64,000 nucleotides of DNA from Tenggerimyces flavus (GTDB taxonomy: Bacteria > Actinomycetota > Actinomycetes > Propionibacteriales > Actinopolymorphaceae). Below are positions 1 through 64,000 of the stretch, piece after piece. Each line of letters begins with the position of its first letter. Within the stretch, counting starts at the first letter, position 1. Both the position numbers and the translations under genes were made by a program. The notes beneath the pieces are model-generated. The model saw nothing but the letters and a program-made list of their open reading frames with translations. It ran no database searches and was not told the origin of the DNA. The stretch lies in contig NZ_JAFBCM010000001.1 in NCBI RefSeq assembly GCF_016907715.1, positions 7,479,420 to 7,543,419 on the forward strand, in the 5' to 3' direction.

Positions 1-1913
1 TCAGCCATGCCGCGCGGGTACTCGCGGCCAAGGTCGCGAAGGAGACCAGGGTCCGGATCGACCCGGACCGTCGTACCGCGAGTCACACTCAGCTGCTCGC
101 GACTCTGGCAGCGGTCCGGGCGGCGGACTCCGCTGCTTCAACGTTGCGCGAGCCCCTCGAACGGTTCGTCACCCAGACTCAGCCACTCGTCCCAGAGGCC
201 GAACGGGCAACGAGCAAATGGAACCTGTTCTGGGCTGGCCGAGGGAAGAAGCGTTCGGCTCTGGACGCGCTGGCCCAGCTCGACAGGATCCTTGCCGACC
301 CACGCGTCGTCGCGATCTCCGACGCCTTGGACCAGGTGCCATCTGCCGTCGATCCTGGATCGTATGCACCTGACCAGCTTTGGTACGACTACGAGGTAGA
401 CGCAGCGTCGTTCAACTCGCTCCTGTCCACTGTCGGTGGAGCGGGCGAAACCGACGATCTGGAAGCCTCACAGGGATTCATCGACCCCGAGCTGCGGCAG
501 AAGATCACCGCCGTACCTCTCGATACCAGCCTCATGCGGGCCACGCTCCGCAACTATCAGGTCTTCGGCGCCCAGTACGCGGTGCATCAGGAACGCTCGA
601 TCCTCGGTGACGAGATGGGCCTGGGCAAGACTGTGGAAGCTCTCGCAGTGTTCGCGCACATGGCCGCTCGGGGACAGCGTCGATTCATGGTGGTATGCCC
701 GGCCAGCGTACAGATGAACTGGCTGAAGGAAATCGAGCGGCACACCCAGCTCACCGCGTACAGCCTCCACGGGCGGGACCGCGAGGCGACTGGTCGGCGA
801 TGGCTTCGGCAGGGTGGGGTCGCGGTGACCACGTTCACCACTCTCGGGAGTCTTCGATGCATCGCCGATGCGGACATCGCCATGCTCGTGGTCGACGAGG
901 CCCACTATGCGAAGAATCCCGACGCCAAGCGATCCCAGCGTGTCAAGGCTGTCAGTGATCGCGCGCAACGTACGCTTTTTCTCACCGGGACGCCGATGGA
1001 GAACCGGGTTGAGGAGTTCCGAAACCTGGTCGGGTATCTCCAGCCGAGAGTCGCCGCTCGCATCGATCCCAGCGATGGGGTTGCCGGCGCCAAGGCGTTT
1101 CGTAGAGCAGTCGCTCCCGTCTACCTCCGTCGCAACCAGGAAGACGTCCTCACCGAGCTTCCCGACAAGATCGAGGTCGAGGACTGGGTCCAGCTCACTC
1201 GCGCCGACGAAGTCGAATACCGTCAAGCGGTCGTCCGCCGAAACCTCATGGCGATGCGCCAAGCCGCGTACGTCTCCGCAGACTCGGCGAAACTGGAACG
1301 TCTGACGGAGATCGTCGAGGAGGCGTTGGAGGACGGTTTGAAGGTCGTCGTCTTCTCCTATTTCCTCGGCGTCCTGGACACGATCCACAGCAGGCTAGGT
1401 TCAGCCGTCGCGGGTGTCCTGACTGGCTCGGTTCCGCCTGCCACGCGCCAGCAACTCGTCGATGCCTACACTCATGATCGTGAACCGTCCGTCATGCTGA
1501 GCCAGATCGAGGCCGGCGGCGTCGGACTCAACATTCAGGCTGCTTCGGTGGTCGTTCTCGCCGAACCGCAATGGAAGCCGAGCACCGAGGACCAGGCCAT
1601 CGCGCGCGCGTATCGAATGGGCCAGATCCGCAAGGTACAGGTCCACCGGATACTGGCGAAGGAGAGCGTCGACGACCGCATGATCGAAGTGCAGGAGCAG
1701 AAGCGGCTTCTCTTCGACGAGTACGCACGGAAGAGCGACGCCAAGGACGCGGACACCCGAGCCGTGGATGGGTCCCTCCATCGGCCTGCTGATCTTGATG
1801 ATCCCTCCATCTCGAGGGGGCGTCGGATCATCATCGCCGAGCAGCACCGCCTAGGGATCGACGAACATGGCGACGACGCGCGGCCTGAAGCGCCAGATCA
1901 CGCCACTCGTTGA
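1..1913 (+). CDS. SNF2-family DEAD/DEAH helicase, 5'-truncated
   Basis: The reading frame is open from base 3 to the stop at 1911-1913 (at least 636 codons), so the true start lies before the window; the TTG at 144 is only an internal candidate. Seen: Walker A GDEMGLGKT (about residue 202 of the visible part), DEAH box VVDEAHYAKNP (about 297), motif III LTGTPMENR (about 327), and a C-terminal helicase half with EAGGVGLN and QAIARAYRMGQ (about 531-541), the order typical of SNF2/Rad54-like ATPases. Family knowledge: ATP-driven translocases on double-stranded DNA acting in remodelling, repair or phage defence. No restriction or methylation partner is visible on the downstream side. The missing N-terminus could carry a zinc-finger or nuclease domain that would refine the role. 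Family call is secure, cellular role unknown. Confidence 0.93.
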   Translation, partial: SHAARVLAAKVAKETRVRIDPDRRTASHTQLLATLAAVRAADSAASTLREPLERFVTQTQPLVPEAERATSKWNLFWAGRGKKRSALDALAQLDRILADPRVVAISDALDQVPSAVDPGSYAPDQLWYDYEVDAASFNSLLSTVGGAGETDDLEASQGFIDPELRQKITAVPLDTSLMRATLRNYQVFGAQYAVHQERSILGDEMGLGKTVEALAVFAHMAARGQRRFMVVCPASVQMNWLKEIERHTQLTAYSLHGRDREATGRRWLRQGGVAVTTFTTLGSLRCIADADIAMLVVDEAHYAKNPDAKRSQRVKAVSDRAQRTLFLTGTPMENRVEEFRNLVGYLQPRVAARIDPSDGVAGAKAFRRAVAPVYLRRNQEDVLTELPDKIEVEDWVQLTRADEVEYRQAVVRRNLMAMRQAAYVSADSAKLERLTEIVEEALEDGLKVVVFSYFLGVLDTIHSRLGSAVAGVLTGSVPPATRQQLVDAYTHDREPSVMLSQIEAGGVGLNIQAASVVVLAEPQWKPSTEDQAIARAYRMGQIRKVQVHRILAKESVDDRMIEVQEQKRLLFDEYARKSDAKDADTRAVDGSLHRPADLDDPSISRGRRIIIAEQHRLGIDEHGDDARPEAPDHATR

Positions 1914-1940
1914 GCATCCTCGGGGTGCCCCGCGGTTACG

Positions 1941-2294
1941 ATGACCTCCGTGGCCTCTGGAGATCGAGACAGTGACCTGAACGCCGACGGATACTCCCAG
2001 GCAGCTGACGAGTTCGCGGCGGCTACGGAAGGAGTGGCGAGGGCGAAGATGTTCGGGTCGGACGGGCTCAAGGTCGGGACGAAGTTCTTCGCCTCACTCT
2101 CCAGCGAGCACTTCGTCGTCAAGCTCCCCCGCGAACGGGTGGACGAGCTCGTCGAGGCCGGGGAGGGCGTGCGGTTCGATCCGGGGAGTGGGCGGCCGAT
2201 GAAGGAGTGGGTCGCGCTCGAGCCCAAGACCGGGAAGCAGTGCGAGGGGTTCCTCCGCGAGGCTCATGCCTTCGTTTCCGCGACCGCGGTGTGA
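1941..2294 (+). CDS. TfoX/YjbR-like small protein
   Basis: A 117-residue soluble protein. The central part (ARAKMFGSDGLKVGTKFF, then VVKLPRERVDELVEAGEG and MKEWVAL) resembles the TfoX N-terminal domain, a small alpha/beta fold also found in stand-alone actinobacterial proteins of unknown function. It lies 27 bp after the helicase stop on the same strand. TACGAT at 1937-1942 looks like a -10 element; if so, the ATG at 1941 falls inside it and the in-frame GTG at 1950, 7 nt downstream, would be a leaderless start giving 114 residues. No membrane segment or catalytic motif is seen. The family call rests on the shape of the motif only. Confidence 0.7.
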   Translation: MTSVASGDRDSDLNADGYSQAADEFAAATEGVARAKMFGSDGLKVGTKFFASLSSEHFVVKLPRERVDELVEAGEGVRFDPGSGRPMKEWVALEPKTGKQCEGFLREAHAFVSATAV

Positions 2295-2307
2295 TACGCA
2301 AGAGGGT

Positions 2308-3051
2308 ATGAGCGATTTCGAGGGGCAGGCCGCCGTTGTCATTGGGGCTGGGGCGGGGATTGGGCGGGCCGTCGCGATCTTGCTGGCCCAGAGGGGTGCC
2401 AGCGTGGCCTGTGTGGACCGCGACCAGGACACGGCGCAGAAGACCGCGCAGGAGATCGGCCCCAGAGCCATCGCGGTGAGCGCGGATGTCAGCGACGAGA
2501 CGAGTGTCCAGACAGCGTTCGAGCAGGCAGAGAACGCGTTCGGCCAGGTTCACATCGCGATCAACTGCGCCGGCATCTCTGGCACCACCGGCAAGCAGAG
2601 CCACGAGGTCGAGCTCGACGACTTCGACCGGGTCGTCAAGATCAACTTGCGCGGCGCCCTCGTCGTCAGCCAGACCGCCCTCAGGCACATGCTCCAACAC
2701 AACTACGGCCGCATCGTGCACGTCGCGAGCATCGCCGGCAAGGAGGGGAACGCGAACATGATCGCCTACTCCGCCACCAAGGCCGGCATGATCGGCATGG
2801 TCAAGGCGCAGGGCAAGGAGTACGCCGAAACGGGCATCACGGTCAACGCGCTCGCGCCGGCCGTCATCCGCACCGATCTCGTCGCCGCGCTGCCCGACGA
2901 GGTCGTCACCTACATGACCGACAAGATCCCGATGAAGCGCACCGGCACCGTCGAGGAGGCCGCGGCCATGCTGGCGTTCATCGCCTCCAAGGACTGCAGC
3001 TTCACCACCGGCTTCACCTTCGACCTCACCGGCGGCCGCGCCACGTACTAG
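2308..3051 (+). CDS. SDR-family NAD(P)-dependent oxidoreductase
   Basis: Classical short-chain dehydrogenase of 247 residues. Seen: cofactor motif GAGAGIG (13-19), an acidic residue after the second strand (D37, suggesting NAD preference), NCAG (86-89), and the catalytic Ser141-Tyr154-Lys158 in YSATK. The ATG at 2308 is chosen because it follows an AGAGGG stretch and removes a non-homologous N-terminal extension. Family role: oxidation or reduction of a sugar, polyol or 3-oxoacyl substrate; FabG-like enzymes have the same signature, so the substrate cannot be read from sequence. It converges on the IclR gene (4-bp 3' overlap). Position beside an IclR regulator and an arabinofuranosidase/ABC importer locus makes a sugar or sugar-acid substrate plausible (inference). 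Confidence 0.9.
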   Translation: MSDFEGQAAVVIGAGAGIGRAVAILLAQRGASVACVDRDQDTAQKTAQEIGPRAIAVSADVSDETSVQTAFEQAENAFGQVHIAINCAGISGTTGKQSHEVELDDFDRVVKINLRGALVVSQTALRHMLQHNYGRIVHVASIAGKEGNANMIAYSATKAGMIGMVKAQGKEYAETGITVNALAPAVIRTDLVAALPDEVVTYMTDKIPMKRTGTVEEAAAMLAFIASKDCSFTTGFTFDLTGGRATY

Positions 3052-3815
3052 ACCCGGTGCCCCAGCCGCCGCGAGAGTTCGTCCGCGCCGGAACGTACGT
3101 GCGACGCCAGCTCCGCCCCGCGCTTGTCGTTCCACCGCACGATCGGCACCGAGATCGACATCGCCGCCACCGCCTCGCCACCGGTCGAGAGGATCGCTGC
3201 CGCCACGCAGCACACCGACTCGTTCGACTCGCAGTTGTCGTACGCCAACCCGTCGGAACGGATCTCCGCCAAGCGCCGCCGCAACGTACGGGGCGACGTG
3301 ATGCTCCGCCGCGTCAGCCCCTCCAGCTTCTCGTCCAGCGGGAACAGGACAGCCAGCCGCTCGTCCGGCAGGCTCGCCAGCAGCCGCAGCCCCACCGCCG
3401 TGCAGTGCGCCGGCAGCCGACGCCCGACCGCGGACACCATCCGCACCGACGCCGTGCTGTCGATCTTCGCCACATACACCACGTCCGTGCCGTCCAGCAC
3501 CGCCACGTGCACGGTCTCGCCGCACGACGCGGCCACCTCCGCCGCCACCGCCTGCCCCTCGCGCGCGATGTCCAGCCGTTCCGCGTACGTCGACCCGAGG
3601 TGGAAGAGCTCGACCCCCAGCCGGAACCGGTTCGAGTGATCCGGAACGGGCGACAGGTAGGACCGCTGCACCAGCGTGTTCACCAGCTCGTGCACCGTCG
3701 TCCGCGGCAGCCCCAGCAACGACGTGATCTCCGGGATGGACAGCGCTTCCCGGTGCCCGAACAGCTCGAGGATGTCGAGTGCACGTACGACGGCAGGCAC
3801 TGACCGGCCGACCAT
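3048..3815 (-). CDS. IclR-family transcriptional regulator
   Basis: A 255-residue DNA-binding regulator. The N-terminal winged helix-turn-helix spans about residues 8-65 (recognition region IPEITSLLGLPRTTVHELV) and the C-terminal IclR effector-binding domain about 75-250. The ATG at 3815 follows GGAGG. It is transcribed away from the U32-like gene; the 101-bp intergenic region between them holds a palindrome (3880-3895) inside a 41-bp block that recurs at 6592-6632 between the arabinofuranosidase and the sugar-binding protein. That shared site makes this protein the likely local regulator of both promoters and of itself (inference). Family members bind small carboxylic or sugar-derived effectors; the ligand here is unknown. 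Confidence 0.92.
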   Translation of the reverse strand: MVGRSVPAVVRALDILELFGHREALSIPEITSLLGLPRTTVHELVNTLVQRSYLSPVPDHSNRFRLGVELFHLGSTYAERLDIAREGQAVAAEVAASCGETVHVAVLDGTDVVYVAKIDSTASVRMVSAVGRRLPAHCTAVGLRLLASLPDERLAVLFPLDEKLEGLTRRSITSPRTLRRRLAEIRSDGLAYDNCESNESVCCVAAAILSTGGEAVAAMSISVPIVRWNDKRGAELASHVRSGADELSRRLGHRV

Positions 3816-3857
3816 CCCGCCTCCGAAGGGTTGACGCCACCTACGTCCCGTGGTGAC

Positions 3858-3898
3858 GATGTTCGAGTAACCGTATGGTGTCCGATATCTCGAACAAG
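3858..3898. promoter_or_regulatory. Putative IclR operator, site 1
   Basis: A 41-bp block with GATGTTC at its left end and ATCTCGAACAAG at its right end, enclosing the near-palindrome GTCCGATATCTCGAAC (3880-3895). It matches 31 of 41 positions, without gaps, with 6592-6632. It lies between the divergent IclR and U32-like genes, so it could control both. Assignment to the IclR protein is inference from position. Confidence 0.6.
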
Positions 3899-3916
3899 CT
3901 CAAGAGACGGTGCAAC

Positions 3917-4864
3917 GTGGTCGACAAGAACCCACGCCAGTTGCTCGAAGGACTCGGCCTACCAGGTCGCGACTTTACCGAGCTTCCGTCGTCGTCGAAG
4001 CGATTCCCGGACGGAGTTCGCTACCGCGTCGAGATCCCGAGCACGGAAGGTCCCGCCTGTCTCGCCGCGGCGCTGGAGGAAGCCGCCAGGCTCGGCGTAC
4101 CCGTACGGCGCATCTCCCAAGGCAGCGGGGTCTTCCTGCTCACCGACGACGAGATCGACGAGATGGCCGATCTCGCGAGCGAGGCCGGCGTCGAGGTCAG
4201 CCTGTTCGCGCGCCCCGCGGCGGGCTGGGGTACGTCGGCCGCCGCCCGCGCGCCCGCCGGCGGTGTCTTTGCTGCCTCCGCGCACGGCCAGGACCAGGTA
4301 CGCGCCTGCCTCGACGATGCCCTGCGCGCCGCCGAGCACGGCATCCGCTCGGTGTTGATCTCCGACATCGGCGTGCTCTCGGTCTTCGGGCAGCTGCGCG
4401 CGCGAGGCGACCTGCCGCCGGACATGCAGGCGAAGGTCTCCGTCATGCTGCCCGTCGCGAACGCCGCCACCGCCCGCGTCCTGGAGGACCTCGGCGCGGA
4501 CACGCTCAACCTGGTCACCGACCTGACGCTCGGCGAGATCGCCGCGATCCGTTCCACGGTGGACATTCCGCTCGACGTGTACGTGGAGTCGCCCGACAAC
4601 ATCGGCGGATTCCTCCGCCACCACGAGCTTCCGGAACTGATCGAGGTCGCCGCGCCGGTGTACGTCAAGTTCGGCTTGCGCAACGCGCCGGACGTCTACC
4701 CGTCAGGCACGCACCTCGACGCGACCACGGTGGCGCTGACCCGCGAACGCGTACGCCGCGCCCGCCTCGGCCTCGACCTGCTGCAGCGCTCCGGCAACAC
4801 CGAGAAGACCTCCGACCCCGGCGCCGCCGGCCTCGCCGTCCCGGTCAACCCCTCCCCTCGCTAG
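3917..4864 (+). CDS. U32-peptidase-like TIM-barrel protein
   Basis: 315 residues from the GTG at 3917, which follows GAGACGG. An in-frame ATG at 3875 exists but would put the start inside the conserved operator block at 3858-3898, so the GTG is preferred. The protein has repeating beta-alpha units and the stretch APVYVKFGLRNAP near residue 250, typical of actinobacterial proteins annotated as U32 peptidase family (collagenase-like TIM barrels). Proteolytic activity is not proven for this branch and no cysteine-rich cluster as in the RlhA/UbiU members is visible. It is divergent from the IclR gene and convergent with the arabinofuranosidase, from which it is separated by a strong hairpin. Function unknown; it may belong to the same regulon. 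Confidence 0.6.
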   Translation: MVDKNPRQLLEGLGLPGRDFTELPSSSKRFPDGVRYRVEIPSTEGPACLAAALEEAARLGVPVRRISQGSGVFLLTDDEIDEMADLASEAGVEVSLFARPAAGWGTSAAARAPAGGVFAASAHGQDQVRACLDDALRAAEHGIRSVLISDIGVLSVFGQLRARGDLPPDMQAKVSVMLPVANAATARVLEDLGADTLNLVTDLTLGEIAAIRSTVDIPLDVYVESPDNIGGFLRHHELPELIEVAAPVYVKFGLRNAPDVYPSGTHLDATTVALTRERVRRARLGLDLLQRSGNTEKTSDPGAAGLAVPVNPSPR

Positions 4865-4902
4865 CCCCCAGCCCGCCACCACCGCCCGCCTCCCGCCCCT
4901 CC

Positions 4903-4960
4903 AAAGTGTGGGGTTCTGGTAGCGACACGCTGGCGTGTCGCTACCAGAACCCCACACTTT
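4903..4960. terminator. Very long perfect inverted repeat between convergent genes
   Basis: Arms 4903-4930 and 4933-4960 are 28-bp perfect reverse complements separated by 2 bp. The left arm starts AAAGTGTGGGG, the right arm ends CCCCACACTTT. It sits between the stops of the convergent U32-like (4864) and GH51 (5019) genes, as expected for a bidirectional terminator. Length and perfection are unusual for an ordinary terminator. Confidence 0.75.
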
Positions 4961-5018
4961 GCGACCGTGCAAGGAGGGTCAGCCGAGGTGGGTGCGGAGG
5001 TGGGCGGTCAGGGGACGG

Positions 5019-6530
5019 TCAGCTGGGGGTGGTGGTGAGGCGGATCAGGCTCCAGGAGAGCGGCGGCAGCTCCGCCTCGAGTCGGCCGTCGGCGAGAGAA
5101 GGCGCCGGCTGAGTACGTGGCACCACCCGGTCGGGCGCGTCCTTGGTGTTGATCGCGTCCCGGTCCGAGTCGAACAAGGCCACGTGCTCGACCACCCGCG
5201 CCGAGGGCAGAGACCGGAGGTCAGCAGACAGCACCAGCGGCTCCGTCAAGGAACGGTTGACGGCAAACACAGCCACCGCGCCAGAAGACTCGTCATAGGT
5301 CACGGTCGCGTCCAACTGCGGCACATCTCCGTACAAAGGCGTCGAGACCAGCGGCGACACCGGCTCCACCCGCAGCGCTGCCCCCACTCCGTGAGCGAAC
5401 GCCAGAGCCATCGGGTGATAGCTCGACTGCCGCCAAGCCGGCCCGCCGTTCTCCGTCGTCATCGGCGCGATCACGTTCACCAGTTGGGCAAAGCACGCGA
5501 TCTTCACCCGGTCCGCGTGCCGCAGCAGGCTGTTGAGCAGCGACCCCACGACGACCGCGTCCATCACCGAGTACTCGTCCTGCAGGATCGGCGGCGCCTC
5601 CGTCCACGGATCCACCGTGTCCTGCCAGGAGCCGCCGGAGTACCACACGTTCCACTCGTCGTACGACAGGTCGATCCGCTTCGACCGGCCGAGCTTCGCC
5701 CGGGCGTAGTCGCACGAGGCCACCACGGCCTCGATCATCTCGTCCATGTCGACACCGGAAGCCAGGAATGACGCCACGTCGCCGTTGCGCGGCGCGTAGT
5801 AGGAGTGCAACGACACGTAGTCGACCACGTCGTACGTGTGCTCCAGCACCTCCGCTTCCCACGAGGCGAACGTCGGCATCCGCCGGTGCGACGACCCGCA
5901 GGCGACCAGCTCGAGCGACGGGTCCACCATCCGCATCGCCTTCGCGGTCTCGGCCGCCAACAGGCCGTACTCACGCGCGGTCTTGTGCCCGATCTGCCAC
6001 TGTCCGTCCATCTCGTTGCCCAAGCACCACAGGCGAACGCCGTGCGGATCCTTCGCGCCGTTCCGCACCCGCTGGTCCGACCAGTACGAGCCCGCCGGAT
6101 GGTTGCAGTACTCCACCAGCTCGGCCGCCTCGGCGACGCCGCGGGTCCCGAGGTTCACCGCCATGATCGGCTCGGTCGCCGCCTTGCGACACCACGCCGC
6201 GAACTCGTCCACCCCGACCTGGTTGGTCTCCAGCGTCTTCCACGCGAGCTCCAGCCGGCGCGGACGGTCGGCCTTCGGCCCGATCCCGTCCTCCCAGTTG
6301 TAGCCGGAGACGAAGTTGCCGCCGGGATAGCGCACGGCGGTCACCCCGAGCTCGCGCGTCAGCTCCAGAACGTCGGTCCGGAACCCGTCCTCGTCGGCGG
6401 AGGGGTGATCCGGCTCGTAGATGCCGCCATAGACACAGCGTCCGAGGTGTTCGACGAACGAGCCACGAATCCGCGGATCGATATCGCCGATCTTGAACGC
6501 GGGATCCACGACGATGCTGGCCTTGTCCAC
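5019..6530 (-). CDS. GH51 alpha-L-arabinofuranosidase (intracellular)
   Basis: 503 residues, the usual GH51 size. It hydrolyses terminal alpha-L-arabinofuranosyl residues from arabino-oligosaccharides. Seen: (beta/alpha)8 barrel signatures VRYPGGNFVSGYNWEDGIGP, general acid/base Glu173 in GNEMDG and nucleophile Glu292 in YDEWNVWY, matching family spacing, then a C-terminal beta-sandwich. The start is the GTG at 6530, preceded by GGAGG at 6 nt; the upstream in-frame extension lacks a binding site. There is no signal peptide, so it acts in the cytoplasm on imported oligosaccharides. It is divergent from the ABC importer genes and shares the promoter region with operator site 2. The stop codon lies just after the 4903-4960 hairpin. 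Confidence 0.95.
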   Translation of the reverse strand: MDKASIVVDPAFKIGDIDPRIRGSFVEHLGRCVYGGIYEPDHPSADEDGFRTDVLELTRELGVTAVRYPGGNFVSGYNWEDGIGPKADRPRRLELAWKTLETNQVGVDEFAAWCRKAATEPIMAVNLGTRGVAEAAELVEYCNHPAGSYWSDQRVRNGAKDPHGVRLWCLGNEMDGQWQIGHKTAREYGLLAAETAKAMRMVDPSLELVACGSSHRRMPTFASWEAEVLEHTYDVVDYVSLHSYYAPRNGDVASFLASGVDMDEMIEAVVASCDYARAKLGRSKRIDLSYDEWNVWYSGGSWQDTVDPWTEAPPILQDEYSVMDAVVVGSLLNSLLRHADRVKIACFAQLVNVIAPMTTENGGPAWRQSSYHPMALAFAHGVGAALRVEPVSPLVSTPLYGDVPQLDATVTYDESSGAVAVFAVNRSLTEPLVLSADLRSLPSARVVEHVALFDSDRDAINTKDAPDRVVPRTQPAPSLADGRLEAELPPLSWSLIRLTTTPS

Positions 6531-6591
6531 TAAGTCCTCCGGATGACAGCGCGAACGAACCGTTGACGCCAACAGAACACGATCGTAGCCT

Positions 6592-6632
6592 GATGTTCAA
6601 TATCACGTACGGCGTTCGAGATCTCGAACAAG
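6592..6632. promoter_or_regulatory. Putative IclR operator, site 2
   Basis: A 41-bp block matching the 3858-3898 block at 31 positions, containing the perfect 16-bp palindrome GTTCGAGATCTCGAAC (6614-6629). It lies 60 bp before the sugar-binding protein start and 62 bp before the divergent GH51 start, positioned to control both. Confidence 0.65.
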
Positions 6633-6691
6633 GTTCGCTGCGGGGAATCGAATCGGCGTCGAACGGAATCGAACTGCGGAGGTTCCCTGCC

Positions 6692-8029
6692 ATGCAGACG
6701 TTTCCGAAACACGGTGTGAGCCGGCGGGACCTCCTCGGATCCGCTGGCCTGCTTGCACTTTCGGGAGCACTGGTTGGATGCGGCGTCGCCCGGTCGGGCT
6801 TCACCGGTCAGCCACCTGCCGCGAACGTCCTCACGTACTGGAACCTCCTCGGTGGCGGCGACGGCGTCCGCATGAAGGAGATGGAGGCCGTCTACCAGAA
6901 GGCCAATCCGGACGTCGACCTCGAGGCCGTCACGCTGACCTGGGGCAATCCGTACTACACGAAACTCTCCCTTGCCACGTTGGGCGCCCAGCCGCCGGAT
7001 GTGGCCATCTCCCACCTCACGCGGGTGTCGACCCTGGCCACTGCCGGACTGCTGCAGCCGTTCCCGCCCGAGGCGCTGGCACGGCACGGCATGACACCGG
7101 ACAAGTTCGTCGAACGGGCGATCCAGGGCGGAACGATCGACGGCCAGATCTACGCGATCCCGCTCGACACCCACCCGTTCGTGATGTTCTACAACACCGA
7201 CATCTGCGAGAAGGCCGGCCTGCTGGACAGCGACGGCAATCTCAAGGACGTCGACGACCCGGAGGCGTTCATCGACGCGATGGCGGCGGCCAAGGGCATC
7301 ACGAAGGCCTGGGGCGGCGCGATGTCGACGATCGCCGACCCGGCGACGGACTGGCGCTGCTTCTTCACCCTCTACAGCCAGCTCGGCGGCACGCTGCTCA
7401 CCGGATCGGCGCCGGAGCAGATCGTCGAGACCGACAAGGCGGTCGAGGTCCTCAAGTACATGAGAAGGCTCACCGTCGAGGAGAAGGTGATGCCGACCGA
7501 CATCGACTACGGCGGTGCGGTCGCCCTGTTCGCCAACGGACGCGCGGCGTTCTACTTCGAGGGTGAGTGGGAGGTCAGTACGTTCCTCACCGCGAAGATG
7601 CCGTTCAGCATGCAGCGTTACCCGTTGCTGTTCGGCGAGGAGTACGCAGTGCAGGCCGACTCGCACACGTTCGTCCTCCCCGGCCAGGCCGAGATCCCCG
7701 ACGATCGGCTCGACCGGACGCTCGGATTCATCCGGTCCATGCTCGACCAGGGCCTCACCTGGGGCGGCGGGGGCCACATCCCGACCTGGCTTCCGGTCCA
7801 GGAAAGCGCCGAGTACAAGGCGATCAAGCCGCAGTCGAACTACGCCGACGTCGCCGAGAGCGCGGTGTACGACCCACCCGCGTGGTACTCCGGCTCGGGC
7901 TCGAACTTCGAGAACATCGCCGGCGCGGTGATCGGCGAGGTCCTCACCGGACGCAGCCAACCCGAAGCCGCCGTGACCCGCATGCAGATCGGCATCAGCA
8001 AGCTCGCTCGTACGCCGTCCCCGTTGTAG
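6692..8029 (+). CDS. ABC transporter sugar-binding lipoprotein
   Basis: 445-residue extracellular solute-binding protein (family 1, carbohydrate type). The N-terminus has a twin-arginine motif SRRDLLG (10-16), a hydrophobic stretch and lipobox LVGC with Cys30, indicating Tat export and lipid anchoring. Periplasmic-binding-protein features follow (TYWNLLGGGDG near 45; DVAISHLTRV; ALFANGRAAFYFEGEWE). The start at 6692 follows CGGAGG, and all upstream in-frame starts lie over the operator. It is the first gene of an importer operon with two permeases; no ATPase is present here, so a shared MsiK-type ATPase encoded elsewhere is likely, as is common in actinobacteria. Arabinose-containing oligosaccharide as ligand is inferred from the divergent GH51 enzyme. 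Confidence 0.94.
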   Translation: MQTFPKHGVSRRDLLGSAGLLALSGALVGCGVARSGFTGQPPAANVLTYWNLLGGGDGVRMKEMEAVYQKANPDVDLEAVTLTWGNPYYTKLSLATLGAQPPDVAISHLTRVSTLATAGLLQPFPPEALARHGMTPDKFVERAIQGGTIDGQIYAIPLDTHPFVMFYNTDICEKAGLLDSDGNLKDVDDPEAFIDAMAAAKGITKAWGGAMSTIADPATDWRCFFTLYSQLGGTLLTGSAPEQIVETDKAVEVLKYMRRLTVEEKVMPTDIDYGGAVALFANGRAAFYFEGEWEVSTFLTAKMPFSMQRYPLLFGEEYAVQADSHTFVLPGQAEIPDDRLDRTLGFIRSMLDQGLTWGGGGHIPTWLPVQESAEYKAIKPQSNYADVAESAVYDPPAWYSGSGSNFENIAGAVIGEVLTGRSQPEAAVTRMQIGISKLARTPSPL

Positions 8030-8037
8030 GAGGATCC

Positions 8038-8979
8038 GTGGGCACCGCAACGACATTGCCGCCGCGGACTGCCGAAACACCCGCGACGCAGCCACACCGA
8101 CGGGATCGGAGAACACTGTCGGGGCTGGGCTTCCTCGCGCCGTTCCTCGTTCTCTACATCCTGTTTCTGTTCGGGCCGAGCCTGTACGGCTTCGTGATGA
8201 GCTTCTTCAACGCGAGCCTTGTCAAGGGCGGCTTGTCAAGCTTCGCCGGATTCGGCAACTATGCCGAGGCGTTCAGCACACCGGAGTTCTGGTCCGCGCT
8301 GTGGCACACGGTGTGGTTCACGATCCTCACCACTCCCCCGCTGGTCGTTCTCGCGCTGGTGTTCGCCTTGCTCGCGGACCGGCTCGTGCGCGGCCGGTGG
8401 TTCTTCCGGCTGGTGTTCTTCGCGCCGTACGTCCTCCCGTCCGCCGTCGTCGCGTTGATCTGGGTCTGGCTCTACACGCCGGACCTCGGCCTGTTGAACG
8501 ACTGGGTCGCGAAGCTCCCCGGCAACCTCGCCGCGCCGACCTGGCTCGGCGACCCGAGCTGGGCGATGATCTCGGTCGCGCTCACCACGGTCTGGTGGAC
8601 GATCGGCTTCAACTTCGTGCTCTATCTCGCCGGCCTGCAGGACATCCCGCGCGATCTGTACGAGGCCTCGGCGATCGACGGCGCCTCACCGTGGAAGCAG
8701 ATCACGCGCATCACGATCCCGCTGCTCGGTCGTACGACCACACTCGTCGCCGTCCTCCAGGTCATCGCGTCGCTGAAGATCTTCGACCAGATCTACCTGA
8801 TGACGGGCGGCGGTCCGGACTTCGCGACGAGACCGGCGATCCAGTACATCTACGACGTCGGCTTCACCGACTACCGCGTCGGGTACGCGTCGGCGGTCTC
8901 GATGGTGCTGTTCGCGTTGATCCTCGTCGTCTCCCTCGTCTGGTTCTGGCTGGTACGCCGGCAGGAAAGGGTGTCGTGA
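8038..8979 (+). CDS. ABC sugar permease (MalF/UgpA type)
   Basis: 313 residues with six predicted membrane helices, beginning FLAPFLVLYILFLFG. The EAA coupling motif (YEASAIDGASPWKQIT) in the late cytoplasmic loop docks the ATPase. The GTG at 8038 is chosen because TAGGAGGA directly precedes it and overlaps the stop of the binding-protein gene. It is followed by the second permease with a TGATG overlap, so the two are translationally coupled. It forms the membrane channel of the importer with the next gene. Confidence 0.94.
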   Translation: MGTATTLPPRTAETPATQPHRRDRRTLSGLGFLAPFLVLYILFLFGPSLYGFVMSFFNASLVKGGLSSFAGFGNYAEAFSTPEFWSALWHTVWFTILTTPPLVVLALVFALLADRLVRGRWFFRLVFFAPYVLPSAVVALIWVWLYTPDLGLLNDWVAKLPGNLAAPTWLGDPSWAMISVALTTVWWTIGFNFVLYLAGLQDIPRDLYEASAIDGASPWKQITRITIPLLGRTTTLVAVLQVIASLKIFDQIYLMTGGGPDFATRPAIQYIYDVGFTDYRVGYASAVSMVLFALILVVSLVWFWLVRRQERVS

Positions 8980-9803
8980 TGACCCGCCAACGACTGTTCA
9001 ACGGCGTCTGCATCGGCGCATTGATCGCGTTCGCGCTGCTCTGGATCATGCCGTTCGCATGGGCGATCGACACCTCGCTCAAGCCCGAGGCCGAGACCAC
9101 GATCGTCCCGGTGACCTGGGGGATCGAGAACCTGACGTTCGACGCGTACACGAAAGTGCTCGGTGCCGGGAACATCCTGCAGTGGTACTTCAACAGCTTC
9201 GTGATCTCGACGCTGATCGCGGTGTTCTCGGTCGTGTTCTGCAGCATGGCGGGCTACGCCTTGTCGCGAATCCGCTTCCGTGGCAGCACGTTCGTCTTCT
9301 GGTTCATCCTCGCGGGCATCATGATTCCGGGGCAGGCGCTGATCGTTCCGCTGTTCCGCGAGTTCGCGGCGGTGAACCTGATCGACACGTACTGGGCGGT
9401 GATCCTGCCGCAGATCGCCGCGCCGGTGGCGGTGTTCGTCTTCAAGCAGTTCTTCGACGGCGTGCCGCGCGAGCTGGAAGAGGCCGCACGCGTGGACGGC
9501 GCGTCGAGGTTGCGTATCTACGCGCGGATATTCCTGCCGTTGTCGCGGCCGGCGATCTCGGCGGTGGCGATCTTCACGTTCGTCTGGTCGTGGAACAACT
9601 TCCTGTGGCCGTTGCTCGTTCTGACCTCGACCCCGCTGGTGACCCTGCCGGTGGGGTTGGCGACGGTGTCGAGCGCGTACGGCATCCAGTACGCGCAGAT
9701 CATGGCCTCCGCGGTGCTGGGCGCGCTGCCGTTGCTCGTCGTGTTCCTGCTGTTCCAGCGCCGGATCGTCGAGGGGATCGCCGGGACTGGGCTCAAGTAC
9801 TAG
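8979..9803 (+). CDS. ABC sugar permease (MalG/UgpE type)
   Basis: 274 residues, six membrane helices, with the EAA motif EEAARVDGASRLRIYARIF. The ATG at 8979 overlaps the preceding stop by one base (TGATG), showing translational coupling. Together with 8038-8979 it forms the heteromeric permease for the binding protein at 6692. The 3' end overlaps the convergent LacI gene by 11 bp, leaving no room for a separate terminator. Confidence 0.94.
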   Translation: MTRQRLFNGVCIGALIAFALLWIMPFAWAIDTSLKPEAETTIVPVTWGIENLTFDAYTKVLGAGNILQWYFNSFVISTLIAVFSVVFCSMAGYALSRIRFRGSTFVFWFILAGIMIPGQALIVPLFREFAAVNLIDTYWAVILPQIAAPVAVFVFKQFFDGVPRELEEAARVDGASRLRIYARIFLPLSRPAISAVAIFTFVWSWNNFLWPLLVLTSTPLVTLPVGLATVSSAYGIQYAQIMASAVLGALPLLVVFLLFQRRIVEGIAGTGLKY

Positions 9804-10791
9804 GGCGTGTGCTCCCCCGTGGCGTGAGGACGGGGGCGAGGAGCGAGGCGGCCGGGACGTCCTTGCCGTCGAGCTGGGCCAGCGCGAGCTCGACCGCTCG
9901 CGTACCCACCTCGTCGGCCGGGAGCGCGACCGCGGTGAGGTTGTGGCGTTCGGCCCACTCGTTCGGGCCGATCGCGACGATCGACATGTCGTCGGGAACC
10001 CGGCGGCCGAACGTCCGCAGCGCGTGGACGAGCGACTCGACCACGCCCTCGTTGTGCACGATGAGCCCGGTCATGTCGGGGTGGTGGCCGAGCAGGTCGC
10101 GTACGGTGGTCTGGACGTCGGCTGGGTTGGGGTCGCACGGGTGCGTGGTGATCGTGATCCCGTGCCGTTCGGCGGCGCCCTCGATGCCGTCGAGCACCCG
10201 GGTCGCGAAGCCGGTGCCGCGTTCGTAGACGGCGTACGGACTGCCCACCAGCCCGACGCACTTGTGGCCGAGGCTGGCTAGGTGCTCGAGGCACGCGGCG
10301 CCGGCGGCGGAGAAGTCGAGGTCGATGCAGGTGAGGCCGTCGGGGTCCGCGGGGAAGCCGATGAGAACCGTCGGCGTGCTGAGCGCGCGGATCAGCGGGA
10401 GGCGTTCGTCCTGCATCTCGACGTCCATCACGATGAGGACGTCGGCGAGTGAGCTGCCCTGGACGCGTTGCAGGCCGCGCTCGCCCTCGTCCTGGGTGAG
10501 CAGCAGGATGTCGTAGTCGGACTCGCGGGCGCGCGCGGCGACAGCGGTGACGAACTGCATGAGGACGGGGACGTGGACGCCGGTGCGGAGCGGGATAACG
10601 AGCGCGATGATGTTGGTGCGCTTGCTCGCGAGCGCCCTGGCCCCGGCGTGGGCGTGGTAGCCGAGGATGCGGATGCTCTCGTGCACGCGCGCCTGGACCT
10701 CGGGCGAGATCGGGCGCTTGCCGCTCAGGACGTACGACACCGTGCTCGCGGCGACGTTGGCATGCCTGGCGACGTCGGCGATCTTGACCAC
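9793..10791 (-). CDS. LacI-family transcriptional regulator
   Basis: 332 residues from the GTG at 10791, preceded by GGGAGG. N-terminal helix-turn-helix and hinge (IADVARHANVAASTVSYVLSG, written here as its first 21 residues shortened: IADVARHANV then TVSYVLSGKR), followed by a periplasmic-binding-protein-like effector domain to residue 325. A LacI-type palindrome with core GAAGCGCTTC (10811-10820) lies 20 bp upstream, consistent with autoregulation. It is convergent with the ABC importer operon and may regulate it, alone or with the IclR protein. It could also be co-transcribed with the PIG-L gene upstream. The sugar effector is unknown. Confidence 0.92.
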   Translation of the reverse strand: MVKIADVARHANVAASTVSYVLSGKRPISPEVQARVHESIRILGYHAHAGARALASKRTNIIALVIPLRTGVHVPVLMQFVTAVAARARESDYDILLLTQDEGERGLQRVQGSSLADVLIVMDVEMQDERLPLIRALSTPTVLIGFPADPDGLTCIDLDFSAAGAACLEHLASLGHKCVGLVGSPYAVYERGTGFATRVLDGIEGAAERHGITITTHPCDPNPADVQTTVRDLLGHHPDMTGLIVHNEGVVESLVHALRTFGRRVPDDMSIVAIGPNEWAERHNLTAVALPADEVGTRAVELALAQLDGKDVPAASLLAPVLTPRGSTRPST

Positions 10792-10800
10792 GCGCACCTC

Positions 10801-10828
10801 CCGGGGTGTTGAAGCGCTTCGACCCCGG
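10801..10828. promoter_or_regulatory. LacI-type operator
   Basis: Perfect 10-bp core GAAGCGCTTC (10811-10820) flanked by CCGGGGT and ACCCCGG arms, just upstream of the lacI-like start. This is the classical CG-centred LacI/GalR operator form. Likely autoregulatory. Confidence 0.65.
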
Positions 10829-10871
10829 TCCGGATCGTAGGCAAGGTCACCCGGACTTGCAACGTTGCAGG

Positions 10872-11714
10872 TCAGGTCAGCGGGAACATTTGACGCAGGT
10901 TGAGCTCGGAGTACGCCACGTGCCGGGTGAGCACGTCCTGCTCCATCGCGGCTTTGGTCACCGGAAGCGTCGTGTGGGTCTCGGCGTTCAGGCGGCAGAA
11001 GGCCTCGGCGAAGTTCACGCCCGCGATGCGGCCGTGCTCGCCGTTGTTCGACTCGATCAGCTTCCGCGAGAACAGCCCCGCGTACCCCTGGCTGACGAAC
11101 TCGTCCATCGCCGCCACCTTGCGCCCGACGACGTCGGTGATGTCGACGTACACGTCGTTGCGCTGCCCGCCCAGGCTCAGCGAGTCGCCGATCACGATCG
11201 GGAGCGACGTGAAGAACACCTGCTTGACGTGGAAGTCCGCCGCGCCGTCGAGGTTGAGCAGCGCCTGGGACGCGCGTCCGAGGCCGGCCATCGCCATCAT
11301 CGTGGCGACCGTGTGCGGGTTGTTCCAGGACTGGTTCAGCGGGTAGTCCATGATCACGACGTCCGGCTGCTGGCGCGCGAGCTCGAATGCGATCCGGTCG
11401 ACGACGTCCTCCGACACCGCGGCGAAGTTGTCGTCGAGGTCGAACGTGATCACCTCGCCGATGCCGATGATCGAGGCGGCCCGGCGGAGCTCGCCCTTCT
11501 TGTTCTCGATGATCTCGTCGAGGCTGGCGCCGGTGATGGACGGATCGGGGTTGTCGCGCCGCCACTCCTCGGCGTACTTGTTCGCGTGGATCCGCCCGCC
11601 GTGGGTCAGGATCAGCGCGACGACCTCGTCGCCGGCATCGGCATGCCGGGCGAGCGTGCCGCCGCAGTTGGTGATCGTGTCGGCCGGGTGGGCGTAGATC
11701 GTCATGACCTTCAT
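10872..11714 (-). CDS. PIG-L/LmbE-family deacetylase-like protein
   Basis: 280 residues. Family members are zinc-dependent N-acetyl-sugar deacetylases (MshB, PIG-L). The N-terminal metal motif reads A-H-P-A-D-T (residues 8-13) instead of AHPDDE: the zinc ligands His9 and Asp12 are kept but the general-base Asp is Ala11. A third ligand candidate is His134 in NNPH. The rest keeps the fold (GGTLARHADAGDEV; LTHGG). It therefore either belongs to a subfamily with altered catalysis or is inactive. Upstream is the 720-bp palindrome-rich block; downstream, 80 bp away on the same strand, is the LacI regulator. Substrate presumably a sugar derivative linked to this locus (inference). Confidence 0.85.
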   Translation of the reverse strand: MKVMTIYAHPADTITNCGGTLARHADAGDEVVALILTHGGRIHANKYAEEWRRDNPDPSITGASLDEIIENKKGELRRAASIIGIGEVITFDLDDNFAAVSEDVVDRIAFELARQQPDVVIMDYPLNQSWNNPHTVATMMAMAGLGRASQALLNLDGAADFHVKQVFFTSLPIVIGDSLSLGGQRNDVYVDITDVVGRKVAAMDEFVSQGYAGLFSRKLIESNNGEHGRIAGVNFAEAFCRLNAETHTTLPVTKAAMEQDVLTRHVAYSELNLRQMFPLT

Positions 11715-11804
11715 GGGCCCTGACTTCAGACGGAACGCCGTTCCATGTCAAGACCTTGGTTGGCGTTTGGATGCCGGCCCATCCGCTGGGCGCCCTCGAC
11801 GCCG

Positions 11805-11884
11805 CCGTGATCATGAACGTGATCATGAAGCTGGACTGGTCGTATACGACGGGTTTGACTTCATGATCACGTTCATGATCACGG
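11805..11884. repeat. Palindromic element A (iterated 12-mer)
   Basis: Arms 11805-11830 and 11859-11884 are 26-bp perfect reverse complements; each contains two tandem copies of the 12-mer CGTGATCATGAA or its complement. The 28-nt loop contains CGTATACG. The same 12-mer builds the element at 15739-15829. It lies in the non-coding block between the tetR end and the PIG-L start. Confidence 0.8.
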
Positions 11885-11909
11885 ACCGGTGGCCGAGGTT
11901 GGAGCGGGG

Positions 11910-11964
11910 TTGGATGAAGGGCACCTTCATCCAAACCTATTGGATGAAGGTGCCCTTCATCCAA
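11910..11964. repeat. Palindromic element C
   Basis: Perfect 25-bp arms (11910-11934 and 11940-11964) around a 5-nt loop. Each arm is itself almost palindromic (TTGGATGAAGG-n3-CCTTCATCCAA), giving four-fold symmetry. Closely related to the element at 12386-12440, where GGATG is replaced by GAATG. Likely terminator or mobile-palindrome family. Confidence 0.75.
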
Positions 11965-12385
11965 GGTCCTGGAGGTTGTCGCCGGTGCTGCGCTTCCCCA
12001 TCGTGGGTGCCCGAGTAGCTCATGTTTCTTGGCGAAGCTCTTCTGGGTCTGGTGCTGTCTTGGTGCGGTCCTCGATGAGATCTCTCCGGGGGTTGGTGCT
12101 CTCGGGTCTGTGGCGGCGGTCGAGTGTGGTGGCCGGTCCGGGGCGCGTCAAGGGCGCCGTTCGAGGGCGCTTCGCGGACGGCGAACGACGTCGCTTCGCG
12201 ACCGCGGAGCGGCCCTTGACTCGCCCCGGCCCGGCCACCAGTTTCATACGCGCCGCCCCTGCCCCCGGAACAGTGTCCCGGGGGAGGTTCCTTCTTGCTG
12301 GGGATTGCTGCCGTGCTCGCGTCGCTTGTTGACCCCCGGTCTCTTGTGGCTCGGATGAAGCCGGGCCTTCCGTCCCCGCTCCGCT
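11965..12385. other. Non-coding interval with a GC-rich palindrome
   Basis: No convincing gene: open frames here lack binding sites, run through the flanking palindromes and have no family resemblance. The notable structure is a GC-rich imperfect inverted repeat (12128-12239), described separately. The remainder is unstructured to the eye. Confidence 0.5.
12128..12239. repeat. 112-bp GC-rich imperfect palindrome
   Basis: Arms 12128-12155 and 12212-12239 are 28 bp long and pair with two mismatches (GGTGGCCGG start; GTCAAGGGC inner end). The 56-nt loop contains further self-complementary GCTTCGCG/CGCGAAGC-type pieces. No gene is present. It could be a terminator, a structured RNA or a dispersed repeat. 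Confidence 0.6.
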
Positions 12386-12440
12386 TTGAATGAAGGGCAC
12401 CTTCATTCAATAGGTTCGTATGAAGGTGCCCTTCATTCAA
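12386..12440. terminator. Palindromic element D at the tetR 3' end
   Basis: Left unit 12386-12410 (TTGAATGAAGG-n3-CCTTCATTCAA) and right unit 12420-12440 form a near-perfect inverted repeat. The right unit supplies the TGA stop of the tetR gene (12437). Same design as 11910-11964. Probably terminates the SPW-tetR transcript. Confidence 0.65.
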
Positions 12441-13090
12441 TCCTCTAGGCCGGCGGCGAGGACTGAGGCGATCTCCTCGAGGTCGAGGGTCTCCCCCGTC
12501 ATTGGCTGGTAGTTCGCGTCGTGGATGAGCAACGCCGCGAACGTCGCCGCCACTGCTTCGCGCCGCGCGTCCGGCACCGCCGCGGAGCCGAGCGCGGCGT
12601 CCACGGCATCGCGTACGTGCTTCACCGCCTCGCGATACAGCCCCGACACACAGTCCCGTACCTCCGGGTGCGTCTCGGTCTCGCGGAAGATGATCCGCCG
12701 CATCCGTTCCGACGAGTGCCCGCTTTCCCGGAAGCGCGCGGCCAGGCGCGTCAGCGTTCCCGCGACGTCGCCCGGGACGATCTCCAGCTCGACGTCGCGC
12801 AGCGCGTCCGCGTTCGTTCGCTCCGAGATCAACGCGGTCAGCAGCTCAGTCTTTGTCGGGAAGTAGTGGAACACCAGCCCCTTCGGCACCGCCGCCGCCT
12901 CGGCGATCCGGGCGGTCGGGGTCGCGTCGAAGCCGTTCTCCGCGATCAGGTGTTCCGCAGCGTCCAGGATCCGGGACCGCGCGTCGCCAGCGCTCCGGCC
13001 GTGCGCGACCTTGCGGGTGGACGAAGCCCGCGTCTTGCTGGTCCGGGGGCTTCGAGAACCAGCAGACGCGGGCTTGGAGGGACGACTCAC
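12437..13090 (-). CDS. TetR-family transcriptional regulator
   Basis: About 217 residues from the GTG at 13090, with a Ser/Arg/Lys-rich N-terminal tail before the helix-turn-helix (ILDAAEHLIAENGFDATPTA, then PKGLVFHYFPTKTELL). A later GTG near the Lys-Val-Ala-His segment is possible; no strong binding site distinguishes them. The C-terminal ligand domain is unassigned. It starts 10 bp after the stop of the SPW-repeat gene and is presumably co-transcribed with it. A perfect TetR-type palindrome (13529-13546) lies in the promoter region of that operon, pointing to autoregulation. The stop codon falls within a palindromic repeat. Confidence 0.85.
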   Translation of the reverse strand: MSRPSKPASAGSRSPRTSKTRASSTRKVAHGRSAGDARSRILDAAEHLIAENGFDATPTARIAEAAAVPKGLVFHYFPTKTELLTALISERTNADALRDVELEIVPGDVAGTLTRLAARFRESGHSSERMRRIIFRETETHPEVRDCVSGLYREAVKHVRDAVDAALGSAAVPDARREAVAATFAALLIHDANYQPMTGETLDLEEIASVLAAGLED

Positions 13091-13100
13091 AGGCAGAAAG

Positions 13101-13463
13101 CTAACCTGCCACGAGCTTCTTGTGGGCTTGTGACGACTCTGGCAGAGCCCACAGTCCAACGATCACCGCGACCAGACCGATGATCCACGAGGACCAGGCC
13201 GCTCCGGCCTCGTTCGCGTAGCTCAGCACCCATGGTGCGACGAACATCAACACGCCGAGGATCGCGTGCACCCATTCGCTCGCGACAGCCCCGGGCGCCT
13301 GCAGCGACCAGAGGGCGGAGCCGGCGAGCACGACTCCGAGAACGATCATCGCCCAGACGCCGCCGGTCTCGTTCGGGTTGAACCAGATCGGAGTGAGAGC
13401 GAGAACGACGCCAGCAAGCAGGGCAACGTAGTCCTGCCATCGGGCCCACTTCTTGGTGTCCAT
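13101..13463 (-). CDS. SPW-repeat membrane protein
   Basis: 120 residues with four predicted membrane helices arranged as two similar halves (WQDYVALLAGVVLALTPIW near 10; SEWVHAILGVLMFVAPWVL near 65), the SPW-repeat family pattern. The ATG at 13463 follows GGAGG at 7 nt; an in-frame upstream extension lacks this. Function of SPW proteins is unknown. It is the first gene of an operon with the TetR regulator downstream, and the TetR-type operator sits 66 bp upstream, so the TetR protein probably controls this membrane protein in response to an unknown ligand. Confidence 0.88.
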   Translation of the reverse strand: MDTKKWARWQDYVALLAGVVLALTPIWFNPNETGGVWAMIVLGVVLAGSALWSLQAPGAVASEWVHAILGVLMFVAPWVLSYANEAGAAWSSWIIGLVAVIVGLWALPESSQAHKKLVAG

Positions 13464-13528
13464 GGACCTGCCTCCAGCTAGAGCTCGAGTCGGATCTCGA
13501 TCGAGCACGCTTCGATTCTACGTCGCTG

Positions 13529-13546
13529 ATTGACCGCCCGGTCAAT
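13529..13546. promoter_or_regulatory. TetR-type operator
   Basis: Perfect inverted repeat ATTGACCG-CC-CGGTCAAT, between the divergent SPW-tetR operon and glgX. Form and position fit autoregulation by the TetR protein at 12437-13090; glgX could also be affected. Confidence 0.7.
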
Positions 13547-13616
13547 CGTGATGTACGGCACGTCGAGCCGCCCGACACCTGCTGCGAGCGACGGGTCCAC
13601 CTGGCACACTGCCCAG

Positions 13617-15743
13617 ATGATCGAGACGGGAGGGGACGCCATCGATCCGTGGCCCGACGGCCACCCGCCCTTCGGCGCGACGGTCGACCAGACGGGGACG
13701 ACGTTCGCCGTGTGGGCACCGATGGCGCGCCAGGTGGAGCTGTGCCTGTTCGACGGCACCGAGGAGAAGCGGCTGCCGTTGCAGGACCGCACGTTCGGCA
13801 CCTGGCACGGACACGTGCCCGGCATCGGTGCCGGCCAGCGGTACGGCTATCGCGTCACCGGCAGCTGGGACCCCGTCACCGGCCACCGCTTCAACGCCGC
13901 CAAGCTGCTCGCGGACCCGTACGCGAAGGCCCTCACCGGCGCGTTCGTCGACCACGACGCGGTGTACGGACACCGCCGCACCACCGGCGACGACACCGTG
14001 CGCGACGACCACGACTCCGCGCCGTACGTGCCCCGCTCGGTCGTCGTCGCCGACGACTTCGACTGGGGCGCCGACGTACGCCCGCGCGTCCCGTGGGGCG
14101 ACACCGTGCTGTACGAGCTGCACATCCGCGGCTTCACGATGCGCCACCCGAAGGTCCCGCCGGAGCTGCGCGGCACGTACGCCGGCCTCGCCCATCCCGC
14201 GGTGCTCGAGGAGCTCAAGGCGCTCGGCGTCACGACCGTCGAGCTGCTGCCGGTCCACCACTTCGTCAGCGAGCCCGCGCTGCTGCAGCGCGGCATGTCG
14301 AACTACTGGGGCTACAACAGCCTCGGCTTCTTCGCCCCGCACGCCACCTACGCCGCGTCCGGCAGCGAGGGCCAACAGGTGCGCGAGTTCAAGGCGATGG
14401 TCCGCGCGCTGCACGAGGCCGGCCTCGAGGTCGTCCTCGACGTCGTCTACAACCACACCGGCGAGCAGAACGAGGCCGGGCCGACGCTCGCCTATCGCGG
14501 CCTGCACAACCCGGCGTACTACCGGCTGCGCGACCACGGTCGCCGCTCGCTCGACCACACCGGAACGGGCAACACGCTCAACCTTCGCAACCCGCACGTC
14601 GTCCGCCTCGTCACCGACTCGCTGCGGTACTGGGTCGAGGAGATGCACGTCGACGGGTTCCGTTTCGACCTCGCGCCGGCGCTGGCGCGGGCGACCGAGG
14701 ACGTCGACACGGCCGGACCGTTCCTCACGGTGGTCGGGCAGGATCCCGTTCTGAGCAAGGTGAAACTCATCGCCGAGCCGTGGGATCTCGGGCCGGGCGG
14801 GTACCAGCTCGGCGCATTCCCGCCGCCGTGGTCGGAGTGGAACGACCGCTACCGCGACGCGCTGCGAGACTTCTGGCGCGGCGTTTCGCCAGGCGGGCTT
14901 TGGGATCTGGCGTACCGACTGTCGGGTTCGAGCGACCGGTTCCGCCACAACGGCCGGCGCCCGTCGGCTTCGGTCAACTTCGTCACCGCGCACGACGGCT
15001 TCACGTTGCGCGACCTGGTGTCGTACGAACGCAAGCACAACGAGGCGAACGGCGAGGACAACCGCGACGGCACCGACAACAACCGTTCCTGGAACGGCGG
15101 CGTCGAGGGCGAGACGTCCGACCCCACTGTCAACGCCCTGCGACAGCGGCAGGCGCGGAATCTCCTTGCCTCGTTGCTGTTGTCGGCCGGTGTACCGATG
15201 CTCACGGCCGGGGACGAACGCGGGCGGACGCAGCATGGCAACAACAACGCGTACTGCCAGGACAACGAGATCTCCTGGTTCGACTGGTCGTCCTCGGAGC
15301 CGGGATGGGCGGAGCTGCCGGAGTTCGTCAAGACGCTGTTGCGTCTGCGGCGCGAGCATCCGGTGTTCCGCCGGCCGCGGTTCTTCAGCGGCCGGCTCGA
15401 CGGGGACGAGGGTCGGCGCGACGTGGGGTGGTTCGGGCCGTGGGGCCGGGAGATGGACCACGAGGCCTGGCACGACCCGCATCTGTTGACGCTCGGGATG
15501 TTCTTCGCCGGCGACCGGACGGGGCGGCGGCTGCCGAACGGCGAGCCGGTGCAGGACGACTCGTTCCTGCTCTGGCTGCACGCCGGCCCCGCACCGATCG
15601 AGGCCGTGCTGCCGTCCCGCCCGTGGGCGGACGAGTACGAGGTCGTACTCGACACGTCCGAGGAGCTGACCGCGACGCACGGACGGGCCGGGGAGCGCCT
15701 CACCCTCCCGGCCCGCAGCGTGGTCCTCCTCTGCGCCTCGTGA
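13617..15743 (+). CDS. glgX: Glycogen debranching enzyme GlgX
   Basis: 708 residues, GH13_11 isoamylase/GlgX type. It hydrolyses alpha-1,6 branches of phosphorylase-limited glycogen. Seen: N-terminal CBM48 (GATVDQTGTTFAVWAPMA near residue 20), then the (beta/alpha)8 barrel with nucleophile Asp351 (DGFRFDLA), acid/base Glu387 (LIAEPWD) and the transition-state Asp460 (TAHDG); family signatures ELHIRGFT and NYWGYN are present. The ATG at 13617 is chosen because it begins just before the CBM; CACACT 6 nt upstream could be a -10 element of a leaderless transcript. It acts with GlgP in glycogen degradation. Its stop lies inside palindromic element B, convergent with the GH116 gene. Confidence 0.95.
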   Translation: MIETGGDAIDPWPDGHPPFGATVDQTGTTFAVWAPMARQVELCLFDGTEEKRLPLQDRTFGTWHGHVPGIGAGQRYGYRVTGSWDPVTGHRFNAAKLLADPYAKALTGAFVDHDAVYGHRRTTGDDTVRDDHDSAPYVPRSVVVADDFDWGADVRPRVPWGDTVLYELHIRGFTMRHPKVPPELRGTYAGLAHPAVLEELKALGVTTVELLPVHHFVSEPALLQRGMSNYWGYNSLGFFAPHATYAASGSEGQQVREFKAMVRALHEAGLEVVLDVVYNHTGEQNEAGPTLAYRGLHNPAYYRLRDHGRRSLDHTGTGNTLNLRNPHVVRLVTDSLRYWVEEMHVDGFRFDLAPALARATEDVDTAGPFLTVVGQDPVLSKVKLIAEPWDLGPGGYQLGAFPPPWSEWNDRYRDALRDFWRGVSPGGLWDLAYRLSGSSDRFRHNGRRPSASVNFVTAHDGFTLRDLVSYERKHNEANGEDNRDGTDNNRSWNGGVEGETSDPTVNALRQRQARNLLASLLLSAGVPMLTAGDERGRTQHGNNNAYCQDNEISWFDWSSSEPGWAELPEFVKTLLRLRREHPVFRRPRFFSGRLDGDEGRRDVGWFGPWGREMDHEAWHDPHLLTLGMFFAGDRTGRRLPNGEPVQDDSFLLWLHAGPAPIEAVLPSRPWADEYEVVLDTSEELTATHGRAGERLTLPARSVVLLCAS

Positions 15744-15829
15744 TCATGTCCGTGATCGTGTCCGTGATCATGAAGGCGTAGCCGTCATATACGCCGTTCT
15801 GCCTTCATGATCACGTTCATGATCACGGC
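15739..15829. terminator. Palindromic element B spanning two convergent stop codons
   Basis: The left side has three tandem 12-mers (CGTGATCATGTC, CGTGATCGTGTC, CGTGATCATGAA; 15739-15774); the right side has two tandem complements (TTCATGATCACG; 15804-15827). The inner 15-bp arms 15763-15777 and 15801-15815 are perfect. The element contains the TGA of glgX (15741) and of the GH116 gene (15823). It is built of the same 12-mer as 11805-11884. Confidence 0.75.
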
Positions 15830-18288
15830 ACGGGGACGGTGAGCTCGGCCGAGTCGCCGGCTGTCAAGGTGCGGTTGACGGCAGCCTCGCCCTTGCCGGT
15901 GAGCGTCAGCGTGTCGACTCGTACCTCGCCGCCGAGCACGTCGAGCTTCACGTTCCCGCCCTCCTGACGGACCGTGCCGAAGGCGTGTCCGTTCGACCAG
16001 AACCAGCTCACAGGCTGCGCCGACGAGGCGAACGTCAAAGCCCCCGTCGTCCCGTCGTACGCGAACCCGGTCAACGCCGGCACCGCGCCCCACGCGGCCA
16101 TCGCGCGGACGTAGTGGTGCCCGCACTCCGCCTCGTCGAACGGGTTCCGCCGCTGCCCGTCGTACCGGCCGCGCACGGTCTCGATCACCGCGACGCCCTC
16201 GTCGACCAGGCCCTCGTAGATCATGCCGATCGCCGCCGTGTACTCCAGACCGGTCCACACCTCCGCGTAGTACGGGAACGGCCGCTCGGGCTGGTTGCCG
16301 TTCGGGTAGGACGCGACCAGCAGCCCGGTCTCGTCGCCGAGGGTGTAGCTCCGCACCGGGTTGAAGTGCTCCCAGACGCCCTCTCGCCTGTTCTCGCGCA
16401 GGATCGTCTGCAGCGTCGTCTTGATGTTCTCCACGTTCAGCAGGTGGCCGAGCCCGACGATGTGCGCGAGGTACTGGCCCACCAGCTGGTCGGCGAGGCA
16501 GCCGTCGCCGATCTGGAATTCCGGCAGCAGCAGGTTGCGGGCGCCGATCCCCGGCAGCCGCAGGCCAGGAGCGATCGCGTCCTCGCTGCCGACCGGCCGG
16601 ATCTCGTGCACGTAGTACGCGCCGTTGAACAGATGCTCGTCGAGCCAGGCCGAGCCGCGGGCGAACAGGTCCGCGCAGCGGGCCGCGAACTCGTCGTCTC
16701 CCACGTGCCTTGCGATCTCCTCGCCGGCACGCAGGGCGGCGAGGTACCAGGAGCCGACCTCGGGGTTCGGGCCGAAGTACTCGACATCCATCGTGTTGTG
16801 CTGCGAACCTTCCATGACGCCGTCCTGGTCGGCGTCCCACCCGCCCGGGATCCAGGCGAACTCCAGCGCCTTGCGCGCCTTGGGCCACAACGTACGCAGC
16901 AAGTCCTCGTCGCCGGACAGCTTCCACTCCCGGTAGAGCTTGACGAGGCAGCCCATCTGGCCGTCCGCCGCCGCCACTCCGTCGCCCTTCTTCTCGCCGA
17001 GCGGAAGCGGGATGCGGAAGTTCATGTGGCCGTCCGCGCCCGTGCCGTAGACGAACTCGGTCTCCCGCATCGACTTCGCCAACGCGCCGAACAGGAACGG
17101 CGTGGTCTGCTCGTAGTTCCAGACGTGCGTGCAGTTGCCATAGCAGCAGCCGCCGCCGTCGGAGCAGCCCTCCCAGCCGAAGAACCGGCCGTCCGGCGTA
17201 CGGAAGCAGGTCTCGGTCCGCAGCGTGCTGACGTTCGACAGCGCCGCGTCCTTGACGGCGACCGGCAGGTCGCTGTCGACGAACGCGCGGACGAAGTCCA
17301 CCGTCCGCCGCTCCAGCTCGGCGAGCTGGGGCGCGGTGTCGGCCACGACGGCCCACGCATCGGCGTACTTGGTCGTGTAGTAGTTGCCGACCGTGGTGTC
17401 CTCGTCCTCCCAGGCCTTGCGGTTCGGGAAGTGCCAGGCGAGGACGAACGTCAACGCGCGTGTCTCCCCGGCACCGACCGAGGTGCCAGCGGCGACCGAG
17501 GCGACGGGGCGCTTGGCCTCGGTCTCACGCTCGTCGAGGCGGCCGTCGGCGGTGAAGTCGGACCAGAAGTCGAGCAGCTCACCGCTCCAGCCGAGCCCGT
17601 CCGCCCACGAGGTGCGGGTGGTGACGTCGTTCTCGTCCTCGCCCACCACGGCGAGGGCGAACGAGCCCCACTCCCGGTCGCCCGTCTCTCGGCCCGTCGT
17701 GGTGGCCAGGACGCCGCGCGCTCCGGACGCCTCGCGGTTGGCGTTCGCGTTGCGCTCCTCGGCGAGGAAGTTCTGCACGCTGCCGGCGATCGCGATGTCC
17801 AGGGCGCGGTCGGTCTTGTTCGTGACCACGTACCGCAGTACCGCGACCGGGATGCCGCTCGCGTCGGCGTCGGTCGGGACCAGTGGGTTGAACGCCTGCA
17901 GCCGCACGCTCACCAGCGAGTCGGGGTCGTCGAGGAGGAGCTGGCCAAGCGGGTACGCGGCGTGGAACTCGGACTCGCGGAACCTCGGGAGTCCGTGGTT
18001 CTTCACCTGCGAGCCGTGGCCACCCTCGTACTGGGTGGGGTCGATCGGGCCCTCGAGGAGCCTGGTCTGGCTCGTACCGTCGGGCTCGGCGACGCGGAGG
18101 AGGAACATCGCCGTATCGGGGGCGAACCCCTTGGCGGGGCGGTTGCGCAGCTCCCAGTCGCGCAGGTCGCCTCGACCGCCGAGCGTGATGGTGCCCGTGC
18201 CTATCCCGCCGAGGGGAAGGGCGACCCGGATCGAGTGCGCTGCGTCGTACGTGCGGAGGACCGGCCAGATCGGGACTTCCTGCTGCAT
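15823..18288 (-). CDS. GH116 glycoside hydrolase (GBA2-like)
   Basis: 821 residues. GH116 contains beta-glucosidases, beta-xylosidases and the GBA2 glucosylceramidases. An N-terminal beta-domain (LPLGGIGTGTITLGGRGDL near residue 25, a family hallmark) is followed by an (alpha/alpha)6 barrel. Candidate catalytic residues are nucleophile Glu359 (RTETCFRTPDG) and acid/base Asp501 (EGSQHNTMDVEYFG), spaced as in characterised members. The ATG at 18288 follows GGAG. No signal peptide is seen, so it acts in the cytoplasm on an imported glycoside. It is divergent from the RbsD/FucU mutarotase and convergent with glgX. The precise glycoside cannot be read from sequence. Confidence 0.92.
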   Translation of the reverse strand: MQQEVPIWPVLRTYDAAHSIRVALPLGGIGTGTITLGGRGDLRDWELRNRPAKGFAPDTAMFLLRVAEPDGTSQTRLLEGPIDPTQYEGGHGSQVKNHGLPRFRESEFHAAYPLGQLLLDDPDSLVSVRLQAFNPLVPTDADASGIPVAVLRYVVTNKTDRALDIAIAGSVQNFLAEERNANANREASGARGVLATTTGRETGDREWGSFALAVVGEDENDVTTRTSWADGLGWSGELLDFWSDFTADGRLDERETEAKRPVASVAAGTSVGAGETRALTFVLAWHFPNRKAWEDEDTTVGNYYTTKYADAWAVVADTAPQLAELERRTVDFVRAFVDSDLPVAVKDAALSNVSTLRTETCFRTPDGRFFGWEGCSDGGGCCYGNCTHVWNYEQTTPFLFGALAKSMRETEFVYGTGADGHMNFRIPLPLGEKKGDGVAAADGQMGCLVKLYREWKLSGDEDLLRTLWPKARKALEFAWIPGGWDADQDGVMEGSQHNTMDVEYFGPNPEVGSWYLAALRAGEEIARHVGDDEFAARCADLFARGSAWLDEHLFNGAYYVHEIRPVGSEDAIAPGLRLPGIGARNLLLPEFQIGDGCLADQLVGQYLAHIVGLGHLLNVENIKTTLQTILRENRREGVWEHFNPVRSYTLGDETGLLVASYPNGNQPERPFPYYAEVWTGLEYTAAIGMIYEGLVDEGVAVIETVRGRYDGQRRNPFDEAECGHHYVRAMAAWGAVPALTGFAYDGTTGALTFASSAQPVSWFWSNGHAFGTVRQEGGNVKLDVLGGEVRVDTLTLTGKGEAAVNRTLTAGDSAELTVPVP

Positions 18289-18383
18289 GAGGGCTCCAGG
18301 TAGCGGATGGTAGGACCTCGATGGCAATCGATTTCCGACAGATATAGTGCCGCACGAAAGTCATGATCGAGAGGGAGCATCCC

Positions 18384-18809
18384 ATGCTTCGGTACCGGCT
18401 CACCCACCCGGAGATCCTCGCGGCGCTCGCGTCTGCGGGGCATGGGTCCCGCGTGCTCATCGCCGATGGGCACTATCCGTTCGTGACCGCTTCTGGCCCG
18501 AACTGCACGCACGTGTTTCTCAACCTGACCCCCGGACTCGTCTCGGTGCCCCAGGTGCTGGAGCTGCTCGTCGACGCGGTCCCCATCGAGTCCGCGGCCG
18601 TGATGCACCCGCCGAAGGACCAGGAGGCGCCGGAGATCTTCACCGAGTTCAGCCGGCTGTTGGGCGACTCGGTACCGGTGGACGAGCTGGACCGGTACAA
18701 GTTCTACGACGCGGCCCGGTCCGAGGACGTGGCGCTGGTGATCGCGACTGGGGAGCAACGGACGTACGCCAACATCCTGCTCACCCTGGGCGTCGCCTCG
18801 GGCGCCTAG
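18384..18809 (+). CDS. RbsD/FucU-family sugar mutarotase
   Basis: 141 residues, the normal family size. RbsD (ribose pyranase) and FucU (fucose mutarotase) interconvert sugar anomers. The catalytic His20 (AGHGSRVLIADGHYP region) and the C-terminal ERTYAN-like segment (GEQRTYANILL) are present. The ATG at 18384 follows GAGGGA; an earlier ATG at 18363 is less well placed. No ribose or fucose transporter or kinase is adjacent. Instead the gene is divergent from a GH116 glycosidase, so it may process the monosaccharide that enzyme releases (inference). It converges with, and overlaps by 4 bp, the next gene. Confidence 0.9.
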   Translation: MLRYRLTHPEILAALASAGHGSRVLIADGHYPFVTASGPNCTHVFLNLTPGLVSVPQVLELLVDAVPIESAAVMHPPKDQEAPEIFTEFSRLLGDSVPVDELDRYKFYDAARSEDVALVIATGEQRTYANILLTLGVASGA

Positions 18810-19273
18810 TCGAACGTGAACCGGGTGGCGTCCTTGGGGAACGTGTCCCACGCGATCGCCCGCTTCGGATGCAGGCCGAGCGCGTTCTCGTAGTCGCTGG
18901 CGGGGCTGCCGTAGCCGTACTTCGCGTTCGAGAGCTCGGCGAGCCTCGCCGCCTCCTCCGGAGGCCGCGGCGTGCGCCGCACCTCACCGTCGACGACCAC
19001 CACGCGCCCCGCGTCGGGCAGGTGGATCGAGGCGAACGGGCTCGCCTCGATGTTGCGCCGGTGGACGGTCTCGGGCGCGCCGCCGTAGTACCAGATGCCG
19101 TCGTCCCAGATGCCGTCCAGCGGCACCACGTGGGGCCGCCCGTCGGGGCGCACGCTGGCGAACCAGTAGACCCTCGCCTCGACGAGCTGCGCCTGGACCG
19201 CGGCCCAGCGCAGCGTCCTCGTGGCGCGGCCGTACCCCTGCGGGAACCTCAGCTTCGCGGCGGTCGGTGCCAT
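18806..19273 (-). CDS. Pyridoxamine 5'-phosphate oxidase-family protein
   Basis: 155 residues with the split-barrel flavin/F420-binding fold: VYWFASVRPDGRPHVVPLDG near residue 35, then IWYYGG and VVVVDGEVRR. Actinobacterial relatives bind FMN, F420 or haem and include F420-dependent reductases; cofactor and substrate cannot be assigned here. The ATG at 19273 is preferred over a GTG 24 bp upstream. It overlaps the 3' end of the mutarotase gene by 4 bp on the opposite strand and has no obvious operon partner. Confidence 0.88.
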   Translation of the reverse strand: MAPTAAKLRFPQGYGRATRTLRWAAVQAQLVEARVYWFASVRPDGRPHVVPLDGIWDDGIWYYGGAPETVHRRNIEASPFASIHLPDAGRVVVVDGEVRRTPRPPEEAARLAELSNAKYGYGSPASDYENALGLHPKRAIAWDTFPKDATRFTFD

Positions 19274-19310
19274 GACCCGAAGCCTGGCACCGACCACCGA
19301 CAGAAGGGGT

Positions 19311-21902
19311 CTACCTCAGATCGCCGTTGGTGATGCCCGGCGTCTCCGCCGGCCAGGAGACCAGGCCGAGCTCAGCGGACGAGGCCAGCTGGGCGTTCTT
19401 CGGCAGGATGCGGATCGTGTAGCCGAACGGACCCGTACGGTCCAGCTTCACGTCGCCCTCGAAGCGGCAACGCCCCGCCTCGTACGTCTCCGCCGGCTCC
19501 AACGAGACCACCGCCGGGTCGCGCAGGGTGTCCGCCTCGTCCACGCGGCCGTGCAGCACCTGCACGTCCACGTCGGCAGGTGTCAGAGCACCCAACGACA
19601 CAAACGCGCGGAACGACACCGTCATCCCCAGCTCGGCGTGGTCGTCCACCCCGGACGACTCCACGTGGTCGACGCGCACCGAAGGCCAGGCCTCCCGCAC
19701 CCGCGCCTTCCACCCGGCCAGCGCCCGAGCCCCGTCGTACGAGTCGTTCAACGCACGCGACGCCAGGGCCGACGGCGCGTAGAGCTTCCGCACGTAGTCG
19801 TGCAGCATCCGCGAGGCCAGCACCTTCGGCCCGAGCGAGCCGAGCGTGTGCCGCATCATCTCGACCCAGCGCCGCGGCAGCCCGTCGGCGTCGCGGTCGT
19901 AGAACCGCGGCACGACCTGACCCTCGATCAGGTCGTACAGCGCGTTCGCCTCGAGCACGTCCCGGCGGTCGGCGTCCTGGACCCCGTCCGCGGACGGGAT
20001 CGCCCAGCCGTTCTCGCCGTCGAACCACTCGTCCCACCAGCCGTCGCGGATCGACAGGTTCAGGCCGCCGTTCAGCGCGGCCTTCATGCCCGACGTTCCG
20101 CAGGCCTCGTACGGGCGCAGCGGGTTGTTCAGCCACACGTCGCAGCCCGCGACCAGCGGGTGCGCGAGGCCCATGTCGTAGTCCGGCAGGAACACGATCC
20201 GGTGCCGCACCTCGGGGTCGTCGCAGAACCGGACGATCTCCTGGATCAGCTTCTTGCCGCCGTCGTCGGCCGGGTGCGACTTCCCCGCGATCAGGATCTG
20301 GATCGGCCGCTCGGACGACAGCAGCAGCGCCTTCAGCCGCGGGATGTCGCCGAGCATCAGCGTGAGCCGCTTGTACGACGGAACGCGCCGCGCGAAGCCG
20401 ATCGTGAGCACGTTCGGGTCCAGCGCGGAGTCGATCCAGCCGAGCTCCGCCTCGGACGCGCCGCGGGCGAGCCACGACTCCCGCAGCCGCCGGCGCGCGA
20501 CCGCGACGAGCTGGGCGCGCAGCAGGCCCTTGATGTGCCACAGCTCGTTCTCCGGGAGCTGGTCGGCCACGTCCCAGTCGCCGGAGACGTCGTTGCCGTT
20601 CGTCCGTGCCTCCAGCTCGCCCATCTCGCGGGCGACCCAGGTGGGCGCGTGCACGCCGTTCGTGACCGACGCGATCGGCACTTCGGTGACGTCGAAGCCT
20701 GGCCAGAGGCCGGAGAACATGCCGCGGCTGACCTCGCCGTGCAGCTTGCTCACGCCGTTGGCACGCTGGGCGAGACGCAGCCCCATCACGGCCATGTTGA
20801 AGACGCCGGGGTCGCCGCCCTCGTAGTCCTCCGCGCCGAGCGCAAGGACGCGGTCGATCGGTACGCCCTCCGCGGCGTTGTCGCCGCCGAGGTGCTGCTC
20901 GATCAGGTCGCGGCCGAACCGGTCGATGCCGGCCGGAACGGGCGTGTGGGTGGTGAAGACCGTGCCGGCGCGGGTGATCTCGAGCGCGGAGGAGAAGTCG
21001 AGGCCGCGGTCCTCGACGTACTCGCGGATCCGCTCCAGGCCGAGGAAGCCGGCGTGGCCCTCGTTCGTGTGGAACACCTCGGGCGCGGGCGTGCCTTGGA
21101 TGCGGGCGTAGACGCGCAGGGCGCGGACGCCGCCGATGCCGAGCAGCATCTCCTGCAGCAGCCGGTGCTCGGTGCCGCCGCCGTACAGCCGGTCGGTGAC
21201 GTCGCGCTCGAGCGGCGCGTTCTCCTCGACGCCGGAGTCGAGCAGCAGCAACGGGATGCGGCCGACCTGGGCGACCCAGATCTGGGCGTTCAGCGTACGA
21301 CCGTCCGGCAGCCCCACGGTGACGCGCGCGGCCTTGCCGGAGGACTCGCGGAGCAGCTGCAGCGGCAGGCCGTCGGGATCGACGAGCGGGTAGCGCTCCT
21401 GCTGCCAACCCTCGGCGGACAGGCTCTGCACGAAGTAGCCGTGCCGGTACATCAGGCCGACGCCGACCAGCGGGACGCCGAGGTCGCTCGCCGCCTTGAG
21501 GTGGTCGCCGGCGAGGATGCCGAGGCCGCCGGAGTACTGCGGGAGTACGGCGGAGATGCCGAACTCCGGCGAGAAGTAGGCGATCTGCTTCGGGACGTCG
21601 GCGCCGAGACCCTGGTACCAGCGGTCGCCGGTGAGGTACTGGCCGAGGTCGTCAGCGGCTTCGCGCAGGCGGTCGCCGAAGGCTGGGTCGCTGGTCAGCG
21701 CGGCGAGCCGTTCGGACGGCACCTCGCCAAGCAGCCGGACCGGGTCGTGGCCGACACGTTCCCAGGTCTCGGGATCGACGGCCTCGAACAGGTCCTGGGT
21801 CGCGGGGTCCCACGACCAGCGCAGGTTCATGACCAGGTCGCCGAGGGGCGACAGCGGCTCGGGAAGGACCGGCCGCACGGTGAAGCGACGGATGGCACGC
21901 AC
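19311..21902 (-). CDS. glgP: Alpha-glucan phosphorylase GlgP (GT35)
   Basis: 863 residues. It releases glucose-1-phosphate from alpha-1,4-glucan using pyridoxal phosphate. Seen: the actinobacterial N-terminal domain (SPLGDLVMNLRWSWDP near residue 18), then the GT-B fold with EYGISAVL-like EFGISAVLPQYSGGLG, and the PLP lysine region GTSGMKAALNG (Lys607). The start is the GTG at 21902; its binding site is weak. The gene is divergent from the glgE operon, with a toxin-antitoxin pair in between. It works with GlgX to degrade the glucan made by GlgE and GlgB. In this shorter phosphorylase type, regulation by AMP or phosphorylation is not expected. Confidence 0.95.
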   Translation of the reverse strand: MRAIRRFTVRPVLPEPLSPLGDLVMNLRWSWDPATQDLFEAVDPETWERVGHDPVRLLGEVPSERLAALTSDPAFGDRLREAADDLGQYLTGDRWYQGLGADVPKQIAYFSPEFGISAVLPQYSGGLGILAGDHLKAASDLGVPLVGVGLMYRHGYFVQSLSAEGWQQERYPLVDPDGLPLQLLRESSGKAARVTVGLPDGRTLNAQIWVAQVGRIPLLLLDSGVEENAPLERDVTDRLYGGGTEHRLLQEMLLGIGGVRALRVYARIQGTPAPEVFHTNEGHAGFLGLERIREYVEDRGLDFSSALEITRAGTVFTTHTPVPAGIDRFGRDLIEQHLGGDNAAEGVPIDRVLALGAEDYEGGDPGVFNMAVMGLRLAQRANGVSKLHGEVSRGMFSGLWPGFDVTEVPIASVTNGVHAPTWVAREMGELEARTNGNDVSGDWDVADQLPENELWHIKGLLRAQLVAVARRRLRESWLARGASEAELGWIDSALDPNVLTIGFARRVPSYKRLTLMLGDIPRLKALLLSSERPIQILIAGKSHPADDGGKKLIQEIVRFCDDPEVRHRIVFLPDYDMGLAHPLVAGCDVWLNNPLRPYEACGTSGMKAALNGGLNLSIRDGWWDEWFDGENGWAIPSADGVQDADRRDVLEANALYDLIEGQVVPRFYDRDADGLPRRWVEMMRHTLGSLGPKVLASRMLHDYVRKLYAPSALASRALNDSYDGARALAGWKARVREAWPSVRVDHVESSGVDDHAELGMTVSFRAFVSLGALTPADVDVQVLHGRVDEADTLRDPAVVSLEPAETYEAGRCRFEGDVKLDRTGPFGYTIRILPKNAQLASSAELGLVSWPAETPGITNGDLR

Positions 21903-22080
21903 GAGGGTCCACGCTACCGATCACAGATGACAGCCAGATGGCGCCCCTGCCCTCGTCTTGCAGAGCGAGCAAAGTCTTTCAATCGAACGCCAACGCGAGC
22001 GCTCCTGCGCAGTCCGCCGGTCATCCACAGGCTGAGGGCAGCGCAATCGCCGACTCCGCCGATTCGTCTACGATGATCTC

Positions 22081-22317
22081 ATGGCCCTGGCCGTTAGAAT
22101 CGACAGCGTGGCTGGCGAGAGAGACGAGCTGAGACGCCTGGTCGAGGAGTTGACCGACGACCAGGTGTCGATGACGCTTGCCGAGGTCCGCGAGCAGCTG
22201 CGCTCGGTCGAACGTCCCTGGCCACCCGCCTGGTTCGGTGCGGCGAAGGCGACCAGGACCGACGTGGCCGGTCGGTCGAAGGACCTGCTCGCCGATGGGT
22301 TCGGCCGAGCTGAGTGA
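22081..22317 (+). CDS. VapB-like antitoxin
   Basis: 78 residues, charged and largely helical (AGERDELRRLVEELTDDQVS, then LAEVREQL), the usual composition of a small antitoxin. It overlaps the PIN-domain toxin start by 4 bp (GTGA). TACGAT at 22069-22074 lies 6 nt before the ATG, suggesting a leaderless transcript starting at 22081; an internal GTG at 22108 is the alternative. The N-terminal DNA-binding type (ribbon-helix-helix, AbrB or other) is not clear. The family call comes mainly from gene arrangement. Confidence 0.75.
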   Translation: MALAVRIDSVAGERDELRRLVEELTDDQVSMTLAEVREQLRSVERPWPPAWFGAAKATRTDVAGRSKDLLADGFGRAE

Positions 22318-22718
22318 TCGTTTGCGACACCGGCCAGCTTGTCGCGGCGGCGCTCTCCAATGACGACCACCATCGAGCATGCGTCGATCTCTTCACCGGA
22401 GCGCACCTCGCTGGACACGACCTCGTGGTGCCAGCGACAGTCGTGGCAGAGGTCGGCTATCTCCTCTGCCGGGAAGCAGGTCCCCGCGTCGAGGCGATGT
22501 TCCTCACCTCGATGGCCGAGGGTGACTTCGCACCCATCGCGCTGACATCCGTCGACTACGCCCGGATGGCCGAACTCGTCGTGACCTATGCCGACCTTCC
22601 GCTCGGCACGACCGACGCGTCGGTCGTCGCCCTGGCCGAGCGCCTCGGCACCACGGAGATCGCGACGCTGGATCGGCGACATTCCGCGTGGTTCGTCCCG
22701 CTCACGCCACCGCGCTGA
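22314..22718 (+). CDS. VapC-like PIN-domain toxin
   Basis: 134 residues, starting with the GTG at 22314 that overlaps the antitoxin stop. PIN-domain acidic residues are present in order: Asp5 (IVCDTGQLV), Glu46 (VVAEVGYL), Asp101 (TTDASVVAL) and Asp120 (ATLDRRH). VapC toxins are Mg2+-dependent ribonucleases that cut tRNA or rRNA and are neutralised by VapB. The pair sits between divergent glgP and the glgE operon, unrelated to glucan metabolism, suggesting later insertion. Confidence 0.9.
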   Translation: MIVCDTGQLVAAALSNDDHHRACVDLFTGAHLAGHDLVVPATVVAEVGYLLCREAGPRVEAMFLTSMAEGDFAPIALTSVDYARMAELVVTYADLPLGTTDASVVALAERLGTTEIATLDRRHSAWFVPLTPPR

Positions 22719-22888
22719 CGCTGCTTCCGTAGCTATATCGCATCACTGGCTGTTCCGAACTTGGCCCACGATGAGTACTCAGCGACCAGACTGGATAAGT
22801 TCACGCTGTACGCGCTGAGCCGAGTTCGTCAACGCACGGCAACGCTTGCTTCACCACGACCGTCAACCCACGACGTCCAGGGCCGCAC

Positions 22889-24969
22889 ATGACGAAGCCG
22901 ACCGCGAAGAACGCCGCCGCCCGCCCGGTTCCGCTCGCGCGACCGGCCAATCTGGCGCCTGCCCAAGGGGGCATCGGGCGCATCCCGATCGTCGACATCC
23001 AGCCTGTCGTCAACTGTGGGCAGTATCCCGCCAAGGCCGTCGTCGGCGAGTCGTTCACCGTCACAGCGACGGTCTTCCGCGAGGGCCACGACGCCCTCGG
23101 TGCGAACGTCGTCGCAAGAGGCCCCGGCAGGCAGACGCTCGGCTGGATCCCGATGACCCTGCAGGAGCCCGGGCTCGGCATCTGGACCGCCGAGATCAGA
23201 CCGAACGCCGAAGGCGCATGGACGTTCCAGGTCGAGGCCTGGTCCGACCCCGTCGCCACCTGGCGGCATGCCGCCGAGCTGAAGATCCCGGCCGGCGTCG
23301 ACGTCGACCTCATGCTGGTCGAGGGAACGTACGTCCTCGAGGCCGCCGCCAGGAATCTCCCGCGCGGCAAGGCCGAAGAGCGCCAGGTGATCCGGGACGC
23401 GATCAAGGCACTCAAAGACAAGTCACGACCGGCGGAGGTACGTCTCGCCGCGGCGACCACCCCCGAGATCCACCACGTGCTCGACCAGTTCCCGCTCCGC
23501 GAGCTGGTCACCGGCAGCGAGCAGTACTCCCTCTGGGTCGACCGCGATCGCGCCCTCTATGGCAGCTGGTACGAGTTCTTCCCCCGTTCCGAGGGCGCCT
23601 ACTACGACGAGGACCAGGGCCGCTGGGTCTCCGGCACGTTCAAGGACGCCGCCGAACGCCTCCCCGCCATCGCGAACATGGGCTTCGACGTCGTCTACAT
23701 CCCGCCCGTCCACCCGATCGGCACGACCAACCGCAAGGGGCGCAACAACAGCACCGAGGCCGGCCACGACGACCCCGGAACGCCCTGGGGCATCGGCTCG
23801 GAGGACGGCGGCCACGACGCCGTCCACCCCGACCTCGGCACGATCGCGGACTTCGACGCGTTCGTGACGAGGGCGAACGAGCTCGGAATGGAGATCGCCC
23901 TCGACATCGCGCTGCAGGCGAGCCCCGACCACCCCTGGGCGAAGGCGCACCCCGAGTGGTTCACGACCAGGGCAGACGGCACGATCGCGTACGCGGAGAA
24001 CCCGCCGAAGAAGTACCAGGACATCTACCCGCTGAACTTCGACAACGATCCCGCCGGCATCTACTCCGAGATCCTGCGCGTCATCTACCACTGGATCGAG
24101 CACGGCGTCCGCATCTTCCGCGTCGACAACCCGCACACGAAGCCGGTCGAGTTCTGGGAGTGGCTGCTCGCCAAGGTGCGCCGCACCGACCCCGACGTTC
24201 TCTTCCTGAGCGAGGCGTTCACCAAGCCTCCGATGATGCACACGCTCGCGAAGGTCGGCTTCCACCAGTCGTACACGTACTTCACCTGGCGCAACACCAA
24301 GCCGGAGATCGAGGAGTACCTCACCGAACTCGTCAACGACACGAGCCACTTCCTCCGGCCCAACTTCTTCACCAACACCCAGGACATCCTCACCGCGTAC
24401 CTGCAGTACGGCGGCCCGGCCGCGTTCAAGATCCGCGCCGCGCTCGCCGCGACCACCTCCCCCACGTACGGCGTCTACTCCGGCTTCGAGCTGTACGAGC
24501 ACGTCGCCGTGCGACCGGGCAGCGAGGAGTACCTCGACTCCGAGAAGTACCAGTACCGCCCACGCGACTGGGCGGCGTACGAGCCGGGCGGCGCCAAGGA
24601 GGGCCAGTCGCTCGCGCCGTACCTCACCAAGCTGAACGAGATCCGCCGACGACACCCGGCGCTGCAACGCCTCAGAAACCTCCGATTCCACTACATTCCG
24701 GACGACAGCATGCTCGTCTTCTCCAAACGCGAGCAGCTGCCCGACGGACGGGACGACACCGTGCTCGTCGTGCTCAACCTCGACCCCCACGGGACCCGTG
24801 AGTCGACTGTGTCGTTGAACATGCCGGACCTCGGCATGGACTGGCACGACCAGTTCGTCGTTGTCGACGAGCTGACCGGAGACACCTGGCGCTGGGGCCA
24901 GCACAACTACGTTCGGCTCGACCCTGGGTACGAGCCGGCCCACATCCTCACAGTTCGGCGGGGTAGCGC

Positions 24970-24973
<4 letters not shown>
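22889..24973 (+). CDS. glgE: Maltosyltransferase GlgE
   Basis: 694 residues, GH13_3. It transfers maltosyl units from alpha-maltose-1-phosphate onto alpha-1,4-glucan chains. Seen: an N-terminal beta-sandwich ([18 protein letters not shown] near 30), the catalytic barrel with GlgE-specific YVEFFPR-like [11 protein letters not shown] and FKDAAERLP, nucleophile Asp413 (RVDNPHTKP) and acid/base Glu442 (LSEAFTKP), the 29-residue spacing matching characterised GlgE. First gene of the operon; its stop overlaps treS by 4 bp (ATGA). The 170-bp upstream region is non-coding and contains TGGATAA as a possible -10 element. Confidence 0.96.
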
Positions 24974-26682
<1,709 letters not shown>

Positions 26683-26741
26683 GGCGTAGGGCGCGGGCGA
26701 GGGGTCTGAACGATGCAGGGACGTTCGAGGGAAGGACTTAC

Positions 26742-28211
26742 ATGGTGAGACCTAACCAGCAGGCCGGAATCCACGACTTCCTCGAACGGCAGAGATGGTT
26801 CGCGGGCAAGGGTAGGACCTTCACCATCGAGGGGATCCATCCGCTGGAATGGCTTTCTCCACCAGGGGTTTGGCCTGCCGTGCGCGTCGAGCTCGTCACG
26901 CTGCGGTACGAGACGGGCGAGGGTGACGAGGGCGGCAGGACCGACGTCTACCAGCTGCCGCTGGCGTACCGGGACCGGCCGGCATCGGAGTCGCTCGCGC
27001 ACGCCTTCGTCGGCGAGTGGGAGCACCCCGAGCTGGACGCGACGGTGTGGGCGTACGACGCGTTGCACGACAAGGAGGCGACGTCGTACTGGCTGCGCGG
27101 GCTGCTCGACGAGCGGGCCGAGGAGGACTTCTCGTTCCACCGTACGGGCGACGTCGGGATCTCCGGTGACGAGCAGTCGCTGGTGCTGACGGCCGAGCAG
27201 AGCAACACGTCGCTGGTGTTCGACGAGGCCGCGCTGCTCAAGGTGTTCCGGCGCGTGCACCACGGCCGCAACCCCGACATCGTCGTGCACGAGGCCTTCG
27301 CCAGCGGCGGCGGACGCAACGTGGCCAGGCTGTTCGGCTGGCTCGAGGCCGAGTGGCCGGTCGGCGACGGCGGCGCGAAGGTCGACCGCGGCGACCTCGG
27401 CATGTTCAGCGACTTCTTCCGTACGGCGACCGACGGCTGGGAGCTCGCGATCACCAGCGTGCGCGACCTGTACGCCGAGGCCGACCTGCACGCGGACGAG
27501 GTCGGCGGCGACTTCGCGGCGGAGTCGTACCGGCTCGGCGCGACCACCGCGGAGGTGCACACCGACCTCGCGCGGCTGCTGCAGACGGCGGTGTGGGGGC
27601 CGATCGAGCTCGCGAAGGTCACGCACGGCATGTACGGGCGGCTCGACCTCGCGACATCGCTGGTGCCGGAGCTCGCGGCGTACCACGAGGCGTTGCGGTC
27701 GGCGTACGACGACCTGGCGAACTACCCGGATCCCGTTCCTGTGCAGCGGATTCACGGCGACCTGCATCTCGGGCAGACGATGCGGACGGTCGCCGGCTGG
27801 CGGCTGATCGACTTCGAAGGCGAGCCGGCCCGGGCGTTCGCCGAGCGCGACGCGCTCGACTCCCCCGTCCGCGACGTCGCCGGCATGCTGCGCTCGTTCG
27901 ACTACGCGGCTCAGCACCTGCTGACCGGCACCGAGCGCCCCGACGCGCTGCGCGGTCCGGGGTCGGAGGACCACGGGCAGCTGGAGTACCGGGCGCAGGA
28001 GTGGTCGGACCGCAACCGGGCGGCGTTCTGCGAGGGGTACGCGTCGGTGGCGGGTGCCGATCTGCGCGACCAGGCCGTGCTGATGCGTGCGTACGAGACC
28101 GACAAGGCGGTGTACGAGGTCGTGTACGAGTCGCGAACCCGCCCGGACTGGGTGAAGATCCCGCTCGCTGCCGTGCGTCGGCTGGCGGGCGTGGATCAGG
28201 AGGCGACATGA
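26742..28211 (+). CDS. mak: Maltokinase Mak (Pep2)
   Basis: 489 residues. It phosphorylates maltose to alpha-maltose-1-phosphate, the GlgE donor, using ATP. It has a eukaryotic-kinase-like (aminoglycoside phosphotransferase) fold: N-terminal cap ([13 protein letters not shown] near residue 13), catalytic loop IHGDLHLGQ with Asp340 and metal-binding Asp357 in [14 protein letters not shown] lies before the ATG at 26742. It lies between treS and glgB and overlaps glgB by 4 bp (ATGA), consistent with coupled synthesis and with a TreS-Mak complex. Confidence 0.95.
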
Positions 28212-30397
28212 CCGACACGACCGAGACGCAGAACCTCGCTCGTCGCGACGAGCTCGCGCGGCTCATCGGCGGCAGCCACCACAACCCGCACGACCTGCTC
28301 GGGCCGCACGTGGTGGGCGACGCCGTCGAGATCCGCGTGCTGCGGCCGATGGCGGAGCGGGTCACGGTCGTGCTCGGGCCGACGCGGGTCGACCTCGCGC
28401 ACGAGTACGAAGGTGTGTGGCTCGGTGCGGTTCCGGGCAGTGCCGTGCCGGACTATCGGCTGGAGATCGCCTACCCCGGTGGGCATGTGGTGGCGACGGA
28501 CGATCCGTACCGGTTCCTGCCGACGCTCGGCGAGATCGACCTGCACCTGATCGGCGAGGGCCGGCACGAGCAGCTGTGGCGCGTTCTCGGCTCGCACGTG
28601 CGGCGGTACGACACGCTGTCCGGGCCGGTGACGGGCACGTCGTTCGCGGTGTGGGCGCCGAATGCCCAAGGAGTACGGCTGGTTGGCGATTTCAACCACT
28701 GGGACGGGCGCGGCAACCCGATGCGCTCGATGGGCTCCAGCGGCGTGTGGGAGATCTTCGTTCCGGACGTCGGCCAGGGTGCTCGGTACAAGTTCGAGAT
28801 CCTCGGCGGCGACGGCGCGTGGCGGCAGAAGGCCGACCCGATGGCGTTCTACGCCGAGACTCCCCCGGCCACCGCGTCGGTGGTCTTCGACTCGTCGTAC
28901 ACGTGGAACGACTCGTCCTGGTTGGAGAAACGGAGCGCCACGGCTCCGCACTCCGAGCCGATGTCGGTGTACGAGGTCCATCTCGGCTCGTGGCGGCGCG
29001 GTCGTACGTACCGCGAGCTCGCCGACGAGTTGGTGCCGTACGTTCAGGAGCTGGGCTTCACCCATGTCGAGCTGCTGCCGGTGATGGAGCACCCGTTCGG
29101 CGGCTCGTGGGGCTACCAGGTGTCGTCGTACTTCGCGCCGACCGCACGACACGGCGACCCGGACGATTTCCGTTACCTGGTTGACGCTTTGCACCAGGCG
29201 GGCATCGGTGTGATGGTCGACTGGGTGCCGGCGCACTTCCCGAAGGACGAGTGGGCGCTGGCCCGGTTCGACGGGACGCCGTTGTACGAGCACGCGGATC
29301 CGCGGCGCGGCGAGCACCCGGACTGGGGCACGCTGGTGTTCGACTTCGGACGTACCGAGGTGCGGAACTTCCTGGTCGCGAACGCCCTGTTCTGGTTGGA
29401 AGAGTTCCACATCGACGGGCTGCGCGTGGACGCGGTGGCGTCGATGCTGTACCTCGACTACTCGCGGCGCGAGGGCGAGTGGACGCCGAACGAGTACGGC
29501 GGCCGCGAGAACCTCGACGCGGTGGCGTTCCTGCAGGAGATGAACGCGACCTGCTACCGGCGCGTGCCCGGAATCATCACAGTGGCTGAGGAGTCCACGG
29601 CGTGGCCGGGCGTGACGCGGCCAGCGCATCTGGGCGGGCTCGGCTTCGGCTTCAAGTGGAACATGGGCTGGATGCACGACTCGCTCGCGTACCTGAGCCG
29701 GGACCCGATCCACCGGCAGTATCACCATCACCAGATGACGTTCTCGATGATGTACGCGTACTCCGAGAACTACATGCTGCCGATCTCGCATGACGAGGTG
29801 GTGCACGGCAAGGGCTCGTTGCTGCGGAAGATGCCGGGCGACCGGTGGCGGCAGCTGGCGAACCTGCGGGCGTACCTGGCGTTCATGTTCGCGCATCCGG
29901 GGAAGCAGCTGCTCTTCATGGGTTCGGAGTTCGCCCAGGAGTCGGAGTGGGCGGAGTCGCGGGAGCTGGACTGGTGGTTGCTGGACCTGCCGGATCACCG
30001 GGGTGCGTACGACCTCGTACGCGACCTGAACGCGGTGTATCGGGCGTCGCCTTCGCTGTGGACCGGTGACTCGTCGCCGGAGGGGTTCGCGTGGATCGAC
30101 GCCAACGACGCGTCGAACAACGTATTCTCGTTCCTGCGCTTCGATCCTTCGGGGACGGAGGCGCTGGCGTGCGTGGCGAACTTCGCCGCGCTGCCGCACG
30201 AGGACTATCGCGTGGGGCTGCCGTTCGCGGGAACGTGGCACGAGGTGATCAACACCGACTCCTCGCGCTACGCCGGCTCGGGCGTGGACAACGGCGGCGC
30301 GGTCGAGGCGGCGCCGACCGAGTGGCACGGCCGCCCGGCGTCGGCTCGGCTGGTGTTGCCGCCGTTGGGCACGGTCTGGCTGCGCTACACGCCTTGA
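28208..30397 (+). CDS. glgB: 1,4-alpha-glucan branching enzyme GlgB
   Basis: 729 residues, GH13_9. It introduces alpha-1,6 branches into the glucan extended by GlgE. N-terminal beta-domains ([10 protein letters not shown] near 25; CBM48 [20 protein letters not shown] near 143) precede the barrel with nucleophile Asp408 ([12 protein letters not shown]) and acid/base Glu461 (VAEESTAWP), the 53-residue spacing of E. coli Glg[11 protein letters not shown] carries the third conserved Asp. The start at 28208 overlaps the mak stop (ATGA). Last gene of the operon. No glgA or glgM is present in the window. Confidence 0.96.
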
Positions 30398-30484
30398 GGC
30401 TTTCGCCGTTCGCCTGTCACCGGACGTGATTGGTGGCACGCTGTCCGTTGCGATACAGGGCGGGCGGACGGCGTAGAGGGGGCA

Positions 30485-31273
30485 ATGGTGCCCAGGGCAA
30501 CACCGCGGCCGGACGATGCGGTGGCGGAGCAGTTCCTGGCTCACGCGGGTGAGCTCATGGACGCGTACCTGGCGCCCTCGGGCGGTGCCCGGCCGGCGCG
30601 ACTGCGGTCGATCCACTTCCCGGCGACGCTGGAGTGGCTCCGTACGGAGGACGTGATCCGGCTCGCCGTGGAGAGCGGCAAGGCGGGGCTGAGCCGGAAG
30701 GCGTTCTTCAACCGCTGGCAGACGAAGGAGGAGTTCGTCAAAGACGCGCTGGTGTACGCCTTGCTGTTCAAGGATCGGCGAGTCGAGCAGGTGCTCGATC
30801 CCAGTCAGCTGGACCGGATGCCCCGGACGGGGTCGCTGTCCGCCGGGATCATCCAGCTTGCTGACCCCTATCTCGAGCGGCTCCTCCGAGACCCGCGGAG
30901 CTTCCTGATGGCGCACGTCGGACCGCTGCTGGAACACCATGCCGACGTCCGTGAACGGGTGGCACCGACGCTCCGCGGGACCCATGAGTGGTTCGGAGGC
31001 TACTACCGCCTGCTGGTCGATCTCGGCCTGTCGCTGCGGCCAGGATGGACCGTCGAACGCTTCGCCCTGTCGATCCATGGCATCGTCGAGGGCTTCCTTT
31101 TCCGATACCGCATCCAGCCCGAGGAGTTCCAGCCGACCAGGTGGCAGGGCGCCAGCCTTTTCGCCGACACCGTGATCGCTTTCTGTCTCGGCGTCATCGA
31201 TGTCGACGAATCCGGCCAGTCCGCGCGATCGGCCCTCGACGCCGCGGCGGAACGCGCCAGATTGGCAATGTAA
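30485..31273 (+). CDS. TetR-like transcriptional regulator
   Basis: 262 residues. A helix-turn-helix of TetR type is visible (VESGKAGLSRKAFFNRWQ, then TKEEFVKDALVYALL, about residues 60-95), preceded by an unusually long ~55-residue N-terminal region. The C-terminal half is helical and unassigned. The ATG at 30485 follows GAGGGGG. It is 87 bp downstream of glgB on the same strand but with its own apparent promoter region; a role in glucan metabolism cannot be shown. It converges with the small gene at 31277. Confidence 0.75.
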   Translation: MVPRATPRPDDAVAEQFLAHAGELMDAYLAPSGGARPARLRSIHFPATLEWLRTEDVIRLAVESGKAGLSRKAFFNRWQTKEEFVKDALVYALLFKDRRVEQVLDPSQLDRMPRTGSLSAGIIQLADPYLERLLRDPRSFLMAHVGPLLEHHADVRERVAPTLRGTHEWFGGYYRLLVDLGLSLRPGWTVERFALSIHGIVEGFLFRYRIQPEEFQPTRWQGASLFADTVIAFCLGVIDVDESGQSARSALDAAAERARLAM

Positions 31274-31276
31274 GGC

Positions 31277-31498
31277 TTAGCGGGTGCCGAAGATCCGGTT
31301 GAAACCGAGCGGATGACCGCACAGGTCGGCGATTCCCATCGTCGCGTTCCGGAGCTCGTTCCCGTTCGTCGAGTCGGCGTCGGCAATGCGTTCGAGTGCG
31401 GCCGCGTCGGCGCTGAGATCTCTCTCCTCGTAGCGTTCGGCGACGTCCGACAGGAGGTCTGCCTTGCGGAACAAGGGATTTCCGAGAATTCGACTCAT
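31277..31498 (-). CDS. Small hypothetical protein
   Basis: 73 residues from the ATG at 31498, which overlaps the stop of the membrane-protein gene (ATGA, 31495-31498). The sequence is soluble and slightly acidic (SDVAERYEERDLSADAAALE, then LCGHPLGFNRIFG). No family is recognised. Translational coupling with the upstream membrane protein is the main support that it is a gene and suggests a shared function. Convergent with the TetR-like gene (4 bp apart). Confidence 0.6.
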   Translation of the reverse strand: MSRILGNPLFRKADLLSDVAERYEERDLSADAAALERIADADSTNGNELRNATMGIADLCGHPLGFNRIFGTR

Positions 31499-31815
31499 GA
31501 GGACCGGTGACTCCTTCGCGCCAGGCGTCGAACCGCACCGATCGCCGCGAGGGGTGCCCAGATCCACATGGGCAGCAGCACGATCACGAACGTGCCGCCG
31601 CGCCAGAGATAGACCGCGTACAGACCGAACAGCGCTCCCAGCGCGCCGTACTGGAGGCCTTCACCGCTGAACATCATGACGACTCCGGTCCCGGCCAAGA
31701 AGCTCCAGAGGATCGCGGCCCCGATCCGCTTCGCATGGTCCAGCGCGCTCGGTCCTGGCGGTTGCGGCGCCGGGTGTTGAGGCGCTGGCTGTTGCGGTGC
31801 TGGTTGTTGAGTCAT
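31495..31815 (-). CDS. Small proline-rich membrane protein
   Basis: 106 residues. N-terminal P/Q/H-rich tail (repeats of QQPAPQ type, residues 3-22), then two or three membrane helices (IGAAILWSFLAGTGVVMMF; YGALGALFGLYAVYLW; FVIVLLPMWIWAPLAAIGAV) and a basic C-terminus. GGGAGGG precedes the ATG at 31815. No family is recognised. It is the first gene of a two-gene unit with 31277-31498. The upstream 340 bp is non-coding and holds inverted repeats that may regulate it. Confidence 0.72.
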   Translation of the reverse strand: MTQQPAPQQPAPQHPAPQPPGPSALDHAKRIGAAILWSFLAGTGVVMMFSGEGLQYGALGALFGLYAVYLWRGGTFVIVLLPMWIWAPLAAIGAVRRLARRSHRSS

Positions 31816-32158
31816 GGAATTCCCTCCCCTTGCGCGCCCATGCCGAGCACGCTCTTGCCGAATTCATTTCGACGTGTGAGCGTCATAGGGAGACGAACGA
31901 CTCTCCCTATGACGCTCAACGAAGGCCGGTACGAGAAATGCGCAACCGGCCGTCCTTCACCCCCAATGAGCCCCGCCGCAGGCTCGCCGTACCGGTATAG
32001 CAGCGGCGGACGGGTCGAGTTCGATATTCACCCGAAGTCGAACCCTGTATAGGGAGACAGCCGAGTCTCTCTACGAATTGGTCGCGGTTTGGTAAACCCG
32101 GCAACGCATTTCCGCTGGTCGCCCTATCGTCTTGCCATCGCACCAGAGGGGGATCTCG
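31816..32158. other. Non-coding intergenic region with two related inverted repeats
   Basis: No credible gene. It holds a 17-bp perfect inverted repeat (31877-31893 with 31902-31918) and a related imperfect one (about 32047-32074), both built on the 10-mer ATAGGGAGAC. It separates the divergent membrane-protein gene and the 32159 gene, so it must hold both promoters. Confidence 0.5.
31877..31918. repeat. Inverted repeat, 17-bp perfect arms
   Basis: TGAGCGTCATAGGGAGA pairs with TCTCCCTATGACGCTCA across an 8-nt loop. It may be an operator or a structured RNA leader in the divergent promoter region. The inner sequence recurs imperfectly 165 bp away. Confidence 0.65.
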
Positions 32159-32821
32159 ATGAGTAAGCGAACCGGCATCATCGTTGCTGCCGTCATCACC
32201 GGAGTTGCCAGCGTCGTGGCGGGGATCGTCGGCGCCAAGACCGACAACTTCCACGTCGTCGTCGGCCCACTTCCCGACCGAACCGTGACGGTGACCACGA
32301 CGGTCACCGCACCACCGCTACCCGCACCCACGGTCACGGTCACCGTCCCCGGCGACGCACCCCTCGTGGATGAGGTGACGGACCCCGGCATTGGATCGAT
32401 GATGCTCGCCGATCTGAGAGGTAGCGGCGGGGAGTTCGGCACCGGCGTGGTGAAAATCGACGGCGTCACCTATCCGGACACCGTGCACACCGCCCTGTCA
32501 CCATGCGGGGCCGGCGATCTCGATCGATCGACGTGGACCTGGGAGGGCGACGTCGCGCGGCTCGTGGGCAGGATCGGCCTCACCGACGAGTCGTTCACCG
32601 ACGGCCTCGCCTACCTCGCCGTCTACGAGGGGAACGGCGCGAGCAAGCTGCTCAAGAGATTCCCCGCCACCACGGACGGGCTCACCGATGTCGACGTGCC
32701 GCTGGATGGGATCTACACGATGACGATTGTTGCCGAGGCCGACAACAGCACGAAGCCGGGATGTTCGGATGTGACGCTCGCGTTCCTGGACGCGAAGCTG
32801 GAGCGGCCCGACTCAGGATGA
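32159..32821 (+). CDS. Membrane-anchored protein with NPCBM-like domain
   Basis: 220 residues. An N-terminal membrane anchor (GIIVAAVITGVASVVAGIVG, residues 5-24) is followed by a Thr/Val/Pro-rich linker (TVTVTTTVTAPPLPAPTVTV, about 50-70) and an extracellular beta-domain (TYPDTVHTALSPC, then YLAVYEGNG and MTIVAEADNS) that resembles the NPCBM carbohydrate-binding fold. The ATG at 32159 follows AGAGGGGGA; an upstream ATG lacks a site. Two cysteines in the domain could form a disulfide. Surface protein of unknown ligand; the domain call is tentative. Convergent with the MerR gene, 9-bp overlap. Confidence 0.72.
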   Translation: MSKRTGIIVAAVITGVASVVAGIVGAKTDNFHVVVGPLPDRTVTVTTTVTAPPLPAPTVTVTVPGDAPLVDEVTDPGIGSMMLADLRGSGGEFGTGVVKIDGVTYPDTVHTALSPCGAGDLDRSTWTWEGDVARLVGRIGLTDESFTDGLAYLAVYEGNGASKLLKRFPATTDGLTDVDVPLDGIYTMTIVAEADNSTKPGCSDVTLAFLDAKLERPDSG

Positions 32822-33193
32822 GCTGAGCAGCTCACAGGTCTCGAAACTCATGCACCCACAGGCCAGACAGTCCGCCACTGCAGTACGGAGCTGCTGGAAT
32901 TCGGCGATGTGGCGGTCGAGCTCGGGCAGCTTCCGTTCGGCCAGCGCCCGCCAGCGGCGGGTGGTGCCGGGCGTCGTGTCGCTGGCGAGGAACGCGCCGA
33001 TCTCGCGCAGCGTGAAGCCGGCCCGCTGGGTCATCCGGATCAGCGCCAACCGGCGCAGCACCGTCGGCGGGTAGACGCGGCGGCCGGCCACCTGGTCGGC
33101 GACCGGGAGCAGGCCGATGCGCTCGTAGTAGCGCAACGTCGACGGACGGAGGCCGGTACGCGACGCGACCTCGGCGATGTCCAGCTGTCTCAT
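32813..33193 (-). CDS. SoxR-like MerR-family regulator
   Basis: 126 residues. MerR winged helix-turn-helix at the N-terminus (DIAEVASRTGLRPSTLRYYE, residues 5-24), a dimerisation helix, then Cys109, Cys112, Cys114 and Cys120 (C-x2-C-x-C-x5-C in CLACGCMSFETC), exactly the SoxR [2Fe-2S] ligand spacing. It is therefore probably a redox-cycling-compound sensor. The ATG at 33193 follows GAGG. The divergent promoter has a palindrome in a 19-bp -35/-10 spacer, the classical MerR-activated arrangement, driving an MFS exporter. In actinobacteria SoxR regulons often include exporters for redox-active metabolites. Confidence 0.9.
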   Translation of the reverse strand: MRQLDIAEVASRTGLRPSTLRYYERIGLLPVADQVAGRRVYPPTVLRRLALIRMTQRAGFTLREIGAFLASDTTPGTTRRWRALAERKLPELDRHIAEFQQLRTAVADCLACGCMSFETCELLSSS

Positions 33194-33206
33194 GGCCCTG
33201 CCTCGG

Positions 33207-33237
33207 TTGACTTGAAGCACGCTTCAAGCACCATTCT
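33207..33237 (+). promoter_or_regulatory. MerR/SoxR-type promoter of the MFS gene
   Basis: -35 TTGACT (33207-33212) and -10 CATTCT (33232-33237) are separated by 19 bp. The spacer contains the perfect 18-bp palindrome CTTGAAGC-AC-GCTTCAAG (33211-33228). The ATG at 33244 begins 6 nt after the -10, predicting a leaderless mRNA. Confidence 0.78.
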
Positions 33238-33243
33238 CAGCCC

Positions 33244-34467
33244 ATGCCGCTCTCCGACTACCGCACCGTCCTGGCGACGAGGCCGTTCCGGACGCTCGCC
33301 GTCGCGATGGGGGTGTCCGATCTCGGGGACGGCATGTCCCTCGTCGTCATCCCGCTCGTCGCGATCGGCGTCGCAGAAGGACAAGACGCCGCGCTCGTCA
33401 TCGGCGGCGCCGTCGCTGCGTACTCGCTCCCGGGCGTGCTCGGCGTCCTCCTGCTCGGCAGGTGGCTACGCAGGCTCCGCGCCACCACGGTCCTGATCGC
33501 GGACAGCGCACTCCGTGCCACCATGCTCGCCGCCGTCGCCGCGCTGTGGGCCACCGGCAACCTCACCCCCGCCGGGCTCATCGCCCTCTGCGCGGCCTCG
33601 TCGGTGCTGCACGCGTGGGGTTCGGCGGGCAAGTTCACGCTGATCGCCGACGACCTTCCCCACGACCGGCGCATCACCGGGAACGCGCTCGTCACCTCCG
33701 TCCAGTCCCTCTCGATCATCATCGGCCCGAGCATCGCCGGGCTGCTCGCCCACGTGCTCAGCCTCGCCTGGCTGGTCGCGTTCGACGCACTCACGTTCAC
33801 GCTGCTGGGGTTCGTCGCCCTCCACCGCCACCGCCGCCAGCAGTCACCCGTACCCGACAAGACGGCGCCTGGCGGTTGGCGTGCCATCCGCGCCCAGCCC
33901 GCGCTGCTCGGGCTGCTCGCGATGACCTGGGTCTTCTACGCGCTGTACGGACCCGTCAACGTCGCGCTCCCCCTCCACGCCACCGGCGGGAACGTCGAGC
34001 AGGCCGGTCTGCTCGGGATCTACTGGACCGTGTTCGGTATCGGCGCCGTGGTCGGCAGTCTCGGCGCCAGCCTCGTCCGGGAGAACGCGAGACGGCCGGC
34101 CATGCTTGTCATCGTCGCCGCCTGGGGTCTCGCCCTCCTCCCGTTTGGCCTGGGCCTGCCGACACCGGCCGAGATCGCCTGCTTCGCGATCGCCGGGCTC
34201 GTCTGGGGACCGTTCCCCGCGATCTCCCTCACCGTCACCCAGTCGCTCAGCCCGCCGGGAGCGGTCACGTCGGTCCTCGCCGCCCGGACGGCGATCCTCC
34301 TCACCGCCACCCCGGTGGGCACAGCGCTCGGCGGCCCGCTCACCGAGGCAGCGAAGGACCCGACTCGCGTTCTGGTGGGCTCCGGCCTCGCCACGCTCGC
34401 GCTCGCCGCCCTCGTCGCCGGAGTCGTGGCCGTCAGGCGGCGGTCTTCTGGATCGATTTTGCGCTGA
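33244..34467 (+). CDS. MFS transporter, probable drug exporter
   Basis: 407 residues with about 12 membrane helices, of the MFS_1/MFS_3 type (DLGDGMSLVVIPLVAIGVA near residue 26; WAMTW-like GLLAMTWVFYALYGPVNVAL near 225). It is likely to export small molecules by proton antiport. It is controlled from the divergent SoxR-like promoter, from which the ATG would be the first transcribed codon; no ribosome-binding site is present, consistent with a leaderless message. Substrate unknown; redox-active compounds are suggested by the regulator. Confidence 0.92.
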   Translation: MPLSDYRTVLATRPFRTLAVAMGVSDLGDGMSLVVIPLVAIGVAEGQDAALVIGGAVAAYSLPGVLGVLLLGRWLRRLRATTVLIADSALRATMLAAVAALWATGNLTPAGLIALCAASSVLHAWGSAGKFTLIADDLPHDRRITGNALVTSVQSLSIIIGPSIAGLLAHVLSLAWLVAFDALTFTLLGFVALHRHRRQQSPVPDKTAPGGWRAIRAQPALLGLLAMTWVFYALYGPVNVALPLHATGGNVEQAGLLGIYWTVFGIGAVVGSLGASLVRENARRPAMLVIVAAWGLALLPFGLGLPTPAEIACFAIAGLVWGPFPAISLTVTQSLSPPGAVTSVLAARTAILLTATPVGTALGGPLTEAAKDPTRVLVGSGLATLALAALVAGVVAVRRRSSGSILR

Positions 34468-34490
34468 CCCCTTGCACGCCTCCGAGAGGC

Positions 34491-34519
34491 TCTGTATCGT
34501 TCTAGAAGATCGATACAGA
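34491..34519. promoter_or_regulatory. Palindromic operator upstream of lacI-like gene
   Basis: TCTGTATCG (34491-34499) and CGATACAGA (34511-34519) are perfect 9-bp inverted repeats with an 11-bp spacer that contains TTCTAGAA. It lies 16 bp before the LacI-family start and is probably autoregulatory. Confidence 0.65.
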
Positions 34520-34535
34520 AGAAGGAGGTGCTCAG

Positions 34536-35612
34536 ATGCCCAGAGTCACGCTGCAGACCATCGCCGACGCCCTCGGGGTGTCGCGCAGCACCGTCTCCAA
34601 CGCCTACAACAAGCCCGACCAGCTCACCCAGGAGCTGCGCGAACGGATCCTCGCCGAGGCCACCAAGCTCGGCTACGCAGGCCCGGACGCCGCCGCGCGA
34701 AGCCTGCGCAGCGGCAAGACGGGCGCGATCGGGCTGCTGTTCACCGAGTCGCTGCCCTACGCGTTCTCCGACCCGTACGCGGTCGGGTTCCTCACCGGCC
34801 TCGCCGAGGTCGCCGAACGCCATGGGACGAGCCTGTTGCTGGTCCCGGTCGACACCGGGCTCGGCGGCACCCCCGAGGCCGACCTCGAGCGGGCCGTACG
34901 CCAAGCCGTCGTCGACGGGTTCTGCCTCTACTGCGTCGACGAAAGCCACCCGGCCGTCGACATCATCCGCGCCCGCGGCCTGCCGATGGTCGCGACCTAT
35001 CCGCCGAAGGACCCCCACCTCAGGTCCGTGGGCATCGACGACGAGGCGGCCGCGTTCAAGGCCGGCGAACACCTGGCGCGGCTCGGGCACGAACGGATCG
35101 GCGTCGTCATGGACCGCTGGTTCGGGATCCGCCCGTTCCCGCCGCTCGACCTCGAGGGTCCGACGCCCATCCAGCAGGTCATCGACCTCGCGCCCGGCGA
35201 AGAGTCGACGTTCCGGCTGCGCGGTTACCGCAAGGCACTCCCCGACGCCGACATCATGGTCACCACCGCGGAACGCAACAGCCGGGCGGCCGGAGCGGTG
35301 GCCGTCGAGGAGCTGATCGACCAGCGCTGTCGTTCCACCGCGATCCTCGCCGTCAGCGACGTGATCGCGTTCGGCGTCATCGACGCACTTCGACAACGGG
35401 GGCTCACGCCCGGACAAGATCTCTCCGTGGTCGGTTTCGACGACGTACCCCAGGCGGCGGAGTTCGGGCTCACCACGATCCGCCAGCCGATGGTCGATCG
35501 CGGCCGGATGGTCGGGCGGATGCTGCTCGAGCCGGACACGATCGCCGAACGTCAGGTGCGGCTCCCGACGGAGCTGGTCGTACGGACCAGCACCGGGCCG
35601 CGCCCGTCCTGA
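34536..35612 (+). CDS. LacI-family transcriptional regulator
   Basis: 358 residues. Helix-turn-helix LQTIADALGVSRSTVSNAYN (5-24) and hinge, then a sugar-binding-protein-like domain ending in a Type-1 PBP pattern (LSVVGFDDVPQAAEFGLTTI near 295). The ATG at 34536 follows GGAGGTG. Its own promoter region holds a 9+9-bp palindrome. No sugar genes adjoin it: upstream is the MFS gene, downstream two tiny MWP proteins, so its target is either itself, those small genes, or distant. Effector unknown. Confidence 0.92.
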   Translation: MPRVTLQTIADALGVSRSTVSNAYNKPDQLTQELRERILAEATKLGYAGPDAAARSLRSGKTGAIGLLFTESLPYAFSDPYAVGFLTGLAEVAERHGTSLLLVPVDTGLGGTPEADLERAVRQAVVDGFCLYCVDESHPAVDIIRARGLPMVATYPPKDPHLRSVGIDDEAAAFKAGEHLARLGHERIGVVMDRWFGIRPFPPLDLEGPTPIQQVIDLAPGEESTFRLRGYRKALPDADIMVTTAERNSRAAGAVAVEELIDQRCRSTAILAVSDVIAFGVIDALRQRGLTPGQDLSVVGFDDVPQAAEFGLTTIRQPMVDRGRMVGRMLLEPDTIAERQVRLPTELVVRTSTGPRPS

Positions 35613-35661
35613 ACCACCTCTTCCAACACACACACGCGAAACATCCCCTTAGGAGCCAACT

Positions 35662-35856
35662 ATGTGGCCCGTTGCTGCCAATCTCGCTGTCGACCTCACC
35701 AAGCTGGACGCCCACTCGGCCCTGCCGCGCGCGCCCAAGCACCCACTTCCGCCGCCGAAGGAGACCAGCCGGCAGAAGCTCGGCCGGTCCCTCCGCGAGA
35801 CCGCCCAGCGCCTCCAGCGCATCGCCGACCGCGTCGACGCCCCTGCTGCCTGCTGA
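35662..35856 (+). CDS. Small MWP protein 1 (64 aa)
   Basis: 64 residues: starts MWPVAANLAVDL and has a Pro-rich middle (PRAPKHPLPPPKE) and a C-terminal basic amphipathic helix (SLRETAQRLQRIADRVD). AGGAG lies 7 nt before the ATG. It shares its N-terminal MWPxxANxA and C-terminal SLRETxxRLxRxADR with the gene at 36079, so the two are paralogues in tandem, which strongly supports both being real. No signal peptide, cysteine pair or known family is visible, apart from one C-terminal Cys. Function unknown. It follows a LacI gene by 49 bp. Confidence 0.7.
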   Translation: MWPVAANLAVDLTKLDAHSALPRAPKHPLPPPKETSRQKLGRSLRETAQRLQRIADRVDAPAAC

Positions 35857-35953
35857 CATTTGGTAACACCACTATTTACGCGGAGTTCACGGGAGCCGGA
35901 AGAAAGCAGTTGAGTCCGTGGTTATGGTGATAGTGACTCGAGAGGGAAGGAAC

Positions 35954-35965
35954 ATGTGTAACTGA
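35954..35965 (+). other. Tiny upstream ORF (Met-Cys-Asn-stop) in the leader of MWP protein 2
   Basis: GAGGGAAGG precedes ATG TGT AAC TGA, a well-placed ribosome-binding site for a three-codon ORF. A hairpin follows 15 nt later (CACAGG 35980-35985, CCTGTG 35992-35997). Such short Cys-containing leader ORFs regulate some actinobacterial genes by attenuation; here this is inference. Confidence 0.35.
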
Positions 35966-36078
35966 GCGTCGCGTGCCGCCACAGGTCCGGGCCTGTGAGG
36001 TGGCGCACACCCTCGAGTCCTTCGCTCGACGACGAGCGCGCATCCATCAAACACCCTGCTGTACGAAAGAGAACTGCC

Positions 36079-36291
36079 ATGTGGCCTGCCATCGCGAACT
36101 TCGCCAACGACCCTCGACGGGAGGAGCCGATGATCGTGCACCGCGCTGCACTGTCTGACGACTTCGCCCTGATGTCGGACGACTTGGAGGTCGCGCCGCG
36201 ACGGGGCCTGTTCGTCCAGTCGCTGCGTGAGACCGGCACCCGCCTGGTCCGCCTTGCCGACCGGCTCGAGGGGTCCAAGTCCGCCGCCTGA
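36079..36291 (+). CDS. Small MWP protein 2 (70 aa)
   Basis: 70 residues from the ATG at 36079, chosen by alignment with the 35662 paralogue: MWPAIANFAND at the start and SLRETGTRLVRLADRLE at the end. The middle is different and acidic (ALSDDFALMSDDLEV). GAGAACTG before the start is a weak binding site. A 220-nt gap separates the paralogues and contains a possible leader ORF and hairpin. A strong hairpin terminator (36353-36386) follows. No family recognised. Confidence 0.7.
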   Translation: MWPAIANFANDPRREEPMIVHRAALSDDFALMSDDLEVAPRRGLFVQSLRETGTRLVRLADRLEGSKSAA

Positions 36292-36352
36292 TCTACCCAT
36301 ACCCGTAAGGGGATTCGCGTTCCCGGGATCGGCGCGAACCTACCTAGACCGA

Positions 36353-36386
36353 GGGCGCCGAGGTGACCTAGCTCACCTCGGCGCCC
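36353..36386. terminator. Bidirectional hairpin terminator
   Basis: 14-bp perfect arms GGGCGCCGAGGTGA (36353-36366) and TCACCTCGGCGCCC (36373-36386), loop of 6 nt, followed by TT. It lies between the convergent MWP protein 2 gene and the tetR-like gene, 2 bp from the latter's stop. Confidence 0.85.
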
Positions 36387-36388
36387 TT

Positions 36389-36997
36389 CTACGTTGTCGA
36401 TGACGTTGTCGATGTGGTGAGGATCACGGCCAGGTTGTCGATGTAGGAGTCCATCGCCGCACGTGATTTCGGCAACCGCTGTGGGCTGGTCAGCGCGAGG
36501 TAGGTGTGGCCGAGGTACGTCGTGTACGCGATCGACGCACGACGTCGCGCCTCTGCCCGACTGAAACCGAGGTCGGCGAACATCTTCGCCAGATAGCTCA
36601 TACGCCGCTCGGTGACCCGTTCCAGCACCGGTCCCACCAGCGGATCGTCCGCCGAGGAGAGCAACGCCAGCTCCACCGCGTCGCGGCGTACGTGGCTCAA
36701 TACCGCGTGAAACAAGGCGCGCAGCCGCCGCTCCGGATCGGACTCGGCCTCCACCGCGGTGATCACCGCCTCGGTGTGCTCCTGCTCCCACCGTTCCAAG
36801 GTGGCCCGCAGCAACGCCTCCCGGTTCGGGAAGTGCCAGTACGCGCTGCCCTTGGTCGCCCCTAGCCGGGCGGCCAGCGGCTCGACCGCGACAGCGGCGA
36901 TTCCGCCTCGCCCCAGCGCCGAGAGCGCGGCAGCCGTCCAGTCGTCCTTGCTCAGCCGGGGCTTCTTGGCGTGGCCACCATCACGTTCCTTCGGCAT
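36389..36997 (-). CDS. TetR-family transcriptional regulator
   Basis: 202 residues. Helix-turn-helix near residues 18-60 (LSALGRGGIAAVAVEPLAAR, then GATKGSAYWHFPNREALL). The C-terminal domain ends in a Thr/Ser-rich tail. The GGAGG upstream of the ATG at 36997 is only 1 nt away, so translation may instead be leaderless: TAGCGT lies 8 nt upstream. Two related palindromes (37001-37020, 37023-37044) fill the gap to the divergent SRPBCC gene and are the likely operators, so it probably represses itself and that gene. Confidence 0.9.
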   Translation of the reverse strand: MPKERDGGHAKKPRLSKDDWTAAALSALGRGGIAAVAVEPLAARLGATKGSAYWHFPNREALLRATLERWEQEHTEAVITAVEAESDPERRLRALFHAVLSHVRRDAVELALLSSADDPLVGPVLERVTERRMSYLAKMFADLGFSRAEARRRASIAYTTYLGHTYLALTSPQRLPKSRAAMDSYIDNLAVILTTSTTSSTT

Positions 36998-37000
36998 GCC

Positions 37001-37044
37001 TCCGTACGCTAGCGTATGGACGGACCATACGGCACCGTATGGTC
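37001..37044. promoter_or_regulatory. Twin TetR operators
   Basis: Two adjacent palindromes: TCCGTACGCTAGCGTATGGA (37001-37020, one mismatched pair) and GACCATACGGCACCGTATGGTC (37023-37044, perfect 10-bp arms). Both end in the CCrTACG/CGTATGG half-site. Located between divergent tetR and SRPBCC genes. Confidence 0.75.
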
Positions 37045-37060
37045 AGCGTGAGGAGGGCGC

Positions 37061-37567
37061 ATGTTCAGCAACGTCCACACCAGGGTCATCGCCGCGCCGC
37101 GTCCCGAGCTCGGCAAGCTCCTCGAACGGATCACCGAACCGGACAGCCCGAGCTGGCCGTCCCGGCACTGGCCGCCGATGGTGCTCGACAACGGCCTCGA
37201 GGTCGGCTCCGCCGGTGGGCACGGGCCGATCCGCTACTACGTCACCGACCACCAGCCGGGCAGCCGGATCGAGTTCACCTTCGACGACGTCGACCTGCCC
37301 GGGACGCACGCGCTGGAGCTGCACGACGGCCCGACGCCGGGGACGACGCTCGTACGGCACATCCTGATCGGGTACGACTGCGGGCTGCGGAACCGGCTGA
37401 CCTGGGAGGTCGGCCTCCGCTGGCTGCACGACGCGCTCATCGAGCAGCTCTTCGACCGCCTCGCCACCGTCGCCGGCAAGCCACCGGCCCGGCCCTTGCG
37501 CTGGTCGCCATGGGTGAAGGCCCTGCGCCTGCTCTACGCCCGCAACCTCGTCCCTCAGCCGGCGTAG
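37061..37567 (+). CDS. SRPBCC-family protein
   Basis: 168 residues with the START/SRPBCC-like pattern: N-terminal VHTRVIAAPRPELGKLLERI, then IRYYVTDHQPGSRIEFTFDD, and a long C-terminal helix (WLHDALIEQLFDRLATVAG). Such proteins have a deep hydrophobic pocket for lipids, polyketides or aromatic ligands; some are cyclases or stress proteins. The ATG at 37061 follows GGAGG. Divergent from, and probably repressed by, the TetR gene through the twin operators. Ligand unknown. Confidence 0.85.
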   Translation: MFSNVHTRVIAAPRPELGKLLERITEPDSPSWPSRHWPPMVLDNGLEVGSAGGHGPIRYYVTDHQPGSRIEFTFDDVDLPGTHALELHDGPTPGTTLVRHILIGYDCGLRNRLTWEVGLRWLHDALIEQLFDRLATVAGKPPARPLRWSPWVKALRLLYARNLVPQPA

Positions 37568-37596
37568 CCAGCTCAGCCCGGCGGCACAGCCCCGGC

Positions 37597-37659
37597 GGCC
37601 AATGATCATGTTTACATGATCATTGGCCCCTTTACGTGGGGTAGACGCCAGGTGGAGTG
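37597..37659. repeat. 63-bp intergenic repeat with hairpin, copy 1
   Basis: 15-bp perfect arms (37597-37611, 37614-37628) containing TGATCATG, then CCCTTTACGTGGGGT. The whole 63 bp matches 45602-45664 with three mismatches. It lies between the convergent SRPBCC and GH84 genes, so it probably acts as a bidirectional terminator. A second partial copy of its right end (CGCCAGGTAGAGCG) follows at about 37667. Confidence 0.8.
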
Positions 37660-37733
37660 CCTCTTCGCCAGGTAGAGCGCGGCTTGATCTACAGAGGTCG
37701 AGCTCGTCGCCGAGCGCATGATCGCCGCGATCG

Positions 37734-40334
37734 TCACGGGGTGTACCGGGGTACGATCTCGGCGACTCGCGGAGGCGGACCACCGGCGGCCCAGGCGATC
37801 CGGATAGCGTCCGCCTCTCCCCCAGCGGCCAGGTCGGTGAACGTCCCTCCCAGCGCGCCGATCGGCACCCACTCCCCCGCCCGCCGAACGGACACCTCGC
37901 CCGATCCGGCGGCGCCGGTCTCCTGCAGGATCGTCACGCTGTCGAGCTCCCGGGCGGCCGACAGGGTCACCACGAGCTCGTCGCCCGCGACCGGTGCGGA
38001 CGCGGCGACGTACGACGTGGCGACGTCGTCGTCCGCCGCCGAACGCAGCGCGGATCCTGCAGCGGGCAAGGGCGTTCCGGACACCGTGAGCCTGGTCGCG
38101 TCGAGGACGTCGACCGCGAACTCGCGGACCACCAACCAGTACGGGTCGTTGTTCGCCAGGGCTCGGTAGCGCACGTACCGCGCTGTCGTCCCCGCCGGCA
38201 CCGTGGCGCGGACCTCGGCGGTCGTTCCGCGCGCGAGCTCCGTCCACGCGGTGCCGTTGGTCGAGTGCTCGAGCACCCCGTTCCCGATGAAGTCGCTCGG
38301 GCTGCCCGGCTTGCCCATCAGTACCGCGATCCCGCCGATCGGCCGGGCACGACCGAGGTCGATGCCGACCGAGTCGCCGGTCTGCGGCGCGTTGTCGCTC
38401 CAGTAGAACGTGTCCAGGCTGCCGTCCAGCATCCGCGCCGGAACGTTGTCGGCGTAGGTTCCCATCGAGGTCGTCCCCACCGCGCGGTCGACGCCGACGC
38501 CCACCGACGCGTCGAACCGGCGGGCGGACTCGGCGACGAACGTGTCGACCACGCCGTCCCCGACCAGCGGCGCAACGTTGGCGTGCGGCAGGCGAGTGTC
38601 GCGCAATGCTCTTGCCTGTTTGACGAAACCCGACGCGAGCTGCCGTTGCGTCCATGCCGCCGAAGGATCGGCGGCGGCGAGCCCGTCGAGAGCGACCTCC
38701 ATCGCGCGAGCCCACAGCTTCGTGGCGGAGAGCCACGCGTCCGCCTCGGCGACGAAATCCGGGGCCAGCGCACCGCGGAGCACGTCCGGCGCCTCCACCA
38801 GCGCCCGCACGACGGGCCGCAGTCCCGCCACGGCCTCCGCGCGGCGGCCGGCGTTCCACGCTGACCAGAACGCCGCCACCTCGGCAGACAACTGGGGCGC
38901 GCGGTCGAGGTGCAGCGTTCCCTCGTACCAGTTGAGATCCGCGAACGTCCGTAGCGCCGAGAGCACCTCGGGATCGCCACCGGCGCGCTCGGCGAGCGCG
39001 CGTTCCCACGAGGCGGTGGCGTCGTACGACACGTCGTCCCAGCCGTACTCGCCGAACGAGTACAGGGCGATCGTGCTCAGCACCGGCTGGTTCATCGGGT
39101 TCGAGATCACGCCGGCGACCTCGTTCGACAGCCCTGGCTCACGCCCCGTGTACGGACCGAGCGGGATGCGGCCGGCGATGTAGTCGTTGACCGGATAGTT
39201 GTCCCACACGAGGATCTGGTGGCCGAAGACCGCCCGTGCCTGGGCGGCCTGCGCGCGGGTGATGTCGTGCGGGATCACGGCGGTCCCAGTCCAGTGCACG
39301 ACGACATCGGGATCGAGCAGGTCGCGAATCGCCTTCTTGTACGGGGATTCCGTCACGTTGTAGTACTCGGTCGGCACCATCTGCAGCGGCGCCTCATCGC
39401 CCTTCCCGGCGACCCATTGCTGGACGACGTTCAACAGCTCGGACTGGGCGCGACCGGCCGCTCCACCGCCCGTTCCGTAGCGCTCGCGGTCGGCGTCGCA
39501 GTGCCAGGTCGAGTAGTCGATGTCGTCGAGCGGAACGTTGAACGCGCGTACGCCGAGCTCGTACAGCGACTCGAACTTCGCCAACAGCGCTTGGCGATCC
39601 GCCTCCAGCGTGTAGCAGATCGACAGCCCAGGCGACAGCGCGAACGTGAAGTCGACGTGGTTCGCGATCGCCCGGTCGACCAGCGCGCCGAGCTGCGCCA
39701 GCTTGTCCGCCGGGTACGGATCGCGCCACAGCTCGCGGTGGTACGGGTCGTCCTTCGGCGCGTACTCGAAGGTGTTCATCCGGTGCGAGCCGAGATAGTC
39801 GAGCAGCCCGAGCCGCTCGCTCTGCGTCCACGGCGTTCCGTAGAAGCCCTCGATCAGGCCGCGGTACCGCATCCGCGGCTCCTCGCGGATCGTCGCCGCG
39901 CGCACCTGCGGGCGGCCGTTGCGCGGCTCGATCAGCGTGCGCAGCTCGTGCGCCGCATAGAACGTGCCGTCCGCGTCGACGCCGTCGAGCACGATGTCCT
40001 CGCCACCGGCGGCGAGCACGAAGCCCTCGGCCGCGAGCCCGTCGGCGTTCGGAACGCCGAGCTCGGCGAGCGCGGCATCGCCGTCGCCCAGCCAGACCGT
40101 CACATGCGTGGGCGGCCGCTGGCCGTCGGTCAGCACGACGCGACGCACACCGGCGGCGGTGAGCGCGGCGCGGACGACCTGCTCGGCGGCAGGATCGGTG
40201 TCCGCGGCACGGACGAGGCCCACGACCGGCGTGAGGCGTACGTCGTCGGACGCGGCTTGCGCGGCGGGGAGCGGCCCCAGCAGCAGGCAGCCGGCGGCGA
40301 AGACGGCGGCAGCGGTGCGAACGACACGTGACAT
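37734..40334 (-). CDS. Secreted GH84 beta-N-acetylhexosaminidase
   Basis: 866 residues. A Sec signal peptide (hydrophobic AAAVFAAGCLLLG, cleavage after AQA at about 27) precedes a GH84/GH20-type N-terminal alpha/beta domain (about 30-140), the GH84 barrel (YRGLIEGFYGTPWT near 155; catalytic Asp pair 270-271 in VPLDDIDY) and helical and C-terminal F5/8-type (CBM32-like) modules (about 610-760 and 760-860). Family members release terminal beta-GlcNAc from glycans by substrate-assisted catalysis and include NagH, O-GlcNAcase and bacterial mucin or hyaluronan enzymes. Acts outside the cell. No GlcNAc uptake genes adjoin it. Confidence 0.94.
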   Translation of the reverse strand: MSRVVRTAAAVFAAGCLLLGPLPAAQAASDDVRLTPVVGLVRAADTDPAAEQVVRAALTAAGVRRVVLTDGQRPPTHVTVWLGDGDAALAELGVPNADGLAAEGFVLAAGGEDIVLDGVDADGTFYAAHELRTLIEPRNGRPQVRAATIREEPRMRYRGLIEGFYGTPWTQSERLGLLDYLGSHRMNTFEYAPKDDPYHRELWRDPYPADKLAQLGALVDRAIANHVDFTFALSPGLSICYTLEADRQALLAKFESLYELGVRAFNVPLDDIDYSTWHCDADRERYGTGGGAAGRAQSELLNVVQQWVAGKGDEAPLQMVPTEYYNVTESPYKKAIRDLLDPDVVVHWTGTAVIPHDITRAQAAQARAVFGHQILVWDNYPVNDYIAGRIPLGPYTGREPGLSNEVAGVISNPMNQPVLSTIALYSFGEYGWDDVSYDATASWERALAERAGGDPEVLSALRTFADLNWYEGTLHLDRAPQLSAEVAAFWSAWNAGRRAEAVAGLRPVVRALVEAPDVLRGALAPDFVAEADAWLSATKLWARAMEVALDGLAAADPSAAWTQRQLASGFVKQARALRDTRLPHANVAPLVGDGVVDTFVAESARRFDASVGVGVDRAVGTTSMGTYADNVPARMLDGSLDTFYWSDNAPQTGDSVGIDLGRARPIGGIAVLMGKPGSPSDFIGNGVLEHSTNGTAWTELARGTTAEVRATVPAGTTARYVRYRALANNDPYWLVVREFAVDVLDATRLTVSGTPLPAAGSALRSAADDDVATSYVAASAPVAGDELVVTLSAARELDSVTILQETGAAGSGEVSVRRAGEWVPIGALGGTFTDLAAGGEADAIRIAWAAGGPPPRVAEIVPRYTP

Positions 40335-40423
40335 GGCGCCCCCTCAGGTGTGCCGCCCAGTCATCCAGCGGGCACGGTCAGCGTCAAGGAAGTGGCCGGG
40401 AGTGGCATCGGTAGGTTCGTGCC

Positions 40424-41122
40424 ATGGCCGAGACTCCCGAGCTCCCCCGGACGTTGCTCGACGAGCTGTACGCGGACGGCGTCGCGTACGACGCGGCACA
40501 GCCCGATCGGCTGCAGCGGCGGCGCAACCTCGAGCCCGACGCGGCGGAGCTGCTGTGGGTCATGCTGCAGGCGGCGAACGTCCGCACGATGGTGGAGATC
40601 GGCACCTCGAACGGCTACTCCACGCCATCCTGATTGTCGCGGCTTCGGCTCACTGCAGTTTCACCACACCGCGTCTGTCACTGGGTGACGGACGTTCAGT
40701 TGGGCTTCTTTGTGAGCCGAACCGCGAGGTGGTTCGCCGCAGCCCTGCGGCGGACCGGCGGGCAGCTGGTCAGCGTGGATGTCGACGAGGTGATCCAGGC
40801 CGAGGCGCGCGCGAACCTCGTACGCGCGGGCCTCGACGACATCGTCGAGCTGCGGACCGCCGACGGCGGCGTGGCGCTCCGGGAGCTCGCGGACGGATCG
40901 GTGGACGCGTTGTTCCTCGACGCCGAGCGCGTGCAGTACGCGTCTTGGTGGCCGGACCCGGTCCGCGTCCTGCGGCCGGGCGGTCTACTGATCGTCGACA
41001 ACGTGCTCTCGCATCCGGACGAGGTCGTCGACATCAGTGCCCGGATCGAGGCCGACTCGTCGCCGCGGTCCACGGTCGTCGCCGTGGGCAAGGGCGAGTT
41101 GATCGCGGTGAAGGGCGGGTAG
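40424..41122 (+). pseudogene. O-methyltransferase gene interrupted by a ~105-bp insertion
   Basis: The first part (40424-40633) encodes the start of a class I SAM-dependent O-methyltransferase ending in motif I (MVEIGTSNGYST), then two foreign codons and a TGA at 40631. The rest of the enzyme resumes in the same frame at about 40731 (WFAAALRRTGGQLVSVDVDE) and runs to 41122 with the family's LFLDAER and LIVDNVLSH segments. The intervening ~105 bp has no homology to the family and carries inverted ends (see separate entry). A TAGGTT 6 nt before the ATG suggests a leaderless transcript. Unless the stop is bypassed, no full-length product is made. Possible rescue by an internal start at 40634 would lack motif I. 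Confidence 0.85.
40625..40730. mobile_element. Small palindromic (MITE-like) insertion in the methyltransferase gene
   Basis: About 105 bp. The inverted ends CGCGGCTTCGGCTCAC (40638-40653) and GTGAGCCGAACCGCG (40712-40726) pair with one bulge; an inner hairpin CGTCTGTCAC-TGG-GTGACGGACG (40671-40693) has one mismatch. It carries no ORF. Exact borders and any target duplication are not clear. Nature inferred from its position inside an otherwise intact gene. Confidence 0.55.
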
Positions 41123-41131
41123 CCTGCCCCC

Positions 41132-42010
41132 GTGCCCGAGATCAGCGATGGCGTCGTGACGCTTCGGTCCACGAACGAGACCGGCCAGTTCGCCGTCGCG
41201 GCGGACGGGCAGCCGGTGGGCCGGGTGCGGCTGGTCGACGCCGGCGACGCTGTCGCCGAGCTGTCGTGGCAGATCAACGAGACGTACCGGCGGCGCGGGC
41301 ATGCCACGCGGGCGGTGCGACTGCTGGTGGGGCACGCGCTGGCCAGCGGGTACGTGCGGGTCGAGGCGTACGTCGACGCCGGCAACCTGGCCGCGCTGCG
41401 CGTGGCGTCGCGCTCCGGGATGCGCCGCGAGGGCGTGATCCGTTCGCGCCGCACGCTCGACGGCGCACGGCACGACTTCGTGCTGGTGGCGCGGCTGGCC
41501 GACGATCCCGAGCCGAGTACGCGGGCCGGCTTCATCGGCCTGGTGAACTCGACGCTGCCGCGGACGCGGCTGATCGCGCACGTGGTCGTCCGCGACGAGC
41601 ACGGCCGGCTGCTGCTGTGCGAGACGACGTACAAGGCCGACTGGGAACTGCCCGGCGGCGTGGTCGAGCCGTTCGAGTCGCCACGGGACGGTGCGACGCG
41701 CGAGGCGACGGAGGAGCTCGGCATCGACCTGCCGATCGGACCGTTGCTCGCTGTGGACTGGCTGCCGCCGTGGAACGGCTGGGACGACGCGGTCGAGCTG
41801 CTGTTCGACGGCGGCGTGCACGACGGCGCGACGTTCCTGGACCGGTTGGAGCTGGAGCCGCGGGAGATCAAGCAGGTCGAGTTCTGCACGCTCGACGTGG
41901 TGAAGGAACGCTGCCTGCCCGGCACGTACAAGCGCCTGGCTGCCGTCCTCGGCGCCCCGTACGGCGAGGTGCTCTACCTCGAACGAGGCGCGGCCGTCGA
42001 AAGCCTCTAG
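41132..42010 (+). CDS. GNAT acetyltransferase-Nudix hydrolase fusion
   Basis: 292 residues with two domains. Residues about 1-125: GNAT N-acetyltransferase with acetyl-CoA loop RRRGHATRAV (53-62) and NLAALRVASRSGMRREG. Residues about 145-285: Nudix hydrolase with a perfect Nudix box at 176-198 (Gly176, Glu182, Arg190, Glu191, Glu194, Glu195, Gly197, Ile198). The Nudix part hydrolyses a nucleoside-diphosphate-linked substrate; the fusion suggests acetylation and hydrolysis of related metabolites or damage products. The GTG at 41132 lies 6 nt after TAGCCT (which overlaps the previous stop), so a leaderless start is likely. Substrates unknown. Confidence 0.9.
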   Translation: MPEISDGVVTLRSTNETGQFAVAADGQPVGRVRLVDAGDAVAELSWQINETYRRRGHATRAVRLLVGHALASGYVRVEAYVDAGNLAALRVASRSGMRREGVIRSRRTLDGARHDFVLVARLADDPEPSTRAGFIGLVNSTLPRTRLIAHVVVRDEHGRLLLCETTYKADWELPGGVVEPFESPRDGATREATEELGIDLPIGPLLAVDWLPPWNGWDDAVELLFDGGVHDGATFLDRLELEPREIKQVEFCTLDVVKERCLPGTYKRLAAVLGAPYGEVLYLERGAAVESL

Positions 42011-42033
42011 AAAGAGCCTCGAGAAAGAAAGAC

Positions 42034-42061
42034 TGGACATCGCCAGATCTGGCGATATCCT
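42034..42061 (+). promoter_or_regulatory. Promoter with palindromic operator in its spacer
   Basis: -35 TGGACA (42034-42039), -10 TATCCT (42056-42061), spacer 16 bp. The perfect 18-bp palindrome ATCGCCAGATCTGGCGAT (42039-42056) fills the spacer. The ATG at 42068 is 6 nt after the -10, predicting a leaderless mRNA. Regulator unknown. Confidence 0.72.
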
Positions 42062-42067
42062 CTGCAC

Positions 42068-42988
42068 ATGGCGAAAATGATTTCCATTACAGGTTCCACT
42101 TCCACACTATCAGTGGGCGACAAGCTCGTCAACCGGATCGGTTTCGGGCTCAAGCGCATTGCCGGCTCGACCCCGAGCGAGCAGCCCACGGAGCAGGCCA
42201 TCGCGCTCCTCCGGCGCGTCGTCGAGCTCGGCGTGAACCACCTCGACACCGCGGCGTTCTACCCGAGCGTCTCCGCGGTGCGTGGATCGACGAGATTCAC
42301 CAGCCTGAACTGGGCAAACGTTGCTCTCCGGCAAGCGCTCGCACCGTACTCCGACGACCTGCTGATCGCCACCAAGGTGGGTCCGACCGAGGATGGGCTA
42401 GCGAGCCCGGAGCAGCTTCGTACGTTGGTCGAGCAGGACCTGCGCGACCTCGGCGAGGAGGCTCTCGACCTCGTCTACTTCCGGCAGATGGGCCTCGCCT
42501 CGGTGGCAGAACACTTCGGTGTGCTTGCCGAACTGCGCGAGGAGGGCAAGATTCGCCATCTCGGGCTGTCCAACATCAAGAACGAGCATCTGGCGCAGGC
42601 GCAGCAGCTCGCGCCCGTGGTGGCGGTGCAGAACCGTTACAGCGTGGACTTCGGGCGTGTCAACGACGAGTTGCTCGCACTCTGCGGCGAGCAGGGCATC
42701 GCGTTCGTCCCGTTCTTCTCGCTCGCGGCCGCTGACCGCGAGGTCGGCGGCGTGGCCGCCTCGGATCCGGTCGAGACGGTCGCGCGGGAACGTGGCCTCA
42801 CGCCGGCCCAGGTGCGGATCGCGTGGACCCTGCACCAGGGACCGCACGTCCTGGCGATCCCTGGCACGTCGAACGCCGACCACCTGGCCGAGAACCTCAC
42901 GGCAGCCGACATCGAGCTGACCACCGAGGAGCTGGCGCTGCTCGAGAGCGACCCCACCCCGGAGCCCGCGCCCAAGCACGGGAACTAG
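42068..42988 (+). CDS. Aldo/keto reductase-family protein
   Basis: 306 residues, NADPH-dependent (beta/alpha)8 oxidoreductase family. Conserved active-site positions Asp60 (NHLDTA), Tyr65 and Lys103 (ATKVG) are present, but the usual catalytic His is replaced (DLVYFRQMG, Arg139 at or next to that position). The region between Tyr65 and Lys103 also has about 10 extra residues. The C-terminal cofactor region (AIPGTSNADHLAENL) is normal. The gene has its own leaderless promoter with an 18-bp palindrome, suggesting control by an unlinked repressor. Substrate unknown; whether the missing His alters activity is open. Convergent overlap of 4 bp with the AAA gene. Confidence 0.9.
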   Translation: MAKMISITGSTSTLSVGDKLVNRIGFGLKRIAGSTPSEQPTEQAIALLRRVVELGVNHLDTAAFYPSVSAVRGSTRFTSLNWANVALRQALAPYSDDLLIATKVGPTEDGLASPEQLRTLVEQDLRDLGEEALDLVYFRQMGLASVAEHFGVLAELREEGKIRHLGLSNIKNEHLAQAQQLAPVVAVQNRYSVDFGRVNDELLALCGEQGIAFVPFFSLAAADREVGGVAASDPVETVARERGLTPAQVRIAWTLHQGPHVLAIPGTSNADHLAENLTAADIELTTEELALLESDPTPEPAPKHGN

Positions 42989-44442
42989 TCGCGCGGGGCG
43001 AGTCCTGGTACGGCGGGTCCGTCGGTGAACGGTGCCGGCTCGACGTACTGGGGCTCGTCCCCACCCGCGCCGAGGAGGCGGCGGGTGAGGGCGTCGCGGT
43101 CGGACAGCAGCTCGTCCAGTGCGAGCCGTACGTCCGCGGCGGACGTCTCGTCGCCGCCTCGCTCGGCGCTGACCAGCACCGAGCGGCGGACGAGCTCCTT
43201 CGCGAACGAGGCGGTCGTGCCGTCGGTACGTTCGACGACCTCCGCCGCGTCGTCCTCGGTGAGCTGGAGCCGCGGCCCGTACAGGTCGAGCAGCTGCCGC
43301 CGTCCGGCCTTGTCTGGCAGGGGAATCTCGACCGCGATGTCGACCCGGCCAGGACGCTGGCTCAGCGCGGGCTCGAGCAGGTCCGCTCGGTTCGTCGTCA
43401 TCAGGAAGGCGACGTCCGCCTCGGACGCGAGGCCGTCGATCTCGTTGAGGACCGTGAACAACAGCGGGTTCTCACCGCCGCGACCGCGGCTGCGAGCCTC
43501 CGCGACGAGGTCGCAGTCCTCCAGAACGACCAACGCCGGTTGCAGCATGCGCGCCAGACTGCATGCGGCGCTGATGTACTGGATGGTCGTGCCCGAGAGC
43601 AGGACGACGGTGAAATCCTCCAACCGGGACAGCAGATAGCGCACCGTGTGCGTCTTGCCCGTGCCAGGAGGCCCGTACAGCAACAGACCTCGGCGCAGGT
43701 GCTGTCCTTCGGCGAGCAGCTTCTCGCGGTGCGCGGCGACGCCGATGACGTGCCGTTCGACCCGGTCGAGCACGCCGTCGGGCAGCACGACCTCCGAACG
43801 CTGGACGCCCGGCCGGCGGTGGAAGCGGAACGGTCCGACGCCCTCGGCGAAGTCCGCACCCTCGAGCGAGACCACCTTGCCGCGGAAGATGTTGTGCTCG
43901 CGCATCAGGTCGGGCAGCTCGTCGAGCAGCCGCTTGCCGGCGTCCGTGGTCGTCGCGATCACCTCGACGCGCACGGCACCCAGGCCGTAGCGCGGAGCCG
44001 GCCCCTGCATGAGAACGGCGAACCGGTCGTCGCCGTCGACGCCGAGGAAGAACCCGTACGCGACACAGTCGAGCTCGTCGTCGACCGAGATCGACACGTG
44101 CGAATAGTCGACCGCGCCCACGCCGTAGTGGTTCCAGCGCTCGGCGCCTTCCAGGATCTCCGCCAGCGGGTTGTCGCTGCGATTCGCTCCCGACACGCCG
44201 ATGAGCTCGAAGCTGCGTCCAGGCGCGCTGAACCACGCCGTCAGGGCCAGGTGCACGTTGGCGTGGTCGTGGCCGGCGAAGTTCGTCAACAGCACCGGCG
44301 CTTCGAGCGGCTCGAAGCCCAGATGCTCACGCAGGCGTGGGATCAGCGGAGGACGAGTGGTTGGCTCGTCCCTGGTCAGCTGGTTGATGAGCCGCCGAAA
44401 CTCCTGGCGGAACTCCTCGTTCGCGTTCTCCCCGTTGGTCAC
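42985..44442 (-). CDS. Cdc48-like AAA+ ATPase
   Basis: 485 residues. The N-terminal ~240 residues have no recognised family. They precede a single AAA module: Walker A GPPGTGKT (257-264), Walker B ALVVLEDCD (303-311), sensor-1 TTNRAD (Asn351), arginine-finger region SQRPGR (361-366) and a C-terminal lid. Closest in pattern to the classical AAA group (Cdc48/FtsH/spastin type), which remodels proteins using a hexameric ring. The start is a GTG at 44442 and lacks a strong binding site. It is divergent from a DUF3048 lipoprotein. No protease domain or partner is visible, so the target is unknown. Confidence 0.88.
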   Translation of the reverse strand: MTNGENANEEFRQEFRRLINQLTRDEPTTRPPLIPRLREHLGFEPLEAPVLLTNFAGHDHANVHLALTAWFSAPGRSFELIGVSGANRSDNPLAEILEGAERWNHYGVGAVDYSHVSISVDDELDCVAYGFFLGVDGDDRFAVLMQGPAPRYGLGAVRVEVIATTTDAGKRLLDELPDLMREHNIFRGKVVSLEGADFAEGVGPFRFHRRPGVQRSEVVLPDGVLDRVERHVIGVAAHREKLLAEGQHLRRGLLLYGPPGTGKTHTVRYLLSRLEDFTVVLLSGTTIQYISAACSLARMLQPALVVLEDCDLVAEARSRGRGGENPLLFTVLNEIDGLASEADVAFLMTTNRADLLEPALSQRPGRVDIAVEIPLPDKAGRRQLLDLYGPRLQLTEDDAAEVVERTDGTTASFAKELVRRSVLVSAERGGDETSAADVRLALDELLSDRDALTRRLLGAGGDEPQYVEPAPFTDGPAVPGLAPRD

Positions 44443-44497
44443 AGCGACAAGGTTCGTCCGCCCGCACCGTTAAGGCAACTCGATAACCTGGCTTCCC

Positions 44498-45538
44498 ATG
44501 GCAGTGAGCCGGTACGTACGAGTGATGGTCATCGCTTCGCTTCTCGCGGCGGTGGCGTGTTCGTCGGGTTCGACTCCGGCCCCGGCGCCGAGTTCTCCCA
44601 CCCCCACAGCGAAACCGACGCCCACGCCGTCGCCGACACCCACCCCGGCCCCTACTCCCAAGCCGACAGCGCCACCGCTCGGCAGCGGGATCTCGCCGTT
44701 CACCGGCCTGGGCGACGCGAAGCCCGGTCCCGTTCTCGCGGTCAAGATCGACAACGTGCGGCAAGCCCGGCCGCCGTCGAACCTCGCCCAAGCGGACCTG
44801 GTGTACGTCGAGCCCGTCGAGGCTGGACTGAGCCGCATGATGGCGATCTTCTCCTCACGCCTGCCGAACGTGGTGGGGCCGGTGCGCAGCGCGCGGGAGT
44901 CGGATCTGCACATCCTCTCCCAGTTCGGCCAACCGGCGTTCGCCTACTCAGGCGCCAAGGGAACAGTGCTGCCGCTCATCGCCGACGCGCCGCTGTTCGA
45001 CGTCTCCCCCGCGCACGCGGGCAACGCGTACGACCGGCACGGCGACCGACCGGCGCCGCACAACCTCTACGCCGAGCCACTCCGGCTGCTCTCGCGAGCC
45101 CCGAAAGCCTCGCTGGCCAAGGACATCGGCTTCCGGTTCGGCGCGGCGCCAGCGGGCGGACAGCCGAAGAACGCTTACAACGTGAGGTATTCGGCCTTCA
45201 CCATCGGGTTCCGCTGGAACGCGTCCGCGATGCGGTGGAACGTCTCGATGGACGGCAAGCCGATCCGCGACGCCGCCGGACCGCCCGCGACTCCGGCGAC
45301 GGTCGTGGTCCAGTACGCGAAGATCAAGGGATCGAGATTCAAGGATGCTTGGGGAAACGTCTCCCCGTTCGTCGAGACGGTCGGCACCGGGCGGGCGCTC
45401 GTGCTGCGAGACGGCCGCGCGTACGAGGGCCGCTGGAGCCGCCCGACCGCGACCGCGGGGACGACGTTCACCACGCCAGCTGGCCAGTCGCTGCCGTTCG
45501 CGACTGGCCAGACTTGGGTGGTGTTCGCGCCCGCCTGA
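44498..45538 (+). CDS. DUF3048-family lipoprotein (YerB-like)
   Basis: 346 residues. Lipoprotein signal with lipobox VAC (Cys21 in LAAVACSSG), then a long Pro/Thr linker (residues about 27-58), and a DUF3048 domain (GPVLAVKIDNVRQARPPSN near 77; GPVRSARESD near 127) with a C-terminal companion domain. Anchored outside the membrane. Family function is unknown; DUF3048 proteins are widespread in Firmicutes and actinobacteria. TAACCT lies 8 nt before the ATG, a possible leaderless -10. Divergent from the AAA ATPase. Confidence 0.9.
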   Translation: MAVSRYVRVMVIASLLAAVACSSGSTPAPAPSSPTPTAKPTPTPSPTPTPAPTPKPTAPPLGSGISPFTGLGDAKPGPVLAVKIDNVRQARPPSNLAQADLVYVEPVEAGLSRMMAIFSSRLPNVVGPVRSARESDLHILSQFGQPAFAYSGAKGTVLPLIADAPLFDVSPAHAGNAYDRHGDRPAPHNLYAEPLRLLSRAPKASLAKDIGFRFGAAPAGGQPKNAYNVRYSAFTIGFRWNASAMRWNVSMDGKPIRDAAGPPATPATVVVQYAKIKGSRFKDAWGNVSPFVETVGTGRALVLRDGRAYEGRWSRPTATAGTTFTTPAGQSLPFATGQTWVVFAPA

Positions 45539-45601
45539 CGGCCGAGCAGCTCCAGGCCGTCCTCGTCCGGCGGCTGGTTCGACCGACCCGGCCCGGCCCG
45601 G

Positions 45602-45664
45602 GGCCAATGATCATGTTTACATGATCATTGGCCCCTTTACGTGGGGTGGACGCCAGGTAGAGCG
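45602..45664. repeat. 63-bp intergenic repeat with hairpin, copy 2
   Basis: Arms 45602-45616 and 45619-45633 are perfect 15-bp complements, identical to copy 1 at 37597 (three mismatches over 63 bp, all in the right third). It lies between the convergent DUF3048 and ABC-2 permease genes and probably acts as a bidirectional terminator. Confidence 0.8.
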
Positions 45665-45719
45665 GCCACTGGCCGCGTGAGGCGACCGCCGCAAGCCCAC
45701 CCCATCACGAATCCCGTGG

Positions 45720-47318
45720 CTAGCCGACGTCCCGACGCCGGAAGCCGACGAACCCGACCGCACCGAGCACGAGCGCGATGCCGAGCAAGGTGAGCAGCGG
45801 GGTCGCCGTCCACTCGCCGCCGGGCAGCAGCGGGAGGTGCGAGTACGGCGAGGCGTCGAGCATCCACTGCTCGAGCCCGAGGAACGAACCGACCTGACCG
45901 AGCAGCACGAACAGCCCGAAGACCCCCCACACCGCCGCCGCGATCCGCGGCAGCAGGCCGAACAGCAGCAGGGCGAGGCCGACGAGCACCCACACGGCCG
46001 GCAGCTGGACGAGCGCGCCGGCGAGGACGCGCGGCACCTGCTCACCGATGTTCCCCACGTTCGCGCCGTGGGTGACGCCGGCCGTCAGCCCGGCCACCGC
46101 CAGCACGACCGCGGGGCCGAGGAGCGCGAACACCACATGGCTCGCCACCCACTGCAGCCGGCCGACGTGCGTGGCGAGGACGGGCTCGGCGCGGCCCTCG
46201 GTCTCCTCGGCGCGCATCCGCAGCGTGGCCTGGATCGCGTACCCGGTGGCGATGAGGCCGAGAATGCCCAGCGTCGTCGCCAACGTGACATCGACGATGT
46301 CGACGCCGCCGCCGATGCGTTCGAACATCTCCTTGATCTGCGCGCTGTCCTCGAGCAGGTCCTGCACGCTGGCCGCCACGCTGCCGAAGACCAGGCCGAG
46401 TGCGGCGAACGCCGCCGCCCAGCTGTACAGCAACGTGCGGTGCAGACGCCACGCGAGCGCGACCGGACTGCGCAGGCTCGGCGCCGCGTCGGCAGGACCC
46501 AGGCGAGGCGGGAAGACGCCGGCCGCGACGTCGCGGCGGGCCGAGATCGCCACCGCGGCGATGAACAGCACGACCGCGAGCCCGCCGACGAGCGCGAGCG
46601 TCCACCATTGCTCGTCGCCGAACGGGCGGACCCGTTGCACCCACCCCATCGGCGACAACCAGGACAGCCACGAGACGCTGCTCGACTCGCCGCCGACGTC
46701 GCCCGCGACCCGCAGGACGAAGAACGCGCCGAGCACGGCGATCGCGAAGCCGCGTGCACTGCCGGCACCCGTGGTGAGCTGCGCGCCGAGCCCGCCGATC
46801 GCGGCACCGAGGATGCCGGCGAACGCGAACTCCAGGCCGAGCGCGAGCGAGCCGTCGACCGCCATGTCCTGGCCGACGAACGCCCCGAAGACGATGCCGG
46901 CGATGAGGAGGTTGGCGACGACCGTGACGATCAGCGCCGCGGCGAGCCCGGCGTGCCGGCCGACCACGGTGGCGCCGAGCAGCTCGCGCCGCCCGGCCTC
47001 CTCCTCGGTCCGGGTGTGCCGGATGACCGTGAGCACGCTGATCAGCGCGATCATGATCGGGAGGAAGCCGGCGCGCTGGGTGACGATGCCGCCGATGTCG
47101 TGGCTCCAGATCGGCCCGTACAGCGAGAGGAACGTGGGGTTCGCCCCGGCCGTCTGGGCGTAGAGCGCCTGCTGGGCGACGGTCGGGTAGAGCTCGGTGA
47201 TCGCCGAGATGTACGTCGTGGGGAGCAGCCCGAACAGCAGGATCCAGATGGGCAGCAGGAACCGGTCGCGACGCAGGATCAGCCGGACCAGCTTGCCGGT
47301 ACCGACCAACGCGTTCAT
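45720..47318 (-). CDS. ABC-2 type exporter permease
   Basis: 532 residues with about 12 membrane helices in two homologous halves (each with a long first periplasmic loop and a cluster such as [20 protein letters not shown]), the type of large actinobacterial exporter permease related to tetronasin/polyketide resistance proteins. The ATG at 47318 overlaps the ATPase stop by 4 bp (ATGA), showing coupling. It forms the membrane part of an efflux pump with the ATPase upstream; control is probably by the divergent GbsR/MarR gene. The exported compound is unknown. Confidence 0.92.
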
Positions 47319-48223
47319 CGTGCGGCCTCCTGCGGGACCGGCTCGTCCTGGTAGTGGCGGAGGAAGAGCTCTTCCAGCGTGGGCGGCTGGCTGGTGAGCG
47401 TACGGACGCCGATCGCCGTCAGCTGGCGCAGTGCGGCGTCGAGCTGGTCGGTGTCGACCTCGAAGCGCACGCGGGTGCCGTCGACCTCGAGGCTGTGCAC
47501 GCCGTCGAGCTGGGCGAGACCGTTCGGCGGACCGGCCAGATCGGCGGTGATCGACGTACGGGTGAGGTGCCGGAGCTCGGTGAGCGTGCCGCTCTCGGCG
47601 GTGCGGCCGTTGCGGATGATCGTCACGCGGTCGCACAGCGCCTCGGCCTCGGCGAGGATGTGGCTGGACAGCAGGACCGTACGGCCGCCGCGCTTCTCCT
47701 CGAGGATGCACTGCTGGAAGACCTCCTCCATCAGCGGATCGAGGCCGGAGGTCGGCTCGTCGAGCAACAGCAGCTCGACGTCGGAGGCGAGGGCGGCGAC
47801 GACGGCGACCTTCTGCCGGTTGCCCTTGGAGTACGCGCGGCCCTTCTTGCGCGGGTCGAGCTCGAACCGCTCGAGGAGCTCGTTCCTGCGCTTCTTGTCC
47901 AGGCCCCCGCGAAGTCTGCCCAGCAGGTCGATGACCTCGCCGCCGGACAGGTTGGGCCACAAGGTGACGTCGCCCGGAACGTACGCGAGCCGTTTGTGCA
48001 GCTCGGTCGCGTCGGACCACGGGTCGCCACCGAGCAGGCTGACGTCGCCGTGGTCCTTCTTGAGTAGACCCAGAAGAATCCGGATCGTGGTGGACTTCCC
48101 GGCGCCGTTCGGGCCCAGGAAGCCGTGCACCTCGCCGGCCTGGACCTCGAGGTCCAGCCCGTCGAGTGCCTGCGTCCGGCCGAAGCGCTTGCTCAGGCCG
48201 GATACCGTGATGATGTTTTCCAC
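47315..48223 (-). CDS. ABC exporter ATP-binding protein
   Basis: 302 residues. Walker [10 protein letters not shown] (37-45), signature YSKGNRQKV in place of LSGGQ, Walker [13 protein letters not shown] and the H-loop SSHIL are present. A C-terminal ~80-residue extension follows, as in drug-exporter (CcmA/DrrA-like) ATPases. It energises the ABC-2 permease encoded immediately downstream. Start ATG at 48223; the promoter region contains the TTCAC-n6-GTGAA palindrome shared with the divergent regulator. Confidence 0.95.
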
Positions 48224-48243
48224 GATCCAGAAGCTACACTCGT

Positions 48244-48259
48244 TTCACGAAGTTGTGAA
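48244..48259. promoter_or_regulatory. Putative GbsR/MarR operator
   Basis: Perfect inverted repeat TTCAC-GAAGTT-GTGAA, 21 bp from the ATPase start and 69 bp from the regulator start. Probably the binding site of the GbsR/MarR protein at 48328. Confidence 0.6.
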
Positions 48260-48327
48260 TTAAGTGTTGCCTGTGAACTGGGACACACCTGAAGCGAGGG
48301 ACCTGGACGACTTTCTGGGAGGGAACG

Positions 48328-48837
48328 ATGTCCGCGACCGACGTGCAAAACCCCGCCGGCCACCGCGACGAAGAGGCCGTCCACGCCTTCATCGAACGCA
48401 TAGCCATGACCCTCGCCAGCTTCGGCTTCCCACGGATGGCCGCTCGCGTACTGATGACGCTGGAGTGCGCCGAGGAGGACGGGCTGACCGCCCGCGACCT
48501 CGCCGAGCGCTTGGACGCGTCACCGGCCGCGATCTCCGGCGCGGTGCGCACGCTGACGAACATGGGGCTGATCTTCCGCGACCCGGTGCGCGGCTCCCGC
48601 CGAGACATCTACCGGCTGCCCGACGATCCCTGGTACGAGATGGCGATGGCGAAGGGCAACATCTACAAGCTGTTCGCCGACCTCACCGTCGACGGCATCG
48701 ACGCGGTCGGCGGCAAGCAGACCCGCGCCGGTGGTCGGGTGCGTGAGCTGCACGACTTCTTCACGTTCGTCGGCAGCGAGATCGAGGACCTGTTCGTCAA
48801 GTGGCGCGAGGTGAAGGCAGCCTCGCGGGCGGAATGA
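48328..48837 (+). CDS. GbsR/MarR-family transcriptional regulator
   Basis: 169 residues. Winged helix-turn-helix with the pattern GLTARDLAERLDASPAAISG, then VRTLTNMGLIFR (about residues 52-85), preceded by a long helix (FIERIAMTLASFGFPRMAAR) typical of the GbsR group. GGGAGGG precedes the ATG. Divergent from the ABC exporter genes and so probably their repressor, released by the exported compound (inference). Confidence 0.9.
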   Translation: MSATDVQNPAGHRDEEAVHAFIERIAMTLASFGFPRMAARVLMTLECAEEDGLTARDLAERLDASPAAISGAVRTLTNMGLIFRDPVRGSRRDIYRLPDDPWYEMAMAKGNIYKLFADLTVDGIDAVGGKQTRAGGRVRELHDFFTFVGSEIEDLFVKWREVKAASRAE

Positions 48838-48864
48838 ACGTCAAGCGTTTGTAGCCTTGCGCGC

Positions 48865-49821
48865 ATGACCCAGCGTTGGCTGATCGGGCTTCCCACCTCG
48901 ACTGCCGAGGTGCCTCCGGGCACGTCGCGCATCGTCGCCCTCTCTGCCTCCGAGCTGCGCTACGCCTCCGAGAACGCCATGTCGGGCGTCTTCTTCCACG
49001 AGGCGATGAAGCCGCAGTTCTCCGGCGACGCGGAAACCGTCGACATCTACCTCCCCACCTATCGGGGGAAGAGTTTCGTCTCCGTTCTCGCGTGGCTCGC
49101 GGCGGCTCGGCTGGCGACATCCACGTGTGAGATTCGGTGGCATCTCGACAAGCAGCAGGGCCCGGACTCGATCCAGAAGCTCCTCGCCGCCGACGGCTGG
49201 TCGCTGACCCGGCAGAAGAAGGGACGGGTGACCACGCTGACCGGTACGGCACCGGCGGCGCCCGCGCTGCCCGACCCGACCACGTTCGACGCCGCCCTCG
49301 GTAGCCAGCAGGTCCAGCTGGCCGCCGACTATGGAGTGTTCTCCCCTCGGCAGGTCGATGCCGGTACGCAGCTCCTGCTGGACGTCGCCCTGGCGCACCG
49401 CCCCGTTCCCGCGGTAGCCGACATCGGCATCGGCTACGGAGCGCTCGCCCTCGGCCTGGTGCTCAACGGCGTCGCCACGCGCGCGGTCGGATCGGACATC
49501 GACGCCGTCGCCCTGTGGCTCGCCGAGCGCAACGCACAGGCGAGCAACGTCGAGCTCCGGACCGAATGCGACGCCGATCCCACTGCCCCGGAAGACACTC
49601 CGTTGACGGTCTGCAACATCCCCACGCACATCAACGCGCAGGACTCGCGACAGTTGATGGCGGGACTCCTGCAACGCGCGAAACAAGGACGCCTTCTGGT
49701 CGTGGTGCACTCGAGTCTGGAAGCTCGCTATGCCAAGTACTTCGACCAGGAAGGGCTCGAAGTCGAACGCACCGCCGGAGAGGCGCACACGGTCCTCGCG
49801 GCGGGACAGACCAGCAGCTGA
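48865..49821 (+). CDS. RsmC/RlmG-like class I methyltransferase
   Basis: 318 residues with a diverged N-terminal half and a C-terminal SAM-binding domain (MTS type): FSPRQVDAGTQLLLD (159-173), motif I DIGIGYGALALGL (186 on), acidic SDID after strand 2 (210-213), and NIPTH at 251-255 where N6/N2 methyltransferases usually have NPPF/Y. Family members modify guanine N2 in rRNA; the altered motif IV makes the substrate uncertain. TAGCCT 7 nt before the ATG suggests a leaderless transcript. No operon partner. Confidence 0.85.
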   Translation: MTQRWLIGLPTSTAEVPPGTSRIVALSASELRYASENAMSGVFFHEAMKPQFSGDAETVDIYLPTYRGKSFVSVLAWLAAARLATSTCEIRWHLDKQQGPDSIQKLLAADGWSLTRQKKGRVTTLTGTAPAAPALPDPTTFDAALGSQQVQLAADYGVFSPRQVDAGTQLLLDVALAHRPVPAVADIGIGYGALALGLVLNGVATRAVGSDIDAVALWLAERNAQASNVELRTECDADPTAPEDTPLTVCNIPTHINAQDSRQLMAGLLQRAKQGRLLVVVHSSLEARYAKYFDQEGLEVERTAGEAHTVLAAGQTSS

Positions 49822-49880
49822 GGCGAGGCGACGAACCGCCCCAGTTGGGATCCGGGCGTGTCGTCGGGGAGAATCGGGCT

Positions 49881-50834
49881 ATGACGTCCGAGAGCTTCAC
49901 GCGCCGTGGTGCGATTGACCTGTCGTCGTTGGCTCGTCCCGCCGCGCCCCCGCCGTCGGCTGGGCAGGCGCCGGGTGGCGGAGGACCCGCCGGGTCGGGC
50001 AGCTATGTGATCGACGTCACCGAGGAGAACTTCCAGCAGGAGGTCGTCGAGCGCTCGGTCAACGTTCCCGTCGTCATCGACTTCTGGGCCGACTGGTGCG
50101 AGCCCTGCAAGCAGCTCAGCCCGATCCTCGAGCGGCTCACCGACGAGTACGCCGGCCGGTTGGTGCTCGCGAAGATCGACATCGAAGCCAACCAGCGGAT
50201 CGCGCAGGCCGCGAACGTGCAGAGCATCCCGCTCGTCGTCGCCGTCATCCGCGGCCAGATCGTCCCGCTCTTCCAGGGCGCGCTCCCCGAGGCCCAGGTA
50301 CGCCAGTACTTCTCCGAGCTGCTCCGGGTCGCCGAGGCGAACGGCGTGACCGGCACGACCGAGCCGATCAACGTCGCCGAGCCGCAGGAGCCCTCCGGCA
50401 CCGAGGACGAGGAGCCGGAAGGCGACCCTCGGTACTTCGAGGCCGAGGACGCGCTCAACCGCGGTGACTTCGACGCCGCGGTCAAGGCGTTCGAGACCGT
50501 TCTCGACAACGCTCCCGCCGACGCGATCGCGAAGGTCGGGCTCGCCCAGGCCAAGCTGCTCGCCCGCGTCCAGCACCTCAACCCCGAGGAGTCCCGCGCC
50601 GCCGCGGCGGCCAAGCCGGACGACGCGCAGGCGCAGCTGGCGGCGGCCGACCTGGACTTCGCCGCCGGGAACGCCGACGCCGCGTTCGCCCGCCTCGTCA
50701 ACACGGTCCGGCGCACCGCGGGCGACGAGCGCAACGCCGTACGCCTTCATCTGCTGGAGCTTTTCGAAGCGCTCGGCGTCGACGACCCGCGCGTGAAGAA
50801 GGCCCGGCTGGCACTCAGTACGGCCTTGTTCTGA
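49881..50834 (+). CDS. YbbN/CnoX-like thioredoxin with TPR region
   Basis: 317 residues. A Ser/Pro/Gly-rich N-terminus (about 1-40), a thioredoxin domain with active site Cys73-Glu-Pro-Cys76 (WCEPCK), an acidic linker (about 160-175) and C-terminal tetratricopeptide-like helices (RYFEAEDALNRGDFDAAVKA near 180). YbbN/CnoX proteins combine redox and chaperone-holdase activity and hand clients to DnaK or GroEL. GGGGAG lies upstream of the ATG at 49881; earlier in-frame starts overlap the preceding gene. Single-gene unit in the cytoplasm. Confidence 0.92.
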   Translation: MTSESFTRRGAIDLSSLARPAAPPPSAGQAPGGGGPAGSGSYVIDVTEENFQQEVVERSVNVPVVIDFWADWCEPCKQLSPILERLTDEYAGRLVLAKIDIEANQRIAQAANVQSIPLVVAVIRGQIVPLFQGALPEAQVRQYFSELLRVAEANGVTGTTEPINVAEPQEPSGTEDEEPEGDPRYFEAEDALNRGDFDAAVKAFETVLDNAPADAIAKVGLAQAKLLARVQHLNPEESRAAAAAKPDDAQAQLAAADLDFAAGNADAAFARLVNTVRRTAGDERNAVRLHLLELFEALGVDDPRVKKARLALSTALF

Positions 50835-50937
50835 CCGCACCTCGGGTAGTTGTACACAGAACGTGACAAACCGCGTGCGGACCTCTCAGGTCACTTCGCT
50901 ACCCTGAACCAGAAAGCACATCGGGACGGGGTAGGGG

Positions 50938-52080
50938 ATGCGTGTCGCTCGAATCGTCGGTGGCGTGGTCGCTGCCCTCGTGGGTTTGCTCGCGCTCGCG
51001 GGCGGGCTGATCGCGGCATTTGGGTACATCGGTCCCGATAACGTCATCAGCTCACCGGCCCGCACGATCAGCAGCAAGGGCGTCGCGATCACGACCTCGC
51101 CGGAGCTGTTCGACTACTACGGTCCGCGACTGCACGTGACCGCCGAGCCGGCCGAGCCCGGCCGGCAGCTGTTCATCGGCATCGGCCACCACGTCGACGT
51201 CGGCAGCTACTTCTCCGGCACGAGCCGGACCAAGGTCACCGAGCTCGACCTGCCGTTCTCCTTGACCACCGGGGACGTCATCGGCAAGCAGACCGAGGTC
51301 AACCCGCCCAACGGGCTGGAGTGGTGGATCGCCAAGGTCTCCGGCTCGGGCAAGCAGGAGCTCGTCTGGCCGATGGCCGACGGCCCGTACGACATCGCGA
51401 TCATGGGCGCCGACGGCAAGGCGAACGTCGACGCGGTCGTCACGATCGGCGTCGAGATCCCCGGAGCGTTCGCGACCGCGATGCTCGTCGCGCTCGGCGG
51501 CCTGGTGCTGCTCGTGCTCGGCGCGCTCCTGCTGCGGGTGCTGCAGCAGAAGCCGGTCGAGGAGGACCTGGTCCTGTGGGACCAGAGCGACCAGTGGGGA
51601 CAGAACGAGTACTGGGGCAGCCAGCAGGAGCCCAGCCACCGCGGGCCGCCGACCGAGGAGTCGTTCAACGGCCCGCCCTGGGGCTCGATGCCGCCACACG
51701 GCGAGCCACCACAGGACGAGCCTCAGCCCGAGCCTGCGCACGCCGGTCCGCCGGCGGAGTCGAACGGTGGCCGCATACCCGTCGGGCCGCCGCTCGACCT
51801 GGGCACCGGCCAGCCCGTGCCGACTCCCCCGCCGCCGCAGCAGCAACCGCCCGAGCAGCAGCCGGCCTACCCGCCCGCGCCGCCGGCCCAGCAGCCTCAA
51901 CAGCAACCTCAACAGCAGCCGCCGCCGCAGCCCACGTTCCAGCCACCGGCAGCGCCGCGGCAGCAGCCGCCGCCCGCCGGCCCGCTGCCGTGGCGCCCCG
52001 CCGGCCCGCCGCGGCGTACCCCCGAACCGCCCGCCAAGGAATCCGAGTCCTCGCAGGGAGACGACCATGGCCAGCCGTAG
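50938..52080 (+). CDS. Membrane protein with extracellular domain and Pro/Gln-rich tail
   Basis: 380 residues: membrane helix at about 5-30 (IVGGVVAALVGLLALAGGLI), an ~145-residue extracytoplasmic beta-rich domain (FIGIGHHVDVGSYFSGTSR near 80), a second helix (about 178-201), then a ~170-residue intracellular tail rich in Pro, Gln and acidic residues (QQPQQQPQQQPPPQ type). GGGGTAGGGG precedes the ATG at 50938. Proteins of this layout are common in actinobacteria without known role. The next gene starts inside its last codons (14-bp overlap), so both are made together. Low-complexity tail suggests protein binding or phase separation (inference). Confidence 0.85.
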   Translation: MRVARIVGGVVAALVGLLALAGGLIAAFGYIGPDNVISSPARTISSKGVAITTSPELFDYYGPRLHVTAEPAEPGRQLFIGIGHHVDVGSYFSGTSRTKVTELDLPFSLTTGDVIGKQTEVNPPNGLEWWIAKVSGSGKQELVWPMADGPYDIAIMGADGKANVDAVVTIGVEIPGAFATAMLVALGGLVLLVLGALLLRVLQQKPVEEDLVLWDQSDQWGQNEYWGSQQEPSHRGPPTEESFNGPPWGSMPPHGEPPQDEPQPEPAHAGPPAESNGGRIPVGPPLDLGTGQPVPTPPPPQQQPPEQQPAYPPAPPAQQPQQQPQQQPPPQPTFQPPAAPRQQPPPAGPLPWRPAGPPRRTPEPPAKESESSQGDDHGQP

Positions 52081-53062
52081 CGGCGCCGTCGCCGCCGTGC
52101 TCGCGCTGACGTTCGTCACGGCGACTGCCTGCGTCACGATGCCCGAGCAGAAGACCAACAGCGCCCCGCCGTGGACGCCCGCGTCGGTGCAGTCGAGCGT
52201 GAAGTTCTTCGACCGCTACGACACCGTCCATCTCGAGGCGAGCGAGGAACGTGACGCCGGCCTCGTCTCGACCGTGGAGACCGGCCCGCTGCTCCGCGTG
52301 TCCACGGCTGCCTACAAGATCAAGCGCCGCCTCGACCCGCAGCGCAAGGACACCACCGCGCCGTTCACGCGGACCAACCCGACGATCGCGCTGCCGAAGT
52401 TCAGCAAGTACCCGGTCTGGCTGATGGGCGTCTCGACGATGTCGAACGGCAACGGCCGCCAGGTCGTCGACCTGGTCACGCGCTCGACCGCTGGCCACGA
52501 GTGGCGCAACGCGATCTCGGTCATGCTCGACCCGAGCCAGCCGGTGCCGGAGCTGCAGAAGAACGGCGAGTCGGCCGTGCCGATCTGGATGCCCGAGCAG
52601 ATCGCCGAGCTGCGCCGGCCGCCGGCGAAGGCGGCCGAGGCGTACGCCGCGCTGATCCAGGGCGGCCCGACCGCGCCGCACGCGGCGGCGTTCGTCCCGC
52701 ATGGGATGACGGTGACGGCGCACCAGATCGCGGCGCGGTACCGCGCGTTGCCGGACAAGCTGACGTTCGAACAGGCCGTGAAGGTGGTCGGCTACCGGGC
52801 GGTCGCGGCGAAGGACGGCGGCGCGCTGGTGATCTTCGCGATGGAGGAGCGGAACAACGTCCTCATGCGGCCCGGCCAGACGCTCGCGCTGCGCCCGACC
52901 GACGAGGCGGCCGCGTTCACCGGGCTGACCAAGGTGACCAAACAGCTCAAGGAGACCTGGGTCTGGCAGGTCGCCGCGTTCGTCCCACCCAAGGGCAAGG
53001 GGAACGGTCTGGTCGAGCTGCTCGGCGTCCAGCGTTCCCTCGGCACCGCCGCCATCGTCTGA
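52067..53062 (+). CDS. Putative lipoprotein of unknown function
   Basis: 331 residues. A lipoprotein-like signal (AVAAVLALTFVTATAC, Cys22 with a weak lipobox), then a globular domain with no recognised family (VWLMGVSTMSNGNGRQVVDL near 125; GALVIFAMEERNNVLM near 250). AGGGAG lies before the ATG at 52067, which overlaps the end of the preceding membrane-protein gene in another frame. Likely partner of that protein at the outer face of the membrane. Earlier annotation choices could miss it because the N-terminus is inside the neighbour. Confidence 0.82.
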   Translation: MASRSGAVAAVLALTFVTATACVTMPEQKTNSAPPWTPASVQSSVKFFDRYDTVHLEASEERDAGLVSTVETGPLLRVSTAAYKIKRRLDPQRKDTTAPFTRTNPTIALPKFSKYPVWLMGVSTMSNGNGRQVVDLVTRSTAGHEWRNAISVMLDPSQPVPELQKNGESAVPIWMPEQIAELRRPPAKAAEAYAALIQGGPTAPHAAAFVPHGMTVTAHQIAARYRALPDKLTFEQAVKVVGYRAVAAKDGGALVIFAMEERNNVLMRPGQTLALRPTDEAAAFTGLTKVTKQLKETWVWQVAAFVPPKGKGNGLVELLGVQRSLGTAAIV

Positions 53063-53081
53063 CCCTCGACCGGGACGGCTC

Positions 53082-54770
53082 TTACGGCCGGTTGCCGGCC
53101 CGCGTCCGCAGCAACGCGCGGGCGAGGCCGGCCAGCGACGCGACCAGCGCCACGCGGTCGCCAGCGCGCACCACGATGCGGTCGCTGGGGGTCCATCGCC
53201 AGCGGCCGTCGCCGCCGCGGTGGGCGAGGATGCGCAACGTTCCCGCCTCGGCCAGCTCGCTGAGCGGCCGGCCGTCGAGGGTGGAGCCGGTCTCGACGGG
53301 GACCTCGGTCACCATCAGCACCCGGCGGCCGGCGGAGACGGTCACGTCGACCCGGCGTTCCATCATCTCCGAGACGAACCGCGGCGCCGCGAGGATCGAG
53401 ACCGAACGGGTCGTCCCCACGCCGATCTTCTCCTGCACCCGCGCCGCCAGGTCGTGCTCGAACAGCCGCAGCACGACGCGTGCCTCGGGGTTGCGTTCGG
53501 TCGCGTACAACCCGGCCTGCAGGTTCGCCACGTCCTCGTTCGTCGCCGCGATCACCCCACGGCAGCGATGCATCCGCGCCTGGTACATCACGTCGTCGTT
53601 CGACACGTCCCCGATGATCACCGACGCGCCGAGCCCGCGGACGGCCTGCACGCCGGGCTTGGCTCCGTCCCGTTCGACCGCGACGACGTTGAAGCCGCGT
53701 TGCAGCAGCAGCTCGGTCACCCGCGTCCCGACCGTCCCGAGCCCGCAGACCACGAAGTGCCCGCGCGGCCGCCCGCGCACGCCGCCGAACGAGCGCGCCA
53801 GCTTCTCCCCCACGAACGCGTCCACGATCGCCGCCGTCAGCAGCGACACCATGACCAGGCCCGCCAGCTGCACCGCGATCGCGATCAGCCGCAGCTCCCC
53901 CGGCGCGGTCGCCGCGCGCGGGTCGTCGTAGCCGGTCGACGTCACCGTCGAGACCGCGATATACAGGGCGTCCAGCCAGGGCACGTGCCCGGCGGGCCAG
54001 GCCCGGACCAGCAGCGTGCCCAAGGCGATCAGCAGCACCAACGTCAGCGCTACGATCCGCAGCCGTCGGTCGAACACCCGCCCGAGGTCCGAGCGGAGGT
54101 CGTCGAGCCGTGGCCGTCGCCGCACCGGCTCGCCGCGGACGGCGCTGCCCAGCACGAGGTCGCCCCGCCCCGTCGGCAACAGCTCGGTCTGCGTTCGGCC
54201 GCGGACGTTCGCCAGCGACGCGATCACCGGCGCCTGGATCAGCTCGACCGGACCCGCCACGACCTCGCGCCCGCCGATCGTGAGCCAGGTGACGTCGGAC
54301 TCGTCCAGCGCCGCCGACACCAGCTCCGGCGCCGCGAGGTCGGCGGTGGAAACGCCTTTGCAGTTGGGGATCAGCGACTCGAGATGGTCGCGCAAGCGTG
54401 GGTTGACGATGTGTACGACGACCCGGATGTCCGGGTTGAGTTCGTTCGCCGTCAACGCCCCGTGCACGTTGCCGACGTCGTCGGGATGGACGAAGCCGAC
54501 CGCCCGCGCGTTCGTGACGCCCGCGTCCCGGAGCGCGGTCTCGTTCGGGCGCCGCGCGACCACGATCTCCGCGCCGGACTCGGCGATCTCCTGCGCGAAA
54601 TCGGTCTCCGGGTCCGGGAGGATGACGACGACGCGTTCCCGCAACCGTCGCAGCTCCTCGACCGCCCGTACGGCGATGCTGTCCGCTCCGGCGACGACGT
54701 AGTGACCGCGTCGCGCCGGCCTTGGTTCGGCCAGGCTCTCGGGCTCGATCAGCCCGTCGTCCGAAGTCAC
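53082..54770 (-). CDS. Two-RCK potassium-channel-like protein
   Basis: 562 residues: N-terminal TrkA-N/RCK domain (about 22-160; HYVVAGADSIAVRA), a second segment, membrane helix 239-257, a pore loop with STVTSTGYDD (274-283), membrane helix 294-318, then a second TrkA-N domain (GLGTVG 343-348) and TrkA-C. This is the two-helix ion-channel plus RCK plan. The filter reads TSTGYDD rather than TVGYGD, so K+ selectivity is not certain. The GTG at 54770 overlaps the kinase stop (GTGA), so it is translationally coupled to an FGGY kinase, an odd partner. Membrane located; ligand probably a nucleotide. Confidence 0.9.
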   Translation of the reverse strand: MTSDDGLIEPESLAEPRPARRGHYVVAGADSIAVRAVEELRRLRERVVVILPDPETDFAQEIAESGAEIVVARRPNETALRDAGVTNARAVGFVHPDDVGNVHGALTANELNPDIRVVVHIVNPRLRDHLESLIPNCKGVSTADLAAPELVSAALDESDVTWLTIGGREVVAGPVELIQAPVIASLANVRGRTQTELLPTGRGDLVLGSAVRGEPVRRRPRLDDLRSDLGRVFDRRLRIVALTLVLLIALGTLLVRAWPAGHVPWLDALYIAVSTVTSTGYDDPRAATAPGELRLIAIAVQLAGLVMVSLLTAAIVDAFVGEKLARSFGGVRGRPRGHFVVCGLGTVGTRVTELLLQRGFNVVAVERDGAKPGVQAVRGLGASVIIGDVSNDDVMYQARMHRCRGVIAATNEDVANLQAGLYATERNPEARVVLRLFEHDLAARVQEKIGVGTTRSVSILAAPRFVSEMMERRVDVTVSAGRRVLMVTEVPVETGSTLDGRPLSELAEAGTLRILAHRGGDGRWRWTPSDRIVVRAGDRVALVASLAGLARALLRTRAGNRP

Positions 54771-56260
54771 ACGCTCGATCGTAGGCCAGCCAGCAGGGCG
54801 TGGACGCGGGTCAGTGCCGGATACAGCTCGCGATAGACCTCGAGCAGTCGTTCGTACGTCGCGTGCCGCCCGCTGTCCGGCGAGGCGCGGAACGCCAACG
54901 GCCCAGATCGGCGGGCCAGCACCGCGTCCCGCAGCGACGGCACCAGCCCGACGCCGGAAGCGGCCACCATCGCGACTCCGACCGGCGCGCCCGCGGAGTG
55001 CGCGGGCACCTCGACGGGCAGCCCGGTCACGTCGGCCTTGATCTGGGTCCAGGTCCGTCCGCGCGATCCTCCGCCGATGCTGCGCAGCACCTCGGGGTTG
55101 ATGCCGAGCTTCGACAGTTCCGCGAGGTTGTGCGCCAGTCCGTACGCCGTCCCCTCGAGGATCGCCCGCACCAGGTCCGCGCGCCGGGTCCCCATCGACA
55201 GCCCGACCAGCGCGCCGCGGGCGTCGGCGTCCCAGATCGGCGACCTCTCGCCGAGGAAGTACGGGAGCAGCACCACGCCGCCACTGCCCACGGGCGCCGT
55301 GCCGGCGAGCGTGTCCAGCTCGGCGAAGTCGCCGCCGCCGAGCTCGTCGCGGAACCAGCGCAGGATCCCGCCGGTCGCGACCATCGAGCCGTAGACGATG
55401 ACGAGCCCGTCGAGCGGATACGGCAGCGTGCTCAACGTGCCGGGTCCGTCGCCGAGCCGGGCCGTCTCGACGGCGGCGTTCACCACGGTCGACTGGCCGG
55501 TCATCTCGCAGACGTCGCCGTGCTCGGCGAGGCCGGCCTCGATGCTCGCGGCCGCGCCGTCGACCAGACCGGCGACGACCGGCGTCCCCGCGCGCAAACC
55601 GGTCGCCCGCGCCGCCTTGGTGGTGACGTGACCGACGACGTCTGCCGGGTCCACCGGCTCGGGAAGCCAGGAACGGGGAATCCCCCACTCCGCAACGAGA
55701 TTCTCGTCCCATCCGCTGGCGGACCCGAGCAGCGTCAGGCCGACGTGGCCGGTGTCGATGGTCGCCTCGCCGGTGAGCTGGCGGACGACGTACCCGTTCG
55801 CCATCAGCACGCCCTGTCCGCGGTGGCGGACCTCGGGCTCGGCGCGCAACAACCAGGCCAGCTTGGGTGCCGCGAAGTACGCGTCCAGCCGGTTGCCCGT
55901 ACGTCGCAGCACCTCCGTGCCGTCCAGCCGCTCGCACTCCGACACCCCGCGCCGGTCCATCCAGGTCAGCGCCGGCCGCACCGGGTCGCCCTGCTTGTCG
56001 AGCACCACGACGGTCGGCGCCTGGCTGCTCACGCCGACGGCCGCGACGTCCACCGCGCCGGCCTGGGCGAGCGCGGCACGGATCACCGCGGCGGACGCAG
56101 CCCACCAGTCCTGCGGACTCTGCTCGGCCGCGTTCGGCGCCGGGAACGCGGTCGCATACTCCTGCCCCGCCTCGCCGAGCACGCGACCGGCAGCGGAGAC
56201 CACGACCGCCTTCACCCCGGTCGTGCCGACGTCCACCCCGACCGTCACCGGCTCGCCCAT
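54767..56260 (-). CDS. FGGY-family carbohydrate kinase (xylulokinase-like)
   Basis: 497 residues, both FGGY domains complete: DVGTTGVKAVV (9-19), catalytic-region TWMDRRG, GLVDGAAASIEAG, and ATP-binding SIGGGSRGRTW. It phosphorylates a sugar or polyol; xylulo-, glucono- and glycerol kinases are in this family and the substrate cannot be fixed. Start ATG at 56260, divergent from padR with a tandem 14-bp repeat between them. Followed with a 4-bp overlap by the potassium-channel-like gene. Confidence 0.92.
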   Translation of the reverse strand: MGEPVTVGVDVGTTGVKAVVVSAAGRVLGEAGQEYATAFPAPNAAEQSPQDWWAASAAVIRAALAQAGAVDVAAVGVSSQAPTVVVLDKQGDPVRPALTWMDRRGVSECERLDGTEVLRRTGNRLDAYFAAPKLAWLLRAEPEVRHRGQGVLMANGYVVRQLTGEATIDTGHVGLTLLGSASGWDENLVAEWGIPRSWLPEPVDPADVVGHVTTKAARATGLRAGTPVVAGLVDGAAASIEAGLAEHGDVCEMTGQSTVVNAAVETARLGDGPGTLSTLPYPLDGLVIVYGSMVATGGILRWFRDELGGGDFAELDTLAGTAPVGSGGVVLLPYFLGERSPIWDADARGALVGLSMGTRRADLVRAILEGTAYGLAHNLAELSKLGINPEVLRSIGGGSRGRTWTQIKADVTGLPVEVPAHSAGAPVGVAMVAASGVGLVPSLRDAVLARRSGPLAFRASPDSGRHATYERLLEVYRELYPALTRVHALLAGLRSSV

Positions 56261-56277
56261 GCGCCGATCATGCCGTA

Positions 56278-56305
56278 TAGTCGAGTTCGGCTAGTCGAGT
56301 TCGGC
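56278..56305. promoter_or_regulatory. Tandem 14-bp direct repeat, putative PadR operator
   Basis: TAGTCGAGTTCGGC occurs twice head to tail (56278-56291, 56292-56305), 17 bp after the kinase start and 15 bp before the padR start. It probably holds the binding sites or promoter for both divergent genes. Confidence 0.6.
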
Positions 56306-56320
56306 TATTTGGAGCGATGC

Positions 56321-56902
56321 ATGAGCCTGCGAGCCCTCCGGACCCCGCTGACGATGGCGATCCTCAGCCTGCTGCGCGAGGAGCCGCGGCATCCGTACGC
56401 GCTCCAGGCCCAGCTCCGCTACCGCCACGTCGGCGAGGTCGTGAAGCTGCGCGGAGGGTCGGTGTACGACGCCGTCCGGCGGCTGCAGTCCGCGGGGATC
56501 GTCACCGAGCAGGAGACCAACCGCGCCGGCGCGCGCCCCGAGCGCACGGTCTACGCGATCACGCCCGAGGGCGAGGAGCTGCTCGACTCGCTGCTACGGG
56601 ACTACGTCGCGATGCCCGCGCGGGAGTACCCGGTGTTCCCCGCCGGGCTCGCGCATATCGCGAACCTGCCCAAGGACGAGGCTGTCGAGCTGCTCCGCGA
56701 ACGAGCCGGACATGTGCAGGACGAGTACGACCACGTCGCGGAGCTGACCCAGCCGCTGCTCGAGGGCGGCATGGCGCGGCTCGTTCTGCTCGAGACGGAG
56801 TACGTCCAGCGGCTGCGTCAAGCCGAGCTTGCCTGGCTGCGCGAGGTCGCGGAGAGCATCACCGATGGCACCCTTCCTTGGATCGAGAAGGTGAAGCAAT
56901 GA
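56321..56902 (+). CDS. PadR-family transcriptional regulator
   Basis: 193 residues. Winged helix-turn-helix typical of PadR (TMAILSLLREEPRHPYALQA, then GGSVYDAVRRLQSAGIV) and a C-terminal coiled-coil dimerisation domain (about 110-190). GGAG precedes the ATG at 56321. Its stop overlaps the deazaflavin reductase gene by 4 bp, so it likely controls that gene as well as itself. Tandem 14-bp repeats lie in the divergent promoter. Effector unknown; phenolic acids and antibiotics are known PadR ligands. Confidence 0.92.
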   Translation: MSLRALRTPLTMAILSLLREEPRHPYALQAQLRYRHVGEVVKLRGGSVYDAVRRLQSAGIVTEQETNRAGARPERTVYAITPEGEELLDSLLRDYVAMPAREYPVFPAGLAHIANLPKDEAVELLRERAGHVQDEYDHVAELTQPLLEGGMARLVLLETEYVQRLRQAELAWLREVAESITDGTLPWIEKVKQ

Positions 56903-57336
56903 CACAGCAGTTTCCCCCACCCTCGTTGAAGAGACTCAACAAGGTCATCGTCGCCCTGCAAAGGATCGGCATCGTCGTCGGCACCATGCGCCTGCTGACG
57001 GTTTACGGCCGCAAGAGCGGCAAGCCGCGCACCACGCCGGTGTCGCCGTTCACGGTCGACGGCGAGCGGTACGTCATCAGCGCGGCGACGACCGAGTGGG
57101 TCAAGAACGCCCGCGTCCGCAACGAGGGCGTGCTCGCGCGTGGCCGCCGGTCCGAACGGGTCCGGCTCGTCGACGTTCCCGAGCACGAGCGCGGGGCGAT
57201 CCTTCGCGAGTTCCCGCTCAAGGTGCCGCACGGCGTCGACATGCTGATCATGTCCGGCGCGGTCGAGGACGGGACGCAGGACGCGTTCGAGGCCGCTGCT
57301 CCGAACTGCGCCGTGTTCAGGGTCGAACGGCTGTGA
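56899..57336 (+). CDS. Deazaflavin (F420)-dependent nitroreductase-family protein
   Basis: 145 residues of the DDN/FDOR-A type: LLTVYGRKSGKPRTTPVSPF near 33 (the cofactor-binding K-x-x-G-K/R-x-R-x-x-P pattern), RYVISAATTEWVKNARV near 59 and a conserved C-terminal segment. Members use F420H2 to reduce quinones, nitro-compounds or enones. Coupled to padR (ATGA overlap). Its 3' end overlaps the convergent GlpD-like gene by 20 bp. Genomic F420 biosynthesis genes are not in the window. Confidence 0.9.
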   Translation: MTQQFPPPSLKRLNKVIVALQRIGIVVGTMRLLTVYGRKSGKPRTTPVSPFTVDGERYVISAATTEWVKNARVRNEGVLARGRRSERVRLVDVPEHERGAILREFPLKVPHGVDMLIMSGAVEDGTQDAFEAAAPNCAVFRVERL

Positions 57337-58972
57337 CCGCTGCCGCGTCGTCGGGCGCTCGCGAGGCGGCGTCCTCAGACTCTGCCCAGAGGCGGTAGCG
57401 CTCGAGCTCTTCCTTGCGGCGTTGGTCGTTCCAGCCGAGCAGGCCGCCCATCAGGTCGGCCACGGCGGGCGCTGCCGACAACGCTCGGTCGCTGTTCTCC
57501 AGGGCCGCCCGGGTGCGGCGCAGCAGGACGTCGTCGAGGTGGAGCGCTCCCTCGTTCAGCACGGCGTACGCCACCTCCGCCGCCAGGTAGTCGCCCACCA
57601 GCGGCTTACCCCACGAGGGCCGGTCCGCGACCAGGTCGAGCAGCGCGGGCGTCTCGGTTCCGTACCGGCCGAGCAGGTGGTCGATCCGCGCCAACGGCAG
57701 CCCCGACTCGCGCGCCAGCGACTCGCGCTGGTTGCGCAGCGCCGAGAAGCCCGCCGCACCGAGCAGCGGCAGATCCCCTGTGGGAGAAGGCGGAACTGGC
57801 CGCGGCGTGGCGACGTTCACGACGTCGCGCGCCATCAGCCGGTACGTCGTGTACTTGCCGCCGACGATCGTCACCATCCCCGGCGGACCCTCGATCACCG
57901 CGTGGTCGCGCCGCAACGCCGCCGTCGACGACGACCCGCGCCCGCTCACCAACGGTCGCAGGCCGGCGAAGATCCCTGCCAGGTCCGCACGAGACAGCGG
58001 CCGGCGCAACCACCGGTTGGCATGACCGAGCAGGTAGTCGACGTCGGCCTGCGTCGCGACCGGGGCGGATCGATCGTACTCCCAGCGCGTGTCCGTCGTC
58101 CCGAGCAGCCACGAGTCGAACCAGCGCCGGATGATGAAGACGCTGTCCGGCGTCCGCGCCACCAGACCGGTCCGCGACCGGATCCGATCGCCGGGCACCA
58201 TCAGGTGAATCCCCTTGGCTGGCGTCACATCGATGCTCTGCTCGCCCGCCAGCGCCTGCACCCGGTCGGCCCACACGCCGGCCGCGTTGATCACGACCCG
58301 GGCGCGGACCTCGTACGTACGGTCGCTCTCCTCGTCGCGGATCCGCACGCCGGACACGACGCCGTCGGAACGCAGAACCGCCACCACCGGCGTACGCGTC
58401 AGCACGGTCGCGCCGAGGCCAGCCGCGGTGCGCGCGACCTGCAACGTGTGCCGCGCGTCGTCGACGCGGACGTCGTAGTACTGCGCCGCGCCGGTGATAT
58501 CCGGCCGCAGGTCCGGCATCTCCCGCAGCGCGGCGCGCCGGGTCAGGTGCCGATGCCCGCGCACGCTCCGCGGCCCGGTGAGCCGGAGGAGGTCGTAGAG
58601 AGCGACGCCGGCGCCGATGTACGGGCGCTCCCACCGGTGCGTGAACGGGATCAGGAACGGCACCGGCTCCACGAGGTACGGGCACAGCTTCTGCACCATG
58701 AGGTCACGCTCGACGAGCGCCTCACGGACGAGCCGGAAGTTGAGCTGTTCGAGATATCTCAACCCACCATGGAAGATCTTGCCTGATCTCGACGACGTCC
58801 CGCTCGCCAGATCGGCCGCCTCGACGAGCAGGACGGACAGCCCGCGCGACACCGCGTCCAGCGCCGTCCCCGCTCCCGTCACGCCGCCGCCGATCACGAC
58901 GACGTCGTACGTACGCCCCTCGACTCCGTCAAGGGCCGCTTGACGCTGCGCCGACGAGAGCACCGATCTCAT
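57317..58972 (-). CDS. GlpD-like FAD-dependent sn-glycerol-3-phosphate/polyol-phosphate dehydrogenase
   Basis: 551 residues. FAD-binding GGGVTGAGTALDA (28-40), the GlpD pattern SGTSSRSGKIFHGGLRYLE (about 58-76), KGIHLMVP and GGKYTTYR, plus the C-terminal DAO_C helical domain. GlpD oxidises glycerol-3-phosphate to dihydroxyacetone phosphate at the membrane; the related EryB oxidises erythritol-phosphate. The operon context (FGGY kinases and a class II aldolase) makes a polyol phosphate other than glycerol plausible (inference). The ATG at 58972 overlaps the aldolase stop (ATGA). Last gene of the operon. Confidence 0.9.
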   Translation of the reverse strand: MRSVLSSAQRQAALDGVEGRTYDVVVIGGGVTGAGTALDAVSRGLSVLLVEAADLASGTSSRSGKIFHGGLRYLEQLNFRLVREALVERDLMVQKLCPYLVEPVPFLIPFTHRWERPYIGAGVALYDLLRLTGPRSVRGHRHLTRRAALREMPDLRPDITGAAQYYDVRVDDARHTLQVARTAAGLGATVLTRTPVVAVLRSDGVVSGVRIRDEESDRTYEVRARVVINAAGVWADRVQALAGEQSIDVTPAKGIHLMVPGDRIRSRTGLVARTPDSVFIIRRWFDSWLLGTTDTRWEYDRSAPVATQADVDYLLGHANRWLRRPLSRADLAGIFAGLRPLVSGRGSSSTAALRRDHAVIEGPPGMVTIVGGKYTTYRLMARDVVNVATPRPVPPSPTGDLPLLGAAGFSALRNQRESLARESGLPLARIDHLLGRYGTETPALLDLVADRPSWGKPLVGDYLAAEVAYAVLNEGALHLDDVLLRRTRAALENSDRALSAAPAVADLMGGLLGWNDQRRKEELERYRLWAESEDAASRAPDDAAAVTAVRP

Positions 58973-59610
58973 CGCGGCGGGACTTGCCCGTAGCTCGCGA
59001 TCTTCGCGCCTGCCCGCGCCAACTCCTCGTCCGACAGCAACCTCGGTGTGCCGGCGCTCGCCGCGCGCAGCCAGATGTCGCACAGCGACTCGAGATAGAG
59101 GCTCAGCTGGTACGCCTTCGCCAACGAGTCCGCCGCCGTCACCGCTCCGTGGTTGCCGAGCAGGCAGCCGGCCCGGTCGCGCATCGCCTCGGCCGCCGAC
59201 GCGGCCAGCTCGTCCGAGCCGTACGTCGCGTACGGCGCGACGCGCACGTTCGGGCCGAACAACGTGACCAGGTAGTGGATCGGCGGCAGCTCCTCGACCA
59301 GTGTGGACACGGCCGTCGCCGCGGTCGGGTGCGTGTGCACGATCACCCGATGGTCCGACGACCGGTAGACCGCGAGATGCAACGGCAGCTCGCTTGTCGG
59401 CTCCAGCTCGCCCTCGATCACCTTGCCGTCCAGGTCGCACACGCAGATCAGCCCGGGCGTCAGCGCGTCGTAGTCGAGCCCGCTCGGCGTGACCGCGACC
59501 AGGTCGCCGGAGCGTACGGACAGGTTGCCCGACGTTCCGACGACGAGGCCGTCCGGCCGCAACCGTTGGGCGTAACGTACGAGCTCGGCGCGCTCGTCCA
59601 GCAGCTTCAT
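58969..59610 (-). CDS. Class II aldolase (fuculose-phosphate aldolase-like)
   Basis: 213 residues. Zinc-dependent class II aldolase/adducin family: substrate loop GTSGNLSVR (25-33), PSGLDY (42-47), catalytic Glu74 (SELPLH) and zinc ligands His92, His94 and His154, in the spacing of E. coli FucA (73/92/94/155). It splits a ketose-1-phosphate into dihydroxyacetone phosphate and an aldehyde, or may be an epimerase/decarboxylase-type relative. The ATG at 59610 overlaps the kinase stop; an ATG 9 bp earlier is an alternative. Its operon place after an FGGY kinase matches kinase-aldolase order in deoxysugar pathways. Confidence 0.9.
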   Translation of the reverse strand: MKLLDERAELVRYAQRLRPDGLVVGTSGNLSVRSGDLVAVTPSGLDYDALTPGLICVCDLDGKVIEGELEPTSELPLHLAVYRSSDHRVIVHTHPTAATAVSTLVEELPPIHYLVTLFGPNVRVAPYATYGSDELAASAAEAMRDRAGCLLGNHGAVTAADSLAKAYQLSLYLESLCDIWLRAASAGTPRLLSDEELARAGAKIASYGQVPPR

Positions 59611-61049
59611 GACTTCCATCCCTTCCGAGCCAGCTCGACTGCGGTGCGATAGTGCTCGAATCCCTCGGCGTAGAAGGATGTTCTGGTCTGGTCGGGCTCG
59701 ACGACGACCTCGTCCTCGGCCCATTCCGTCGCGTCCACGGGCGATCCGATCGCGGCCAGCCCGGCGAGGACCGCGCCGTACGCGCCGATCTCCTCCTTCG
59801 GGGCCACGCGGACCGGGCGCCCGAGCACGTCGGCGAACAGTTGCAGCCAGCGCGCGCTCTTGATCCCGCCACCGCAGACCGCGACGCCACCGCGCAGCCC
59901 GGCCGCGTCGAAGCAGTGCCGGGCCGCGTACGCGATCGCCTCGCACACCGCGCGGACGAGATCCGCCTTGTCCGTCTGCAAGGTCAGCCCGTCGTACCGT
60001 GCCCGCGCGCCGGGCTCGACGAACGGCGCGCGTTCGCCCGCGGGCGAGAAGTACGGCAGGCACGTCACACCGCGCGCACCGGGCGGGCTCGCGTCGAGGA
60101 ACTCGTTGACCCGTACGTGCTTCTCGCCGATCGTCGCGAGCACCCAGTCCAGCGCCGCGGTGCCGACCATCGCCGGCATCGCGCGAATCCACCTGCCCCG
60201 CGGGCCGTACGCCAACGTCAGACCAGCCGGTTCGCCGGACGTGTCGAGCTCGTCAATGACCACTTGACAGGCCAGAGTCGTCCCGACGATCAGGTTGCCG
60301 TCGCCGGGCGCCGTGACACCGGCGCCGAGTGCGGAGGCGGGCAGGTCGAACGGCCCGGCCGTGACCGGTATCCCGGCGGGAACGCCAAGCTGGGCTGCGA
60401 CTTCGGGCAGCAGCGCGCCCCTCGGGCACGGCTCGACGACCGGCGCGAGCAGCGCCGCACGATGCGTCAGCCCGCATGCCTCGAGCACGTCGTCGGCGTA
60501 CACGCGTGTGTGCGGGTCGAGGAACGGCAGCGAGGCGTCGGAGGGGTCGGTCGCCCGTACGCCGGTGAAACGCTGCATGACGACGTCCTTGCAGTACGCC
60601 GCGGTCGCCGTACGGTCGAGCACCTCCGGCTCGTTCCGGTCGAGCCACGCCAGCACCGGCGCGGGACAGCCGGGGAAGAACACGTTGCCGGTGCGGCGGA
60701 ACGCGCTGTCCGCGACGCCGGCGTCGATCCACTCGCGCAGCACGTCGGCCGCACGCGCGTCCATCCACGAGATCGCCGGCCGCGTCGGACGGCCGTCGCC
60801 GTCGACCGGCCAGACGCCATCTCCCTGTCCAGTAAGGGCGATCAGGGCCGGCGGCTCGCCGATGTCGACGACCAGCCGTCGCACGACGTCCGTCACGGAG
60901 GCCACGACCTCGTCGGAGTCCTGCTCGTACCAACCGTCGCGCGGGTTGAGCAGCTGGGTGCGTTCGGCCACGACGCGGAGCACCCGGCCGTGGTCGTCGA
61001 ACGCCGCGGCCTTGGTCATCGACGTTCCGGCGTCGACGCCGATGTACAT
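59607..61049 (-). CDS. FGGY-family carbohydrate kinase (erythritol/fuculose kinase-like)
   Basis: 480 residues. DAGTSMTKAAAFD (6-18), IALTGQGDG, SWMDARAAD, CGGGIKSARW and the adenosine-binding loop indicate a full-length kinase. The N-terminus resembles erythritol kinase-type sequences (IGVDAGTS). It phosphorylates the substrate used by the downstream aldolase and FAD dehydrogenase (inference). TGATG overlap with the dehydrogenase upstream and ATGA with the aldolase downstream. Confidence 0.92.
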   Translation of the reverse strand: MYIGVDAGTSMTKAAAFDDHGRVLRVVAERTQLLNPRDGWYEQDSDEVVASVTDVVRRLVVDIGEPPALIALTGQGDGVWPVDGDGRPTRPAISWMDARAADVLREWIDAGVADSAFRRTGNVFFPGCPAPVLAWLDRNEPEVLDRTATAAYCKDVVMQRFTGVRATDPSDASLPFLDPHTRVYADDVLEACGLTHRAALLAPVVEPCPRGALLPEVAAQLGVPAGIPVTAGPFDLPASALGAGVTAPGDGNLIVGTTLACQVVIDELDTSGEPAGLTLAYGPRGRWIRAMPAMVGTAALDWVLATIGEKHVRVNEFLDASPPGARGVTCLPYFSPAGERAPFVEPGARARYDGLTLQTDKADLVRAVCEAIAYAARHCFDAAGLRGGVAVCGGGIKSARWLQLFADVLGRPVRVAPKEEIGAYGAVLAGLAAIGSPVDATEWAEDEVVVEPDQTRTSFYAEGFEHYRTAVELARKGWKS

Positions 61050-62080
61050 CAGAGCACGTCCGGGTTGGCGAGCGCGGCGAGCGGCTGGCCGGCCACCCAG
61101 CGGCCGACCTCGTCGGCGCAGATCCGGGCCGCGTTCTCCGCGACCTCGCGGCTGCAGCCGGCGATGTGCGGCGTCATCACCAAGCGGGGCGCGTCGAACA
61201 GCCGCGAGTCCGGCGGCAGTGGCTCGGCCGGGTACGTGTCCAGCGCGGCGGCGCTGAGCTGGCCGGACTCGAGCGCGTCGCAGAGCGCGTCATGGTCGAG
61301 CAGCCCGCCGCGCGCGGAGTTCACCAGCACGGAGCCGACCGGCATCAACGCGAGCTCGCGGGCGCCGATCATGCCGCGATTGTCCATGGTGAGCCGGGCA
61401 TGCAGGCTGACCACGCGTGAACGGGCGAGCAACTCGTCGAGGCGAACGACCTCGACGCCGTCCTCCGCCTCGTCGATCATCGGGTCGTAGACGAGCACGT
61501 GCGCGCCGAAGGCCTGGAGGACGGTGGTGACGCGGCGCCCGATCGCGCCGTACCCGACGAGGCCAACGGTCGAGTCGCCGAGCTCGATGCCCGCCGACTC
61601 GTACCGGAAGTAGTGCCCGGGCCACGTCCGGGTCGCGAGCTCGTGGTGTCCGGCGGCGATGCTGCGGCAGGCCGCGAGCATGAGGCCGACCGCGAACTCG
61701 GCGGCCGCCGCGGCGTTCCGGCCCGGCGCGTAGCAGACCGCGATGCCGTGCTTGGTCGCCGCGTCGAGGTTGACGTTGACCGGACCGCCGCGCGAGACCA
61801 CGACGAGCTTCAGGTCCTGCGCGTGGGCGAGGACGCGTTCGGTGAACGGCGCGAGGTGCGTGACGGCGACCTGGATGCCGTCGAGCGCGGCGATCATCGT
61901 GTCCTCGTCGCCGGCGGCCTCGTCGACCTCGGCGACCGAGCTCCAGGGCGTGGTCGGCCAGGGCAGCTCGAGCTCGCGGATCGTGGGGGCGTCGCCGAGC
62001 TTGTCGCGGAGCGCGCCGGCGAGCAGGTCCGTACGGACGAACTCGTCGCCCGCCGCGAGGATCGTGAGAGCTTCGTTCAT
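61049..62080 (-). CDS. D-2-hydroxyacid dehydrogenase
   Basis: 343 residues, NAD-dependent D-isomer-specific family. Rossmann motif GYGAIGR (176-182), active-site Arg257 (NSARGG), Glu286 (DTYPAEP) and His305 (MTPHIAG) are present. It reduces a 2-keto acid or oxidises a hydroxy acid; typical members include glyoxylate and phosphoglycerate dehydrogenases. In this operon it might reduce a product of aldolase cleavage (inference). Its start at 62080 is an ATG 44 bp after the phosphatase stop. Confidence 0.9.
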   Translation of the reverse strand: MNEALTILAAGDEFVRTDLLAGALRDKLGDAPTIRELELPWPTTPWSSVAEVDEAAGDEDTMIAALDGIQVAVTHLAPFTERVLAHAQDLKLVVVSRGGPVNVNLDAATKHGIAVCYAPGRNAAAAAEFAVGLMLAACRSIAAGHHELATRTWPGHYFRYESAGIELGDSTVGLVGYGAIGRRVTTVLQAFGAHVLVYDPMIDEAEDGVEVVRLDELLARSRVVSLHARLTMDNRGMIGARELALMPVGSVLVNSARGGLLDHDALCDALESGQLSAAALDTYPAEPLPPDSRLFDAPRLVMTPHIAGCSREVAENAARICADEVGRWVAGQPLAALANPDVL

Positions 62081-62124
62081 CGCGCCACCTCGTGAAGTCT
62101 AGTGAACGTCGTCTGCTGACCTGG

Positions 62125-62766
62125 TTAGGCCCAGATGTCGGTGGTGCGGGTCAGCGGCGGGTTCCAGGCGAGCAGGCCCCAGCGGCCGACGGCGTCGCGG
62201 CGTACGACGGCGCCGGAGACGTTGCGGACCTTGGGCAGCGCGTCGCGGTAGCGGGACGGGTCGAGGCCGACCAGCGCGCAGACGAGGATGCGCAGAAACG
62301 TGCTGTGGGTGACGACGAGCACGCGCCCGTTCGGCTGGGCGCGGACGAGGTCGTCCAGCGCCGCGCGCCCCCGGTCGAGCGCGTCAACGGGGTTCTCGCC
62401 GCCGGGCAGCGGGTTGCCGAACGGGTCAACCTCGAACGCCGCGCGGTCCTGCGGGAACTTGGCCCGCATCTCCGCGGCCGTGAGCCCCTCCGCCTCGCCG
62501 AAGTCGAGCTCGACCAGCCGTTCGTCCAACCGCACCGCGAGCCCGGCCAGCGTGGCCGACGGATTCGCGGTCTCCCGCGCCCGCCGCAGCGTCGAGCTCA
62601 CGATCGCGGTGAGCCGCGCCCGCGACGACCAGCCGGCGAGCTCGGCGGCCTGGAGCTGTCCGGTTTCGGTCAGCCGAGCATCGGTGCGACCGAGATAACG
62701 GTTCTCCGCGTGCGATGCCGTCTCGCCGTGCCGAACGAGAAACACCGTCACCGCGCCGTCACTCAC
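62125..62766 (-). CDS. Histidine phosphatase (phosphoglycerate-mutase-like)
   Basis: 213 residues. RHGE motif (Arg12, His13) in FLVRHGETA, YLGRTDARLTETG near 24, the conserved acid in ELDFGEAEG (about 88-96), and a second catalytic His in VVTHSTFLR. It is likely a phosphatase for a sugar phosphate rather than a glycolytic mutase, given the operon. The GTG at 62766 follows GGGGGA and overlaps the kinase stop (GTGA). Confidence 0.9.
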   Translation of the reverse strand: MSDGAVTVFLVRHGETASHAENRYLGRTDARLTETGQLQAAELAGWSSRARLTAIVSSTLRRARETANPSATLAGLAVRLDERLVELDFGEAEGLTAAEMRAKFPQDRAAFEVDPFGNPLPGGENPVDALDRGRAALDDLVRAQPNGRVLVVTHSTFLRILVCALVGLDPSRYRDALPKVRNVSGAVVRRDAVGRWGLLAWNPPLTRTTDIWA

Positions 62767-64000
62767 ATATCCCCCAAGCCTGCAAGGGCGAACTGTTGGA
62801 GCCGCTCACCGATCCACCCCCGCTCGGCAAGTTCGCGGACCAGCGCAGCGTAGGGCGAAACGAACCGCTCCGACACTCCCTCGCGCGGGATGAGCCGATC
62901 CCGGACCCGCACCATCGCCGCCGCGGCGGCGTTCAGGCTGCCGTACGCGGTGCTCGCCGCGAGGACAGCCATGCCGAACGCGCCGTCGGCGACCTCGGGC
63001 ACGACGACCTCGCGCCCGAGCACGTCGGCCTGCAGCTGGTTCCAGTACGCGCTCTTCGTCGCGCCGCCGGTGAGCGCGACCGGTCCGTCGATGGGCGCGC
63101 CGAGGCTCGCGACGAGGTCCAGGCAGAGGCGTTCGACGTACGCGACGCCTTGCAGGACGCTCGCGTACCGCTCAGCGTCGTTGGTGGGCTGGCCGACGGT
63201 GAACGCTCTCGCCTCGGGTCTGGTGAACGGGAAGCGCTCGCCTTGGCTGACCAGCGGGTAGGTGATGGCTTTTGCCGGCTCGTACGCCTTGGCGGCCTGG
63301 TCGAGCGCGGCGAGGTCGGCTTGGGCGAAGTCCCGCGCGAGCACGCCGGCGCCGGCGCTCGAGGCGCCGCCCGGCCACCAGCTGCCGTCGGGCGCGCGGT
63401 GCGAGTAGAGCGCGCCGTCGGGGTCGCGCAGCGGCGTCTCGGTGGTGCCCTTGAGGACGAGCGTGGTGCCGAGGACGAAGTTCCAGGAGCCGTCGCCGAG
63501 CGCGCCCGACGCGACCTGGGCGGCGCAGCCGTCGGTGAGGCCGGCGACGACGGTGGTGCCAGCGTCGATGCCGGCGGTCTTCTTCGCGACGGTGCCGAGC
63601 TTGGTGCCGGGGAGGACGACGTTCGGGAGGCGCTCTTCTGGCAGGGCGTACTTGGCGAGGTCGGGCCAGGCGAGCGTCGTGAGGTCGACGCCGCTCTTCA
63701 GCGCGTTGCTGGTGTCCGTGGCGACAGGCTCGCCGACGAGGCGTTGCGTCAGCAGGTCGACCTGGTGGGCTAGGCGGGCGCCGGGCGGGACGTCGTGATT
63801 CTCCAGCAGCCAGAGCGCCTTGGCGAGCGCCCAGGTCGGCTGAGGCTTGGCTCCCGCGATTGTCCAGCCTTCGACGGGGTCCTTGATGAGGCGGTCGGCG
63901 TACGCGGCGGCGCGGGCGTCGTCGTACATGAGCGCGGGGGTGCACGGTCGTGCTTCGTCGTCGAGGAAGAGCACGGTGCCCGACGTACCACAGATCGCGA
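62763..64000 (-). CDS. FGGY-family carbohydrate kinase, 5'-truncated by the window edge
   Basis: At least 412 residues are visible; the frame remains open to base 64000 (CGTSGT before the first visible Met/Val), so the N-terminal phosphate-binding region is outside. Seen: ALMYDDARA, VAGLTDGCAAQVASG, LGTTLVLKGT, TGGATKSAYWNQLQAD, then the C-terminal helix. First visible gene of the coupled six-gene operon on this strand. Its relation to the second kinase (59607) is paralogous but distant; the two presumably act on different intermediates or sugars. Confidence 0.9.
   Translation of the reverse strand, partial: AICGTSGTVLFLDDEARPCTPALMYDDARAAAYADRLIKDPVEGWTIAGAKPQPTWALAKALWLLENHDVPPGARLAHQVDLLTQRLVGEPVATDTSNALKSGVDLTTLAWPDLAKYALPEERLPNVVLPGTKLGTVAKKTAGIDAGTTVVAGLTDGCAAQVASGALGDGSWNFVLGTTLVLKGTTETPLRDPDGALYSHRAPDGSWWPGGASSAGAGVLARDFAQADLAALDQAAKAYEPAKAITYPLVSQGERFPFTRPEARAFTVGQPTNDAERYASVLQGVAYVERLCLDLVASLGAPIDGPVALTGGATKSAYWNQLQADVLGREVVVPEVADGAFGMAVLAASTAYGSLNAAAAAMVRVRDRLIPREGVSERFVSPYAALVRELAERGWIGERLQQFALAGLGDM

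Follow-up and report, generated by a model that had tools for sequence, protein, structure and literature searches.

LacI-family proteins are textbook regulators of sugar genes, and the ligand of most of them is a sugar or a nucleoside. SgrT, a 43-residue protein encoded within the small RNA SgrS and not in a LacI operon, may serve as an analogy for the proteins described below, since it is produced when cells respond to a sugar and works through binding to a larger protein. In Escherichia coli, SgrT regulates the glucose transporter PtsG (as introduced in PMC3901232). For LacI-family regulators, the sections of Ravcheev et al. (2014; PMC4052901) cited here describe sites that are mostly even palindromes with a central CG, core palindromes of 16–22 bp, and intersite peaks at 13, 22, and 32. 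Autoregulation is given there for 72%, 26 regulons have a single target gene, and 96% of the LacI groups with assigned pathways are carbohydrate regulators.

The locus described here lies in a window of 64,000 nucleotides (the whole stretch of DNA that was analysed) from Tenggerimyces flavus. It resembles the local autoregulated LacI regulators in the cited sections of PMC4052901 in having a palindromic site at the regulator's own promoter, and differs from the carbohydrate regulons given there in that an uncharacterised small protein is the one companion retained from genus to genus. The regulator gene (34536..35612, plus strand) codes for 358 residues. Both Pfam domains, LacI (PF00356, 32 bits, cut-off 27) and Peripla_BP_3 (PF13377, 73.9 bits, cut-off 26.5), score above their cut-offs, and the combination of a helix-turn-helix with a periplasmic-binding-protein-like domain identifies the product, at the sequence level, as a LacI-family transcription factor. 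Upstream there is an MFS gene, and divergent to the latter is a SoxR/MerR-like regulator (32813–33220; match below the curated cut-off). Two small genes follow on the same strand: ORF1 (35662..35856, 64 residues), which starts 49 nt past the LacI stop, and ORF2 (36079..36291, 70 residues), which starts 222 nt past ORF1 and is next in line after LacI and ORF1.

A sequence-only reading of this DNA had described the two as tandem paralogues with MWP starts and SLRET-type C-termini, and they are present as described. The N-termini are MWPVAANLA (ORF1) and MWPAIANFA (ORF2), and the C-terminal sequences are SLRETAQRLQRIADR and SLRETGTRLVRLADR, respectively. None of 5000 shuffles reached the score of the real pair in either local alignment (62 vs. 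a shuffled maximum of 47) or global alignment (56 vs. 22), and by this measure ORF1 and ORF2 are real paralogues. The list of open reading frames nests ORF2 in a longer, GTG-started frame (35995–36291); the ATG start at 36079 is supported because all six family homologues begin at MWP. Residues 19–25 of ORF1 read SALPRAP (codons 35716..35736, plus strand), which is the core motif of the LacI-linked relatives (alignments A2, A4, and A6; motif-ORF control). This SA[LRM]PxAP core was not found in ORF2, which is homologous through its overall sequence only. Having MWP in common with ORF2 and SALPxAP in common with the genus g5 (see below), ORF1 is, as judged from its sequence, the LacI-linked form.

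The gap between the two ORFs (35857–36078) contains, by eye, an ATG ORF of three codons that has a good ribosome site, and also a strong local hairpin. It folds no better than shuffles (z 0.16), and a structured RNA in the gap was rejected on these grounds. A search of Rfam over positions 33000–39000 (E up to 1) returned one sub-threshold gyrA match, located elsewhere than the gap. A perfect inverted repeat with 14-nt arms and a 6-nt loop, also found by eye, lies 3' of ORF2 (36353..36386) and is a possible transcript end; the terminator scan reported none at this place, and no T run follows the repeat.

When the window LacI was searched against 97 genomes of the order, matches were obtained in 37. 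Thirty LacI loci were returned, one of them the window and 29 from the neighbouring genus g5, which is probably Kribbella; a further g5 locus (G050:C25) was left out of the 29-locus set, and the g5 genome G042 gave no LacI match. Orthologues in g5 and g77 show 52–57% identity to the window LacI. Each of the 29 g5 loci has an ORF of 64–74 residues that starts 13–132 nt downstream of LacI, and SALP[ND]AP occurs in every one of these ORFs. The divergent upstream gene, which we take to be cutC-like, is common to all 29 loci and the downstream gene to 27. Because these other neighbours are conserved too, the 29 loci are not independent and the adjacency within g5 is partly plain genus synteny. Eight further LacI relatives (L170–L177), for which ORFs of any type were listed downstream only and the motif rule was run over the whole loci, include one with a weakly similar ORF (L174) and seven with none.

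More distant relatives were found with profile A2 (37 sequences, among them ORF1 itself, E 1.9e-23), which was built from the small proteins only; searched against 394 genomes of the class, it matched in 20 genomes at E ≤ 0.01. The best four foreign matches (G577, G338, G060, and G363; E 3.6e-9 to 2.0e-4) all lie beside LacI genes, three downstream and one upstream. Six of the 15 weaker matches were translated, and no LacI link was apparent in the flanks seen. A match of profile A1 in genome G014 (E 0.0067) sits just downstream of a LacI gene. A second LacI query matched in 18 of 148 genomes: five loci (L202–L206) have an upstream ORF with SA[LRM]PxAP beside LacI, L207 has an ORF by position that lacks the motif, L208 (the same locus as L182) has a downstream ORF, and ten other loci have no such ORF. 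L174 shares with L207 a LacI-adjacent ORF devoid of SA[LRM]PxAP. Relatives thus occur beside LacI, downstream or upstream, in five further genome families, which at the sequence level is independent support for the LacI link. The small-ORF label clusters on a LacI tree of 42 rows, in which g5 is represented by 11 of its 29 rows, L207 carries a label based on position, and L174 one based on weak similarity: 5 changes are needed vs. 13.9 when shuffled, and none of 500 shuffles was as low. The upstream genes of the g5 and g77 loci are other than the MFS gene of the window. Between genera, LacI plus the small ORF is what persists among the loci compared, while the surroundings that were read differ. 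This agrees with the earlier suggestion that the adjacent LacI is meaningful. Of the two outcomes that the same reading had named as speaking against it, no homologues elsewhere and no ribosome occupancy, the former did not occur: homologues outside the window locus were found by profile search. In another LacI branch (L173, L176, and L201, from three genomes of three families), the gene directly following LacI is presumably arylamine N-acetyltransferase-like, and GTTAATCGATTAAC is found before LacI.

On this sequence evidence, ORF1 and ORF2 are members of an actinobacterial family that is not yet described, with proteins of 57–74 residues that are often encoded beside one LacI subgroup. SA[LRM]PxAP is present in 29 of 29 g5 members, ORF1, two g77 forms, L181, L182, and L202–L206, and is absent from ORF2 and six stand-alone relatives. 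The picture of constant ends flanking a free middle is not borne out, since the middle of ORF1 holds SALPRAP, which is conserved among LacI-linked relatives. What these members have in common is the motif and the C-terminal helix, so that only one of the two supposedly constant ends recurs; their N-terminus is variable, and among the aligned members MWP is restricted to Actinopolymorphaceae. As a control, other retrieved DNA, amounting to 763 kb of which 611 kb is distinct, was scanned for small ORFs with a ribosome site. Only ORF1 satisfied the strict rule [SA]A[LRM]PxAP, and a looser rule, which is how L202–L204 and L206 were first found, gave 17 matches (12 distinct peptides, ORF1 included). 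Profile comparison by hhalign scored A4 (g5) at 31.1 against A1 (the MWP group), with a maximum of 18.3 in 200 column shuffles, and at 46.8 against A3 (the upstream group), with a shuffled maximum of 14.4, also from 200 shuffles. The latter score is partly circular because four of the six A3 members came from the motif; L205 was found by position and accepted on its motif, and only L181 came from the profile.

The substitutions in the small ORFs follow a protein-coding pattern, as shown by sequence comparison. In the 29 g5 ORFs, differences at codon positions 1, 2, and 3 number 6509, 4355, and 9761. Overall pN/pS is 0.51 (thirds: 0.22, 0.77, and 0.65), the middle and C-terminal thirds evolving fast; for six Actinopolymorphaceae genes, pN/pS is 0.60. 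AlphaFold2, run with four sequences, predicts for ORF2 one confident C-terminal helix (residues 42–69, codons 36202..36285, plus strand; mean pLDDT 60.8, pTM 0.31), with block means of pLDDT of 68, 89, and 72 for residues 41–50, 51–60, and 61–70 and of 48 to 51 elsewhere. The Eisenberg moment is 0.83 for ORF1 and 0.72 for ORF2. An amphipathic C-terminal helix is thus predicted for both, from the modelled structure in the case of ORF2 and from the Eisenberg moment in the case of ORF1. Of the 29 g5 members, 28 have a cysteine among their last 12 residues; in several other members one is found at the C-terminus or close to it. No hydrophobic or trans-membrane stretch was found in the seven members computed (best 19-residue Kyte-Doolittle mean 0.80 or less), and recognition of the protein ends by a membrane, which had been one of the earlier suggestions, is unlikely.

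Six of the seven other Actinopolymorphaceae genomes, among them Actinopolymorpha pittospori (G007) and A. rutila (G006), hold one relative each, all beginning with MWP. With ORF2 as sole query, 29 of 57 genomes had a match at E ≤ 1, most of which are noise. Each of five g3 genomes has a clear single copy (E 1.3e-5 to 0.0024), and the match in G001 is split into two pieces of a single ORF (E 0.07 and 0.42). Profile A1 matched in seven of the eight family genomes, the window genome included, at E ≤ 2e-21, these sequences being part of A1 by construction; in G005 it gave nothing better than E 0.13. Outside the family, A1 found nothing convincing in either 293 genomes of the order (best foreign match E 6.3e-4) or 394 genomes of the class (best foreign match E 0.0017). 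Eight weak A1 matches were translated; L073 led to a LacI pair and the rest looked like chance.

The stand-alone MWP gene (L035–L040) is the nearest relative of ORF2: against the A. pittospori protein, the local Z is 20.3 for ORF2 and 15.9 for ORF1. It differs from ORF2 in being single-copy, in having neither an adjacent LacI nor an operator that could be found, and in its position directly downstream of, and convergent with, glgB of a glgE-treS-maltokinase-glgB cluster, the name glgE being our assignment. The window contains a probable GlgE-pathway cluster (22889–30397), as do all six MWP-bearing relatives; it shares its strand with ORF1 and ORF2 and lies some 5 kb upstream. Here, treS and glgB were confirmed with NCBIfam, the maltokinase match is below cut-off, and no NCBIfam match was obtained for glgE. 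A general association with glgB was rejected: 19 regions downstream of glgB, taken from genomes other than the MWP-bearing ones (G005 plus 18 more), when scanned with the C-terminal motif pattern, held no member, and the association is thus limited to six family genomes. In genus g3 (L006–L010), a conserved inverted repeat, GTCACCA-N6-TGGTGAC, is found about 150 bp before the stand-alone gene and is possibly a site for another regulator.

Upstream of the window LacI, a -35-like TTGCAC (34472..34477, plus strand) was found by eye 17 bp before TATCGT (34495–34500). TTGCAC or TTGCGC recurs at the -35-like place in most aligned loci; the consensus promoter scan gave no promoter-like site at its threshold. 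The -10 region is overlapped by a candidate palindromic operator, CTGTATCG-N11-CGATACAG (34492..34518), which spans 27 bp in the window and has a 40-bp form in all 29 g5 and both g77 loci, where each LacI-promoter site (29/29 and 2/2) is within one mismatch. Its two CG centres are 13 bp apart, which is one of the intersite peaks given in the cited sections of PMC4052901. The exact pattern, with no mismatch, occurs in 20 of 77 genomes. It lies at the LacI promoter in 18, namely the window genome and 17 of 24 g5 genomes; among the seven g5 genomes that lack the exact pattern, five have a site with one mismatch at LacI. Exact sites away from LacI are found in G007 and G073, and G039 has one in addition to its LacI site. 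The site in A. pittospori (L221; G007:C1:623569-623591) is a perfect CTGTATCG...CGATACAG palindrome before a gene that we take to be GntR-like, with no LacI seen beside it. When two mismatches to the 20-base core were allowed in 12 genomes, one site each in G000 and G039 was added to the LacI promoters, and no site was found in G001–G007. The operator search was strict, and the regulon could be larger if weaker sites exist elsewhere.

In nine other LacI loci that carry the ORF, paired 14-bp palindromes precede whichever gene comes first in the unit, spaced by 26 bp in seven loci and by 25 and 33 bp in the others. These second-clade sites (CTGTACCGGTACAG) fit the description that the cited sections of PMC4052901 give for most LacI sites, being even palindromes with CG at the centre; the core palindrome of 14 bp compares with 16–22 bp there, and the 26-bp spacing is not among the peaks that these sections report. 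The same scan found pairs with other spacings in 4 of 12 LacI loci that lack the ORF, and one such locus, L209, has good operator-like sites nonetheless. In the downstream group, only the window scored among 32 loci, as the sites of g5 and g77 are too degenerate to pass the threshold. Pairs were present in 4 of 3000 random stretches, all with a spacing of 13; LacI loci were kept in this pool, so that these may be copies of the window site. A terminator was found between LacI and the small ORF in none of the 29 g5 loci and after the small ORF in seven of them. In the alignments, the palindrome that covers the promoter of the unit is conserved, and LacI plus the small protein looks like a self-contained, autoregulated unit.

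The family could not be assigned to anything described. For ORF1 and ORF2, Pfam and NCBIfam gave nothing above curated cut-offs. Weak matches that we take as chance were obtained with Pfam for single members out of 37 (Herpes_UL49_2, E 0.0032; Luciferase, E 0.022), with NCBIfam for ORF2 (T3SS_XAC0095, E 0.074), and with PHROGs among 17 members (best quoted E 0.056, for ORF1). PADLOC gave no match for 17 members (E up to 1), and PDB nothing below E 1.7. The sequence-only reading had likewise named no described family with this signature, and the best that the libraries tried have to set against it is the Pfam match at E 0.0032 in one of 37 members. Phages and plasmids, searched with one member as query, gave nothing. 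Profile A4 was used on viral contigs, where 25 stretches have the pattern and none encodes a relative; a viral or plasmid origin was thus rejected. In the open literature, screened by title and start of the abstract, no description of a LacI plus small-protein pair was found; subscription papers mostly lie outside this scope.

We favour the reading, with about an even chance of its being correct, that the small protein is an effector and the output of an autoregulated LacI switch. LacI would repress its own promoter, and binding of a small ligand, probably a sugar or nucleoside, would lead to joint production of LacI and the small protein. The pair may thus form a switch that senses a sugar, with a protein of about 60 to 75 residues as its main other product; as hardly any second operator was found, we infer that this protein is the main output. 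It would act in trans, with the C-terminal amphipathic helix docking on a partner protein and the linker and SALPxAP providing a second contact. ORF2 would have arisen by duplication within the family, followed by loss of SALPxAP. ORF2 orthologues persist in Actinopolymorpha without an adjacent LacI, which suggests that the helix-based activity needs no LacI in cis. This persistence also bears on the main rival, in which the small protein is a dedicated accessory of LacI (co-repressor, anti-repressor, or stabiliser) that docks via SALPxAP, resulting in a closed protein-repressor circuit. We consider it unlikely, while noting that the motif tracks LacI linkage through all the members listed above and is absent from ORF2 and the stand-alone relatives, that gene order is free and LacI adjacency is kept, and that the operator precedes the whole unit. 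However, not only do stand-alone relatives persist, but a LacI match at 1e-60 is missing from six of the other seven family genomes (for a limited number of candidates scored per genome), related LacI genes occur without the ORF, and L207 and L174 are LacI-adjacent without the motif; moreover, the motif and LacI may have been lost together, as one event within one clade. More doubtful is a fuller scenario in which LacI responds to its own small protein, or cooperates with it, via SALPxAP docking, as a two-gene circuit in several actinobacterial families from which a LacI-free, ORF2-type effector later escaped to a place beside alpha-glucan (treS-glgB) genes.

The remaining explanations fare worse. 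That the ORFs are short, lie beside a regulator, and are separated by a gap that looks structured by eye would fit a cis-acting role, in which transcript or leader-type translation matters and the protein does not. The third-position excess of substitutions and the pN/pS of 0.22 in the N-terminal third argue for the protein, the ORF is downstream of LacI in g5 and g77 or stands alone, and neither the folding of the gap nor Rfam offers a structure; we thus regard this role as highly improbable. A leader peptide in the strict sense, always upstream and with unimportant sequence, was rejected on the downstream position in g5 and g77 and on the coding constraint. Scarcely to be expected is a peptide that is secreted or bound to the membrane, such as a modified precursor peptide, to which the MWP N-terminus and the cysteine near the C-terminus could point: a membrane peptide was rejected on the lack of a hydrophobic stretch in seven members, the neighbours compared vary between genera, and those identified among them include no shared maturation enzyme. 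Least probable of all is a toxin–antitoxin-like pair with LacI as the regulator partner. A two-gene unit with its own operator has that layout, but the small gene persists on its own without the partner, PADLOC, Pfam, and NCBIfam are negative within the scope given above, and no relative was found in phages or plasmids with one member as query or in viral contigs with profile A4. A type II system was rejected, as only weak single-member matches, and no recognisable toxin or antitoxin family, were found.

The favoured reading, a small-protein effector as the output of a LacI switch, and its main rival concern the same finding: a LacI subgroup whose sole companion between genera is a small protein, encoded on either side of LacI and unrecognised by the libraries used. 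The locus thus offers a compact and testable case of a small protein that would be the output or the partner of a LacI switch, and it yields a search profile for an unlisted family of small ORFs.
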